Shown: piece by piece, positions 1 through 48,273 of the stretch
Layout of the letters: each line of letters starts with the position of its first letter
Position numbering within the stretch: the stretch's first letter is position 1
NCBI GenBank assembly: GCA_903921205.1
Contig: CAIXPF010000168.1
Span: 1-48,273 of the forward strand
Direction: 5' to 3'
Source of the DNA: an uncultured Acidimicrobiia bacterium
GTDB taxonomy: Bacteria > Actinomycetota > Acidimicrobiia > Acidimicrobiales > CAIXPF01
Length of the DNA: 48,273 nucleotides
Translations under genes and position numbers: made by a program
Notes under the pieces: model-generated
Databases searched by the model: none
What the model saw: the letters and a program-made list of their open reading frames with translations, nothing else
What the model was told of the DNA's origin: nothing

Positions 1-541
1 CGGCCCGGGCGGCCCGGGCGGCGCCGGGACCCTCCGGCGCGGTGCCGGCCGTGGCCGGGCCGCCCGGTGCCGGGACCGTCGGTTCGGCGTCGACGGACAT
101 CACGTCGGACGGATCGGCCAGCACGAAGGCTTCGAGCCGAGCCGGATCCGCACCGAGGTCGCGCAGCACCGTGGTCGCCGTCGACCCCTCGTGGTGCAGC
201 AGGGCGAGCAGCAGGTGGCCGCTCGTGGCGACGTCCTCGCCGAGCGCCCGCGCCTCCCAGCGCGAGCGGGCCAGCACCAACTCGACCGCGGCCGTGTACG
301 GGGGCGCGACGGCCAGGGCATGGGGCCCTCGCCCCAACAGGTGCTCCAGCCGCGCCGCCACACCGTCGGCGTCGAGCCCGCATCGGGCCAGGGCCCGTCC
401 GGCCGCGCAGCCGCCCACCCCGGCCAACCCGACGAGCAGGTGCTCGGTACCCACGTAGTGATGGGCCAAGCCGTGCGCAACCCGCTCGGCCCCCACCATC
501 GCCTGCCGGGCCTGCGAGTTCAGATGGTCCAGCACCGGCAC
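1..541 (-). CDS. Clp N-terminal repeat domain protein (partial, 3' end outside window)
   Basis: Reading leftwards from a GTG at 541 the protein begins VPVLDHLNSQARQAMVGAER and contains the HHYVGTEHLLVGLA motif and later SGHLLLALLHHEGSTA, the two helical repeats of a ClpA/ClpC N-domain. In that family the domain binds adaptors or substrates for an AAA+ unfoldase or stands alone as an accessory protein. After about residue 140 the sequence becomes a Pro/Gly/Ala-rich linker (1-60 in the window) without a stop, so the C-terminus and any AAA+ modules lie outside. A GAGGGAG stretch about 5 nt upstream can serve as ribosome binding site. Whether this is a full Clp ATPase or a short ClpC-N-only protein cannot be told; the low-complexity linker favours a short protein. 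Confidence 0.7.
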   Translation of the reverse strand, partial: MPVLDHLNSQARQAMVGAERVAHGLAHHYVGTEHLLVGLAGVGGCAAGRALARCGLDADGVAARLEHLLGRGPHALAVAPPYTAAVELVLARSRWEARALGEDVATSGHLLLALLHHEGSTATTVLRDLGADPARLEAFVLADPSDVMSVDAEPTVPAPGGPATAGTAPEGPGAARAARA

Positions 542-612
542 GCTCCCTCGTGCGCAGCCTATCGAGCGCCCGATGCGCGCGACCGTCGCCGAAACAGCAG
601 GTGGCCCGGAAG

Positions 613-618
613 TAGGCT
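613..618 (+). promoter_or_regulatory. Leaderless -10 element (TAGGCT) for the TPR protein
   Basis: TAGGCT is followed by exactly six bases and then the GTG at 625, the geometry expected when transcription starts at or next to the start codon. No Shine-Dalgarno lies between. Confidence 0.55.
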
Positions 619-624
619 GCCGAC

Positions 625-1626
625 GTGGTCTCCGATGCGGTGCGTGACGCGCAGGGCGCGCTCGAGCAGATTCGTGGACGCCAGGATGCGGCAACGACCG
701 CACTGGCGCTCGTGCGTCTCGGCCGGGCGCTGGCCGCCGACGGCCAGTTCGCCGCGGCAGCCGACGCGTTCGGCATCGCCGCGACCACCGGCGACGACGT
801 CGAGCTGCAGGCCGAGGCACTCGCCGGCGCCGGCGCGGCGTGTTACCGCGACAACCGGCCTGACGAGGCACTCAGCCGCTGCCAGGAGGCACTGAGCCGC
901 TTCGCACAGTTCGGCGATGCCCATGCCTGCAGCCGTCTCGAGGCCAACTGCGCCATCATCCATCGCGACCGAGGCGAGTGGGAACGCGCCGCCGAGGCCG
1001 CCGAGCGATCCAAGCAGTGGCAGGCCGCAGCAACCACGGCGCCGGGGTTCGCCGACGCCACGGTGGTACCCGCACTGGGCCGGCCCGACGATCTGGCGGC
1101 CACCGAGGCCGACCTCGGCGCAGCGCTCGAGCACGACGCCGCCCGGGTCCTCGACCGCTTCGGTCCCGCCCGGGCACTACCGGCCTGCTTCGCAGCGTTC
1201 ATCCACTACCGGCGCACCGGCGACGAAGCGGGCTGCTACCGCTGCATCCTGCAGCTGGGCACCGTCTACCAGGAACTGGGCCGCTGGAACGACGCGCTCC
1301 GGGCGCTCTCCGACGCAGGCCAACTTGCCATCGCCCTGGGCCAGACCGACGATCTGCCCTTCGTCCAGGCAGGGATCGCAGCAACCTACGTCGCGCTCGG
1401 CCAGTTCGAGGCAGGCGCCTCGCTCGCCGCCGCAGCGGTCGAGGGCTACCGGGCGAGCGGCGATCGCGTCGGCCTCGGCCGAGCGCTGGTCACCCACGGT
1501 CAGTGTCTCGCCGCCATCGGCGACCACGCTGCGGCACGCCACAGCTGGGAGAGCGCACAGCCGCTGCTCAGCGGCTACGACCCCGAGGGCGAACAGGCCC
1601 TGACGTCGTTGCTGCAGAGCAGCTGA
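625..1626 (+). CDS. Tetratricopeptide-repeat protein
   Basis: A 333-residue Ala/Leu-rich helical protein with repeated TPR-like signatures (ALVRLGRALAADGQFAAAAD, ALAGAGAACYRDNRPDEALS, LQLGTVYQELGRWNDALRAL, ALVTHGQCLAAIGDHAAARH). There is no signal peptide or catalytic domain, so it is probably a cytoplasmic scaffold or regulator. The GTG start at 625 is chosen because it sits six bases after a TAGGCT -10 box. Upstream and divergent is the Clp N-domain protein; downstream and convergent, with a 12-nt gap, is a lipoprotein. TPR proteins of this type cannot be assigned a partner from sequence alone. Confidence 0.75.
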   Translation: MVSDAVRDAQGALEQIRGRQDAATTALALVRLGRALAADGQFAAAADAFGIAATTGDDVELQAEALAGAGAACYRDNRPDEALSRCQEALSRFAQFGDAHACSRLEANCAIIHRDRGEWERAAEAAERSKQWQAAATTAPGFADATVVPALGRPDDLAATEADLGAALEHDAARVLDRFGPARALPACFAAFIHYRRTGDEAGCYRCILQLGTVYQELGRWNDALRALSDAGQLAIALGQTDDLPFVQAGIAATYVALGQFEAGASLAAAAVEGYRASGDRVGLGRALVTHGQCLAAIGDHAAARHSWESAQPLLSGYDPEGEQALTSLLQSS

Positions 1627-1638
1627 CGAGGCGTTCGC

Positions 1639-2136
1639 TCAGCGGGCGATCGGGGAGTTGTCGACGCCGGTGACCTGGTCGGGCTTGGTCGGCCGTTGGA
1701 AGGCGAGCGTGAACTCGACCGGGGCCGCGGCACCTTCCTCGGCGGGCGTGCCCACGTGGGCGGTCACCACGAAGTTACGACCCATCTTGCGCCACGAGCC
1801 GTACCAGCTCGAGTCACGCTTGGCCTGGGGCTTCTGCACCTGCTCCCAGCCTTGCGACTCGAGCACCTTGTCGTAGGCCTTGACCACGTTCTCCGGACTC
1901 GAACCCTCGAGCGAGAGCGTTTCCGTCTCCACCAGGTCGACCGTCTTGGTCTCTTTCTTGGTGCTCTCGTCGGGACGCCACAGGTCGGCGAAGCGGATCT
2001 CCTCGAACCGCTCCCCGCCGATGCTGGGCTGCGAGGACGGATCGACGCCTTCGCCACAGGCCATCAGGCCGGCCGCCCCGGCGGCCAGGGCGAACGCGGT
2101 GAACACAGTGCGAGACATCCGGTGCTGTCGAACCAC
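1639..2136 (-). CDS. Predicted lipoprotein of unknown function
   Basis: The protein has an N-terminal signal with the lipobox LMAC (MSRTVFTAFALAAGAAGLMAC), then a soluble domain of about 140 residues (RFEEIRFADLWRPDES, SWYGSWRKMGRNFVVTAHV, VEFTLAFQRPTKPDQVTGVD). It should be lipidated and anchored on the outer face of the membrane. No family is recognised; the repeated beta-like stretches suggest a small alpha/beta fold. The GTG at 2136 is chosen because TACGCT (2145-2150) lies 8 nt upstream; the internal ATG at 2118 is the alternative and leaves a shorter n-region. It is convergent with the TPR gene and followed upstream by an acetyltransferase in the same orientation. Confidence 0.7.
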   Translation of the reverse strand: MVRQHRMSRTVFTAFALAAGAAGLMACGEGVDPSSQPSIGGERFEEIRFADLWRPDESTKKETKTVDLVETETLSLEGSSPENVVKAYDKVLESQGWEQVQKPQAKRDSSWYGSWRKMGRNFVVTAHVGTPAEEGAAAPVEFTLAFQRPTKPDQVTGVDNSPIAR

Positions 2137-2144
2137 GAGGAGGC

Positions 2145-2150
2145 AGCGTA
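2145..2150 (-). promoter_or_regulatory. -10 element (TACGCT) for the 2136 lipoprotein
   Basis: TACGCT on the minus strand lies 8 nt before the GTG at 2136, consistent with leaderless or near-leaderless transcription; it decides the start over the ATG at 2118. Confidence 0.4.
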
Positions 2151-2261
2151 GTGGACGCCCGCCCGGTTCAACACGTCGCCCGTCGAGCGCCGGTCCGCAC
2201 CGGCCGGGTCCGGCCGCTCGACGGGTCGGGCCGGCGTGCCTGCCGGGCGGCGCGGAACCCC

Positions 2262-2951
2262 TCAACCGTCCGACTCGGGCCGGTCGGAACGCATCCGCAC
2301 GACCCGGGCCGGCGAACCCACGGCGACGCTGTGATCGGGCAGGTCGTGGGTCACCACACTGCCGGCCCCGACGGCGACGCCACGGCCGATGGTCACCCCG
2401 GGCAGGACCACGACGCCGGCCCCGAGCCAGGATCCGTCGCCGATGTGCACCGGCCGCTCGGGGGCCGGCTCCTGCCGGCCGATGGGCAGGTCGAGCCGCT
2501 CCAACCCGTGGTTCTGGTCGGTCACGTAGACGTTGGGGCCGGTGTAGACGTCGTTCCCGATGACGATGCGGTAGTGCCCGACGATGGAGCTGCCCCGCCC
2601 GATCAGGCAGCGGTCACCGATCTCCACGATGGCGTCGTGCAGCAACGGCTGGCCCGGGACCATGCCCGCCGACAGGCTGACCATCGGCCCGATGACGGTG
2701 TCGCGTCCGATCCGGATGGCGTGCTCGTTGTAGAGAGCGATCCACGGGAACGCCAGCAGGCTGCCCTCACCGAAACATCCGAACCGGGCGGCCCGGGCCG
2801 TGCCGGCGTGCACCGAGGCCTTGAGCCCGACGTCGTCCCAGCGACGGTGCAGCGCGTCGACGACCGCAACCCGTAGCCGGGTTCGACGGGCTTCCCACCA
2901 GGTGGACGCGGCAGCGGGCCCCGAGCGAGCGCGGCGACCTCGGGCGAACAC
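2262..2951 (-). CDS. Left-handed beta-helix (hexapeptide) acetyltransferase
   Basis: A 229-residue protein whose C-terminal two thirds is hexapeptide-repeat sequence: [86 protein letters not shown], ending with [14 protein letters not shown]. This is the trimeric LbH acyl-CoA transferase fold of the maltose/galactoside O-acetyltransferase and WbbJ type. The QNHG motif carries the likely catalytic His. The acceptor is probably a sugar, but none can be named. The GTG start is six bases downstream of TAGGTT. The first ~60 residues are basic and helical and not part of the helix fold. Confidence 0.85.
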
Positions 2952-2957
2952 GGTCGG

Positions 2958-2963
2958 AACCTA
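2958..2963 (-). promoter_or_regulatory. Leaderless -10 element (TAGGTT) for the acetyltransferase
   Basis: TAGGTT on the minus strand is followed by six bases and the GTG at 2951. Confidence 0.5.
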
Positions 2964-3000
2964 GCCCGGCCACCATCGGGGCGGCGCCGGGAGGTCGCCG

Positions 3001-3054
3001 GAAAACGAAGAAAGGCGGTGGCTCTCTCTCCCCCCGGCCGAGAGAGCCACCGCC
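3001..3054 (-). terminator. Strong intrinsic terminator (minus strand)
   Basis: The arms 3014-3028 and 3040-3054 form a perfect 15-bp inverted repeat (GGCGGTGGCTCTCTC and its complement) around an 11-nt loop. On the minus strand the stem is followed at once by TTTCTTCGTTTTC (3001-3013), a U-rich tail. The plus strand has no T-run after the stem, so termination is oriented leftwards. Confidence 0.75.
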
Positions 3055-3125
3055 CACAGAGAGCGTTACACCGATGGGGCCGTTCGGCGTTCGCCGATCG
3101 GGCCGATCGGGCGCTCCGTGGTGAT
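3003..3125 (-). ncRNA. Candidate terminated small RNA, about 120 nt
   Basis: A promoter (TTGACG, 18-nt spacer, TACGGT) would start transcription near 3125 on the minus strand, and the strong hairpin with U-tail would end it near 3003, well before the acetyltransferase start at 2951, which has its own -10 box. No convincing ORF lies inside. The transcript could be an independent sRNA or a terminated leader. No Rfam family is recognised. This is an inference from promoter and terminator placement only. Confidence 0.35.
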
Positions 3126-3131
3126 GGGAGC

Positions 3132-3161
3132 ACCGTAAACCTGAGTTGAACGTTTCGTCAA
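3132..3161 (-). promoter_or_regulatory. Minus-strand sigma-70-like promoter
   Basis: TTGACG (3156-3161) and TACGGT (3132-3137) are separated by 18 bases on the minus strand. It sits in a locally AT-richer patch of the gap and points at the terminator at 3001-3054. Confidence 0.45.
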
Positions 3162-3209
3162 GTTGTGACCCCGATCACCGCCGACCGGACACCCCGGACA
3201 CCCCGGACG

Positions 3210-3302
3210 TCATCGGCGAGCACCGCGGTCCCGACGGTTGCGCAGCGCCGCGAGCACGATCAGGACGACACCGGCGAACGCAACGAGGAAGACGAGCACC
3301 AT
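3210..3302 (-). CDS. Possible small membrane protein (30 residues)
   Basis: From the ATG at 3302 the minus strand encodes MVLVFLVAFAGVVLIVLAAL followed by RNRRDRGARR and a stop: one hydrophobic helix with a basic tail, the layout of a small single-pass membrane protein. A GGGGG lies just before the ATG but there is no good -10 box. The frame remains open upstream to a GTG at 3386, but that extension is Arg/Pro-rich and unconvincing. Composition alone supports it, so it may be a chance ORF. Confidence 0.25.
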   Translation of the reverse strand: MVLVFLVAFAGVVLIVLAALRNRRDRGARR

Positions 3303-3436
3303 GCCCCCGATCTTCGCGCAGGCCTCGGGCGATCGTGCAGGCCGGCGGCGACGTGCGGGCGCGCACGATCGCCGGCCTGGATGCACGCCATGGTCGTCTC
3401 CTGCGCAATCGCCTTCTCGTCTGCGGAGGGCCCCCC

Positions 3437-3442
3437 TAGCAT
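3437..3442 (+). promoter_or_regulatory. Leaderless -10 element (TAGCAT) for the aminotransferase
   Basis: TAGCAT then six bases then ATG at 3449; no Shine-Dalgarno in between. Confidence 0.55.
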
Positions 3443-3448
3443 GCGGTC

Positions 3449-4666
3449 ATGACGACGTCGGCGTTCCTGCATCCCTTCAGCAAACCGGCCAAGGCAGCCG
3501 AGGACTTCATCACGCTGGTCCGCGGCGAGGGTTCGACCCTGTGGGACCGCGACGGCAACGCCTACCTCGATGGCCTGGCCTCGCTGTGGTACTGCAACGC
3601 CGGGCACGGCAACCGTCACATCATCGACGCCATCAAGCACCAGCTCGACTCGCTGGCCACCTACAACACGTTCGACCCGTGGACCAACGAGGCCGCGGAC
3701 ACCCTGGCCACCCGGATCGCCGAGCGGGCCCCCATGGCCGATTCCCGGGTGTTCTTCACCTGCTCGGGTTCCGAGGCCGTGGACACCGCCCTCAAACTGG
3801 CCCGACTCACCCAGCGGCTGCGCGGTGACGAGCAGCGCCACCTGCTGGTCAGCCGCACCAGCGGCTACCACGGCACCGCCTACGGCGGCACGTCGGTGCA
3901 GGGCATCGCCGCGAACAAGGAAGGCTGGGGCGAGCTGGTACCGGGCGTGCTGAACGTCGCCCAGAACGACATCGAGGGCGCTGCCCGCCTCTTCGCCGAG
4001 CACGGCAACGAGATCGCTGCGGTCATCGCCGAACCGGTGCAGGGCGCGGGCGGGGTCCATCCGCCCGCCCCGGGTTACCTGGAGGGGCTACGCCGTCTGT
4101 GCGACCAGCACGGGGCCCTCCTCATCTTCGACGAGGTGATCTGTGGGTGGGGCCGCCTCGGCCAGTGGTTCGGCGCCCAGCACTACGGGGTCACCCCCGA
4201 CCTGATCACCTTCGCCAAGGGCGTCACGTCGGGCTACGCCCCGCTCGGCGGGGTCATCGTGTCGCGCCCGGTGTGCGACGCCCTCGAGAGCAACCCGGAC
4301 TTCCTGCTGCGTCACGGGTACACCTACTCGGGCCACCCGACGTCGTGCGCCGCCGGGGTCGCCACCCTCGAGGTCTACGAGCAGGACGGGCTGTTCGAGC
4401 GGGCGAACGTGATCGGCGGGCTGCTCGGCGACGGCCTGCGCGCCCTCGTGAGCGACGGCATCCTGGCCGGTGTCCGCGGCGACGGAGCCATCTGGGCCGC
4501 GGAGCTGTTCCCCGACCGCGACCCCTACATGGTGCGCGACGCCCTGCTGGCCCAGGGCGTCATCGCCCGACCCCTGGTGAGCGCCATTGCCTTCTGCCCC
4601 CCGCTGGTCATGACCGACGACGAGGTCGGTCGCCTCGTCGACGGCCTGGCGACCGCCCTGCGCTGA
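3449..4666 (+). CDS. Class III pyridoxal-phosphate aminotransferase (omega-aminotransferase type)
   Basis: A 405-residue fold-type I PLP enzyme. It has the LDGLASLWYCNAGHGN entry motif, FTCSGSEAVDTALKLAR for phosphate binding, YHGTAYGG, LIFDEVICGWGRLG with the PLP-ring Asp, and TFAKGVTSGYAPLGG with the Schiff-base Lys at about residue 257. These are hallmarks of the class III group that moves amino groups from omega-amino acids, polyamines or beta-alanine to pyruvate or 2-oxoglutarate. Full family length, leaderless ATG start. A methyltransferase-like gene follows 18 nt downstream and may be co-transcribed. The exact amine donor cannot be read from sequence. Confidence 0.88.
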   Translation: MTTSAFLHPFSKPAKAAEDFITLVRGEGSTLWDRDGNAYLDGLASLWYCNAGHGNRHIIDAIKHQLDSLATYNTFDPWTNEAADTLATRIAERAPMADSRVFFTCSGSEAVDTALKLARLTQRLRGDEQRHLLVSRTSGYHGTAYGGTSVQGIAANKEGWGELVPGVLNVAQNDIEGAARLFAEHGNEIAAVIAEPVQGAGGVHPPAPGYLEGLRRLCDQHGALLIFDEVICGWGRLGQWFGAQHYGVTPDLITFAKGVTSGYAPLGGVIVSRPVCDALESNPDFLLRHGYTYSGHPTSCAAGVATLEVYEQDGLFERANVIGGLLGDGLRALVSDGILAGVRGDGAIWAAELFPDRDPYMVRDALLAQGVIARPLVSAIAFCPPLVMTDDEVGRLVDGLATALR

Positions 4667-4684
4667 GCCCTGCAAACCGACCAG

Positions 4685-5338
4685 ATGCCCGACCCCACCA
4701 GCCCCGAACCCACCGGACCCGATCGCTACGCAGGCTTTCCCGCAGGGTTCTTCTCCCGCATGGACGAAGCGCCCGACGCGGCGTTCTACGTCGAACCGCG
4801 CCTGGTCACCCACATCGACGACGCCGCCATCGAGTCCGTGCGCGACTGCTACGACGAGTTGGGCATGCACGGTGAGATCCTCGACCTGTGCAGCTCCTGG
4901 ACCTCGCACCTGGCCCGGCGGCCGCAGCGCCTCGTCGTGCTCGGGATGAACGACGAGGAGCTGGCCCACAACGAGTTGGCCCATGAACGGCTGGTGCACG
5001 ACCTCAACGAGCAACCCCGGCTGCCCTTCGCCGATGCCGGGTTCGACGGGGCGATCTGCACGGTGTCGGTCGACTACCTGACCCGGCCGATCGAGGTCTT
5101 CGACGAGGTGGCCCGGGTGCTGCGCCCGGGCGCACCATTCGCCTGCACCTTCTCGAACCGGTGTTTCCCGACCAAGGTCATCCGCGGCTGGATGGCCGGC
5201 GACGACGGGTTCCACCTGCAACTGGTCGCGGAGTACTTCCGGCGCTCGACGGGCTGGGAACAGCCGCGCATGGAACACCGCAACCCCGGCCGGTCGAGCG
5301 ATCCGCTGTTCGTGGTCTGGGCCCGCACCGAGCGATGA
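4685..5338 (+). CDS. SAM-dependent methyltransferase-like protein
   Basis: A 217-residue Rossmann-type protein. GEILDLCSSWTSHLARR occupies the SAM motif I position, LPFADAGFDGAICTVSVDYLTRPIEVF motif II/III, and EVARVLRPGAPFACTFSNRCFP motif IV, typical of the Methyltransf_11 group. Motif I reads DLCSSW rather than the usual D-x-G-x-G, so SAM binding may be altered; relatives with this substitution occur among uncharacterised proteins. It follows the aminotransferase by 18 nt without its own -10 box, so an operon with it is likely. Confidence 0.65.
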   Translation: MPDPTSPEPTGPDRYAGFPAGFFSRMDEAPDAAFYVEPRLVTHIDDAAIESVRDCYDELGMHGEILDLCSSWTSHLARRPQRLVVLGMNDEELAHNELAHERLVHDLNEQPRLPFADAGFDGAICTVSVDYLTRPIEVFDEVARVLRPGAPFACTFSNRCFPTKVIRGWMAGDDGFHLQLVAEYFRRSTGWEQPRMEHRNPGRSSDPLFVVWARTER

Positions 5339-5388
5339 CGGGTCACCGTTGCAACCTGCGGTGCCACCGCCCGGCCCACTGCGGCGGC

Positions 5389-5394
5389 GATACT
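5389..5394 (+). promoter_or_regulatory. -10-like element (GATACT) for the LysM lipoprotein
   Basis: GATACT is followed by six bases and the ATG at 5401. It departs from TAnnnT only in the first base and fits the leaderless spacing seen elsewhere. Confidence 0.4.
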
Positions 5395-5400
5395 GCCCCT

Positions 5401-5880
5401 ATGGCCGGCAGCGACGCACGATCACTCCCCCGCACCCGGTGGGTACGGATCGGCACGGTGGTCGTGCTGGCCGGGTTGTCGCTGGCGGCCTGCGGCCGCA
5501 AGGCCGAGGAATCGCTGCCGGCGCCGGCCACGCTCACGGTGCTGCCCGCACCGGACGCACCCCCCGAGCCCGCCGCAGCCCGGCCGATGCCCCCCACCAC
5601 CCGCGTGCCGGTCACCACCACCTCATTGCCCAACTCGGTCACCTACACCGTGCAGGACGGCGACACCTTCTTCGGCATCGCCGACAAGTTCGGGATCACC
5701 CCGCAGCTGCTCGCCGGGCTCAACCCGCTCAAGGACCCTGGCCGGCTGGTGGTGGGCCAACTGCTGATCGTCCCCGGCCCGGCACCGGTACCCGGCAGCC
5801 CCGACGGGTCGGCCACCGCCACGACCACCGGCACCACTGTGACGGTTTCCACGTTGCCCTCCGCGACCAAGAACGGATGA
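5401..5880 (+). CDS. LysM-domain lipoprotein
   Basis: The N-terminus (RTRWVRIGTVVVLAGLSLAACG) is a lipoprotein signal with lipobox LAAC, followed by a Pro/Thr-rich spacer. One LysM domain follows: VTYTVQDGDTFFGIADKFGI, then TPQLLAGLNPLKDPGRLVVGQ and LLIVPG. LysM binds N-acetylglucosamine in peptidoglycan, so this is probably a membrane-anchored, wall-binding protein; no catalytic domain is present. The tail is a low-complexity Ala/Thr stretch. It ends in a TGA overlapping an ATG of the next frame, but the phosphatase gene downstream probably starts at 5901. Confidence 0.8.
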   Translation: MAGSDARSLPRTRWVRIGTVVVLAGLSLAACGRKAEESLPAPATLTVLPAPDAPPEPAAARPMPPTTRVPVTTTSLPNSVTYTVQDGDTFFGIADKFGITPQLLAGLNPLKDPGRLVVGQLLIVPGPAPVPGSPDGSATATTTGTTVTVSTLPSATKNG

Positions 5881-5887
5881 CGGCCAG

Positions 5888-5893
5888 TAGCGT
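5888..5893 (+). promoter_or_regulatory. Leaderless -10 element (TAGCGT) for the Ppx/GppA gene
   Basis: TAGCGT is followed by seven bases and a GTG at 5901 in the phosphatase frame. It lies just downstream of the LysM stop codon and favours GTG 5901 over the overlapping ATG at 5877. Confidence 0.45.
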
Positions 5894-5900
5894 CGGAGAC

Positions 5901-7499
5901 GTGGACAGGCCCGACCGCCGCCGGCCGTCGCAGGGCGGCGAGGTGCTCGCCGCCATCGACATCGGCACCAACAGTTTCCACCTCGTGGTCGCCCGGATGC
6001 TCCGCAACGGCCGCTTCGAGACGCTGGCCTCGGAGAAGGAGATGGTCCGGCTCGGATCGGGCTCGGGCGACATGAAGCTGCTCACCGAGGACGCCATCGA
6101 ACGCGGGGTGGCCACCCTGCGGCGCTTCCGCCAGGTCGCCGACATCAACGGGGCCCGTTTGCGCGCCGTCGCCACCAGCGCCGTGCGCGAGGCGCTGAAC
6201 CAACAGCACTTCCTCGACCGGGCCCGCAGCGAGGCCGGCATCGACGTCGAGGTCATCTCCGGGGTGGAGGAGGCACGGCTGATCCACCTCGGCGTGCTGC
6301 AGGCCCTGCCGGTGTTCGCCGAGCGACTCCTGCTGATCGACATCGGTGGCGGCAGCACCGAGGTGCTCATGGCCCAAGGACCGGCGATCGAGTGGTCACG
6401 CAGCCACAAGCTCGGCGCCATCCGCCTGACCGACCGCTTCTTCCCCGGCGGTGTGACCTCCCCCCGCCGCGCCGAGCGTTGCCGTCGCTACCTGCACAGC
6501 TTCCTGGTCAACACCGCGCTCGAACTGCGTGAGCACCCCTTCGACGTGGCCGTCGGTTCGTCGGGCACGATCCAGAACCTGGCAACCATGGCCGCACACC
6601 TGCGCGGCGAGCAGGCCCCGAAGTCGATCAACTCCGCCACCTTCAGCCGCGCCGAGCTCGGCAAGATCACCCAGCTCCTGCTCGACGCCCGCACCACCGA
6701 CGAGCGGCTCAAGATCCCCGGCGTCGAGAAGGGCCGGGCCGACATCCTGCCGGCCGGCGCGGTGCTGCTCGACTGTCTCGCCGAGGACCTGCACATCGAG
6801 ACCTTCACGGTGTCGGCGTACGCACTGCGGGAAGGGGTGCTGCTCGACGCCGCCCGCCAGAGCGAGCACCACCGCCACCTCGACCCCCTGCACCACCTGT
6901 CCGACCTGCGCCGCAGCAGCGTCGAGCACCTGCTCACCATCACCGACCCCGCGGTGGACCACGCCCATCACACCGCCGAGCTGGCACTGCAGCTGTTCGC
7001 CCAGACCGAGGCCGCGCACCGCCTCCCGCCGGACTACGCCGAGCTGCTCGAGGCCGGGGCGCTGCTCGCCAACGTCGGGCGCCACATCGCCCACGATGCG
7101 CACCACAAGCACAGCTACTACATCATCCGCAACACCGATCAGCTGACCGGCTTCACCAGCCACGAGATCGAGCTGATCGCGCAGGTCGCCCGCTACCACC
7201 GCAAGAGCGCCCCCAAACGAACCCATCCCGAGTACGCCGCGCTCAGCCCGTTCGACCAACAGGCGGTGGCGGTCATGGCCGGGCTGCTGCGCATCGCCAT
7301 CGGCCTCGACCGGGGCCATCGCCAGGTCGTGCAGGGGGTGCGTTGCTCGCTCGACGGCCCGGGCCGGAAGCTGACGGTCGGCGCGGTCGCACCTCGCTCC
7401 GTCGACGCCGCCCTCGAGCTGTACACCGCCGATGCCCGCAAGGAGCTCGCCACGGACGCCTTCCGCCTCGACGTGGCGTTCGAGCTGGTCACCGTCTGA
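5901..7499 (+). CDS. Ppx/GppA exopolyphosphatase / pppGpp phosphohydrolase family protein
   Basis: A 532-residue member of the ASKHA-fold Ppx/GppA family. The phosphate-binding loop is AAIDIGTNSFHLVVARM; further motifs are AVATSAVREALN, LLIDIGGGSTEVLMAQG and VAVGSSGTIQNLA. After about residue 300 comes a helical HD-like domain (HHTAELALQLFAQTEAAH, LLEAGALLANVGRHIAHDAH, VARYHRKSAPKRTHPEY), as in the longer bacterial enzymes. It should hydrolyse inorganic polyphosphate and/or pppGpp in the cytoplasm, linking phosphate storage to stringent signalling; the substrate preference cannot be told. The start is set at GTG 5901 by the TAGCGT box; ATG 5877 is the alternative and overlaps the upstream stop. 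Confidence 0.87.
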   Translation: MDRPDRRRPSQGGEVLAAIDIGTNSFHLVVARMLRNGRFETLASEKEMVRLGSGSGDMKLLTEDAIERGVATLRRFRQVADINGARLRAVATSAVREALNQQHFLDRARSEAGIDVEVISGVEEARLIHLGVLQALPVFAERLLLIDIGGGSTEVLMAQGPAIEWSRSHKLGAIRLTDRFFPGGVTSPRRAERCRRYLHSFLVNTALELREHPFDVAVGSSGTIQNLATMAAHLRGEQAPKSINSATFSRAELGKITQLLLDARTTDERLKIPGVEKGRADILPAGAVLLDCLAEDLHIETFTVSAYALREGVLLDAARQSEHHRHLDPLHHLSDLRRSSVEHLLTITDPAVDHAHHTAELALQLFAQTEAAHRLPPDYAELLEAGALLANVGRHIAHDAHHKHSYYIIRNTDQLTGFTSHEIELIAQVARYHRKSAPKRTHPEYAALSPFDQQAVAVMAGLLRIAIGLDRGHRQVVQGVRCSLDGPGRKLTVGAVAPRSVDAALELYTADARKELATDAFRLDVAFELVTV

Positions 7500-7533
7500 G
7501 CCGGCCCCGGCGGCGGGTCGGCCCTGCCCGAAC

Positions 7534-8595
7534 TCAGCCCCAGGCCCGGATGAGATCGAGGGCGGCGTTGGCCAGGCCCTCGACCTGGGTGCGGAAGACC
7601 TCGGTCTCCGTCTCGGCCTGGGCCGCGCCCATCACACCCTTGAGGTACCGGGACAGCACACCCTCGATGATGGCGGCGAGCCGCCAGTACTGGAACGCCC
7701 GGTAGTAGTCGACGTTGGAGACGTCACGGCCGGTCAGGTCCTGGTAGCGGGCGAGGAACTCGTCGCGGCTGCAGAAGCCGCCGGCCTCGGTCGGCGGCAT
7801 GACCAGACCGCGGGTGGTGATCTGCGGCTCGCCCGGTGCCGCCCAGTTGTTCATGATGAAGCCGACGTCGGCCATCACGTCGCCCAGCGTGCACAGCTCC
7901 CAGTCCAAGACCGCAGCGATACGGGCATCGGCCCCGATCATCATGTTGCCGAGTCGGTAGTCGCCGTGAACGATGCCCGATCCGACCTGCGGCGGGATGT
8001 GGGCCTGCAACCCATCAGCCACCTGCTCCATGGCCGGCAGGTCACGGGTACGGGAGTTCTCCCACTGGGTGCGCCAACGCTTCAGCTGCCGCTCGAGGTA
8101 GGCATCGCGGCGACCGAGGTCGCCGAGGCCGCACGTGTCGGGATCGGCGTTGTGCAACGCCGCCATCACCTCGATGACCGAGTCCCCGATGCTGCCGCGC
8201 TGCTCGCCGCCGGGGAAGAACGCCTCGACCTTCTCCGCGCCGTCGAGCACGACCCCGCCGACGAAGCCCATGACGTAGAACGGCGCATCGTTGACCTCGG
8301 GGTCGGTACACAACCCGAGGGCCGGGGCCACCGGCACCGACGTCGTTCCGACGGCGGAGATGATGCGGTGCTCACGGGCCATGTCGTGTGCGGTCGCCAG
8401 CACCGAGCCGGTCGGCGGCCGGCGCAGCACGTAGGGCACGCCGGCACCGTCGGTGACCTTGTAGGTGAGGTTCGAGTGCCCACCGGCAAGTTGCTCGAAG
8501 GTGAAGGGCCCGCGGGCGCCGTCGATGTTCTGGGTGAACCACTCGCCCACCGAGTCGGCCCGGATCCCCACGATGTCCTCGGCTGCGCCTGCCAC
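7534..8595 (-). CDS. Aminoglycoside-phosphotransferase-fold kinase (ACAD10/11-like)
   Basis: A 353-residue protein-kinase-like APH family enzyme. FTFEQLAGGHSNLTYKVTD is the nucleotide loop, YVLRRPPTGSVLATAHDM carries the Lys-equivalent region, IVHGDYRLGNMMIG is the catalytic loop with Asp and Asn, and AAVLDWELCTLGDVMADVGF is the metal-binding DxD-like motif. Relatives in Actinomycetota are annotated as phosphotransferases and sit near acyl-CoA dehydrogenases; human ACAD10/11 N-domains phosphorylate 4-hydroxy acids. Here no acyl-CoA dehydrogenase is adjacent. The GTG start at 8595 has a strong GGAGG Shine-Dalgarno, so this gene is leadered, unlike many neighbours. It is convergent with the Ppx/GppA gene, 34 nt away. 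Confidence 0.83.
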   Translation of the reverse strand: MAGAAEDIVGIRADSVGEWFTQNIDGARGPFTFEQLAGGHSNLTYKVTDGAGVPYVLRRPPTGSVLATAHDMAREHRIISAVGTTSVPVAPALGLCTDPEVNDAPFYVMGFVGGVVLDGAEKVEAFFPGGEQRGSIGDSVIEVMAALHNADPDTCGLGDLGRRDAYLERQLKRWRTQWENSRTRDLPAMEQVADGLQAHIPPQVGSGIVHGDYRLGNMMIGADARIAAVLDWELCTLGDVMADVGFIMNNWAAPGEPQITTRGLVMPPTEAGGFCSRDEFLARYQDLTGRDVSNVDYYRAFQYWRLAAIIEGVLSRYLKGVMGAAQAETETEVFRTQVEGLANAALDLIRAWG

Positions 8596-8668
8596 GGTTC
8601 CTCCCTGCGTCCGGCCGGGGGTCACCTCAGGCCAGGGCCCTCGACGTGCCCGCTCCCCGACCTGCAGG

Positions 8669-8674
8669 ACCGTA
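8669..8674 (-). promoter_or_regulatory. Probable -10 element (TACGGT) for the APH-type kinase
   Basis: TACGGT on the minus strand lies about 73 bases before the GTG at 8595, which would give a leader of roughly 65 nt ending in a GGAGG ribosome binding site. Confidence 0.35.
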
Positions 8675-8689
8675 GCGCGCCCAGCCTTG

Positions 8690-8701
8690 GGTAGGCCTAC
8701 C
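8690..8701. promoter_or_regulatory. 12-bp perfect palindrome, possible operator
   Basis: GGTAGGCCTACC is its own reverse complement. It lies 15 bp upstream of the TACGGT box of the APH-type kinase, between the -10 and -35 positions, a common site for repressor binding. No regulator is encoded next to it. Confidence 0.3.
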
Positions 8702-8772
8702 GACACCTCGCCACTGTGTGGCTGAACCGTCACAGTCGGTGATGTTCCCCGACCGATCGACCCAGGTGACCG

Positions 8773-9291
8773 ATGCCGAGACCAATCGAACGAGCACTGG
8801 GACCGGTCGCGGCATTCCTGCTCCTCGTCGGTTGTGGCGCGAGCCGGCGACCCGACGACCGCGCTGCGGAGGAGTCCGCGCCTGCCGCCACCATCAGCGC
8901 TGCGGTCGAGGCCACCGGCCGCCCCGCCTCGCCGGGGATCGGCCTGGCCGACGAGCTGCTCGTCCTGATGAACCGGACGCGCGCCGAGGCGGGCCTGCCC
9001 CCGCTCGGTGCGGACGGGCGCCTGTTCAGCTCGGCCGATCGCCAGGCGTCGTCGATGGCCACCGCCGGTGCGCTGTTCCACCAACCGCTCGGCGACGAGC
9101 TCGACCTCGGCTGGTCCCGGGTGGGTGAGAACGTCGGCTTCGGACCCAACGCCCCGGCGATCCACCGGGCGCTCGTTGCCAGCCCCGGCCACTACGCCAA
9201 CCTCGTCAACAACCACTACGACCGCGTCGGCATCGCGGTCCGAACGGACGCAACCGGCCGCCTGTGGGTGGCCCAGGTCTTCGGCGGCTGA
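8773..9291 (+). CDS. CAP/SCP-domain lipoprotein
   Basis: The signal region ERALGPVAAFLLLVGCG ends in a lipobox (LVGC), so the 172-residue protein should be lipid-anchored outside the membrane. The rest is a CAP (SCP/Tpx-1/Ag5/PR-1) domain: LLVLMNRTRAEAGLPPL, AGALFHQPLG, VGENVGFGPN, VASPGHYANLVNNHYDRVGI and LWVAQVFGG. It keeps the metal-binding-type His residues (FHQP, PGHY) and Glu of GEN. Bacterial CAP proteins (YkwD type) are of uncertain biochemical function. An AGGTG four bases before the ATG acts as a weak Shine-Dalgarno. Confidence 0.85.
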   Translation: MPRPIERALGPVAAFLLLVGCGASRRPDDRAAEESAPAATISAAVEATGRPASPGIGLADELLVLMNRTRAEAGLPPLGADGRLFSSADRQASSMATAGALFHQPLGDELDLGWSRVGENVGFGPNAPAIHRALVASPGHYANLVNNHYDRVGIAVRTDATGRLWVAQVFGG

Positions 9292-9389
9292 ACCCGGCCG
9301 TCCGAACCCGATCGGCGGGAACCGAGCCCGGTGCCCGGCCGTGTCGCGGCCGGGCACCGGCGCGTCCCGGCTTGGCGGGACGGTCGCTC

Positions 9390-9395
9390 TAGCTT
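9390..9395 (+). promoter_or_regulatory. Leaderless -10 element (TAGCTT) for the ABC transporter operon
   Basis: TAGCTT, six bases, then ATG at 9402. Confidence 0.5.
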
Positions 9396-9401
9396 GGCGG
9401 C

Positions 9402-10157
9402 ATGGTCATGCCTGCACCGCCCGCGGTCGCCACCGCCTACGCCGCCCACACCGACACCGCCACCAAGGTCTACGGCTCGGGCGAGACCCAGGTCCGCGCC
9501 CTCGACGGGGTCACCGTGGGCTTCGACCGGGGCCGCTTCAGCACCATCATGGGGCCCTCCGGATCGGGCAAGTCCACGCTCATGCACTGCATGGCCGGGC
9601 TCGACAAGCTCACCTCGGGGGCCACCTTCGTCGCCGACGTCGACCTGACCAAGCTGTCGGAGAAGCAGCTCACCGAACTGCGCCGCGATCGCATCGGCTT
9701 CGTGTTCCAGGCCTTCAACCTGATCCCCACGCTGACCGCGATCGAGAACATCACCCTGCCGATGTCCCTGGCCCGGCGCGAGCCCGACCGCGACTGGCTC
9801 GATGCGGTGATCGCCGCCGTCGGGCTCGGCGACCGGCTCAAGCACCGTCCGAGCGAGCTGTCCGGCGGCCAGCAGCAGCGGGTGGCGGTGGCCCGGGCGC
9901 TGGCGAGCCGGCCCGAGATCATCTTCGCCGACGAGCCCACCGGCAACCTCGACTCGCACTCCTCGGGCGAGATCCTCGCCTTCATGCGTCATGCGGTCAG
10001 CGACCTCGGCCAGACCATCGTGATGGTCACCCACGACGCCAACGCCGCGTCGTACTCCGATCGGGTGGTGTTCCTCGCCGACGGCCGCATCGTCAACGAG
10101 GTGCACGAACCCACCACCGAGAAGGTCCTCGGCGCCATGCACAAGATGGGAGCCTGA
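9402..10157 (+). CDS. ABC transporter ATP-binding protein, MacB/LolD family
   Basis: A 251-residue ATPase with Walker A GPSGSGKST at residues 51-59, Q-loop in VFQAFNLIPTLTA, signature LSGGQQQRVAVARAL, Walker B IIFADEPTGNLDS and H-loop VTHD. The EPTGNLD sequence is characteristic of the MacB/LolD/FtsE branch, whose transporters use mechanotransmission rather than classical substrate passage. It is followed after 2 nt by a matching FtsX-like permease, so the pair forms one transporter. In such systems the cargo may be a lipoprotein, peptide or antibiotic; it is not shown here. Leaderless start at the first of two close ATGs (9402, 9408). Confidence 0.92.
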   Translation: MVMPAPPAVATAYAAHTDTATKVYGSGETQVRALDGVTVGFDRGRFSTIMGPSGSGKSTLMHCMAGLDKLTSGATFVADVDLTKLSEKQLTELRRDRIGFVFQAFNLIPTLTAIENITLPMSLARREPDRDWLDAVIAAVGLGDRLKHRPSELSGGQQQRVAVARALASRPEIIFADEPTGNLDSHSSGEILAFMRHAVSDLGQTIVMVTHDANAASYSDRVVFLADGRIVNEVHEPTTEKVLGAMHKMGA

Positions 10158-10159
10158 CC

Positions 10160-12715
10160 GTGATCATGGCGCGTCTCACCCTGCGGTCGTTACGGGCCCG
10201 CTGGGTGCGCTTCGGGCTGACCTCGCTGGCGGTCATCGCCGGCGTCGCCTTCGTGACGGGCTCGTTCGTGCTGTCGGACACGTTGCGCAAGACCTTCGAC
10301 GGCATCGCCGACAGCGCAGCGATCAACCTCGACGTGCTGGTGCGTTCCACCGACCCCCTCGGCAGCAGCGACCAGGCCGCGGCCTCCCGGCCGCCCATCC
10401 CCCAGTCCCTGGTCGACCAACTGGCCGCGGTCGACGGGGTGGCCCGGGCCGAGGGCTCGATCAACTTCCTGCCGGCGGTCACCCTGCCCGACGGCGCCAC
10501 GGTCAAGACCACCGGCGCCCCGATCCTGGGCTTCAGCTGGCTGCCCCGCCCCGACGGCAGCAGCGGCGTGTTCACCATCACCAAGGGCAAGGGACCGGCC
10601 ACCGACACCGAGGTGGCCGTCGACGTCGACATGGCCGACGCCTACGACCTGAAGGTCGGCGACGTCCTCGGCGTGCGGGCCGCCGGCGGTGGTGGCCAGT
10701 TCACCATCTCCGGGCTGATCACCTTCGGCGACGGTGGTTCCGGTGCCTACTACCTGATCTTCCCCCCGGGCGCCGCCCAGCAGCTCACCAACCTCCCCGG
10801 CCAGTACCAGACCGTCGAGCTGGAGGCCGCAGCCGACATCAACGAGGTCGAACTGCGCGACCGCGTGGTCGCCGTGCTGCCCGACGGGTACGAGGCCATC
10901 ACCGGTGCCGAGTTCACCAGGGAGTTCTCCGACAGCTTCGGCCAGATCATCGACATCATCCGCACCGTGCTGCTGGTGTTCGCCTTCGTGGCGTTGTTCG
11001 TGGCCGGGTTCATCATCAACGTCGTGTTCAACACCACCCTCGGCCAGCGGGTGCGCGAGCTGTCGCTGTTGCGGGCCATCGGGGCCCGCAACGGCCAGGT
11101 GACCCGCTCGGTGCTGGCCGAGTCGACCCTCATCGGGCTCGCCTCGTCGCTGATCGGCACCGTCGCCGGCATCGGCTTCGCCAAGCTGCTCATCGCCATC
11201 ATCACCTCCCAGGGCGGCGGTTTCCCGGAGACGCCGCTCGTACTGCGCTCCACCACCTGGCTGGTGGCGCTCGTCGTGGGGGTCGGGGTCACGTTGCTGG
11301 TCTCGGTCGTGCCCGCCTGGCGCGCCGGACGGGTCTCACCGGTGACCGCCATGCGTGACGGCGCCACCCTGATGTCCAACAGCACCCGGACCCGCACCAT
11401 CATCGGTGGGGCCACAGCGGGGGTCGGCGCGGTCATCTTCCTCGTCGCGCTGTTCGCCCAGATCGACTCCACCGCAACCCGGCTGTCGGTGATGGGGCTC
11501 GGGGCGTTCCTGCTGTTCATGGGCGCCACCGCCCTCAGCCCTCTGGTGGCCCGACCTATCGCCGAGGCCCTGTCGTGGCCCTTCGTGAAGATCTACGGCG
11601 TGACCGGGGTGCTGGCCCGCGGCAACGCCTCACGCAACCCGCGGCGCACGGCCACCACCGCCTCCGCCCTGATGGTGGGCGTGGCGCTGGTCAGCATGGT
11701 CGGCGTGCTCGGTGCCTCGTTCAAGGCCAGTTTCTCCCAGCAGCTCAGCACCGGCATCTCGGCCGACTTCTTCCTCACCCCGGAGAACTTCTCCGGGTTC
11801 AGCCCCGAGCTCACCGACCAACTGGCGGCGTTGCCCGAGGTCGACCAGGTCACCACCTTCCGCCAGGGCCGGGCCAAGATCGCCGGGGCGGTCAAGTCCA
11901 TCCAGGCGGTGCAACCGAGCGGCCTCGATCGCATCATCAACCTCGACATGCGGGCCGGCACCTCCTCCGAGATCCCCGCCGACGGCATCCTCGTGCAGGA
12001 CCAGGCCGCCGCCGACCTGGGGCTGGGGCTGGGTGACCCCGTCGAGATCCAGTTCCCGGTGGGCACGGCGACCCTCACCGTGACCGGGTTGTTCCACACC
12101 AACGTGACCGGGTCCAACTGGATCATCCCCCAGCAGGTCTTCGAGGACCACTTCCCGCCCGACGTGCAGCTCGACAGCTTCGGCGGCCTGGCCCTCGCCG
12201 ACGGTGTCAGCCAGGCCGACGGCGCCGCCGCCATCACGGCGGTCACCGCGGCCTACCCCGATGTGAAGGTGGAGAACCGGGCCGAGTTCCAGAAGACCCG
12301 TGAACAGCAGATCAACCAGACCGCGGTCATCGTGAACGTGCTGCTGTTCTTCTCGCTGTTCATCGCCATGCTCGGCATCGTGATCACCATGATGTTGGCG
12401 GTCTTCGAGCGCACCCGCGAGCTCGGGCTGCTACGGGCCGTCGGGCAGCAACGACGCCAGACCCGTTCGATGATCCGCATCGAGTCCACCGTCGTCTCCC
12501 TGTTCGGCACGGTGCTGGGCGTGGTGCTGGGCCTGCTGTTCGGCGTCGCCATCGCCAGCGCCCTGCCCGAGTCGATCATGACCACCATCAAGGTCCCCTA
12601 CGGCCAGGTGGTGCTCACCTTCGTCGGCGCCGGCCTGGCCGGGGTGGTCGCCGGCATCCTGCCGGCCTGGCGCGGTTCACGGCTCAAGGTGCTCGACGCC
12701 ATCGCCTACGAGTGA
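10160..12715 (+). CDS. ABC transporter permease, double FtsX (MacB-type) domain
   Basis: An ~850-residue permease with two FtsX/MacB_PCD units. Residues ~1-45 hold the first helix (FGLTSLAVIAGVAFVTGSFVL); an extracytoplasmic domain follows, then three helices (VLLVFAFVALFVAGFIIN, LIGLASSLIGTVAGIGFA, LVALVVGVGVTLLVSVVP). After a central pair of helices the layout repeats and ends with NVLLFFSLFIAMLGIVITM and VVLTFVGAGLAGVVAGILPAW. RELSLLRAIGARNGQV and RELGLLRAVGQQRRQ are the two coupling-helix motifs. GTG 10160 is chosen because GGGAG lies 7 nt upstream; ATG 10166 is the alternative. With the upstream ATPase it makes a heteromeric exporter or stress-type transporter at the membrane. Confidence 0.9.
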   Translation: MIMARLTLRSLRARWVRFGLTSLAVIAGVAFVTGSFVLSDTLRKTFDGIADSAAINLDVLVRSTDPLGSSDQAAASRPPIPQSLVDQLAAVDGVARAEGSINFLPAVTLPDGATVKTTGAPILGFSWLPRPDGSSGVFTITKGKGPATDTEVAVDVDMADAYDLKVGDVLGVRAAGGGGQFTISGLITFGDGGSGAYYLIFPPGAAQQLTNLPGQYQTVELEAAADINEVELRDRVVAVLPDGYEAITGAEFTREFSDSFGQIIDIIRTVLLVFAFVALFVAGFIINVVFNTTLGQRVRELSLLRAIGARNGQVTRSVLAESTLIGLASSLIGTVAGIGFAKLLIAIITSQGGGFPETPLVLRSTTWLVALVVGVGVTLLVSVVPAWRAGRVSPVTAMRDGATLMSNSTRTRTIIGGATAGVGAVIFLVALFAQIDSTATRLSVMGLGAFLLFMGATALSPLVARPIAEALSWPFVKIYGVTGVLARGNASRNPRRTATTASALMVGVALVSMVGVLGASFKASFSQQLSTGISADFFLTPENFSGFSPELTDQLAALPEVDQVTTFRQGRAKIAGAVKSIQAVQPSGLDRIINLDMRAGTSSEIPADGILVQDQAAADLGLGLGDPVEIQFPVGTATLTVTGLFHTNVTGSNWIIPQQVFEDHFPPDVQLDSFGGLALADGVSQADGAAAITAVTAAYPDVKVENRAEFQKTREQQINQTAVIVNVLLFFSLFIAMLGIVITMMLAVFERTRELGLLRAVGQQRRQTRSMIRIESTVVSLFGTVLGVVLGLLFGVAIASALPESIMTTIKVPYGQVVLTFVGAGLAGVVAGILPAWRGSRLKVLDAIAYE

Positions 12716-12768
12716 CCCGGCCCGGACCCCGGCCCGGCCACGACCCGACCGGGGAACCACCCAGTCCC

Positions 12769-12774
12769 TAAGCT
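12769..12774 (+). promoter_or_regulatory. Leaderless -10 element (TAAGCT) for the lhgO-like gene
   Basis: TAAGCT, six bases, then ATG at 12781. Confidence 0.5.
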
Positions 12775-12780
12775 GAACCC

Positions 12781-14022
12781 ATGTCCGAGTGGGTTCCACC
12801 TCGTCCCCGACACGGTCGCCGCGCCCGCATGGACGTGGCCATCGTGGGGGCCGGCATCGTCGGCCTGACCACCGCCCGGGCCATCGCGTCGAGACGACCC
12901 GATCTGCGTATCGCCCTGCTCGAGAAGGAAGCGACGGTCGCCCGGCACCAGACCGGGTCGAACTCCGGGGTGATCCACTCCGGCATCTACTACAAGCCGG
13001 GCTCGCTCAAGGCGCAGCTCACCGTACGCGGCAAGGCCGAGCTCGAACAGTTCTGCGCCGATCACGGGGTCCCCTACGAGCGCTGCGGCAAGGTCATCGT
13101 CGCCACCCGGCCCGAGGAACTGCCGCAGCTCGACATGCTGGCCAAGCGGGCCGCGGACAACGGCGTGCCCGCCGAACGCATCGGCGTGGAGCGGCTGCGC
13201 GAGCTCGAGCCGCACGCCGCCGGCCTCGGTGCCCTGCACGTGACCAGCACCGGCATCGTCGACTACCCGGTGCTGTGCGACTGGCTGGCCGACGAGCTCG
13301 AGGCCGCCGACCACGAGATCCGCCTGCACACCGCCGTCACCGGCATCGCCGAGGAGGACGGCCAGGTGGTGGTGGCCACCGAAGGCGACTACGTGACGGC
13401 GAAGGTGCTGATCAACTGCGCCGGGCTGCACTCGGACCGGATGGCCAACCTGACCCCGTCGAGCCGGACCGACATCCGCATCATGCCGTTCCGGGGCGAG
13501 TACTACTCGTTGGTCCCGGCACGGCGGAACCTGGTCAACAACCTCATCTACCCGGTGCCCGACAGCCGTTTCCCGTTCCTCGGCGTGCACTTCACCCGGA
13601 TGGTGAAAGGCGGCGTGGAGGCGGGGCCGAACGCCGTGCCGGCTCTGGCGCGTGAGGGCTACCGCTGGGGCGACATCGACCGTCGCGACCTCGCCGAGAT
13701 CCTCACCGCGCGCAGCTCGCACATCCTGGCGCGCAACTACTGGCGCACCGGGCTCGGTGAGATCCATCGCAGCCTGTCCAAGCGGGCCTTCGTCACCGCC
13801 CTGCAGGCGCTGGTACCCGACGTGCGCAGCGAGGACCTGATCCGCACCGGTGCCGGCGTGCGGGCTCAGGCCATCGGACCCGACGGGGCCCTGCTCGACG
13901 ACTTCGCCTTCGCCGAGACGGCACGACAGATCCATGTGGTCAACGCGCCGTCGCCGGCGGCCACGGCCAGCTTCGCCATCGGTCGGGTCATCGCCGACAA
14001 GGCGCTCGAACGCCTCGGCTGA
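12781..14022 (+). CDS. lhgO: L-2-hydroxyglutarate oxidase
   Basis: A 413-residue FAD-dependent oxidoreductase of the DAO/GlpD superfamily. VAIVGAGIVGLTTARAI is the dinucleotide-binding motif, and SNSGVIHSGIYYKPGSLKA is the signature of LhgO/L2HGDH enzymes. Later segments (LINCAGLHSDRMA, MPFRGEYYSLVP, LIYPVPDSRFPFLGVHFTR, RTGAGVRAQAI) match the family order and length. The enzyme oxidises L-2-hydroxyglutarate to 2-oxoglutarate, a metabolite-repair or lysine/glutarate-catabolism step, passing electrons to the respiratory chain. It has an N-terminal extension of about 15 residues before the Rossmann motif; an internal ATG at 12829 would remove it, but the TAAGCT box favours 12781. Convergent with the next gene. 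Confidence 0.88.
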   Translation: MSEWVPPRPRHGRRARMDVAIVGAGIVGLTTARAIASRRPDLRIALLEKEATVARHQTGSNSGVIHSGIYYKPGSLKAQLTVRGKAELEQFCADHGVPYERCGKVIVATRPEELPQLDMLAKRAADNGVPAERIGVERLRELEPHAAGLGALHVTSTGIVDYPVLCDWLADELEAADHEIRLHTAVTGIAEEDGQVVVATEGDYVTAKVLINCAGLHSDRMANLTPSSRTDIRIMPFRGEYYSLVPARRNLVNNLIYPVPDSRFPFLGVHFTRMVKGGVEAGPNAVPALAREGYRWGDIDRRDLAEILTARSSHILARNYWRTGLGEIHRSLSKRAFVTALQALVPDVRSEDLIRTGAGVRAQAIGPDGALLDDFAFAETARQIHVVNAPSPAATASFAIGRVIADKALERLG

Positions 14023-14040
14023 GAACCCCGGCGGGTGCGG

Positions 14041-14883
14041 TCAGTCCCGGCGACCGAACAGGCGGGACCGGCCGCTGCGACCGGAACCCGCCGGCACGGG
14101 CTCCGACGCCGCCGAACGGTGACCTGCGACCGCCGCGGCGGAGTCCTGCTCGGGACGGCGGGCCACGAACCACATCGAGCCGGTGACGATCCGTCCGGGT
14201 TCCACCGGCGGTCCCTCGACCGCATCGGGGCAGACCACCACATCGAGGACCATGCCCTCGGTGTCGACCACGAGGTGCAGGAACTCGCCCCCACCGACGG
14301 CGTTGCGCAAGCGGGAGGCGGCCACCACGACACCGGACACCAGCGCCGTCGCCCGGCTGCGGGTCGCCCCACCGTCGACGGCGAGCGGCACCAGCCCGGC
14401 GGGCAGGACCTCCCGCATCCGCAACGGGATCCCCGAGGACAGATACGCATCCTCGTGGGGGTAACACTCCATGGTGTGGGCGAAGCCCACCAGCTCGAGG
14501 TCGACCTCCTCACCGAAGGGCAGCCGATTGACGGCCAGGCTGCCGGCCTCGAACTCGACAGCCAACGGATAGCTGGCGTGACGGGGGGCGAGCTGCACCG
14601 CATCGGCATCGGCGTCGACCCCGTCGGGCAGCAGACCGGTGATCCGGGCCTGCACCAGGCAGGGGTCCTGCGGCCGGAACGACGGCTTGGCGGACCGCAC
14701 CCGCCCGTCGGGCCCGACCATGACGTTCAGCCGGGCGCCCGACGCCCCGTCGTGGCAGCAGACGAAACGGCCACCGTCCACCAGCGGCTCGCCCGTGCCG
14801 GCCGCGACGGCGCGTTGCACCAGTGTGTCGAGTTCCGCAGGGTCCCCCACGGCGTATCCCACAGTCGCGTACCGGTTGCTCAC
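14041..14883 (-). CDS. Conserved protein of unknown function
   Basis: A 280-residue protein beginning VSNRYATVGYAVGDPAELDT. No family is recognised with confidence. Visible features are a stretch of beta-like sequence (GRFVCCHDGASGARLNVMVG), a DADADAVQLAPRHASYPLAVEF segment, HTMECYPHEDAYLSS with possible metal-binding His/Glu/Cys residues, and a basic Ser/Arg-rich tail (RSGRSRLFGRRD). There is no signal peptide or clear membrane segment. The GTG start lies seven bases after a TACCGT box. It is convergent with lhgO and divergent from an MMPL transporter. Confidence 0.6.
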   Translation of the reverse strand: MSNRYATVGYAVGDPAELDTLVQRAVAAGTGEPLVDGGRFVCCHDGASGARLNVMVGPDGRVRSAKPSFRPQDPCLVQARITGLLPDGVDADADAVQLAPRHASYPLAVEFEAGSLAVNRLPFGEEVDLELVGFAHTMECYPHEDAYLSSGIPLRMREVLPAGLVPLAVDGGATRSRATALVSGVVVAASRLRNAVGGGEFLHLVVDTEGMVLDVVVCPDAVEGPPVEPGRIVTGSMWFVARRPEQDSAAAVAGHRSAASEPVPAGSGRSGRSRLFGRRD

Positions 14884-14890
14884 CGGACCC

Positions 14891-14896
14891 ACGGTA
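14891..14896 (-). promoter_or_regulatory. Leaderless -10 element (TACCGT) for the 14883 gene
   Basis: TACCGT on the minus strand, seven bases, then GTG at 14883. Confidence 0.45.
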
Positions 14897-15004
14897 CGGC
14901 AGGAAAACCGAAACGGCTGTGGGTAGCGAGGCCTCGTTCCGATGGGCGATCGGCCTCTCACACATCGAGGGGGTGAGGCCGAGCGTCGCGGGGATCGCAG
15001 CTGT

Positions 15005-15105
15005 CCGGGCCGGGCCGATCCGGGCCGGGCCGATCCGGGCCGGGCCGATCCGGGCCGGGCCGATCCGGGCCGGGCCGATCCGGGCCGGGCCGATCCGGGC
15101 CGGCA
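15005..15105. repeat. 15-bp tandem repeat, about 6.5 copies
   Basis: CGATCCGGGCCGGGC occurs head-to-tail starting at 15016, 15031, 15046, 15061, 15076 and 15091 (last copy diverging at its end), preceded by a partial copy. The copies are essentially identical. Being a multiple of three, the array leaves frames open on both strands, but it lies between two promoters rather than in a gene. Confidence 0.95.
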
Positions 15106-15165
15106 GGTGCCCACCGTCACCGTGACCGACCGGTGACGGACCGCCGCCAGAGCGGAGCACCGTCC

Positions 15166-15171
15166 TAGCCT
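15166..15171 (+). promoter_or_regulatory. -10 element (TAGCCT) for the MMPL transporter gene
   Basis: TAGCCT lies 37 bases before the GTG at 15209, giving a short leader of about 30 nt. No in-frame start sits at the usual leaderless distance. Confidence 0.4.
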
Positions 15172-15208
15172 TGAAGGCTGTTCTGTTCTCTGCGCCCCGG
15201 GGTCTTCC

Positions 15209-17494
15209 GTGCTCGAACGCCTTGCCCATTTCTGTTTCACCCGTCGACGGCTCGTGGTCGGGATCTGGGTCGTCCTCCTCGTCGGGCTGCTGGGCATCTC
15301 CGGCGCTGCCGGTAGCGCGTACCACACCGATTTCCGGCTCGCCGGCACCGAGAGCCAGCGGGGCTTCGACCTGCTGACCTCGGCCGGGGCCGGTGGCGGC
15401 GGGTTCGACGGGACCGTGGTGTTCCGCTCCGAGGCCGGCTACGACCAGCCCGAGGTGCAGCAGGCCATGACCACCCTGTTCAGCGAGATCGAGGGGCTCG
15501 ACCGGGTGGTTGCCGTGGTGAGCCCCTACGGCCCGATCGGCGCGGTCCAGGTGGCGTCCCAGGGACCCGACGCCGGCAAGCTGGCCTTCGCCCGGGTGCA
15601 GTTCGACCCCGCCGCCCAGCAGGCCGACCTGCTGGCCATCACCAAGAAGGTGAAGGAGGAGATCCCGCAGCTCGACGGGCTGCAGGTCGAGCTCGGCGGA
15701 CAGGCCTTCGCCGAGTTCGAGCCGCCGGAGTCGGAGCTGTTGGGCCTCGGCTTCGCAGTGATCATCCTGCTGATCTCGTTCGGTTCGGTCCTGGCCATGG
15801 GCCTGCCCATCAGCGTGGCCCTCTTCGGCGTCGGCACCGGCGCCGCGCTGCTGACCCTGGCCAGCCACCTCGTCGACATGCCCGACTTCACCGGGCTGCT
15901 CGCCGGCATGATCGGCCTCGGCGTCGGCATCGACTACGCCCTGTTCATCGTCACCCGCTATCGCGAGGGCCTGCACCAGGGCCTCGACTACGAGCAGGCC
16001 ACCGTCACCGCCATCGGCACCGCCGGCCGGGCCGTCATCTTCGCCGGTATCACCGTGGTGATCTCCGTGCTCGGCATGGTGTTGATGGGCCTGTCCTTCG
16101 TGCGGGGCCTGGCCTACGGCGCCGCCATCACCGTGGCCATGACCATGGTCGCCTCGATCACCCTGCTGCCCGCCCTGCTGGGCTTCGCCCGGGCCCGGGT
16201 GGAGATCACCCGCTACCGGGGCCTCGCCGCCGCCCTGTTGTTCGCCATCGCCCTGTTCGGCATCGGTGCCCACGTCCCGGCGCTCGCCGCGCTCGCCGCC
16301 GGCCTCGCCCTTCTCACCATCGCGGCGTCCTTCGTGGTCCCGGCACTGCGCCGGGAGATGCCGCGGCGCCCGCCGAAGCCGATGCGCGAGACCTTCGGGT
16401 ACCGCTGGAGCCGGGTGGTGCAGCGCTACCCGTGGGCCATGGCCCTGGTGGGTCTGGGCATCCTGGTGGTGCTGTCCATCCCGGTGCTGTCGCTGCGCCT
16501 GGGCTTCTCCGACGAGGGGAACTACCCGGAGGACACCACGACCCGTAAGGCCTACGACCTGCTGGCCTCGGGCTTCGGAGCCGGGTTCAACGGCCCGCTG
16601 CTGGTGGTGGCCGAGCTCGGCGACCAGGCCGCGGTGGCCGAGCAGGTGACCGCTGCGCTCGGGACCGCCGACGGCGTGGCGGGCGTGGTGCCGATCGCCC
16701 CGCCCGGTTCGCCGCTGACGATGTGGCAGGTCTTCCCCACCACCGCACCCCAGGACCAGGCCACCGAGGCGCTGGTGCACCGCCTGCGCGACGACGTGCT
16801 CGACCCCATCGAGCAGAGCGCCGGGGTGGACCTCCCGCTCACCGGGGTGGTCGCCTCCAACATCGACTTCGCCGGCTACATCGGCGCCCGGCTGCCGATC
16901 TTCTTCGGTGCCGTGCTGACCTTGTCGTTCCTGCTGCTGATGTCGGTGTTCCGCTCCCTGCTGGTGCCGTTCAAGGCGGTCATCATGAACCTGCTGTCCA
17001 TCGGCGCCGCCTACGGCGTGGTGGTTGCGGTGTTCCAGTGGGGCTGGGCCAAGGACCTCGTCGGGATCGGCAAGGGCGGCCCGATCGAGGCCTGGGCACC
17101 GATGATGATGTTCGCCATCGTGTTCGGCCTGTCGATGGACTACGAGGTGTTCCTGCTGTCGCGCATGCGCGAGGAGTTCGACCGCACCGGCGACAACACC
17201 TCGGCGGTGGCCGACGGCCTCGCCACCACCGCCCGGGTCATCTCCGCCGCTGCGGCGATCATGGTGTTCGTGTTCGGCAGCTTCATCCTCGAGCCGAACC
17301 GGCCCATCAAGCTGTTCGGCGTCGGCCTGGCCACCGCGGTGTTCCTCGACGCCACCGTGGTGCGCATGATCCTCGTGCCCGCCACCATGGAGTTGCTCGG
17401 CAAGGTCAACTGGTGGCTGCCCGGTTGGCTGGACCGGGCCCTGCCCCGCCTCAACGTCGAAGGCGCCGCCCACCCGGCACCCAGCATCGACTGA
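15209..17494 (+). CDS. MMPL/RND family membrane transporter
   Basis: A 761-residue protein with the twofold RND layout: one N-terminal helix (RLVVGIWVVLLVGLLGISGAAG), an extracytoplasmic loop, five helices, then a second copy. The family proton-relay motifs appear as GLGVGIDYALFIVTRYREG in the first half and FGLSMDYEVFLLSRMREEF in the second, each with the membrane Asp-Tyr pair. MMPL proteins export lipids, glycolipids or hydrophobic compounds by proton exchange. There is no neighbouring polyketide or mycolate gene to name the cargo. Start is a GTG with no strong Shine-Dalgarno. Convergent with the cyclase gene, with a hairpin between. Confidence 0.92.
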   Translation: MLERLAHFCFTRRRLVVGIWVVLLVGLLGISGAAGSAYHTDFRLAGTESQRGFDLLTSAGAGGGGFDGTVVFRSEAGYDQPEVQQAMTTLFSEIEGLDRVVAVVSPYGPIGAVQVASQGPDAGKLAFARVQFDPAAQQADLLAITKKVKEEIPQLDGLQVELGGQAFAEFEPPESELLGLGFAVIILLISFGSVLAMGLPISVALFGVGTGAALLTLASHLVDMPDFTGLLAGMIGLGVGIDYALFIVTRYREGLHQGLDYEQATVTAIGTAGRAVIFAGITVVISVLGMVLMGLSFVRGLAYGAAITVAMTMVASITLLPALLGFARARVEITRYRGLAAALLFAIALFGIGAHVPALAALAAGLALLTIAASFVVPALRREMPRRPPKPMRETFGYRWSRVVQRYPWAMALVGLGILVVLSIPVLSLRLGFSDEGNYPEDTTTRKAYDLLASGFGAGFNGPLLVVAELGDQAAVAEQVTAALGTADGVAGVVPIAPPGSPLTMWQVFPTTAPQDQATEALVHRLRDDVLDPIEQSAGVDLPLTGVVASNIDFAGYIGARLPIFFGAVLTLSFLLLMSVFRSLLVPFKAVIMNLLSIGAAYGVVVAVFQWGWAKDLVGIGKGGPIEAWAPMMMFAIVFGLSMDYEVFLLSRMREEFDRTGDNTSAVADGLATTARVISAAAAIMVFVFGSFILEPNRPIKLFGVGLATAVFLDATVVRMILVPATMELLGKVNWWLPGWLDRALPRLNVEGAAHPAPSID

Positions 17495-17495
17495 A

Positions 17496-17524
17496 CGCTG
17501 CGTTCCGGCCCCGGAACGTCAGCG
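17496..17524. terminator. Inverted repeat between convergent genes
   Basis: CGTTCCGG (17501-17508) and CCGGAACG (17511-17518) pair perfectly, extended by CGCTG/CAGCG on the outside with one bulged base. It lies exactly between the MMPL stop and the cyclase stop. No T-run is present, so it is a likely bidirectional, non-canonical terminator. Confidence 0.5.
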
Positions 17525-20500
17525 GCCGGTTGGCTGGGTGCGCCAGCGGATGGCGGCGCTGAACATCGCCGACCAGCCCGCAGCGTCGATGCCGAGGTCG
17601 AGCAGACGTCGATCGGCCTCGCGGGCCACCGACCGGGCCGACGTGGCCCCCACCGCCGTCAGCGCGTACCCCTCGGCCATGCGTACCACGGCCTGGGCCA
17701 CGGCGTCGCCGGTGAGGTCCACCTCCTGACGACCGGCGGCGAAGGCCGCGATGAGCTCGGAGAAGTCCCCCCGGATGGCGTGGGACAACCCGGCCGCCAT
17801 GTACGAGTAGGCCATGTCGAGGTAGGTCGACCGCGTCGACTCGTGGGCCCGGTCGGCACCGGCGAGCGCCGCCACCGTATCGCCCGCCACGACATCGGCG
17901 AGGGCCAGGGTCGCGATGATCCCAGAGGACACATCGCCGTCGCCGTCGTGCACCGCGGCGGACAGGATGCGCCGGGCCTCGTCGATGTCGCCACGTTGCA
18001 GGTGGTAGAGGCCCAGAGCGCTGACCCGATCCCATCCCGAGGGCTGGCCGAGGTCGTCGGCCTGGTCCATCTCGGCCACGTGGACGGCCGCCCGTTCGAG
18101 ATCGCCGATGTGCAAGGCAGCGGCGGTCCACACGATGGCCGCCAACGCACCGCCACGTGGCAGGTTGCTCTGCGACAGGGTCTCGAACACCTCGTCGAGC
18201 TCGTCGAAGCCCTCGGCCACGGCCCCCGAGGCGATCAGGCTGCGGCTCAACGCCGCCTGCGCCTGGAGCTGGCCCACGGGATCGCCGACCCGCACGAAGT
18301 GGTTCCGGGCCTCCTCGGCCCGTTCCACCGCCGGCACCGTACGGCCCGACCACAACCGCACCAGCGAGGTGAGCAGCAGCATCATGCCCTCGCCGAAGCG
18401 GTCGCCCCGGACCCGGGCGTCGGGCAGGATCTCCTCGGCCAGGCCCTCGGCCTCGACGAGGCGACCCTGGTGGAACCGGGTGAAGGCCAACAGGGCGTTG
18501 GCCCAGCTGAGCCCACCGGTGTCGCCGAGGTCGATGAAGGCGCCGGCCGAGGCGTCGATACGCACCTCGGCCTCGGCCACCCGGCCCGACAGGTACGAGA
18601 TCCACGCCAGGTTCTGCAACGCCCAGGCCTGACCACGACGGTCGTCGAGCTCACGGAAGATGGCGAGCGCCGCCGATGTCGAGGCCTCGGCCTCGGGGAA
18701 GACCCGCTGGTACTGGCGGGCGATGCCGATGAGCCGCAGCGCCTCGGCCTCGCCCCGGCGGTCACCGAGTTCGCGGAACTCCCCGAGCGCCTCGTGCAGG
18801 ACCTGCACGGCCCGGTCGACATCGCCCTCGCGGCGCAGGATCTCACCGGCCACCAGGCCGGCACGGGTGCGCCCGAGCCGGTCGCCGAGGGCGTCGGCAA
18901 CGCGGATGGCCTCGTCGATGTCGGCATGCGCGCCGGCGAGTTCCAACAGCCCGAAGCGGGCTTCGCCGCGGCCGAGCAGGAACTCCAAGCGCTGGCTCGA
19001 CGGCTCGCGGCCGGTCAGGTCGAGCCCCTGCGAGTACAGGCGGGCGGCCAGCAGGTACACCTCGCCGCTCATCGCCCGGCGGCCGGCTTCGGCCAGCCAG
19101 CTGAGGGCCTTCGCCGTCAGCCCGTCCGCCGGTGCCGCGCCGAAGCTGAGCTCGTTGGACAGCGAGGCCGCCCGGGCGAAGTGGTGGGCGATGCGGTCGA
19201 TGAACCCCACATCGGGTTCGAGCTCGTCGAGATGGGACTCCATCCACCGGGCGATCTCGGCATGGCGCCGGGCCCGATCGGACTTGGTCAGCATCCCGTA
19301 GGCGACCTCGCGCAGCACGTCGGAACGGAACGACCAGCGATCGCCGCTGAGGTTGAGCAGCTCCTTGTCGACCAACACGTCGAACGCCGCCCGCCAGTCC
19401 GGGGCATCGGCCGAGGCCTCGCACATCTTCTCGAGCGCGAACAGCGTGCCGCTGCGGCCGAGCACCGACGCGTTGTCGAGCACCGCCCGCTCGTCGGGCT
19501 CGAGCCGGTCGAGGCGGGCGGCGATCAGGCCACGGAGCGTCTCGGGCAGCTCGTCGGTGGGGGCCGGCACCACCGGCGAACGCAGCGAGGACATCTCGCC
19601 CAGCGAGGTCAGCTCGCCGCTGTCCTGGCGTTCGAGCAGGGCCACCAGCTCCTCGAGGAAGAACGGGTTGCCACCCGAACGCGTCAACAACATGTGGCGC
19701 GTGTCCTCGTCGATCTCGCCGTCGAGCAACTGGTCGAGCAGGACACTGGCCGACACCGCATCGAGCGGGTCGAGGTTGACGATGAGATGGTTGTGACGCC
19801 CGATACGCGGATTCCACCGGGCGTCGATCAAGTGGCGGGCCGTGGCCACCAGCACGAAGGGGCTACGGCCCAACCCGTCGATGACCTCGTCGAGGACCTC
19901 GAGCACCAGGTCGTCGGCCCAGTGCAGATCGGCGAGCCGGAAGAACACCGGCTGCACCGCCGTGGCGGCCTCGAGCACCTGGATCAGCGACCGGCTGGCT
20001 TCCTCGCGGGCCCGCTGGGGATCGACCGAACGGTTCGACGCAAACCCCATCAGGTGCAACAGGTTGGAGGCCAGATGGCTCACCGCGGTGGCCTTGGCGT
20101 CGATCTGAAGCAGATCGGCCACCGCCTTGATGGTGGCCTCGCGGGCGTCGGCGGCCGAGGTGCGCTCACCGATGTCGAACAGCACCCGCAACGCCGACCC
20201 GATCGGATACCAGATGTTGGCCTCGCCGTAGGGCACACAATGGCTCTCGAGCATGCGGGCGCCCTTGTCGCGCTTCACCCAGGTCGCCACGTCGTCGGCC
20301 AGACGGGTCTTGCCGACGCCGGCATCGCCGAGCAGCATCACCAGCAGCGTCCGCCGCTGGGTGTAGGCCAGGCCGATCGCCGAACGCAGCAACGCCAGCT
20401 CGGGGTCGCGGCCGATCAGCGGGGTCTGGCGCAACCGGGGACGGCGCCCGGGCAGCACCAGCACGTCGACCGCCCGGTAGGCGTCGATCGGCTCCTCCCG

Positions 20501-21085
20501 GCCCTTGGCCTGCACCGGCCCGACCGGCTCGTAGGCGATGACCTCGGTGGTCGCCTCGTAGGTGAGCGGACCGACGTAGATCTGCCCCGGGAGCGCCGCC
20601 GTCTGCAACCGGTTCGCGCTGTTGACCACGTCACCCATGGCGGTGTACTCGCCACCGGCGCGCATGGCACCGGTGAGCACCTCGCCGGTGTTGACGCCGA
20701 TGCGCATCTGGATGTCGGCACCGACCTCCTCGGCGTAGGCCCGCATGGTCCGCTGCATCGCCAGCGCCGCCCGCACGGCCCGCTCGGCATCGTCCTCGTT
20801 GGCCACCGGCGCACCGAAGAGGGCGACGACGGCGTCGCCGAGGATCTTGTCGACCCGGCCACCGAACTCGGTGATGTCCTGCACCAGGCGCTGGAAACCA
20901 CGGTCGACGAGACCCTTGACGGCCTCGGGGTCCATGGTCTCGGCCAGGGTGGTGAAGCCGACGAGATCGCCGAAGACCACCGTGACCACGCGACGCTCGT
21001 CGCCATGGCCGGTCAAGCCGTGTCCGCACGAGGGGCAGAAGCGGCTCCCGACGGGAGCAGACACGCCACATTGCGGACAGGACAT
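17519..21085 (-). CDS. Class III adenylate/guanylate cyclase with AAA ATPase and TPR domains
   Basis: A 1188-residue signalling protein. Residues 3-20 form a zinc ribbon (CPQC and CPSC). Residues ~33-205 are a class III cyclase catalytic domain: metal-binding D40 and D84, purine-binding K80 and D152, and the transition-state N155 and R159 are all present, so it looks active, probably an adenylate cyclase. Residues ~223-560 are an AAA/STAND ATPase with Walker A GDAGVGKT at 253-260. The remaining ~600 residues are Ala/Leu/Glu-rich TPR-like helices (e.g. DRRGEAEALRLIGIARQYQR). This layout is common in Actinomycetota and Mycobacterium. The ATG at 21085 follows TATGCT by six bases. Confidence 0.9.
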   Translation of the reverse strand: MSCPQCGVSAPVGSRFCPSCGHGLTGHGDERRVVTVVFGDLVGFTTLAETMDPEAVKGLVDRGFQRLVQDITEFGGRVDKILGDAVVALFGAPVANEDDAERAVRAALAMQRTMRAYAEEVGADIQMRIGVNTGEVLTGAMRAGGEYTAMGDVVNSANRLQTAALPGQIYVGPLTYEATTEVIAYEPVGPVQAKGREEPIDAYRAVDVLVLPGRRPRLRQTPLIGRDPELALLRSAIGLAYTQRRTLLVMLLGDAGVGKTRLADDVATWVKRDKGARMLESHCVPYGEANIWYPIGSALRVLFDIGERTSAADAREATIKAVADLLQIDAKATAVSHLASNLLHLMGFASNRSVDPQRAREEASRSLIQVLEAATAVQPVFFRLADLHWADDLVLEVLDEVIDGLGRSPFVLVATARHLIDARWNPRIGRHNHLIVNLDPLDAVSASVLLDQLLDGEIDEDTRHMLLTRSGGNPFFLEELVALLERQDSGELTSLGEMSSLRSPVVPAPTDELPETLRGLIAARLDRLEPDERAVLDNASVLGRSGTLFALEKMCEASADAPDWRAAFDVLVDKELLNLSGDRWSFRSDVLREVAYGMLTKSDRARRHAEIARWMESHLDELEPDVGFIDRIAHHFARAASLSNELSFGAAPADGLTAKALSWLAEAGRRAMSGEVYLLAARLYSQGLDLTGREPSSQRLEFLLGRGEARFGLLELAGAHADIDEAIRVADALGDRLGRTRAGLVAGEILRREGDVDRAVQVLHEALGEFRELGDRRGEAEALRLIGIARQYQRVFPEAEASTSAALAIFRELDDRRGQAWALQNLAWISYLSGRVAEAEVRIDASAGAFIDLGDTGGLSWANALLAFTRFHQGRLVEAEGLAEEILPDARVRGDRFGEGMMLLLTSLVRLWSGRTVPAVERAEEARNHFVRVGDPVGQLQAQAALSRSLIASGAVAEGFDELDEVFETLSQSNLPRGGALAAIVWTAAALHIGDLERAAVHVAEMDQADDLGQPSGWDRVSALGLYHLQRGDIDEARRILSAAVHDGDGDVSSGIIATLALADVVAGDTVAALAGADRAHESTRSTYLDMAYSYMAAGLSHAIRGDFSELIAAFAAGRQEVDLTGDAVAQAVVRMAEGYALTAVGATSARSVAREADRRLLDLGIDAAGWSAMFSAAIRWRTQPTGR

Positions 21086-21091
21086 GGCCCA

Positions 21092-21097
21092 AGCATA
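21092..21097 (-). promoter_or_regulatory. Leaderless -10 element (TATGCT) for the cyclase gene
   Basis: TATGCT on the minus strand, six bases, ATG at 21085. Confidence 0.55.
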
Positions 21098-21215
21098 CGG
21101 CCCCATCAGCACCTCGACCCGCCCAATCGCGACGCCGAAACGGCCGATCCGGCCCGGCCAGCACCGAACCGGCACCGCCGATCGCCCGGCCCCACGACAG
21201 CCAGGCGCCGGACCC

Positions 21216-21221
21216 TACGCT
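21216..21221 (+). promoter_or_regulatory. Leaderless -10 element (TACGCT) for the PPOX gene
   Basis: TACGCT, six bases, GTG at 21228. Confidence 0.55.
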
Positions 21222-21227
21222 CGGGCC

Positions 21228-21641
21228 GTGAGCATCGATGCCGACCTCGACGACCCCGGCCCGGAACTGCTGGCCTTCCTCACCGAACGCCACCTCGCCA
21301 CCCTGACCACGCTGCGACCCGACGGTCGCCTGCACGTGGTCCCGGTCGGGTTCACCTACGAACCGGCGCGCCGCCTCGCCCGGGTCATCACCTTCGCCCC
21401 CTCGCGCAAGGCCCGTAACGTCGCCGCGGCTCCCGGTGGCCCAGCCGTGCTGTGCCAGGTCGACGGCGGCCGCTGGGTCAGCCTCGAGGGCGCCGCGGTG
21501 CTGCGCGACGACGCCGCATCCAACCTCGAGGCCACCACCCGCTACGCCGCCCGCTACCGCCCGCCCAAGGACCGCGCCGACCGGGTGACCATCGAGATCG
21601 CGGTCCGGCGCATCGTCGGCACCTGGAACAGCCGCGTTTGA
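21228..21641 (+). CDS. PPOX-class (pyridoxamine 5'-phosphate oxidase fold) F420/FMN-dependent protein
   Basis: A 137-residue split-barrel flavoprotein: LLAFLTERHLATLTTLRPDGRLHVVPVGF opens the domain, ARVITFAPSRKARNVAAAPG is the cofactor phosphate-binding stretch, and VDGGRWVSLEGAAVLRDD and DRVTIEIAVRRIVGTWN complete the barrel. In Actinomycetota this short type is the TIGR03618-like, Rv1155-related group that usually binds F420. Which cofactor is bound here cannot be decided. It lies directly upstream of the FMN-riboswitch promoter, whose -35 box overlaps its stop codon. Start chosen by the TACGCT box. Confidence 0.83.
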   Translation: MSIDADLDDPGPELLAFLTERHLATLTTLRPDGRLHVVPVGFTYEPARRLARVITFAPSRKARNVAAAPGGPAVLCQVDGGRWVSLEGAAVLRDDAASNLEATTRYAARYRPPKDRADRVTIEIAVRRIVGTWNSRV

Positions 21642-21668
21642 CGACAGGGTCGAGAACCGGCGTATCTT
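21638..21668 (+). promoter_or_regulatory. Promoter of the riboflavin operon
   Basis: TTGACG (21638-21643), 19-nt spacer, TATCTT (21663-21668); transcription would start near 21675, some 20 nt before the riboswitch. The -35 box overlaps the PPOX stop codon. Confidence 0.55.
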
Positions 21669-21694
21669 GCGAGCACAACTGAATACGCGCCAAG

Positions 21695-21816
21695 CGCTGC
21701 GGGGTTGGGTGAAAGTCCCGACCGGCGGTTACAGCCCGCGAACCCCATCGTCTCGACGATGGGGCCGACCCGGTGGAAATCCGGGGCCGACGGTGAGAGT
21801 CCGGATGGGAGCAGCG
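21695..21816 (+). promoter_or_regulatory. FMN riboswitch (RFN element)
   Basis: The conserved RFN blocks are all visible: GGGTGAAAGTCCCGACCGGC, GGTTACAGCCCGCGA, CGGTGGAAATCCGGGGCCGA and CGGTGAGAGTCCGGATGGGA. P1 closes through CGCTGC (21695-21700) and GCAGCG (21811-21816). The variable arm is a perfect 10-bp stem at 21743-21764. The element senses FMN and lowers expression of the downstream ribBA-ribH genes. The following 137 nt to the start codon is the expression platform. Confidence 0.96.
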
Positions 21817-21953
21817 AGAGCTCGGCGCCACCTCAGGCCCTCCACCGTTGCCGCGGTGGCGTGTCTGCCGTGTCGTTGCGTCATCGTCGCCCCCGTCGCA
21901 CCCCCACCGCGTGTCGCGCGGCCCGCACCGGGCCCGACAGGAGGACGACGGAG

Positions 21954-23216
21954 ATGAACTCGGGAAACGCCGGCACGACCGACACGGATGCCGCTCGCGG
22001 CCATCGCCCCGACGATGTCCTCGCCGATATCCCCACCGCACTCGCCGCCTTCGCCCGCGGCGAGATCCTGGTGGTCGTCGACGACGAGGATCGCGAGAAC
22101 GAGGGCGACCTGATCATGGCCGCCGAGTTCGCCACCGCCGAGAAGCTGGCGTTCTTCATCCGCTACACGTCGGGCGTGATCTGCGCCCCGATGCCACCGG
22201 AGATCTGCGAACGCCTCGACCTGCCCCTCATGGTCGAGCGCAACACCGAGTCGCACCACACCGCCTTCACCGACACCGTCGACGCCGCCGTCGGCGTCAG
22301 CACCGGTATCTCCGCCGCCGACCGGGCGGTCACCCTACGGCTGCTGTGCGACCCCGGGGCCAAGCCCACCGACCTCGCCCGGCCCGGCCACATCTTCCCG
22401 CTGCGGGCCAAGCCCGGTGGCGTGCTGATCCGCCAGGGCCACACCGAGGCCGGCGTCGATCTGTGCCGGATGTCCGGGCTCACCGAGGTCGGGGTGCTCA
22501 GCGAGATCGTCAACGACGACGGCACGATGGCCCGCTTCGACGAGCTGGTCGAGTTCTCACGCCGGCACGGCCTGCTCATGATCACCATCGCCGACCTGAT
22601 CCGCCACCGTCGTCGCACCGAACGCCTCGTCGACCCGGTGGCCAGCGCCGAGGTGCCGACCCGCTGGGGCACCTTCACCGCCACCAGCTACACCGTGGCC
22701 CACGACGGCGGCGACCACCTGGCGCTCACGCTCGGCGACCTCGGCGACCCCGACGGACCGCCGCCGCTGGTCCGGGTCCACACCGAGTGCGTGCTGGGCG
22801 ACCTGTTCGGCGCAGCGTCCTGCCGTTGCGGCGCCAACCTCGATGCGGCCCTGGCCGCCATCGCCGCGGAGGGCCGCGGTGTGCTGGTGTACCTGCGTGG
22901 TCCCGAAGCCCGCGGCGGCGGGCTGAGCCCCGCCCTGGAGAGCCTCACCACCAACCCGGCGCTCGCCGCGGTCGGCAACGGCCACGCACCCGGTTCCGGG
23001 CTGCCCACCGCCAACCGGGCCGGCTACGGCGTCGGGGCGCAGATCCTGGTGGGCCTCGGCATCCACCGGCTGCGGCTCCTCACCGACAATCCCTCCCAGT
23101 ACGGCGGCCTCGAGGGCTTCGACCTGGTCATCACCGATCGGGTCCCGCTGCTCGGCCCCAACGACTCGTCCGACCACAACGCGGCCGCCCCGGCCGCCGG
23201 CACACAGGAGAACTGA
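21954..23216 (+). CDS. ribBA: Bifunctional-type RibBA: DHBP synthase with degenerate GTP cyclohydrolase II domain
   Basis: A 420-residue protein. Residues ~20-225 are an intact 3,4-dihydroxy-2-butanone 4-phosphate synthase ([74 protein letters not shown]). Residues ~230-410 are GTP cyclohydrolase II-like: the zinc cysteines C279, C290 and C292 keep the standard 11 and 2 spacing. However, the usual RxxEGRGIGL loop reads [10 protein letters not shown], the following helix that carries the catalytic Tyr is replaced ([11 protein letters not shown]), and the ADxRDY segment reads [10 protein letters not shown] cyclohydrolase II activity is therefore doubtful. Strong AGGAGG Shine-Dalgarno 9 nt before the ATG; under FMN riboswitch control and followed after 1 nt by ribH. 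Confidence 0.88.
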
Positions 23217-23217
23217 C

Positions 23218-23691
23218 ATGGTCAAGGTGATCGAAGGCCGGCTGCGCGGCGAGGGACGGCGCATCGCCATCGCCGCGGCCCGGTGGAACGAGTTCATCAC
23301 CGACCGGCTGCTCAGCGGGGCACTCGACACACTCCGGCGCTGCGGTGTCGGCGAGGACGACGTGACCGTCGTGTGGGTACCCGGCAGCTTCGAGCTGCCC
23401 ACCGTGTGCAACCAGCTCGCCCGTACCGGACGGTATGACGCGGTGATCGCGCTCGGCGCAGTGATCCGTGGGGCCACCACCCACTACGAGCTGGTCTCCG
23501 GCCACTGCGCCTCGGGCCTCGCCCGCATCGGCCTCGACACGGGTGTACCCACCATTTTCGGGGTGCTGACCACCGAGACCATCGAACAGGCCATCGAGCG
23601 AGCCGGCACCAAGGCCGGCAACAAGGGTGCAGAAGCCGCCGCCTGCGCCCTCGAGATGGCCGACCTGCGCGCCGCCATCGACGCCGGCTGA
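23218..23691 (+). CDS. ribH: 6,7-dimethyl-8-ribityllumazine synthase
   Basis: A 157-residue lumazine synthase: [21 protein letters not shown], the substrate loop [35 protein letters not shown] with the catalytic His, [22 protein letters not shown] and [17 protein letters not shown]. It joins 5-amino-6-ribitylamino-uracil with DHBP, the product of the upstream RibB domain, in the penultimate step to riboflavin; the enzyme forms pentamers or 60-mer capsids. An AGGAG lies 8 nt before the ATG, one nt after the ribBA stop, so translation is probably coupled. ribD and ribE are not in the window. Confidence 0.95.
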
Positions 23692-23768
23692 GCACCGCGC
23701 CGGCTGCACGGCGCCGGGCCGGGTCGACTGCGTCCGGGTGCGACCGGTCGGGACCGGTCGGCCGGGGA

Positions 23769-24545
23769 TCAGCGCGGCGGGTCCGGCTGGCAGCGAGGGC
23801 ACCAATACGTCGAGCGCGGCGGATCGCCGAGCGGGGCCTGCACCACGGCGCTCGCGCAACGCAGGCACGGCAGACCGGCCCGCCCGTACACCGCCAGACC
23901 TCCCGGCACGCCGTTCACCGTGGTGCGGCTGCCGGGGCCGAGGTTGCGGCGCAACAGGACGTGGGCATCGGCGTAGAGCGCGCCGATGACCGCTCCGTCG
24001 AGGGCGCCCACCGCCAGGCGGGGCGACAGCCGGTGACGCCACAACAGCTCGCTCTTGTAGACGTTGCCGATGCCGGCGGCGAGCCGCTGATCGAGCAGGA
24101 CATCGACGACGGGTCGTTCACCCGGCGAGGCCACCACCCGGTCGAGCACCCGGTCGAGGTCGGGGTCCGGACCGGTCAGGTCAGGTCCGAGATGGCCGAT
24201 CGCCGGCGCCCCGCGGCTCGACCGCACCACCGGGGCCGAGAAGCACACGGCCAGCCAGCTCGCCGTCTCGATCTCCACCCTGGCCTGGTGGCGGGGCCGG
24301 CTCCACGGCGCACCGGGCCGGAACAGGTGCCACGACCCCGTCATGCGGAGGTGGGTCTGCAGCACCACCCCGTCGCCGAAGCGGACCAGCAGGTGTTTGC
24401 CCACCGCCTCCACGGCGTCGATCGTGGTGCCTGCCGCCGGGCTCGGGCCGACCAGGCGGGGGGCGGCGAAGCGGACCAGAACCTCCCCGCTCAACGCCGG
24501 CGCCAGCCGCGCCGCCACCCGCCAGATCGTGTCGCCCTCGGGCAC
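23769..24545 (-). CDS. Fpg/Nei family DNA glycosylase (endonuclease VIII type)
   Basis: A 258-residue base-excision repair glycosylase/AP lyase. After the initiator the protein begins PEGDTIWRVAARL, giving the catalytic N-terminal Pro and Glu used for Schiff-base chemistry. LQTHLRMTGSWHLF, the H2TH region DQRLAAGIGNVYKSELLWRH, and a C-terminal zinc ribbon (CLRC ... CPRC) follow. PEGDT rather than PELPE points to the Nei/Nei2 branch, which removes oxidised pyrimidines. The GTG at 24545 is fixed by the need for Pro2 and by GGAGGG seven nt upstream. Divergent from the dehydratase gene, convergent with ribH. Confidence 0.9.
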   Translation of the reverse strand: MPEGDTIWRVAARLAPALSGEVLVRFAAPRLVGPSPAAGTTIDAVEAVGKHLLVRFGDGVVLQTHLRMTGSWHLFRPGAPWSRPRHQARVEIETASWLAVCFSAPVVRSSRGAPAIGHLGPDLTGPDPDLDRVLDRVVASPGERPVVDVLLDQRLAAGIGNVYKSELLWRHRLSPRLAVGALDGAVIGALYADAHVLLRRNLGPGSRTTVNGVPGGLAVYGRAGLPCLRCASAVVQAPLGDPPRSTYWCPRCQPDPPR

Positions 24546-24570
24546 CGCGGAACCCTCCGAATCGGCGCCG

Positions 24571-24576
24571 ATGGTA
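24571..24576 (-). promoter_or_regulatory. -10 element (TACCAT) for the Nei-type glycosylase
   Basis: TACCAT on the minus strand lies 25 bases before GTG 24545, leaving a short leader that carries the GGAGGG ribosome binding site. Confidence 0.35.
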
Positions 24577-24607
24577 GCGACGGCCCACGCTCTGCCAGAG
24601 TGGACCG

Positions 24608-25573
24608 ATGATCGACCGCACCGACGTGCACGACGCAGCACGGCGGATCGCCGCCCACGTGCGTCGCACCCCGACCCTTGCGCTGGACGGGTCCACGGTG
24701 CTGAAGCTCGAACTCACCCAGCACACCGGCAGCTTCAAACCCCGCGGTGCGTTCAACGACGTGCTCAGCCGGGCAAGCCTTCCCGCTGCCGGCATCGTCG
24801 CCGCGTCCGGCGGCAACCACGGCCAGGCGGTGGCCTACGTGGCCAGTTGCCTCGGCCTGAACGCCGAGGTCTTCGTCCCGGAGGTGTGCCCACCGGTCAA
24901 ACGGGAACGCATCGCCGGCTTCGGGGCCACCGTGGTGGTGGGCGGGGCTATCTACGACGACGCCCAGGCCGCCTGCACCGCCCGCGCCGTGCAGAGCGGC
25001 GCCCACCTGGTCCATCCCTTCGACCGCGACGAGGTCATGGCCGGGGCCGGGACGGTGGCACTCGAGCTGGCCGAGGACCGGCCCGATCTCGACACGGTGC
25101 TGGTCGCCGTCGGTGGCGGCGGCCTGTTGGGCGGAACGCTGGCGTTCTACGGCCGCGACGTCCGCGTGGTGGCGGTCGAGCCGGAACGGTCACAGGCCCT
25201 GCACGCCGCACTCCACGCCGGCCACCCCGTCGAGGTGGGCGTCGACGGCGTGGCGTCCGATTCGCTGGGTGCCCGGCAGATCGGACAGCGGCCCTTCGAG
25301 CTGGCGCAGGCGCACCTGCACCGGTCGATCACCGTGAGCGACGCAGCGATCGTGGCCGCGCAGCAGCACCTGTGGGCGTCGGTCCGCATCGTGGCCGAGC
25401 CGGGCGGGGCCGCGGCCTTCGCCGCGCTGCTCGGCGGCGCCTACCGCCCTGAACCGGGCGAACGGGTCGCCGTCATCGTCTGCGGCGGCAACGTCGACCC
25501 GGCCAGCGTCGCCCCGCCCGGCGCGGCGTCGACGGGCGGCACCGCAACGGGCCGGGGCACGGTACCGGCATGA
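24608..25573 (+). CDS. PLP-dependent serine/threonine dehydratase-like enzyme
   Basis: A 321-residue fold-type II PLP enzyme. QHTGSFKPRGAFN carries the Schiff-base Lys, ASGGNHGQAVAYVA is the substrate loop, VAVGGGGLLGGT the phosphate-binding glycine loop, and EPGGAAAFAAL plus VIVCGGNVDP the ring-binding end. These match threonine/serine ammonia-lyases and serine racemases without a regulatory ACT domain, so a catabolic or racemase role is as likely as isoleucine synthesis. It overlaps the next gene by four bases (ATGA), so they are co-translated. Upstream CAGAGT six bases before the ATG is only a weak -10 candidate. Confidence 0.87.
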   Translation: MIDRTDVHDAARRIAAHVRRTPTLALDGSTVLKLELTQHTGSFKPRGAFNDVLSRASLPAAGIVAASGGNHGQAVAYVASCLGLNAEVFVPEVCPPVKRERIAGFGATVVVGGAIYDDAQAACTARAVQSGAHLVHPFDRDEVMAGAGTVALELAEDRPDLDTVLVAVGGGGLLGGTLAFYGRDVRVVAVEPERSQALHAALHAGHPVEVGVDGVASDSLGARQIGQRPFELAQAHLHRSITVSDAAIVAAQQHLWASVRIVAEPGGAAAFAALLGGAYRPEPGERVAVIVCGGNVDPASVAPPGAASTGGTATGRGTVPA

Positions 25574-26100
25574 ACGAGCGCACCGCCTCCCCTGCACCGG
25601 TCACCTTCCGCCCGGCCCGTCTCGCCGACCTGCCGGCGGTGCTCGTGATCAACCAGGCCAACGTCCCCGAGGTCGGACCGACCACCCTCGAACGGCTCGA
25701 ACGGTTCCTGGCCATGGCCGAACTGTTCGAGGTCGCCGTCGGGGCCGACGACCGGCCGGTGGCCTTCGTGATCGTGCTGGCCGAGGGGTGCGACTACGAC
25801 AGCCCCAACTACGCCTGGTTCGTCGATCGTCATGAGCGCTTCCTGTACGTCGACCGCATCGCCGTGGACGCCGGTCATCGCAACCGGGGCATCGCCCGGC
25901 GCCTCTACGACGACGCCGTGGCGCGGGTCCGCGACACCGGGCGGCACCTGCTGTGCGCCGAGGTCAACGTCGAACCACGCAACGACGTCTCCCTGGCCTT
26001 TCACCACGGGTACGGGTTCGTGGCGCAGGCCGAGGTGGCCGATCCCCGCTATCCGGCCCTGCGGGTGGCGATGCTCACCCGCACCGTCGAGCAGCGCTGA
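25570..26100 (+). CDS. GNAT family N-acetyltransferase
   Basis: A 176-residue GNAT protein: VTFRPARLADLPAVLVINQA (beta1/alpha1), FLYVDRIAVDAGHRNRGIARRLYDDAV containing the acetyl-CoA pyrophosphate loop (HRNRGIA), and LLCAEVNVEPRNDVSLAFHHGYGF with the Asn and Tyr of motif B. The mid-region EGCDYDSPNYAWFVDRHERF is typical of the subgroup annotated as YjgM/ElaA-like small acetyltransferases. The acceptor is unknown. Its ATG overlaps the dehydratase stop, suggesting a shared function on amino acids. Confidence 0.85.
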   Translation: MNERTASPAPVTFRPARLADLPAVLVINQANVPEVGPTTLERLERFLAMAELFEVAVGADDRPVAFVIVLAEGCDYDSPNYAWFVDRHERFLYVDRIAVDAGHRNRGIARRLYDDAVARVRDTGRHLLCAEVNVEPRNDVSLAFHHGYGFVAQAEVADPRYPALRVAMLTRTVEQR

Positions 26101-26132
26101 CCGCCGGGCCGCCACACCGCCGGAGGGCTGCC

Positions 26133-26138
26133 TAGGTT
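26133..26138 (+). promoter_or_regulatory. Leaderless -10 element (TAGGTT) for the lhr-like gene
   Basis: TAGGTT, seven bases, GTG at 26146. Confidence 0.5.
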
Positions 26139-26145
26139 GGGCGCG

Positions 26146-28197
26146 GTGGCGCCGGACGATCCGCTCTCGCTGTTCGCCGCCCCGGTGGCGGCCTGGTTCG
26201 AGTCGAGCTTCCGCGCCCCGACGGCCGCCCAGGCCCAGGGTTGGCCGGCCATCGCCGCCGGCGAGGACACGCTGATCCTGGCACCGACCGGATCGGGCAA
26301 GACCCTCACCGCCTTCCTGTGGGGCCTCGACCGGCTCATGACCACCCCACCACCCGAGGTGGCGGCGCGCACCCGGCTGCTCTACGTGTCGCCGCTGCGG
26401 GCCCTCGCCGTCGACGTCGACCGCAACCTGCGGGCCCCGCTCGCCGGTATCGCCCTCGCGGCCGAACGGCTCGGCGTCGAGGTGCACCTGCCCAGCGTCG
26501 GGGTCCGCACCGGCGACACGCCCGCCGACGTGCGACGGGCACTGGTCCGCCGCCCGCCCGACATCCTCATCACCACCCCCGAATCGCTGTACCTGATGCT
26601 CACCTCCCAGGCCCGCAGCACGCTGGCCAACGTCGAGGCGGTGATCATCGACGAGATCCACGCCCTCGCCGCCACCAAACGCGGCGCCCACCTGGCGCTG
26701 ACGTTGGAGCGCCTCGGGCAGCTCCCGCCGCGGCCCCCTCAGCGCATCGGACTGTCGGCCACCCAGCGCCCGCTGGAGGAGATCGCCCGGTTCCTCGGCG
26801 GCTTCGAGCCCGACCCCGGCGGCGAACCCGACACCGGGCGGCTGCGGCAACGGCCGGTCCGTATCGTCGACGCCGGGGTTCGCAAGCCGCTCGAGCTCGA
26901 GGTGGTGGTCCCGGTGGAGGACCTCTCCTCGCTCGGCGAGGTCCTCGACGAGCCGGTCGCCGGTGCCCTCGCCGCCGGGCCGGTACGCCGGTCCATCTGG
27001 CCGGCGGTGCACCCCCGGTTGCTCGAGCTGATCAAGGCCCACCGCTCGACCATCATCTTCGTGAACGCCCGTCGTCTCGCCGAGCGGCTGGCCTCGCGCC
27101 TCAACGAGCTCGAGGCCGAACAGCTCGCCCTCGCCGCCGGTTCGGGCCCGGTGCCCACCGGCGAGCAGGCCGGGCCGGACGAGCCGGGCCAGGAGCTGGT
27201 CAAGGCCCACCACGGTTCGCTGGCGCGCGAACGCCGGCTGCTCATCGAGGACGAGCTGAAATCGGGCCGGCTGCGCGCACTGGTCGCCACCAGCTCGCTG
27301 GAGCTCGGCATCGACATGGGCGCCGTCGACCTCGTGATCCAGGTCGAGTCGCCCGGGTCCGTGGCCAGCGGGCTGCAACGCATCGGCCGGGCCGGCCACC
27401 AGGTCGGCGAACCGAGCCGGGGCAAGGTCTTCCCCAAGCACCGGGCCGACCTGCTCGAGGTCGCCGTGGTGACCCGGCGCATGCACGACGGCCTCATCGA
27501 GTCGACCCGCTATCCCCGCAACCCGCTCGACGTGCTGTGCCAGCAGATCGTGGCCATGGTGGCCACCGGCGACGAGCTGTCCGTCGACGACGTGGCGCGC
27601 ACCGTGCGCTCGGCCGCCAACTTCGCGGAGCTCTCCGACGAGCAGTTGACCAACGTGTTGGACCTGCTGTCGGGCCGCTATCCGTCCGAGGAGTTCGCCG
27701 AGCTGCGGCCCCGGATCGTGTGGGACCGGCTCGCCGGGACGGTGAAGGCCCGACCGGGGGCCCAGCGGCTGGCGGTCACCAACCCCGGCACCATCCCCGA
27801 CCGCGGCCTCTACGGCGTCTTCCTGCCCGACGGCAGCCGGGTCGGCGAGCTCGACGAGGAGATGGTCTACGAATCACGGCCCGGGGAGACGTTCCTGCTC
27901 GGCGCATCGTGCTGGCGGATCGAGGACATCACCTTCGATCGGGTGATCGTCACCCCCGCTCCGGGACGGCCCGGCAAGATGCCGTTCTGGCACGGGGACG
28001 GACCGGGACGGCCACTCGAGCTCGGCCTCGCCATCGGGCCTTCACCCGCGAGCTGCGCGAGCTCAGCGGCGACGACGCCCGACGACGGCTCGGCGAGGAG
28101 CACTTCCTCGACCCGTGGGCAGCGGGCAACCTCGTGCAGTACCTCGCCGAGCAGGCCGAGGCCACCGGCGTGGTCCCCGACGACCGCACCGTGGTGA
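26146..28197 (+). CDS. lhr: Lhr-type superfamily 2 helicase, N-terminal part (up to frameshift)
   Basis: The reading frame from GTG 26146 encodes a DEAD/DEAH helicase core: ILAPTGSGKTLTAFLW (Walker A), YVSPLRALAVDVDRN (Ia), VIIDEIHALAATKRGAHL (DEIH, motif II), IGLSATQRPLEEI (III), then the RecA2 domain with TIIFVNARRLAERLASRLNE, AHHGSLARERR, VATSSLELGIDMGAVDLVIQ and QRIGRAGHQVGE (VI). A winged-helix region follows. Near 28036 the family sequence jumps to another frame; beyond it this frame reads non-family residues until a stop at 28197. Lhr proteins are DNA/RNA-translocating helicases in DNA repair. Confidence 0.88.
   Translation: MAPDDPLSLFAAPVAAWFESSFRAPTAAQAQGWPAIAAGEDTLILAPTGSGKTLTAFLWGLDRLMTTPPPEVAARTRLLYVSPLRALAVDVDRNLRAPLAGIALAAERLGVEVHLPSVGVRTGDTPADVRRALVRRPPDILITTPESLYLMLTSQARSTLANVEAVIIDEIHALAATKRGAHLALTLERLGQLPPRPPQRIGLSATQRPLEEIARFLGGFEPDPGGEPDTGRLRQRPVRIVDAGVRKPLELEVVVPVEDLSSLGEVLDEPVAGALAAGPVRRSIWPAVHPRLLELIKAHRSTIIFVNARRLAERLASRLNELEAEQLALAAGSGPVPTGEQAGPDEPGQELVKAHHGSLARERRLLIEDELKSGRLRALVATSSLELGIDMGAVDLVIQVESPGSVASGLQRIGRAGHQVGEPSRGKVFPKHRADLLEVAVVTRRMHDGLIESTRYPRNPLDVLCQQIVAMVATGDELSVDDVARTVRSAANFAELSDEQLTNVLDLLSGRYPSEEFAELRPRIVWDRLAGTVKARPGAQRLAVTNPGTIPDRGLYGVFLPDGSRVGELDEEMVYESRPGETFLLGASCWRIEDITFDRVIVTPAPGRPGKMPFWHGDGPGRPLELGLAIGPSPASCASSAATTPDDGSARSTSSTRGQRATSCSTSPSRPRPPAWSPTTAPW
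28036..28040 (+). other. Apparent 1-nt deletion (frameshift) in the lhr-like gene
   Basis: The text reads ATCGGGCCTTCACC; one more G would give Ile-Gly-Ala-Phe-Thr-Arg-Glu-Leu and join the two halves into one 1520-residue Lhr protein. No other lesion is seen on either side, so a sequencing error in a G run or a very recent mutation is likely. Confidence 0.85.
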
Positions 28198-30713
28198 TCG
28201 AACGGTTCCGCGACGAGATCGGCGATTGGCGGGTCTGCATCCTCTGCCCCTTCGGCGCCCAGGTGCTGGCCCCGTGGGGCATGGCCCTGCGCCACCGCCT
28301 CGCCGAGCACTGGGGCCACGACCCCGAGATGATCTGGTCCGACGACGGCATCGTCATCCGTCTGCCCGAAGCGATGGAGGATTTCCCCGAGGACCTGCTG
28401 CGCATCGAGCCCGAGGAGATCGACGAGGCGGTGGTCGCGGCGCTGCCCGGCACCGCCATGTTCGCGGCCCGTTTCCGCGAGGCCGCCGGCCGGGCCCTGT
28501 TGCTGCCCCGTCGACGACCGGACCGCCGAACCCCGCTGTGGCAGCAACGCCAACGCGCCGCCGACCTGCTCACCGTCGCGGCCCGCTACCCCACCTTCCC
28601 GCTGCTGCTCGAAACCACGCGGGAGTGCCTGAACGACGTGTTCGACCTGCCGGCACTGCGCCAGGTGCTCGCCGACCTGCGTTCCCGACGGATCCGTATG
28701 GTCAGCGTCGAGACCGCCAAGGCCTCACCGTTCGCGGCGTCCCTGCTGTTCGGCTGGATCGCCGTGTACATGTACGAGGGCGACGCCCCACTGGCCGAGC
28801 GGCGGGCCGCGGCACTGGCCCTCGACCGTGACCTGCTGCGCGATCTCCTCGGCGCCGAGGAGCTGCGGGAGCTGCTCGACCCCGATGCGCTCGCCGAGCT
28901 CGAGCTGGAGCTGCAGTTGCTCACCGACGGGCGCCGGATGCGCCATGCCGAGGACCTCTGGGACGGCCTGCGCCGGCTCGGCCCGCTGACGCGTGCCGAG
29001 ATCGACCTCCGCAGCATCGCCGACCCGACGTTGTGGATCGACGGGTTGCTCCGCGACCGACGTGTCATCGAGGTCAACGTCGACGGCCGTGCGCACCTCG
29101 CAGCGGCCGAGGACGCCGGTCGGCTGCGCGACGCGTTGGGCGTTGCCATACCGATCGGTCTGCCGGTGGCGTTCACCGAATCGAGCGCCGAGCCACTCGT
29201 CGAGCTGCTGGCCCGTTTCGCCCGCAGCCACGGTCCGTTCACCACCGCCGAGGCCGCCCGCCGCCTCGGCATCGGCCCGGCGCGTGCCGACGCCGCCCTG
29301 CAGCGCCTCGAACACGGCGGCCGTCTTGTTCACGGTGAGTTCCGGCCCGGCGGCGTCGAGCGCGAGTGGTGCGACCCGGAGATCCTGCGCCAGCTCCGAC
29401 GGCGTTCGCTGGCCGCGCTGCGTCGCGAGGTGGAACCGGTCGAGCAGCAGGCCTTTGCCCGGTTCCTGCCGTCGTGGCAGGGAGTCGGCCGCAACGCCCG
29501 GGGACTCGATGCCCTCGCCGACGCGTTGGCCACCCTCGCCGGGGCGGCCATACCGGCCAGTGTGCTCGAGGCCGACGTGCTGCCGGCGCGGCTGGCCGGC
29601 TACCGCAGTGCCGACCTCGACGCCCTGTGCAGCACCGGCGAGCTGGTGTGGATGGGAGCCGGGGCCATCGGTAGTAGCGACGGCCGCATCCGGCTGGCCT
29701 TCCGCGACCAGGCACCGCTCCTGCTGCCGGGGCCGGCACCCGATGGCCCCACCGGCCCGATCCACGACGCGTTGATCGCGCAGCTCACCGGTGGCGGGGC
29801 CAGCTTCTGGGCCGACCTCGTCGGCGCCGCCCAACGGGCCGGCGCAGCCCACGACGACGCCTCGGTGCTGGCCGCGCTCTGGGACCTGGTGTGGGCCGGG
29901 GTCGTCACCAACGACTCGCTGGCACCGCTGCGCGCCGTACTCGCCGGCACCCGGTCGCGCACCGGCTCCGCCCGGGCCCCGCGGGGCCGGCCGCGACCCG
30001 GTCGGCTGTCCCGCCTGGGCCCGGCGGCGGGAGCCGGGCGCTGGTCGCTGGTCGCCACCGTGCTCACCCCGACCCCCTCGACCACCGAGGCCCTGACCGG
30101 ACGAGCCCTGCAACTGTTGGAGCGCTACGGGGTGCTCACCCGCGAGAGCGCCCTGGGCGAGGGTGCCGAGGGCGGCTTCGCCGGGGTCTACCCGGTGCTC
30201 AAGGCCCTCGAGGAACGCGGTCAGGTGCGACGGGGCTACTTCGTCGATGGTCTGGGCGCAGCCCAGTTCGCCCTGCCCGGCGCAGTCGACCGCTTGCGCT
30301 CGTTCCGCGCCGGCGTGCACCGCGACGACCGCGAGGCCCCGACCACGGTGGTTCTCGCCGCCACCGATCCCGCCCAGCCCTTCGGGGCCACGCTGCCGTG
30401 GCCGCCCGGCGAGGGCCGGCCCGCCCGCTCCGCAGGGGCCCAGGTCGTGATCCACGACGGGGAGGCCGTGGCGTATCTCGATCGCTCCGGACGCCGCCTG
30501 CTCACCTTCCCGGCAGCCGCCCGCCTGGCAACGGACGGCGAGGTCGGCTGGGCCGCAGCCGTGGCCTCGCTGGTGCAACGCCGCCGGGTCCGCCAGGTCG
30601 TCATCGCCCACATCGACGGCCTGCCCGCCGCGGACAGTCCCCTGGCGCCGGCGCTGCGCGCCGTCGGGTTCCGTGACGGCTACCGCGGGCTGGTGCTACG
30701 CGGCGAGGGTTGA
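28038..30713 (+). CDS. lhr: Lhr-type helicase, C-terminal part (after frameshift)
   Basis: In the shifted frame the Lhr sequence resumes at AFTRELRELSGDDARRRLG and runs without a stop for about 890 residues to 30713. It includes the Lhr-core WH and beta-barrel module (WRVCILCPFGAQVLAPWGMAL, WSDDGIVIRLPEAMEDFPEDL) and the actinobacterial Lhr C-terminal domain (FLPSWQGVG, LSRLGPAAGAGRWSLVATVL, LLERYGVLTRESALGEG, FAGVYPVLKALEERGQVRRGYF). If the frameshift is real, no start codon with a good ribosome site precedes the segment; a GTG at 28134 is the first plausible one. Long Lhr (over 1500 residues) is typical for Actinomycetota. Confidence 0.85.
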   Translation, partial: AFTRELRELSGDDARRRLGEEHFLDPWAAGNLVQYLAEQAEATGVVPDDRTVVIERFRDEIGDWRVCILCPFGAQVLAPWGMALRHRLAEHWGHDPEMIWSDDGIVIRLPEAMEDFPEDLLRIEPEEIDEAVVAALPGTAMFAARFREAAGRALLLPRRRPDRRTPLWQQRQRAADLLTVAARYPTFPLLLETTRECLNDVFDLPALRQVLADLRSRRIRMVSVETAKASPFAASLLFGWIAVYMYEGDAPLAERRAAALALDRDLLRDLLGAEELRELLDPDALAELELELQLLTDGRRMRHAEDLWDGLRRLGPLTRAEIDLRSIADPTLWIDGLLRDRRVIEVNVDGRAHLAAAEDAGRLRDALGVAIPIGLPVAFTESSAEPLVELLARFARSHGPFTTAEAARRLGIGPARADAALQRLEHGGRLVHGEFRPGGVEREWCDPEILRQLRRRSLAALRREVEPVEQQAFARFLPSWQGVGRNARGLDALADALATLAGAAIPASVLEADVLPARLAGYRSADLDALCSTGELVWMGAGAIGSSDGRIRLAFRDQAPLLLPGPAPDGPTGPIHDALIAQLTGGGASFWADLVGAAQRAGAAHDDASVLAALWDLVWAGVVTNDSLAPLRAVLAGTRSRTGSARAPRGRPRPGRLSRLGPAAGAGRWSLVATVLTPTPSTTEALTGRALQLLERYGVLTRESALGEGAEGGFAGVYPVLKALEERGQVRRGYFVDGLGAAQFALPGAVDRLRSFRAGVHRDDREAPTTVVLAATDPAQPFGATLPWPPGEGRPARSAGAQVVIHDGEAVAYLDRSGRRLLTFPAAARLATDGEVGWAAAVASLVQRRRVRQVVIAHIDGLPAADSPLAPALRAVGFRDGYRGLVLRGEG

Positions 30714-30725
30714 ACCGACCCCCAC

Positions 30726-30731
30726 TAGCGT
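30726..30731 (+). promoter_or_regulatory. Leaderless -10 element (TAGCGT) for the 2OG oxygenase
   Basis: TAGCGT, seven bases, ATG at 30739. Confidence 0.5.
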
Positions 30732-30738
30732 GACCGCC

Positions 30739-31719
30739 ATGAGCACCGGCGCGGACCAGATCCTCGACGTCGACCTGCTGCGTTTCGAGACCGGCGACCG
30801 GGCGGCCCGCCGTGCCGTCGTCGACGGGGTGATGCGCTCGCTGGGCACCGGCTTCGTGTTCACCTCCCACGACCTCGGCGAGGGCCTGCTCGACGACGCC
30901 TACGGCATGCTCGCGGCGTTCTTCGGACGCCCCGGCGCCGAGAAGGCGGGGTACGTCACCGCGGGGTCCCACGGCCAGACCGGCTACACCGGCCTGCTGG
31001 TGGAGACCGCTGCCACGGCCGCCCACGCCGACTGGAAGGAGATGTTGAACTGGGGCAGCCCGCTGCCCGCCGGTCACCCGCTGCGCCGCCGCTACCCGCA
31101 CCGCTACCTCGACCCGGTCTTCCCCGAGGCCGCGGTGCCCGGTATCGGCGAGACGTTGGCACGTCTGCACGGGCAGCTGGCTGCCCTGCAGCACCGGTTC
31201 CTGCGGATCATCGCGCTCGGCATCGGCGTGGCCGAGGACTTCTTCGACCGACTGGTGCAGCACGGCCCCACTCTGACCCGGGCCATCCACTACCCGGCCA
31301 TGGGCCTCGCCCCCGGCCGTGAGCACGTGTGGGCTGCGGCCCACGGCGACATCAACCTGCTCACGGCACTGCCCCGGGCCACCGCCCGGGGCCTGCAGGT
31401 ACTCACCGAACAGGGTTGGATCGATGCCGCACCCCCGGCGGGCCGGGTGGTGATCAACTCCGGCATGATGCTCGAGCAGCTGACCAACGGCATCATACCC
31501 ACCGGTATGCACCGGGTCGTCGCCGACCCGGACCAGCCGGGTGAGCGCTACTCGGTCGTGCAGTTCTGCCATCCGACGCCGTGGACCGTGCTGGCGCCGC
31601 TCGCCTCGTGCGTGAGCCCCGAACGACCGCAACGCTACGGGGCCATCTCCGCCGGGGACCGGCTCGACGAGGTCCTGTGGGAGATCAACCTGCTCGAGGC
31701 CGACGGCGACCGGCCCTGA
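30739..31719 (+). CDS. 2-oxoglutarate/Fe(II)-dependent oxygenase, isopenicillin N synthase-like
   Basis: A 326-residue DIOX_N/2OG-FeII_Oxy protein. The N-domain contains GTGFVFTSHDLGEGLLDDAY; the jelly-roll carries AAAHGDINLLTALP with the HxD metal motif, VVINSGMMLEQLTNGIIPTG followed by MHRVVADP with the distal His, and ERYSVVQFCHP with the Arg-x-Ser that binds 2-oxoglutarate. So the Fe(II) triad and co-substrate site look intact. Family members hydroxylate or desaturate small molecules; the substrate is not predictable here. Full family length; no operon partner, convergent with the metalloprotease-like lipoprotein. Confidence 0.87.
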   Translation: MSTGADQILDVDLLRFETGDRAARRAVVDGVMRSLGTGFVFTSHDLGEGLLDDAYGMLAAFFGRPGAEKAGYVTAGSHGQTGYTGLLVETAATAAHADWKEMLNWGSPLPAGHPLRRRYPHRYLDPVFPEAAVPGIGETLARLHGQLAALQHRFLRIIALGIGVAEDFFDRLVQHGPTLTRAIHYPAMGLAPGREHVWAAAHGDINLLTALPRATARGLQVLTEQGWIDAAPPAGRVVINSGMMLEQLTNGIIPTGMHRVVADPDQPGERYSVVQFCHPTPWTVLAPLASCVSPERPQRYGAISAGDRLDEVLWEINLLEADGDRP

Positions 31720-31825
31720 ACCGACCCGATCCGCCCGCCATGCGGCCCCTACCGGTCCGCACCCAATCCGTACCGATCAGTACGCGGCCATACCGGCCGG
31801 GACCGGGATGCACCGTCCGTTGGCT

Positions 31826-32887
31826 TCAGTCGTCGGACGGGCAGCTGGGACGCCAGGACGAGTCGGTGAACACCTCGGCGATCAGCTCGTAGAGCGCCGG
31901 GTCGTACCGGCGCAGGGTCTCCCGCGAGGAGATCGGACCGTCGTAACCGTCGCCGCCGCCGTCGGGCCCGTAGGCGACCCGGCTGGCGTCGAAGAAGTCC
32001 TGGACGCCTTCCGCCCAGTACTCGTCGTGGTTGGTCATGGCGTAGGTGTTCCGATAGACCGCCAGTGACCGGGCCGCGGCGAACGCAGCCTCGACCCGGG
32101 CCTCGAAGCCGGGGTAGGTGGGCAGCACCGCCATGTCGAGCACCGAGTGGCCGAGCTCGTGCACCAGCACCGACTGGCCGGGGTAGGTGTCCTCCGCTGC
32201 GCACAGCAGGTTCTCCTCCGGCGCCGCGGCGAGGGGCCGTTGCGGTGTGGCGCCGTAGGCCCGTGCCGCATCCCAGTCGGTACGGGGGAAGTGCACCGGC
32301 AGGTCGCGGTACTCCGGCAGGTCGACCGCGCGTTGATCCCGGCCGATCACGCCGAGGCGGAAGCGGCGGCGGGCCATGGCGTCGGCGAGGTCGGGGCGGG
32401 GCGCCAGCATCCCCTCGAGGATCTTGCCTGCGGCCTCGAGCGCGTCGTCGGGGACCACCCCGGAGGCCACCACCGGCAGGTCGTCGATGATGCAGGCCTT
32501 CTGGTAGAAGGCATCGAGGCCCAACGAGCGCAGCACCGTGTCGACCGCGCATCCGGCACCGGCGACACGGCGCGGCGCGACCGACTGCGTATCCGGGGCG
32601 GTCACCGCGGCCGCGGTGATCACCGTGACCGCCGGCGCCGTTGCCGTTGCGTTCGCAACCCCTGACGCCACCGGCGTCGCCGTACCGTCGGCCAGGTCCG
32701 AGCCAGGTGATGCCGGCAGCGTCTCCACCACCACCGGCAGCCGGTCGGCCCCGACGACGGCCACGGTGTCGGCCACCGAACCGGTCACCCCGCAGGCGGA
32801 CAGCACCAGTAGCAGCGACACCGCCCACCACCGATGCCGCAGCGGCCCGCTGCGCCACGCCACCTGATGCTGGGCGAGATCGCGCAC
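31826..32887 (-). CDS. Secreted lipoprotein with HExxH metallopeptidase-like domain
   Basis: The N-terminus (RHRWWAVSLLLVLSACG) is a lipoprotein signal with lipobox LSAC. After an Ala/Thr/Val-rich linker of ~80 residues comes a globular domain with QSVLVHELGHSVLDMAVL (HExxH, encoded around 32147-32161) and, about 65 residues on, NHDEYWAEGVQDFFDASRV, whose Glu could be the third zinc ligand, as in gluzincins. CAVDTVLRSLGLDAFYQKAC suggests a disulphide. It should face outside the membrane. The GTG at 32887 is chosen because GGAG lies five nt upstream; a TTG at 32923 extends the frame but lacks support. Protease activity is likely but unproven. Confidence 0.78.
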   Translation of the reverse strand: MRDLAQHQVAWRSGPLRHRWWAVSLLLVLSACGVTGSVADTVAVVGADRLPVVVETLPASPGSDLADGTATPVASGVANATATAPAVTVITAAAVTAPDTQSVAPRRVAGAGCAVDTVLRSLGLDAFYQKACIIDDLPVVASGVVPDDALEAAGKILEGMLAPRPDLADAMARRRFRLGVIGRDQRAVDLPEYRDLPVHFPRTDWDAARAYGATPQRPLAAAPEENLLCAAEDTYPGQSVLVHELGHSVLDMAVLPTYPGFEARVEAAFAAARSLAVYRNTYAMTNHDEYWAEGVQDFFDASRVAYGPDGGGDGYDGPISSRETLRRYDPALYELIAEVFTDSSWRPSCPSDD

Positions 32888-33029
32888 GATGACTCCACGG
32901 CCGACTACCGGACGTCGCTGCAACGGCCGGTACCGCCCCGAACTGGAGCGGTGGTCCTCCCCCCGATCGGTGAACGGCCCCGCATTTCCCTCATCCGGGG
33001 GACCGACGGTCCGGGGCGGGACCGGGTCG

Positions 33030-33035
33030 TAGCAT
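33030..33035 (+). promoter_or_regulatory. Leaderless -10 element (TAGCAT) for the patatin-hemE-hemY operon
   Basis: TAGCAT, six bases, GTG at 33042. It is the only promoter-like site before three overlapping genes. Confidence 0.5.
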
Positions 33036-33041
33036 CGGACG

Positions 33042-34202
33042 GTGCCCTCCGATCCCGACCCGACGGCAGTTCCCGACCGAGCCGCGGCGACCGACCCGAC
33101 GGCAGTTCTCCAGCCGACCGCGCCGACCGGCCCTACCGGCCCTACCGGCCCTACCGGCCCTGCCGGCCCGACGGAATCGTGCGGCGGTCGGTCCGGTCGG
33201 CCCGCCGAGCGGGCTCGAGCCGTCGGCCTGGTGCTCGGCGCCGGCGGCGTGCCCGGCTACGCCTTCCACGTCGGGGTGCTCGCTGCGCTCGCCGATCACG
33301 GTCACTGGGACGCCCGCAGCGCCGAGCTGATCGTCGGCACCTCGGCCGGCGCAGGGATCGCCTCGCTGCTGCGAGCCGGACTGTCCCCCGCCGACCTCTA
33401 CGCCCACACCCTCGGGCGGCGGCTGTCCCCCGAAGGCGATGCCCTGCTTGCCCGGCTGCCCGGCGCGGCGTGGGACAGCGGCGCAGAACGGCCGGGCCGT
33501 CCCGGACCCGCATCGGTCGCGCTCGCCGCCCGGGGCCTGCTGCGCTGGCCGCCGCGACCAGGGGTGATGCTCGCCGGGGCCCTGCCCCGTGGCCGGCGCA
33601 GCCCCACCCCCCTCGGCGATCGCCACCGGGCGGTGCACACCCGGTGGCCGGACGCTGCGCTCTGGCTGTGTGCGGTACGGCTCGGCGACGGCCGGCGCAC
33701 GGTGTTCGGTCGCGACGACCATCCGCCGCTCGACGTGGGCACCGCCGTCGAGGCGTCCTGCGCCGTACCCGGCCGCTTCGACCCGGTGGCGGTGGGTGAC
33801 GAGCACTACGTCGACGGGGGAACCTGGTCGGCCACCAACGTCGACCTGGTCGCGCGCCTCGGCTTCGACGCCGTGGTGGTCGTCGCCCCGCTGTCGACCC
33901 CACACCCGGTGGCGGCTACGCCTCGGCGGCTGGCGACGGGACGCCGTGGCGGGTCCGAGCCGGGCCGGCTGGTGTCGCGGGCCTACCATCGGGCCGTGCT
34001 GGAAGCCGAAGTGCGCCGGGTCGTCCATGCGGGCACCCCCGTGATCACCATCGAACCGACCGAGGACGACCTCCTCCTGCTCGACGGGCCCGGCCCCGGC
34101 GGGCGGATCGACGTGGCCGAAGCGGCCTACGCCTCGGTCACGGCCCGGCTGCTCGGCGACCGCGACCTCGCCGTTCTGCTCAACGCTCGGGTGCCGGCAT
34201 GA
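33042..34202 (+). CDS. Patatin-like phospholipase family protein
   Basis: A 386-residue protein. The first ~60 residues are low-complexity, with a [15 protein letters not shown] stretch. The patatin domain follows: oxyanion loop [19 protein letters not shown], nucleophile elbow [13 protein letters not shown] (GxSxG), [12 protein letters not shown], and [17 protein letters not shown] with the catalytic Asp (DGG). Patatins are serine-aspartate lipid acyl hydrolases. The chain is full length with both catalytic residues. Its stop overlaps the hemE ATG (ATGA), so it is the first gene of a coupled operon with hemE and hemY, an unexpected partner for haem synthesis. Confidence 0.87.
33131..33166 (+). 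repeat. 9-bp tandem repeat encoding Gly-Pro-Thr
   Basis: Four head-to-tail copies of CCCTACCGG (the last CCCTGCCGG) inside the patatin gene give a collagen-like GPT run before the catalytic domain. Confidence 0.85.
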
Positions 34203-35257
34203 CCGCCGACCTGAGCACCTCGTCGTTCCTGGCGGCCTGCCGGGGCGAGCGGCCGTCGCGCCGCCCGGTGTGGTTCCAGCGCCAGGCCGGGCGTTCGCTG
34301 CCGGAATACCGGGCCATCCGCGGCACCGGCAGCATCCTGCAGGCGGTGCTGGACCCGGCGCTGGCCACCGAGATCACCCTGCAGCCGATCCGTCGCTACG
34401 ACACCGACGCCGCCATCCTGTACTCCGACATCATGGTGCCGATCGCGGCCACCGGCTTCGGCGTGGACATCAAGGCCGGGGTCGGACCGGTGGCCGAAGC
34501 ACCCTTCCGCTCCCGGGCCGACCTCGACCGGGTCCGTCCGCTCGATCCCGACAGCGACGTGCCCTACGTCGCGGAGACCGTCCGCCTGCTGGTACGCGAG
34601 CTCGGCGTTCCGCTCATCGGCTTCGCCGGTGCGCCCTTCACCGTGGCCAGCTACCTGATCGAGGGCGGCCCGTCGCGTACCTACACCAAGACCAAGGCCC
34701 TGATGCTGGGCGACCCCGAACTGTTCGGCGAGCTGCTCGGCCGCTTGGCCGACCAGGCGGTGGCCTCGCTGCGGGCACAGATCGCCGCGGGGGCGTCTGC
34801 AGTGCAGGTCTTCGACAGCTGGGCCGGCGCGCTGCACCCGGCCCACTACGAGCGCTACGTGCTGCCCCACACCAAGCGGGTGTTCGCCGGGGTGGCCGAC
34901 CTCGAGATCCCCCGCATCCACTTCGGGGTCACCACCGGCGAGCTGCTGCCGCTGATGGCGACCGCCGGGGTCGAGATGGTCGGCGTCGACTGGCGGGTGG
35001 CCCTCGATTCGGCCAGAGCCCGGATTCCGGCCGGCATCAGCGTGCAGGGCAACCTCGACCCAGCGGTGATCCTGGCCGGCTGGCCGCAGGTCCAGGCGGA
35101 AGCCACCGACGTGCTGCGCCGGATCGGCTCGCACACCGGCCACGTGTTCAACCTCGGCCACGGTGTGCTGCCCGAGAGCGACCCGGACGTGCTGCAACGC
35201 CTCGCCGAGTTCGTCCACGCCCAACCGGTGGGCGTGGCCCCGGACGCTCCCCGGTGA
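34199..35257 (+). CDS. hemE: Uroporphyrinogen decarboxylase
   Basis: A 352-residue [23 protein letters not shown] contains the conserved substrate-binding Arg residues, [20 protein letters not shown] the essential Asp, [50 protein letters not shown] and the C-terminal [18 protein letters not shown] with the conserved His. It removes four acetate carboxyls from uroporphyrinogen III to give coproporphyrinogen III in the cytoplasm. It overlaps both the patatin gene upstream and hemY downstream by four bases, so the three are translationally coupled. The start ATG is fixed by the overlap. Confidence 0.96.
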
Positions 35258-36678
35258 CCGACGCCCGTCGGGTCGCGGTCATCGGCGCGGGCATCGCCGG
35301 GCTGAGCGCCGCCTACGACCTGACCCGGGCCGGGATCGATGTCGTGGTGATCGACCCGGCCGACCGCCCGGGGGGCAAGCTGCGCACCAGCCCCTTCGCC
35401 GGGGTCGACCTCGACGAATCGGCCGACATGTTCCTGGCCCGGCTGCCCTGGGGCGTGGGGTTGTGCCGTGACCTGGGGCTCGAGCCGGCGTTGATCCATC
35501 CGGCGATCGGGTCGGCCCTGGTGGTGCACGACGGCGGGCTTCGGCGCCTGCCCGAGGGCCTGGTGCTCGGGGTGCCGAGCGACCTCGAGGCGCTGCAGGC
35601 CAGCGGGCTGGTCAGCGAGGCCGGCCTGGCCCGTCTGGCCGAGGACCTGGCCCGCCCGGAGGGGCCGCCGCCGGACGACCACGGCGAGGACCGCTCGGTC
35701 GGCGAGCTGGTGCGCAGCCGGCTCGGCGACGAGGTCTTCGAGGTGCTGGTCGACCCGCTGCTGTCGGGCGTCAACGCCGGCCGGGCCGACGACCTCAGCG
35801 CCCAGTTGGGCGCCGCCCAACTGCTCGCCGCCGCTCGCCGCGACTGCAGCCTGGTTCGTGGGGCACGGGCCCAGATCCCTCCAGCCCCGCCGGGCGGCGA
35901 GCGGGCGCCGGTGTTCGCTGCCCTACCTGGTGGTATGGGCACCCTGGTCGCTGCGCTGGTGGACGCCATCGGTGCCGATCGGTTCCGGCTCGGACGCACC
36001 GTCACCGACCTGATCGAACAGCCCGACGGACGGTTCCGAGTCGCCACCGGGCCGGCCGCGGCCGGGGACGACGGCGCCGAGACCGTCGATGCAGTCGTGC
36101 TCGCCACCCCCGGACCGGTCAGCGCCGCCCTGCTCGGCAGTCGGGTGCCCTCTGCCGCGACCGAACTCGGGGCGCTGGCCTATGCGTCCGTCGCCATCGT
36201 CGCCCTGGCCTGGCCTGCTGCCGATGTGCCCGGCGACCTCGACGCCTCCGGGTTCCTGGTGCCGCGACGGGCGGGGCTGCTGCTCACGGCCTGTTCGTGG
36301 GCTTCGGCCAAGTTCCCCCACCTCGGCGCCGACGGCCTGGTCCGGCTGCGGGCGTCGGTGGGACGCAGCGATGACACCCGCTTCGTGACGCTCGACGACA
36401 CCGAGCTGATCGGCCGGGTGCGGGCGGAGCTGGCCCAGCTCATGGGCATCGAAGCCGAACCGGTGGCGATGCGGGTGCACCGTTGGATCGACGCCCTGCC
36501 GCAGTACCGGCCCGGGCACGCATCCCGGGTCGCCGTCGTCGAGGCCGAGCTGGCCGAGCGGCTCCCCGGGGTGGTGCTCGCCGGCGCGTCCCTGCGCGGC
36601 CTGGGCATCCCCGCCTGCATCGACTCGGGCCGACGGGCCGCCCAGCACCTGGTCGACCGGCTCGTGTCGACCACCTGA
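35254..36678 (+). CDS. hemY: Protoporphyrinogen/coproporphyrinogen III oxidase (HemY type)
   Basis: A 474-residue FAD-dependent oxidase: [28 protein letters not shown] is the dinucleotide motif, followed by [60 protein letters not shown], and the C-terminal FAD-contact segment [26 protein letters not shown]. In Actinomycetota this enzyme (also called HemG/CgoX) oxidises coproporphyrinogen III in the coproporphyrin-dependent haem route, directly using the HemE product, which agrees with the GTGA overlap with hemE. The GTG start at 35254 is set by that overlap. hemH/hemQ are not in the window. Confidence 0.92.
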
Positions 36679-36679
36679 C

Positions 36680-36750
36680 CCCGGCCTGCGGCCCCGACCT
36701 GCGGCCCCGACCTGCGGACCCGGCCTGCGGACCCGGCCTGCGGACCCGAC
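36680..36750. repeat. 13-bp tandem repeat, five copies
   Basis: CTGCGG recurs at 36686, 36699, 36712, 36725 and 36738, exactly 13 bp apart, in units of the form CCGRCCTGCGGMC. The array begins immediately after the hemY stop and ends before the sortase leader. Confidence 0.9.
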
Positions 36751-36803
36751 CGGATCGGAGCCCGACCCGGTCCGACGGCGGCCCGATGCTGCCCGACCAC
36801 GTC

Positions 36804-36834
36804 GGGAGGAGTCCCCATGGCGAGGTCCTACGCT
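36804..36834 (+). promoter_or_regulatory. Competing start signals of the sortase gene
   Basis: GGGAGGAG (36804-36811) lies five bases before ATG 36817, a strong ribosome binding site. A TACGCT box (36829-36834) lies six bases before an in-frame GTG at 36841, the leaderless pattern. Both could be used from different transcripts. Confidence 0.5.
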
Positions 36835-37713
36835 GAAGACGTGCGGGATCCCAGCCCCCGGTCGAGCACCAGCCCGTCGAGCGAGTCCCGCTCGGGCATG
36901 CCCCCGACGGCGCCTGGCGCGCCCATCCGCTTCGCGCCGGGCCACCGGGCCCGCACCGTGGCAATCGGGGTCATCGTCGCCTCCGTCGTGCTGGTCGCCG
37001 GGGTGCTCGTGCAACGTGACCAGGCCGAACGATCGCGAGCGGCGGCAGCCGTGCTCACCGCCGACGACCTGCGTGCGGGCGGCTCGGCGACCACCGCAGC
37101 CGGCGCGGCCGGCGTGTCCGGCGTGTCCGGCGTGTCCGGGCCGGCCGCAACCATTCCGGTCGCGGCGGATGCCGGCGCGACCACATCCTCGGAGCCGGCC
37201 GGCCCGACGACCACCGAGCCCACGCTTCCCCGACCCGAGCCCCTGCCCCTCGACCCCTACGCCGACACCCCCGAGGTGGTCGTCGCCCGCATCGTGATCC
37301 CGGCGATCGGGCTCGACGAGGACGTCCACCAGGGCATGACGCTGACCGCCATCAACCGCGGACCGTCGCACTGGCCGGGTACGGCGCTGCCGGGGCAGCT
37401 CGGCAACGTGGTGATCGCCGGCCATCGGACGACCTACGGCAAGCCGTTCCGGGACCTCGATCGCCTCCAGCCGGGCGACCCGGTGATCTTCCGCACCGGC
37501 GAGGGCACGTTCGTCTACGCCGTCACGCGCACCGAGGTCGTCACCCCGGACGAGGTCCACATCGCCGACCAGACGGTCGCCTACACCTCGACACTGTTCG
37601 CCTGCCACCCGCCGGGATCCGCGGCCTACCGCATCGTGGTCCGCCTCGAGCTCCAGGGCGCGCCCGTCGCGCCGGGCACCGGCGGCCGGGTCGTCGGAGC
37701 CGACCCGGCCTGA
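36817..37713 (+). CDS. Class E-type sortase
   Basis: A 298-residue membrane-anchored transpeptidase. A basic N-terminal tail precedes one transmembrane helix (TVAIGVIVASVVLVAGVLV), then a low-complexity Ala/Thr/Pro linker of about 95 residues, then the sortase domain: RIVIPAIGLDEDVHQGM, GNVVIAGHRTTYGKPF with catalytic His203, STLFACHPPGSAAYRIVVRL with Cys263 and Arg272. The TLFACHPP context resembles the class E group common in high-GC Actinomycetota, which attach LAxTG-type proteins to the wall. No sortase substrate with a C-terminal sorting signal is in the window. ATG 36817 is chosen for its strong Shine-Dalgarno; GTG 36841 is an alternative. Confidence 0.88.
   Translation: MARSYAEDVRDPSPRSSTSPSSESRSGMPPTAPGAPIRFAPGHRARTVAIGVIVASVVLVAGVLVQRDQAERSRAAAAVLTADDLRAGGSATTAAGAAGVSGVSGVSGPAATIPVAADAGATTSSEPAGPTTTEPTLPRPEPLPLDPYADTPEVVVARIVIPAIGLDEDVHQGMTLTAINRGPSHWPGTALPGQLGNVVIAGHRTTYGKPFRDLDRLQPGDPVIFRTGEGTFVYAVTRTEVVTPDEVHIADQTVAYTSTLFACHPPGSAAYRIVVRLELQGAPVAPGTGGRVVGADPA
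37111..37137 (+). repeat. 9-bp tandem repeat in the sortase linker
   Basis: Three identical copies of GGCGTGTCC encode Gly-Val-Ser repeats in the linker between the membrane helix and the catalytic domain. Confidence 0.85.
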
Positions 37714-37825
37714 CCGCTCGGTGCCGATCCGTCTGGTCCGATCGGCAGTGACCGCGTCGGGTCGGCTGAGCGCACCGGGACCGCCGGGTCGGCGAAGCCG
37801 GCCGTGCCCGACGTCGGAGTCCTCC

Positions 37826-37831
37826 TAGCCT
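37826..37831 (+). promoter_or_regulatory. Leaderless -10 element (TAGCCT) for lnt
   Basis: TAGCCT, seven bases, ATG at 37839. Confidence 0.5.
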
Positions 37832-37838
37832 GGGCGCG

Positions 37839-39338
37839 ATGATCCGGGCCGTTCGGGCAGTTCGGGCCGTGTCGGCCGGTGCAGCGATCGCCTTCGCCAT
37901 GCCGCCGTGGGGATGGTGGCCGCTGGCCGTCGTCGGCCTGGCGTTGCTGCCGGGCCTCTTCGACGGGACCGACCGGCGGGGCCGCTTCTGGTGGGGCTGG
38001 GTCGTCGGTCTGGCCTGGCTGGTGCCCTCGACGGTGTGGGTCGTGGACTTCTCGATCCCCGGCTATCTGGTGACCGCCGGACTGCTGTCCTCCTTCATCG
38101 GGCTCGCTGCCGCCGCCCTGCCCGACGACCGCCGGACCTCCTATCTGGCGATTCCGGCGGTGCTGACGCTGGCCGAGTTCGCCCGCACCACGGTGCCCTT
38201 CGGCGGGGTGCCCCTCTCGACGCTGGCGATGAGCCAGGTGGCCTCACCCGTCGGCATGGTGGCGCGGGTCGGCGGCACCGTGGTCCTGACCCTGGCCACC
38301 GTCGCCCTCGGCATGGCCGTGGCTGCGGCTGCGGCGCGCCATTGGCGCCCCGCCCTCATTGCCGCCGCCGGCGTCCTCGCACTGGTCGCCCTGGCCCAGG
38401 TGGCCCCGAGCGGCGAGGACATCGGGCCGTTGGAGGTCGCGGTCGTGCAGGGCGGCGGACCGCAACGCACCCGCGCGGTCGACTCCGACGCCGACGCGGT
38501 GTTCGAACGCCACCTCGCCGCCTCGGCGGACATCGAGCTGCCGGTCGAGTTGGTCCTTTGGCCGGAGAACGTGGTCAGCGTGTCCGGCTCCCTGACCGGC
38601 AGCGACGAGGAGGATGCGTTGATCGGGTTGGCCGAGCGGGTCGGGGCCCCCGTCGTGCCGGGCATCGTCGAGTCCTTCCCCGGCGAGTTCTTCAACGCCT
38701 CGGTGGTGATCACCCCCGACGGGCGGACGGTCAGCCGCTACGACAAGGTCCGGCGCGTGCCCTTCGGCGAGTACGTGCCGCTGCGTGGCGCCATGGACCT
38801 GCTCTCCGGCGGGGCCGTCTCGCGCTACGTGCCGAGCGATGCGGTGCCCGGCACCGGACCGGCCGTAGTCGACACCCCGAACGGCACGATGGGCGTGGTC
38901 ATCTCGTGGGAGGTGTTCTTCGAGCGCCGGGCCCGTGACGCCATCAGCCACGGGGGCGAGGTCCTGATGAACCCGACGAACGGCTCGAGCTACTGGCTGA
39001 CCATCGTGCAGTCCCAACAGGTCGCGTCGTCACGGTTGCGGGCGCTCGAGACCGGCCGCTGGGTGCTTCAGGCGGCGCCGACCGGCTTCTCGGCCATCGT
39101 GTCGCCCGACGGCGCGGTCCAGCAACGCTCCGCCATCAGCGAGGCCGCGGTACTGCAGCAGACCATCCAGCGGCGCACCGGGCTGACCTGGTCGGTCCGG
39201 TTCGGCCCGTGGCCAGGACTGTTCGCCTGTGCGCTGTTGCTGCTCGCCGCCCACCTCCTGACCCGCCGTCGGCCCGCAGCAACGACCGACCCAGCCGCCG
39301 CTGCCGCCTCCGTCGGTGACCCGACCCCGGACCGGTGA
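37839..39338 (+). CDS. lnt: Apolipoprotein N-acyltransferase family protein (nucleophile position is Ser)
   Basis: A 499-residue protein with N-terminal membrane helices (GAAIAFAMPPWGWWPLAVVG onward), a periplasmic nitrilase domain, and a last helix (PGLFACALLLLAAHLL). The order and spacing match Lnt, which N-acylates lipoproteins after Lgt and LspA. Of the Glu-Lys-Cys triad, Glu243 (LVLWPENV) and Lys303 (YDKVRRVPFGEY) are present. The nucleophile position, 53 residues after the Lys as expected, reads VVISWEVFFERRARD: Ser356 (TCG at 38904-38906) where family members have Cys. The rest of the active-site region (LMNPTNGSSYW, RALETGRWVLQAAPTG) is well kept. Activity is therefore uncertain. Leaderless start. 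Confidence 0.87.
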   Translation: MIRAVRAVRAVSAGAAIAFAMPPWGWWPLAVVGLALLPGLFDGTDRRGRFWWGWVVGLAWLVPSTVWVVDFSIPGYLVTAGLLSSFIGLAAAALPDDRRTSYLAIPAVLTLAEFARTTVPFGGVPLSTLAMSQVASPVGMVARVGGTVVLTLATVALGMAVAAAAARHWRPALIAAAGVLALVALAQVAPSGEDIGPLEVAVVQGGGPQRTRAVDSDADAVFERHLAASADIELPVELVLWPENVVSVSGSLTGSDEEDALIGLAERVGAPVVPGIVESFPGEFFNASVVITPDGRTVSRYDKVRRVPFGEYVPLRGAMDLLSGGAVSRYVPSDAVPGTGPAVVDTPNGTMGVVISWEVFFERRARDAISHGGEVLMNPTNGSSYWLTIVQSQQVASSRLRALETGRWVLQAAPTGFSAIVSPDGAVQQRSAISEAAVLQQTIQRRTGLTWSVRFGPWPGLFACALLLLAAHLLTRRRPAATTDPAAAAASVGDPTPDR

Positions 39339-39383
39339 CCCCGAACCGACCGAACCCGTCCCGAATGCCGGCCCGACCGACAG

Positions 39384-39416
39384 ATCTCGATCAGATCTCG
39401 ATCAGATGTCGATCAG
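39384..39416. repeat. 11-bp tandem repeat, three copies, at the dtd 3' end
   Basis: ATCTCGATCAG at 39384 and 39395 and ATGTCGATCAG at 39406. The third copy spans the dtd C-terminal codons and the second carries the stop codon, so the array runs out of the coding sequence. Confidence 0.85.
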
Positions 39417-39839
39417 GACCGTGACCGGGCCGTCGTTGACCAGCGATACGGCCATGTCGGTCCGGAATCGGCCGGTGGCGACGGAGGCACCGAGTCGGGC
39501 CAGCTCGGCGACCACGGCGTCGATCAACGGCTCGGCCACCTCGGGTCGGGCGGCATCGATCCACGACGGGCGCCGGCCCCGTTCGGTGTTGCCGTAGAGG
39601 GTGAACTGGCTGACCACCAGCACCGCGCCGGTGGTCTCGGCCACCGAACGGTTCATGACCCCGGCCTCGTCGTCCATGATCCGCAGGTTCCACAGCTTGG
39701 CCGCCAGCTTGGTCGCCTCGGCCTCCGTGTCGTCGTGGGTGACCCCCACCAGCACGCACAGCCCCGGCCCGATGGCGCCGACCAGCTCACCGTCGACCCT
39801 GACCGACGCCTCCGTCACCCGCTGCACGACCGCACGCAC
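39402..39839 (-). CDS. dtd: D-aminoacyl-tRNA deacylase
   Basis: A 145-residue Dtd: [41 protein letters not shown], and the two catalytic signatures [18 protein letters not shown] (SQFTLYG) and [15 protein letters not shown] (the GPVT motif for the cross-subunit Gly-cisPro pair, here in NDGPVT). It removes D-amino acids, and glycine from tRNA-Ala, as a translation proofreading factor. Full family length. The GTG at 39839 has GGGGAG eight nt upstream. It is divergent from the glycosyltransferase operon. Confidence 0.95.
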
Positions 39840-39888
39840 GTTGCCTACTCCCCGGTAGCTTCCTCCGGCCCAGAACCGACGTCGACCC

Positions 39889-39894
39889 TAGTGT
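39889..39894 (+). promoter_or_regulatory. -10 element (TAGTGT) for the GT4/methyltransferase/toroid operon
   Basis: TAGTGT, eight bases, GTG at 39903; near-leaderless. No other promoter is seen before the three overlapping genes. Confidence 0.45.
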
Positions 39895-39902
39895 GAGCAT
39901 TC

Positions 39903-41237
39903 GTGCCCGAGACCCCCCTGCGCATCGCCTACCTCTGCTACCGGGGCAAGCCCCACGTGGGCGGGCAGGGCGTCTACACCCGTCACCTGACCAAGGCGCT
40001 GGTGGACCTCGGCCACACCGTCGACGTGCTGGGCGGCCAGCCCTACCCGGTGCTCGACGAGCGCGTGCCGTTGGTGAAGCTGCCCAGCCTCGATCTCTAC
40101 AACGACCACTACCCGTTGCGGCCGCCGGGCATCTGGGAGCTGAAGACCTGGCCGGACTGGGTCGAGACCGCCGTGTTCATGAGCGGGTCGTTCCCCGAGC
40201 CGTTGTCGTTCTCGCTGCGGGCATGGCGCTACCTCGCCGCCCTGCAGCAGTCCAGGCCCGGGTTCTACGACGTGGTCCACGACAACCAGTGCCTCGGCTA
40301 CGGCCTGCTGGGCATCGAACGGGCCGGGCTGCCGGTCATCGCCACGATCCACCATCCCATCACCGTCGACAAGCGGCTCGAGCTCGAGGCGGCACGCACC
40401 CGCTACGAGCGCATCTCGAAGGCCCGCTGGCACGGGTTCACCCGGATGCAGATCCGGGTCGCCCGGCGGATGCGCCGCGTGATCACCGTCTCGGAGAACT
40501 CCCACCGCGACATCCAGGCCGAGTTCGCCGTGCCCGGTGAGCGGATGCAGGTCATCCCGGTCGGGGTCGACGTCGAGCTGTTCCGGCCGCTCGAGCACGT
40601 GGCGGTGGTCCCGGGTCGCATCATCACCACGGCCTCCGCGGACGTGGCCCTCAAGGGGTTGCGGTTCCTGCTCGAGGCGCTGGCCAAGGTCCGTGTCGAC
40701 CGGCCGGACGCCCATCTGGTGCTGATCGGGCGGCGCAAGCCGGGCGGACCCTCCGACCGGATCATCGCCGAGCTGGGCCTGGAGGACGCGGTGTCCTTCG
40801 TCACCGGCGTCGACGAGTCGCGCATCATCGAGCTGTACGCCGAGGCCGAGGTCGCCGTGGTTCCCTCGCTCTACGAGGGGTTCAGCCTGCCCGCGATCGA
40901 GGCGCAGAGCTGCGGGGTGCCGCTGGTCGCCACCACCGGCGGGGCCATCCCCGAGGTGGTCGGCAAGCACGGCGACACCGCGATGCTGATCCCGCCGGGC
41001 GACAGCGAGGCGCTGGCGGAGGCCCTGCGGCAGACGTTGGGGCGCAGCGCCGAGCTACGGAGCGGGATCGGGGCCCGGGGACGGCAACGGGTGGTCGACA
41101 ACTGGAGCTGGGCGGTGATGGCGGCCCGCACCGCCGACGAGTACCGCCGCACGATCGAGGACAAGCAGCGTCACCCGGGCCTGCCCGACCCCGGCGACGG
41201 CGGCGGGTTGTCCCGGCTCGGGCTCCGGCGTCGCTGA
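39903..41237 (+). CDS. GT4 family glycosyltransferase
   Basis: A 444-residue GT-B enzyme. The N-domain starts LRIAYLCYRGKPHVGGQGVYTRHL, the usual acceptor-side glycine loop; VITVSENSHRDIQAEF and VIPVGVDVELFRPLE form the hinge; the C-domain has LVLIGRRKPGG, and VVPSLYEGFSLPAIEAQSCG gives the E-x7-E motif that contacts the nucleotide sugar. It is a retaining transferase of GT family 4. A conserved acceptor cannot be named. Its stop shares a base with the ATG of the methyltransferase, so the next two genes probably act in the same pathway, perhaps making a methylated polysaccharide or glycolipid. Confidence 0.9.
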   Translation: MPETPLRIAYLCYRGKPHVGGQGVYTRHLTKALVDLGHTVDVLGGQPYPVLDERVPLVKLPSLDLYNDHYPLRPPGIWELKTWPDWVETAVFMSGSFPEPLSFSLRAWRYLAALQQSRPGFYDVVHDNQCLGYGLLGIERAGLPVIATIHHPITVDKRLELEAARTRYERISKARWHGFTRMQIRVARRMRRVITVSENSHRDIQAEFAVPGERMQVIPVGVDVELFRPLEHVAVVPGRIITTASADVALKGLRFLLEALAKVRVDRPDAHLVLIGRRKPGGPSDRIIAELGLEDAVSFVTGVDESRIIELYAEAEVAVVPSLYEGFSLPAIEAQSCGVPLVATTGGAIPEVVGKHGDTAMLIPPGDSEALAEALRQTLGRSAELRSGIGARGRQRVVDNWSWAVMAARTADEYRRTIEDKQRHPGLPDPGDGGGLSRLGLRRR

Positions 41238-42034
41238 TGTTGACCGTCGACTTCGATCGTCTGGGACTCGAGCCCGGCGACCGGTTGCTCGATCTCGGTG
41301 CCGGCTTCGGCCGTCACGCCTTCGAGGCCTTTCGCCGCGGGGCCACGGCGGTCGCCGTCGACCTCGGCCTCGCCGAGCTGCGGGCGTGCGCCGGCACCTT
41401 CGCCGCCATGGCCGAGGCGGGCGAGAGCCCGCCCGGTGCCAGCGCAGCAGCGGTGCAGGGCTCGGCCCTGCAGCTGCCCTTCGCCGACGCGGCCTTCGAC
41501 CGGGTCATCGCCTCGGAGGTCCTCGAGCACATCGACCGTGACATCGACGCCCTGCACGAGCTGGCCCGGGTGCTGCGAGCGGGCGGCACGCTGGCGGTGA
41601 CCGTGCCGGGCTGGCTGGCCGAGATCGTCTGCTGGAAGCTGTCCGAGGACTACCACCACCCTGCGGTGGAGGGCGGCCATGTGCGGGTGTACACCGCGGT
41701 GGAGCTGCGCAACCGGCTGCAGCAGGCCGGGTTCGAGCCGTTCGGCCTCGGCCGGGCCCATGGCCTGCACACCCCGTACTGGTGGTTGAAGTGCGCCGTC
41801 GGGGTCCACCGCGACGACCACCCGTGGGTGGCGGCGTACCACCGGCTGCTGGTGTGGGACATCACGAGCCGCCCGTTGCTCACCCGGGCCGCCGATCGGG
41901 CGTTGAGCCGGGTGATGAGCAAGTCGGTGGTCCTCTACGCCCGCCGCCGGCCCGAGCTCGCAGACCGGGCGAACGACCCGGCGCGGGGCCCCGGTACCGA
42001 CGCGGCAACCGGGAACGGCAATGTCGCTGCGTGA
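41237..42034 (+). CDS. Class I SAM-dependent methyltransferase
   Basis: A 265-residue Methyltransf_11-type enzyme: DRLLDLGAGFGRHAFEAFRRG is SAM motif I, AVAVDLGLAELRAC the acidic ribose contact, LPFADAAFDRVIASEVLEHI motif II/III, and ARVLRAGGTLAVTVPGWLAE motif IV. The C-terminal part (HVRVYTAVELRNRLQQAGFE, LHTPYWWLKCAVGVHRDDHP) is a helical cap seen in polysaccharide- and lipid-modifying relatives. It overlaps both neighbours, with the glycosyltransferase at its start and the toroid protein by 14 bases at its end, a tightly coupled operon. Confidence 0.88.
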   Translation: MLTVDFDRLGLEPGDRLLDLGAGFGRHAFEAFRRGATAVAVDLGLAELRACAGTFAAMAEAGESPPGASAAAVQGSALQLPFADAAFDRVIASEVLEHIDRDIDALHELARVLRAGGTLAVTVPGWLAEIVCWKLSEDYHHPAVEGGHVRVYTAVELRNRLQQAGFEPFGLGRAHGLHTPYWWLKCAVGVHRDDHPWVAAYHRLLVWDITSRPLLTRAADRALSRVMSKSVVLYARRRPELADRANDPARGPGTDAATGNGNVAA

Positions 42035-43046
42035 CCTTCCCGGCATCATCAGCGCCGCCGAGCTCCGTCTCACCGCCGACGCCATCGCCGACTGGCAGCT
42101 GTCCAATGGGATGATCCCGTGGTTTCCCGGCGGCCACGCCGACCCGTGGAACCACACCGAGGCCGCCATGGCCCTCATGGTCGGTGGCCACCACCGGGCT
42201 GCGGAGCGGGCGTTCGAGTGGTTGGCGGCCCGGCAACGGCCGGATGGGGCATGGCACCGGTACTACCTGGCCGACGGGGTCGAGGAGGCCAAGCTCGACG
42301 CCAACTGCTGTGCCTATCCCGCCACCGGGCTGTGGTTCCTGTACCGCAGCAGCGGCGACCGGGGTCTGCTCGAGGCGTTCTGGCCGATGGTCGACGCCGC
42401 CCTCGACTTCGTGCTCGGCCTGCAGACCGGACGGGGCGAGGTGCTCTGGGCGCGCGAGAGCGACGGCACGCCCTGGTCGTTCGCGTTGCTGACGGGCAAT
42501 GCGTCCATCAGCCTCAGTCTGCGCTGCGGCCTGTTGCTCGCCGCTGAGGTCGGGGTGCAGCGGCCCCGCTGGCAGCAGGCCCTCGATCGCCTGCTCGCAG
42601 CGATCCGCCACCATCCCGATGCCTTCGCCCCGAAGCACCGCTGGGCGATGGACTGGTACTACCCGGTGCTCGTCGGCGCCCTCGATCCCGCCGTCGCCCG
42701 GGCCCGCCTCGAGCAGGACCGCCACCGTTTCGTGCTCGACGGGCACGGGGTGCGCTGTGTGGCCGACCAGCCTTGGATCACCGCCGCGGAGACCTGTGAG
42801 TGCGCCCTCGCCCACCTCGCGGCCGGTGAGACCGCCGTCGCCGAGGAGCTGTTCGCCTGGACCCTGGCCCACCGCGACGCCGACACCGGCCGCTACTCGA
42901 CCGGGCTGGTGCATCCCGGGGCGATCACCTTCCCCGACGGCGAGACGTCCACCTACACCGCCGCCGCAGTGATCCTCGCCGCCGACGCCCTCGCCGGCGA
43001 CGGGCCGGCTGCGGACCTGTTCGCCCACCGGCCGACAACCGGCTGA
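42021..43046 (+). CDS. Alpha/alpha-toroid protein (prenyltransferase/squalene-cyclase-like or glycosidase-like)
   Basis: A 341-residue helical protein with repeated toroid motifs: AIADWQLSNGMIPWFPGGHA, WLAARQRPDGAWHRYYLADG (a QW-like QxxDGxW), ANCCAYPATGLWFLYRSSGD, VLGLQTGRGEVLWARESDGT, AMDWYYPVLVGALD and WITAAETCECALAHLAAGET. This is the (alpha/alpha)6 barrel shared by terpenoid cyclases and several glycoside hydrolases. No cyclase DxDD motif is seen, so it is not a standard squalene cyclase; a glycan-active role agrees better with the adjoining glycosyltransferase. Start overlaps the methyltransferase end. Confidence 0.72.
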   Translation: MSLRDLPGIISAAELRLTADAIADWQLSNGMIPWFPGGHADPWNHTEAAMALMVGGHHRAAERAFEWLAARQRPDGAWHRYYLADGVEEAKLDANCCAYPATGLWFLYRSSGDRGLLEAFWPMVDAALDFVLGLQTGRGEVLWARESDGTPWSFALLTGNASISLSLRCGLLLAAEVGVQRPRWQQALDRLLAAIRHHPDAFAPKHRWAMDWYYPVLVGALDPAVARARLEQDRHRFVLDGHGVRCVADQPWITAAETCECALAHLAAGETAVAEELFAWTLAHRDADTGRYSTGLVHPGAITFPDGETSTYTAAAVILAADALAGDGPAADLFAHRPTTG

Positions 43047-43132
43047 CCACCCCGCCGACCCGAGCCCGACCCACCCGACCCACCCGACCGGGTCGTTCGG
43101 GCCGGCCGCCGGGAAAGCCTGCGACCCTGCCC

Positions 43133-43138
43133 TAGCGT
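43133..43138 (+). promoter_or_regulatory. Leaderless -10 element (TAGCGT) for the 43145 lipoprotein
   Basis: TAGCGT, six bases, ATG at 43145. Confidence 0.5.
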
Positions 43139-43144
43139 GATCGG

Positions 43145-43684
43145 ATGCCTCGTCGTCGTCTGCTCGTGCTCGCCACCCCGCTGCTCGTCGCCGGGCTGCT
43201 CGCCGGGGCCTGCGGCGGATCCACCGACGGGGCCGACGCCCCCGCCACGACCGTCCCCATCCCCGTCCCCAGCACGACCGGCGCCGGCACCGCCGCAGCA
43301 GCGGGCGACCCGTTCTGTCAGAAGGTCACCGAAGCCGGTGAGAAGTTCGGGATGGACCTCTCCGTCGCCAACCTCGGCGCAGCGCTGCAGCAACTTCCGG
43401 AGGCGGCTGCACTGCTCGGTCAGGCGCAGGCCGTCGCCCCGCCCGAGATCAAAGCCGATCTCACGGTGCTGGCCGGCACGCTCGAGGAGCTCACCCCGCT
43501 GCTGAGCAGGATCGCCACGCTGAACGCCGCGGCCAAGACCGACGCCGCTGCCGCCACCGAGGCGCAGAAGGCCACGCTGGAGCTGATGGGCCGCCTGACC
43601 TCGACCCAGTCGAGCGGGTTCGCCACTGCGGTCGCCAACCTCAACGCCTACAGCAAGCAGCACTGCGGCGTGAAGTTCGTCTGA
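43145..43684 (+). CDS. Predicted lipoprotein, helical, unknown function
   Basis: A 179-residue protein with signal MPRRRLLVLATPLLVAGLLA followed by lipobox AGAC and a Thr/Pro spacer. The mature part is almost all helix (LGAALQQLPEAAALLGQAQA, DLTVLAGTLEELTPLLSRIA, TEAQKATLELMGRLTST) and has two Cys (FCQKV and KQHCGVKF) that could form a disulphide joining its ends. It should be anchored on the outer membrane face. No family is recognised; four-helix solute-sensing or chaperone-like proteins have similar layouts. Monocistronic with leaderless start, convergent with the next methyltransferase. Confidence 0.72.
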   Translation: MPRRRLLVLATPLLVAGLLAGACGGSTDGADAPATTVPIPVPSTTGAGTAAAAGDPFCQKVTEAGEKFGMDLSVANLGAALQQLPEAAALLGQAQAVAPPEIKADLTVLAGTLEELTPLLSRIATLNAAAKTDAAAATEAQKATLELMGRLTSTQSSGFATAVANLNAYSKQHCGVKFV

Positions 43685-43736
43685 CCGGTCGGGCGGGCCG
43701 GCACGCGCAACCGGGCCGGAGACGAAGACCGTCCGG

Positions 43737-44438
43737 CTACCGGACCGACGGCCGCGACGTGGGCCGCAGCGGGGCGTCGAGCCGTTGCAGCACCCGCAGC
43801 GACCCGCACCCTTCGAGCTCGACGAACGCGCCGCTGGCCAGGGCCCGGCCGTAGATCTCGTAGGGAGGACGTCCCCCGTCCGCGGGGTCGGGGAACACGT
43901 CGTGGATGGCCAGCCGGCCACCGGGGGCGACCAGCGGCGCCCAGCACTCGTAGTCGTGGTGGGCGGGGTCCTCGCCGTGACCGCCGTCGATGAACAGCAG
44001 GGCCAGCGGCGGCGTCCACCACCGGGCCACGGTCGCGGACTCGCCGACCACGGCGACCACCACGTCCTCGAGGCCGGCGTCCTGCACGGTGCGACGGAAG
44101 TGGGGCAGCGTGTCGAGCAGGCCGACCGCCGGATCGACCAGGTCCGGTTCGTGCCATTCCCAACCGAGCTGGTTCTCCTCGGACCCGCGGTGATGGTCGA
44201 CGCAGAACAACACCCGCCCCGTCCGCCTGGCGGCGTCACCGAGGTAGAGCGCGGACTTCCCGCAGTAGCTGCCGATCTCCAGCAACGGCCCGGCCACCTC
44301 GGCGCGCACCGCGCACGCGGCACGGTGCAGCGCCAAGCCCTCCTCGGGTGGCAGGAACCCCCGGGCTTCGTCGGCCCGCCGGCGCAGCTCCGCCGACGGT
44401 TCCGCGGCCCGCTCGGCAGCGGCGGACGAGGTGCTCAC
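43737..44438 (-). CDS. Class I SAM-dependent methyltransferase (Methyltransf_24 type)
   Basis: A 233-residue enzyme: LHRAACAVRAEVAGPLLEIGSYCGKSALYLGDAA contains the motif I GSYCGKS, RVLFCVDHHRGSEENQLGWE the acidic motif, LALLFIDGGHGEDPAHHDYE motif II with the IDGGH metal-type triad, and WAPLVAPGGRLAIHDVFPDP motif IV. The group includes cephalosporin/rhamnose O-methyltransferase-like and macrocin-O-methyltransferase-like proteins. The GTG start overlaps the stop of the nitroreductase gene (GTGA), so they are coupled. Substrate unknown. Confidence 0.84.
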   Translation of the reverse strand: MSTSSAAAERAAEPSAELRRRADEARGFLPPEEGLALHRAACAVRAEVAGPLLEIGSYCGKSALYLGDAARRTGRVLFCVDHHRGSEENQLGWEWHEPDLVDPAVGLLDTLPHFRRTVQDAGLEDVVVAVVGESATVARWWTPPLALLFIDGGHGEDPAHHDYECWAPLVAPGGRLAIHDVFPDPADGGRPPYEIYGRALASGAFVELEGCGSLRVLQRLDAPLRPTSRPSVR

Positions 44439-45079
44439 CAGGTGTCGACGTGGATGATCGACATGGGGTCGGGGCGCAGCGCCGCCTTGAAGTCGGTTCC
44501 CTTGGTGAAGGCCACCGGCGTCATCAGTGCCTGGCTCACCCGGTCGTAGGGGATGCCCAGGATGTCCGCCGCCTCCTGCTCGAAGCGCAGGTGCAACGTG
44601 GTCCAGCAGGTTCCGAGGCCGCGGGCGCGGGCGGCCAGCATGAAGCTCCATGCCGCCGGCAGGATGGCACCGAGCAGGCCCGCCGCGTTGGCCCCCGAGG
44701 CGCGGCCCTCGATGCAGGGCAGCACCAGTGCCGGGGCATCGCCCATCCGCTCGGCGAGGAACTCCGCCGAGGAGGCCACCCGCGACTGCTGGGCGTCACG
44801 GTCGGGCTCGCCGTGGGTGACCGCGCCGGCGTAGATCGGCGAGGTGCGGTAGCCGACGAACGCCCGGGAGTAGAGCTCGCCGAGGGCCTGCTTCTTGGCC
44901 GGGTCGGTGACCACCATGAAATGCCAGCCCTGCAGGTTCGACCCGGTGGGGGCCTGCTGGGCCAGACCGACGCACTCGGCGATCAGCTCGAGGGGAACCG
45001 GCCGGTCGAAGTCGAGCCGCTTTCGTACGGCGCGAGTGGTGGACAGCAGTTCGTCGGGGGTGAGCGGCAGCGTCGACAT
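44435..45079 (-). CDS. Nitroreductase family FMN oxidoreductase
   Basis: A 214-residue nitroreductase: TTRAVRKRLDFDRPVPLELI with the N-terminal FMN-contact Arg residues, LAQQAPTGSNLQGWHFMVVTDP (FMN phosphate loop), AAWSFMLAARARGLGTCWTT, and ILGIPYDRVSQALMTPVAFTKG. The family reduces nitroaromatics, quinones or flavins with NAD(P)H, and includes mycobacterial deazaflavin- and FMN-linked members. Full length. The ATG at 45079 is seven bases after TACCGT. It leads a two-gene unit with the methyltransferase. Confidence 0.87.
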   Translation of the reverse strand: MSTLPLTPDELLSTTRAVRKRLDFDRPVPLELIAECVGLAQQAPTGSNLQGWHFMVVTDPAKKQALGELYSRAFVGYRTSPIYAGAVTHGEPDRDAQQSRVASSAEFLAERMGDAPALVLPCIEGRASGANAAGLLGAILPAAWSFMLAARARGLGTCWTTLHLRFEQEAADILGIPYDRVSQALMTPVAFTKGTDFKAALRPDPMSIIHVDTW

Positions 45080-45086
45080 GACCTGC

Positions 45087-45092
45087 ACGGTA
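45087..45092 (-). promoter_or_regulatory. Leaderless -10 element (TACCGT) for the nitroreductase unit
   Basis: TACCGT on the minus strand, seven bases, ATG at 45079. Confidence 0.45.
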
Positions 45093-45123
45093 CCGGATCG
45101 CCTGGGTGGCGACCGCCCGCCGC

Positions 45124-45570
45124 TCAGGCTGCGACGGCGGCGGCCTCGGTCTCCTTGGCCTTGAACACGGCCCGGTCGAGCAGCACGTACTTGGCCACCC
45201 ACACCACGAACCAGGCCAGGAGCGACGCGGCGTTGATGACCAGCACCTTCGAGCCCCAGATGTCGTGGGCGACCGAGGTGGACACGGTGGACAGCAGCAG
45301 GCCCACGAAGTTGAGCACCCAGAACGGCAGCACCTCGCGCCGGATCGAGTGGGGGCCGGATTTCTCCCACACGTAGCGGCGGGCCAACAGGTAGGCGGGC
45401 ACCGTACCGATGGCCACGGCGAGGAGGTTCGCCAGCGCAGCTTCCATGCCGATGACCACGAACAACGCCAGCAGCGACTGGCCGAGCACGACGTTGAACA
45501 CCGACACGCCGCCGTAGCGGATGAGCTTCATGGCGTGATCCGCCCAGAGCCGAGAAGCCTTCGCCAGCAT
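45124..45570 (-). CDS. GtrA-like integral membrane protein
   Basis: A 148-residue protein with four hydrophobic segments: LIRYGGVSVFNVVLGQSLLALFVV, ANLLAVAIGTVPAYLLARRYVW, VLPFWVLNFVGLLLSTVSTSV and LVINAASLLAWFVVWVAKYVLLD. The RYGGVS opening, the YLLARRYVW turn and the KYVLLDRAVF end match the GtrA/DPMS2 family, small flippase-like proteins that move polyprenyl-linked sugars. No glycosyltransferase is adjacent on this strand, but the GT4 operon is 2 kb away. ATG 45570 follows TAGGCT by eight bases; a GTG three bases... one codon earlier (45573) is equally possible. Confidence 0.82.
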   Translation of the reverse strand: MLAKASRLWADHAMKLIRYGGVSVFNVVLGQSLLALFVVIGMEAALANLLAVAIGTVPAYLLARRYVWEKSGPHSIRREVLPFWVLNFVGLLLSTVSTSVAHDIWGSKVLVINAASLLAWFVVWVAKYVLLDRAVFKAKETEAAAVAA

Positions 45571-45578
45571 CACTCCCG

Positions 45579-45584
45579 AGCCTA
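45579..45584 (-). promoter_or_regulatory. -10 element (TAGGCT) for the GtrA-like gene
   Basis: TAGGCT on the minus strand, five bases before GTG 45573 and eight before ATG 45570. Confidence 0.45.
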
Positions 45585-45678
45585 GCCGTCCTCCCCGACG
45601 TACGGTCAGCACCCCCGACGGCGCGACGCCGGAGACCGCCGGGAACCCGCCGAATGCGGCCGAGGGCGGTGCCTGCGT

Positions 45679-45684
45679 TATCCT
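45679..45684 (+). promoter_or_regulatory. -10 element (TATCCT) for the small 45719 protein
   Basis: TATCCT lies 34 bases before the ATG, which would give a leader of about 28 nt carrying AAGGAGGT. Confidence 0.35.
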
Positions 45685-45718
45685 CCTCGCTCGTCAGGTT
45701 CTGTGAAGGAGGTCACTC

Positions 45719-45967
45719 ATGCCCACGAAGGCCGGGGAACGCCTGAAGTTCGATACCGGTAGCGCCGAGGTGGTCGTCACCAAGGGTGGAGACGGGACGA
45801 TCGAGTTCGATCCCTCCGGTGCCGGCGCGTTGCAGGTCGGCAAGCGCTACACCGACGAGGCGAGCGGCATCGAGGTGCTCGTCACCAAGCCGGGCGCCGG
45901 TGCGCTGAAGGTGAACGGGGCCGAGATGGCCCAGGTCCAGCCCAAGCAGACCAAGTCGGCTGACTGA
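45719..45967 (+). CDS. Small soluble protein of unknown function (82 residues), strong ribosome binding site
   Basis: The protein starts MPTKAGERLKFDTGSAEVVV and is rich in Gly, Lys, Val and Asp, with alternating beta-like segments (AEVVVTKGGDGTIEFDPS, GIEVLVTKPGAGALKVNG) that look like two related halves, each containing a VVTK/LVTK motif followed by G-x-G. There is no signal or membrane segment. AAGGAGGT, essentially the perfect Shine-Dalgarno, lies five nt before the ATG, far better than in neighbouring genes, suggesting high expression. No family is recognised. Ten nt separate it from the crotonase gene. Confidence 0.7.
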   Translation: MPTKAGERLKFDTGSAEVVVTKGGDGTIEFDPSGAGALQVGKRYTDEASGIEVLVTKPGAGALKVNGAEMAQVQPKQTKSAD

Positions 45968-45976
45968 GGCCCAGCG

Positions 45977-46738
45977 GTGCACCCTGCACGGTTGGGGCAG
46001 GAGCGACTCCACGACGGCGCGCAGGTGATCCTGCGTCTGCCCGGAGGGGCGCTCGACGCCCGCACCGCCGCAGCGGTCGCCGCGGCCGCTCATGAACTCA
46101 CCGAGGATCGGGCCGTGCGGGTGGTGGTGATCACCGCCCACGGCCCGGACTTCTGTACGGGCCCCGATCCAGGGCTCGACCCGATCGGGCTCGGTGACGA
46201 CCCGGCGGCGGCCATCGCCCGCATCCGGGTGCCGGTCATCGCGGCGGTGCGCGGCACCTGTTCGTCGGTCGGCCTGGAGCTGGCGTTGGCCTGCGACATC
46301 GTGGTGGCCACGGCCTCGGCGAGCTTCGCGCTCGACGACGTCGCCACGGGCCGCGGCCTGCCCTGCTGGGGCGGGACCCAACGTCTCGCCCGCGCCGTGG
46401 GCACCGCCCGAGCGACGGCGATGGTGCTGTGCGGCGACGCCCTCGCTGCGCCGGCCGCCGAGGCCGCAGGGCTCGTGTGGTCGCTCACCACCGACGACCC
46501 GGACGCGCCGGACGGGCTCGAGGCGCGGACCACGGCCCTGGCCGACAAGCTGCGCGGCCTCGGCCCCCTGGCGCTGGAGTTCGCCAAGGAGGCCGTCCAC
46601 CGCGGTGCCGAACTGCCGCTGCGCGACGGGCTGCGCCTCGAGGGTGATCTGAACACGCTGCTGGCGACGTCGTCGGACCGGGCCGAAGGCCTGTCAGCGT
46701 TCTTCGCCAAGCGGCCCGCCGACTTCGCCGGTCGATGA
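45977..46738 (+). CDS. Enoyl-CoA hydratase/isomerase (crotonase) family protein
   Basis: A 253-residue crotonase: VVVITAHGPDFCTGPDP is the first oxyanion-hole region, IAAVRGTCSSVGLELALACDIVVATA the second, and FALDDVATGRGLPCWGGTQRLARAVG the active-site helix. The first catalytic Glu (GLELALACD) is present, but the usual PE of the second site reads DD, and the GGG of the second oxyanion loop reads SSVG. It may therefore be an isomerase, hydrolase or non-hydratase member. The GTG start has no strong ribosome site. The next gene overlaps by four bases, forming an acyl-CoA operon. Confidence 0.82.
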   Translation: MHPARLGQERLHDGAQVILRLPGGALDARTAAAVAAAAHELTEDRAVRVVVITAHGPDFCTGPDPGLDPIGLGDDPAAAIARIRVPVIAAVRGTCSSVGLELALACDIVVATASASFALDDVATGRGLPCWGGTQRLARAVGTARATAMVLCGDALAAPAAEAAGLVWSLTTDDPDAPDGLEARTTALADKLRGLGPLALEFAKEAVHRGAELPLRDGLRLEGDLNTLLATSSDRAEGLSAFFAKRPADFAGR

Positions 46739-48081
46739 CCACCCGGGCGCACCGACCGCTCGGCACTCCCCCCGGGTTTCCCACCGGCATCCTCCCGCCG
46801 GGCACCCGGGCCCGGGCACATCGGCTGCTGGGGTCCTGCGCGGTCCTGCTCGACGAGCTGTCCGGTACCGGCGCAGCATCCGAGGCGACCCGCTGGGAGG
46901 TCGACGACGACCTGCTCGACGCGCATCTGCTGCTGCCCCACGTGATCGCCGCAGCCAACGGGCTCGAACCGCCGCCGCCCTCCCCCGACCCCTTCCCGGC
47001 ACCCGGCGGCGGCTGGGTCCTCGTCGACCTCGGCCCCGACGACGAGCCGACCTGGGCCACGCTGCGCGCCGTGCTCGATGACGAGGCGCGCGCCGGCGGC
47101 GCGCCACCGGATGCCGAGCACCTGGCCCGCCGGGCCCAGGAGTGGCGGCTGGCCGTCACCCCCTATCGACCGCGCCGGACCGTCGCGCCCCGTAGACCGA
47201 GCTGGGCAGCGGCCGGTCCACCGGCCGTCGCCGCGGCCGCCGCCCCGGCAGGGCCCCGGCGACCGTCCGGGCCGGGCCCGGCAGCGCACGGGCTCCCGCT
47301 GGCCGGGGTGCGAATCGTCGACCTCACCGCCATGTGGGCCGGGCCGCTGGCCACCTGGCTGGCGGCCTCGATGGGGGCCGAGGTGCTCAAGGTCGAGGCC
47401 GCCTGCCGTCGCGACGGGTTCCGCCGGGGTGCCCGGCCCGCAGCCGCCGGACCCGGTGACGGTGCGCTGTTCGTGGCGCTCGACCACGGCAAGACCCCGG
47501 TCGAGCTCGACCTGCGGGTTGCGGCCGACCACCGGCGCTTCCTCGAGCTCGTCGGCACGGCAGATGTGGTGATCGACAGCTTCAGCCGTCGGGTCCGGCC
47601 CAACCTCGGCATCGACCCCTGCCGTCTTGCAGCCGGACGAACGGACCTGATCGACCTCTCGCTGACCGCCTTCGACCCGACCGGGCCGCAGGCCGACTGG
47701 GTGGCCTACGGAGCCGGGGTCCACGCCGCATCCGGCCTGGCCCAAGCCGTCCGCATGCCCGGTGACGAACCGGGACCACCGGCGCCGACGCTGGTGCCCT
47801 ATGCCGACCCGCTGGCCGGCCTCGAACTGTTCCTGGCCATCGTCGGCGCCCTGGTCGCCCGCGGCCGTGGTGCGACCGGGCCGTGGCGGATCGAACGTTC
47901 GCTCGAGGGCGCGATCGCCCCGTTGCTCGCCGTGTCCACCGACGACCAGGCCGCGGGCACCGCCGAGGAGCTGGCGTCGTGGGCGGCGGGTGCGGCACGG
48001 CGCAGTGTCCGGCGCGACGGCTGTGCCGTGCTGCCGCCACCGTTGCGGCGGGCCGGGATCGATCCGGGATGCCGGACGTGA
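46735..48081 (+). CDS. CaiB/BaiF (family III) CoA-transferase, rearranged domain order
   Basis: A 448-residue protein. Residues ~190-358 are the usual N-terminal half of a family III CoA-transferase: LPLAGVRIVDLTAMWAGPLATWLAASMGAEVLKVEA, then VIDSFSRRVRPNLGID and VPYADPLAGLELF with Asp358 at the catalytic position (168 residues into the core). Only ~90 residues follow, instead of over 200. In front of the core lie ~190 residues including GGGWVLVDLGPDDEPTWATL and HLARRAQEWRLAVTPYRP, which look like the small domain normally found after the catalytic Asp. The protein thus seems permuted. It would move CoA between acids. Its ATG overlaps the crotonase stop. Confidence 0.78.
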   Translation: MTTRAHRPLGTPPGFPTGILPPGTRARAHRLLGSCAVLLDELSGTGAASEATRWEVDDDLLDAHLLLPHVIAAANGLEPPPPSPDPFPAPGGGWVLVDLGPDDEPTWATLRAVLDDEARAGGAPPDAEHLARRAQEWRLAVTPYRPRRTVAPRRPSWAAAGPPAVAAAAAPAGPRRPSGPGPAAHGLPLAGVRIVDLTAMWAGPLATWLAASMGAEVLKVEAACRRDGFRRGARPAAAGPGDGALFVALDHGKTPVELDLRVAADHRRFLELVGTADVVIDSFSRRVRPNLGIDPCRLAAGRTDLIDLSLTAFDPTGPQADWVAYGAGVHAASGLAQAVRMPGDEPGPPAPTLVPYADPLAGLELFLAIVGALVARGRGATGPWRIERSLEGAIAPLLAVSTDDQAAGTAEELASWAAGAARRSVRRDGCAVLPPPLRRAGIDPGCRT

Positions 48082-48273
48082 GCGACGAGGTGCTCCTCGA
48101 GGTCGATGAGGGCGTGGCCACCATCACGCTCAACCGGCCGGACACGCTGAACATCGTCAGCGTCGCGGTGCGCGACGCCCTGATCGAGGCGGTCCTCGGC
48201 GCCCGGGACCACCCCGATGTCCGGGCCGTGGTGCTGGCGGCCCGGGGCCGGCACTTCTCCGCCGGTGCCGACC
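48069..48273 (+). CDS. Enoyl-CoA hydratase/isomerase family protein (partial, runs off right edge)
   Basis: The visible 68 residues read (MPD)VSDEVLLEVDEGVATITLN, then RPDTLN and VVLAARGRHFSAGAD, the N-terminal crotonase pattern including the first oxyanion-hole segment (HFSAGAD). ATG 48069 and GTG 48078 are both in frame; the GTG overlaps the CoA-transferase stop (GTGA), the ATG by more. Unlike the 45977 gene this one has the standard F-S-A-G-A-D motif, so it is the likelier true hydratase of the operon. The C-terminal two thirds is outside the window. Confidence 0.85.
   Translation, partial: MPDVSDEVLLEVDEGVATITLNRPDTLNIVSVAVRDALIEAVLGARDHPDVRAVVLAARGRHFSAGAD

Follow-up and report, generated by a model that had tools for sequence, protein, structure and literature searches.

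The last fatty acid of bacterial lipoproteins is added by apolipoprotein N-acyltransferase (Lnt), which normally needs an active-site Cys, and the nitrilase superfamily is defined by a Glu-Lys-Cys triad. For Escherichia coli Lnt, whose nucleophile is Cys387, the roles of Glu267, Lys335, Glu343 and Glu389 have been set out (PMC5500890), and Ser411 has been located close to the Cys sulphur (PMC5500888). In the experiments described in PMC6828757, the C387S mutant of this enzyme forms an oxygen-ester acyl intermediate without transfer to apolipoprotein, and it serves there as a dead control for Lnt; elsewhere the E. coli Ser mutant is termed 'low activity' (PMC10313180).

The published precedent for a natural Ser-type Lnt is mycobacterial, since BCG_2279c of Mycobacterium bovis BCG and Rv2262c/Rv2261c of M. 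tuberculosis are reported to carry Ser at the position of Cys387 (Brulle et al. 2013, PMC3850990). In that report BCG_2279c was unable to replace the Cys enzyme BCG_2070c for four lipoproteins, and its authors favour a contributive role for it without excluding a role under other conditions. The same report describes Lnt2 of Streptomyces scabies, also a second copy and also unable to compensate for the loss of the main enzyme, which differs in keeping the essential residue missing in BCG_2279c. Searches of an open-access library turned up no report of an Acidimicrobiia Lnt of the Ser type.

An Lnt-family gene with Ser at the catalytic Cys position

We analyzed a window of 48,273 nucleotides, the whole stretch of DNA presented here, which carries the following features of an Lnt-family gene:

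37839-39338, + strand: Lnt-family gene, 499 amino acids, with Ser at the catalytic Cys position (TIGR00546, 198.4 bits; AlphaFold model matching 8b0p)
37875-38315, + strand: membrane domain LNT_N, residues 13-159 (Pfam PF20154, 70.7 bits)
38436-39176, + strand: nitrilase-like domain CN_hydrolase, residues 200-446 (Pfam PF00795, 85.8 bits)
38565-38567, + strand: Glu243, equivalent by alignment of E. coli Glu267, the general base (Glu in 206/206 distinct Ser sequences)
38745-38747, + strand: Lys303, equivalent by alignment of E. coli Lys335 (Lys in 206/206 distinct Ser sequences)
38769-38771, + strand: Glu311, equivalent by alignment of E. coli Glu343 (Glu in 205/206 Ser sequences, X in one)
38904-38906, + strand: Ser356 (codon TCG), at the position of the E. 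coli nucleophile Cys387 by codon reading and alignment (Ser in 133/137 sequences of the order)
38910-38912, + strand: Glu358, equivalent by alignment of E. coli Glu389 (Glu in 206/206 distinct Ser sequences)

Direct reading of the sequence gives an ATG start and 499 residues, and the score of the product against the NCBIfam model TIGR00546 (lnt) lies above the cut-off of 132.9 bits. The membrane and nitrilase-like domains stand in the Lnt arrangement, both by Pfam and in an AlphaFold model for which the window protein was aligned with 41 named relatives (pLDDT 88.0, pTM 0.89). This model matches E. coli Lnt 8b0p with Z 39.5 and rmsd 2.8 over 468 residues, at about 24% identity when structurally aligned, and the C387S entries 8b0m and 5vrh with Z 39.1 and 38.6, respectively; Foldseek likewise matches it to E. 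coli Lnt. The active-site loop 306-313 of the model has a pLDDT below 50.

The motif around Ser356 reads VVISWEVFF, and residues 243, 303 and 356 are E, K and S. When solved structures were searched with phmmer, this motif was paired with AISYEI of the E. coli C387S entry 5vrh and with AICYEI of 5vrg, so position 356 is the equivalent of Cys387. The original prediction of an Lnt homologue with Ser at the catalytic Cys position and with Glu243 and Lys303 intact is thus borne out by the TIGR00546 score and the alignments. The window protein shares with E. coli Lnt (TIGR00546; 5vrg, 8b0p) the full-length fold, the equivalents of Glu267, Lys335, Glu343 and Glu389 and an HMM score above the cut-off, but has Ser for Cys387 and Trp357 for Tyr388, a position that is W in 104, F in 60 and Y in 42 of the 206 distinct Ser sequences counted below. 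Ser411 of E. coli corresponds to Thr380 in the phmmer alignment, in which the Trp237 equivalent falls in a poorly aligned stretch. Ser at the nucleophile position is also found in 5vrh and 8b0m; there, however, it was placed by design in a laboratory mutant for which PMC6828757 describes a transfer that is not completed, whereas the Ser of the window type is natural and conserved. Judged by its sequence, the window protein is a full-length homologue of Lnt; it belongs to Lnt by sequence family and fold and does not by the defining catalytic Cys, so that Ser-type Lnt variant is the most fitting name for it.

We also checked whether the catalytic Cys has been displaced to another position. The sole Cys of the window protein is Cys464, and when 120 Ser sequences from the order were aligned, Cys was conserved in none of the columns (18/120 at the highest); all five columns with Cys in at least 10% of these sequences lie within the first 94 residues. 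A displaced catalytic Cys is therefore rejected. Gln204, Val307, Pro308, Gly310, Pro314 and Arg316 are invariant in the Ser sequences of the order (115 rows, duplicates included). A compensating substitution common to all Ser clades was not found. The nearest to one, and a weak one, is Phe at 361, which is present in at least 82% of each of the four Ser groups outside family f88 and in 57% of the Cys types.

Distribution and history of Ser and Cys

The genome search covered one phylum, Actinomycetota. The initial searches used the window protein, with the peptide ISWEVFFE among the patterns of one search, which biases the sampling; searches with the TIGR00546 model gave the same picture of Ser and Cys. 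Where sequences agreed fully across residues 200-429, they entered the counts as a single distinct sequence. Loci that were too short or partial (L088, L107, L273, L277 and L303), one that looks like a soluble type (L093) and a gene below the cut-off (L090/L119, one gene of genome G055) were left out of the counts. The search with the window protein and peptide gave 51 loci, of which 46 have Ser and four have Cys (L084-L087), while L088 ends before the position. The four Cys loci are 30-34% identical to the window protein and carry record titles of other actinomycetes; the titles of the Ser loci are mostly Acidimicrobiia, Acidimicrobiales or Acidimicrobiaceae.

The final set comprises 318 distinct Lnt sequences, in which Ser occurs 206 times and Cys 112 times. 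In the order of the window, Acidimicrobiales by named records, 133 of 137 have Ser and four have Cys; in the second, sister order of the class, the numbers are 55 of 57 and two (L309 and L311, which keep the other active-site residues). Only part of the order-level matches to the window protein were taken as sequences (30 as loci first, others added); the last 20 sequences added were all Ser, before which the counts stood at 120/124 for the order, 50/52 for the second order and 188 Ser sequences. Ser is also found in all 13 sequences of f66, another family of the phylum, although the two sequences of f98 and the six of f101, families of the same class, carry Cys. In addition, f96 has one Ser, f103 two Ser and four Cys, and f88 two Ser and five Cys; f62, another lineage of the window's class, has one Cys (locus L243), and all remaining sampled families have Cys.

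The close relatives of the window protein carry Ser at position 356: congeners at 89% (L010/L039), 77-78% (L011/L040) and 70% (L012/L041) identity. This is the opposite of the Cys in all close relatives that the original prediction had named as contrary evidence. That prediction had also allowed for an error in which TGC was read as TCG. The one point in favor of an error in sequencing or assembly is that swapping two bases of TGC yields TCG; against it, Ser occupies the position in nearly the whole order, and every one of the six Ser codons is used for it there (in an earlier subset of 103 distinct Ser sequences, 92 have TCN and 11 AGY). Such an error is refuted by this conservation, and we attach a negligible probability to it.

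To follow the history of the exchange, the main tree was built from 94 chosen rows and 519 columns, the nucleophile column being included as one of the 519. The fewest Ser/Cys changes on it are six, and the starred branches force at least six (bootstrap 5-95% range 6-6). Ser occupies four separate places: the order of the window (100/100), the second order together with f96/f103 (99/92), f66 (100/100) and f88 (100/99). Within the Ser rows of the window's order there are nested Cys rows, and likewise within those of the second order with f96/f103. A quick earlier tree of 106 rows gave five changes, three of them forced, and a tree of 40 rows, with f88 left out, gave five changes with four forced. 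Since the main tree is unrooted, it does not by itself separate gains from losses. AU tests on the 40 rows rejected neither a single Ser clade uniting both orders and f96/f103 (p 0.177) nor a placement of L309/L311 outside the Ser clade of the second order (p 0.074); several origins of Ser within the class and a reversal in L309/L311 are therefore likely rather than proven.

Some individual records deserve mention. The fourth Cys sequence of the window's order (L146, genome G065) is nested in the Ser clade and has an odd active site, with Glu at Lys303 and Asp at Glu358. In G055, a genome of the same order, the sole Lnt-like match (L090/L119) fails to reach the cut-off, at 85.7 and 38.4 bits, and has Cys in an ICYD motif. 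Loci L073, L089 and L040 are titled Bifidobacterium breve or Ferrithrix thermotolerans, yet their gene order matches that of Acidimicrobiia MAGs; the Bifidobacterium labels, at least, look wrong.

Selection, gene order and copy number

Compared with its two closest relatives, L039 and L040, the lnt gene of the window shows dN/dS values of 0.18 and 0.19; comparison with L041 and L042, which are further removed, gives higher values of 0.36 and 0.51. Against L039 and L040, the values for hemE, dtd and the glycosyltransferase gene are 0.09-0.12, and those for the sortase gene 0.41 and 0.29. The lnt gene is thus under purifying selection, its dN/dS being well under 1, though less so than hemE, dtd and the glycosyltransferase gene. 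Its neighbors encode URO-D, a sortase, a D-Tyr-tRNA deacylase, a glycosyltransferase and a methyltransferase. Among the loci of the order, some of them partial, hemE flanks 38/42, the glycosyltransferase gene 38/42 and dtd 21/42. Six neighbors were sought at three Cys actinomycete loci, and none was present there. The neighboring genes give no pointer to a special substrate or another acceptor.

The genome of the window has a completeness of 100 and a contamination of 2.2. The second lnt gene for which the original prediction had proposed to look was not found over the TIGR00546 cut-off in this genome, its one other match scoring 39.6 bits against 132.9. Four other nitrilase-fold matches have Cys at the motif (ICWEN, ICHDG, ICYDS and ICEDV), and a fifth, cut off by the end of its contig, does not include the nucleophile position. 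The two CN_hydrolase pieces at the edges of contigs C17 and C144 may, by a reading of their letters, be parts of a glutamine-dependent NAD synthetase. Among 32 genomes of the order with an Lnt match over the cut-off, 28 have a single one, G151 has two with Ser, and G109, G073 and G020 have one with Cys and one with Ser. On the best reading, a genome with a Ser-type Lnt usually carries no other Lnt. This sets the window gene apart from BCG_2279c and Rv2262c-Rv2261c, which resemble it as natural Cys387-to-Ser homologues of Lnt; BCG_2279c, as described in PMC3850990, is a second copy that accompanies a functional Cys Lnt, whereas the genome of the window has no Lnt over the cut-off apart from the window gene. 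Two Ser-type genes are found in G518 (L351 and L358, adjacent on contig C7) as well as in G151 (L148 and L379).

Lgt and LspA are present in 43/43 genomes of the order, the window's own included, which were hand-picked to cover genomes with Ser, with two copies and without Lnt. A match to the window protein was found in 256/298 genomes of the order. None of the 42 genomes without such a match, several of them incomplete, has an Lnt over the cut-off, and Lnt therefore appears dispensable in the order. Well-assembled examples with Lgt and LspA and no Lnt over the cut-off include G032 (a single contig, completeness 99), G082, G117 and G148 of family f33, together with others; the lipoproteins of such genomes are therefore presumably diacylated only, or N-acylated by something else. 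The original prediction had counted at least four lipoproteins in the window. A crude lipobox regular expression does not confirm this count, giving one doubtful candidate and three believable ones, the motif of each of the three following a hydrophobic stretch:

5401-5880 of the window: candidate lipoprotein, LAAC
8773-9291 of the window: candidate lipoprotein, LVGC
43145-43684 of the window: candidate lipoprotein, AGAC

Possible activity of the Ser-type Lnt

From its sequence, the window protein is likely to work like an Lnt, and we consider it fairly probable that the gene encodes a working enzyme with Ser instead of Cys as the nucleophile. A working enzyme is favored because a dead one would be expected to lose some of Glu243, Lys303, Glu311 and Glu358. 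Also in its favor are the prevalence of Ser in both orders and in f66, the lack of a displaced Cys, the single Lnt over the cut-off in the window's genome, the Lgt and LspA of the order, the match of the model to E. coli Lnt, and the oxygen ester and 'low activity' described for E. coli C387S (PMC6828757 and PMC10313180, respectively). We infer the catalytic steps, the ester intermediate and the acceptor from E. coli Lnt, on which they are modelled. Glu243 would deprotonate Ser356, and a membrane phospholipid would donate an acyl chain to Ser356, forming an oxygen ester, with Lys303 aiding in the oxyanion hole. The chain would then be transferred to the alpha-amine of the lipoprotein's diacylglyceryl-cysteine, giving a triacylated lipoprotein.

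The chief weakness of this reading is that both experimental Ser cases fail, E. coli C387S at the second step and BCG_2279c in the cell. Other points against it are the lack of a compensating substitution common to the Ser clades, the dispensability of Lnt in the order, the three genomes in which a Cys copy accompanies the Ser copy, the weaker constraint than on neighboring genes and the low pLDDT of loop 306-313. The original prediction had offered a Ser-type or an inactive Lnt; the former is supported, and inactivity is unlikely because the Glu/Lys/Glu/Glu set is retained (in 205 of 206 Ser sequences), dN/dS is well under 1, gene order is conserved, and Ser and Cys interchange on the tree. 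A non-catalytic homologue that binds lipoproteins or lipids, as has been suggested for BCG_2279c and Streptomyces Lnt2, would accord with the contributive role favored in PMC3850990 after BCG_2279c failed to replace BCG_2070c and with the uncompleted reaction of C387S described in PMC6828757. We regard such a pseudoenzyme as rather improbable here, since Glu243 and Lys303 are kept in every Ser sequence and the published case accompanies a Cys enzyme, while the Ser copy in these genomes usually stands alone.

Alternatively, the Ser enzyme may be catalytic in a different reaction, in which the oxyester passes its acyl chain to a hydroxyl group, another lipid or water, so that the Lnt scaffold would serve as an O-acyltransferase or phospholipase. 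The kept catalytic residues would suit this as well, as would the C387S oxyester, which in PMC6828757 forms and never reaches apolipoprotein, and the three f21 genomes that have a Cys Lnt of their own in addition to the Ser enzyme fit a division of labor. However, the fold and family score match Lnt, 28 of the 32 genomes have a single Lnt over the cut-off, no alternative acceptor is named by the gene neighbors, and the nesting of Cys sequences in Ser clades suggests one shared reaction. This alternative is unlikely, although it deserves slightly more weight than the pseudoenzyme.

Returning to a working Ser-type Lnt, its wider form holds that, in Acidimicrobiia and in one or more further families of the phylum, a fully active Ser enzyme is the normal and usually the only lipoprotein N-acyltransferase, with multiple origins and reversions and with Ser and Cys interchangeable; we give this an even chance. 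If true, Ser and Cys would be interchangeable nucleophiles in a nitrilase-superfamily enzyme. A large lineage living with Ser would mean that the triad also works with Ser, through an oxyester and presumably without sensitivity to thiol reagents, or else that the scaffold has taken on another job, and either outcome bears on whether Acidimicrobiia make triacylated lipoproteins. A TIGR00546 match by itself hides the difference between Ser and Cys.

The two Ser sequences of f88 (L189 and L236) are presumed counterparts of BCG_2279c; they use the Ser codon AGC and form a separate clade nested with Cys sequences in another part of the 94-row tree. Of the four sequences with Cys in the window's order, three (L120-L122, family f21) are second copies with scores of 240-258 bits, which group on the same tree with two-copy f83/f78 and f88 Ser sequences. 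The Ser copies of the same genomes are L278, L359 and L279, and these f21 genomes, with a Cys Lnt and the Ser Lnt of the order, offer a natural side-by-side comparison.
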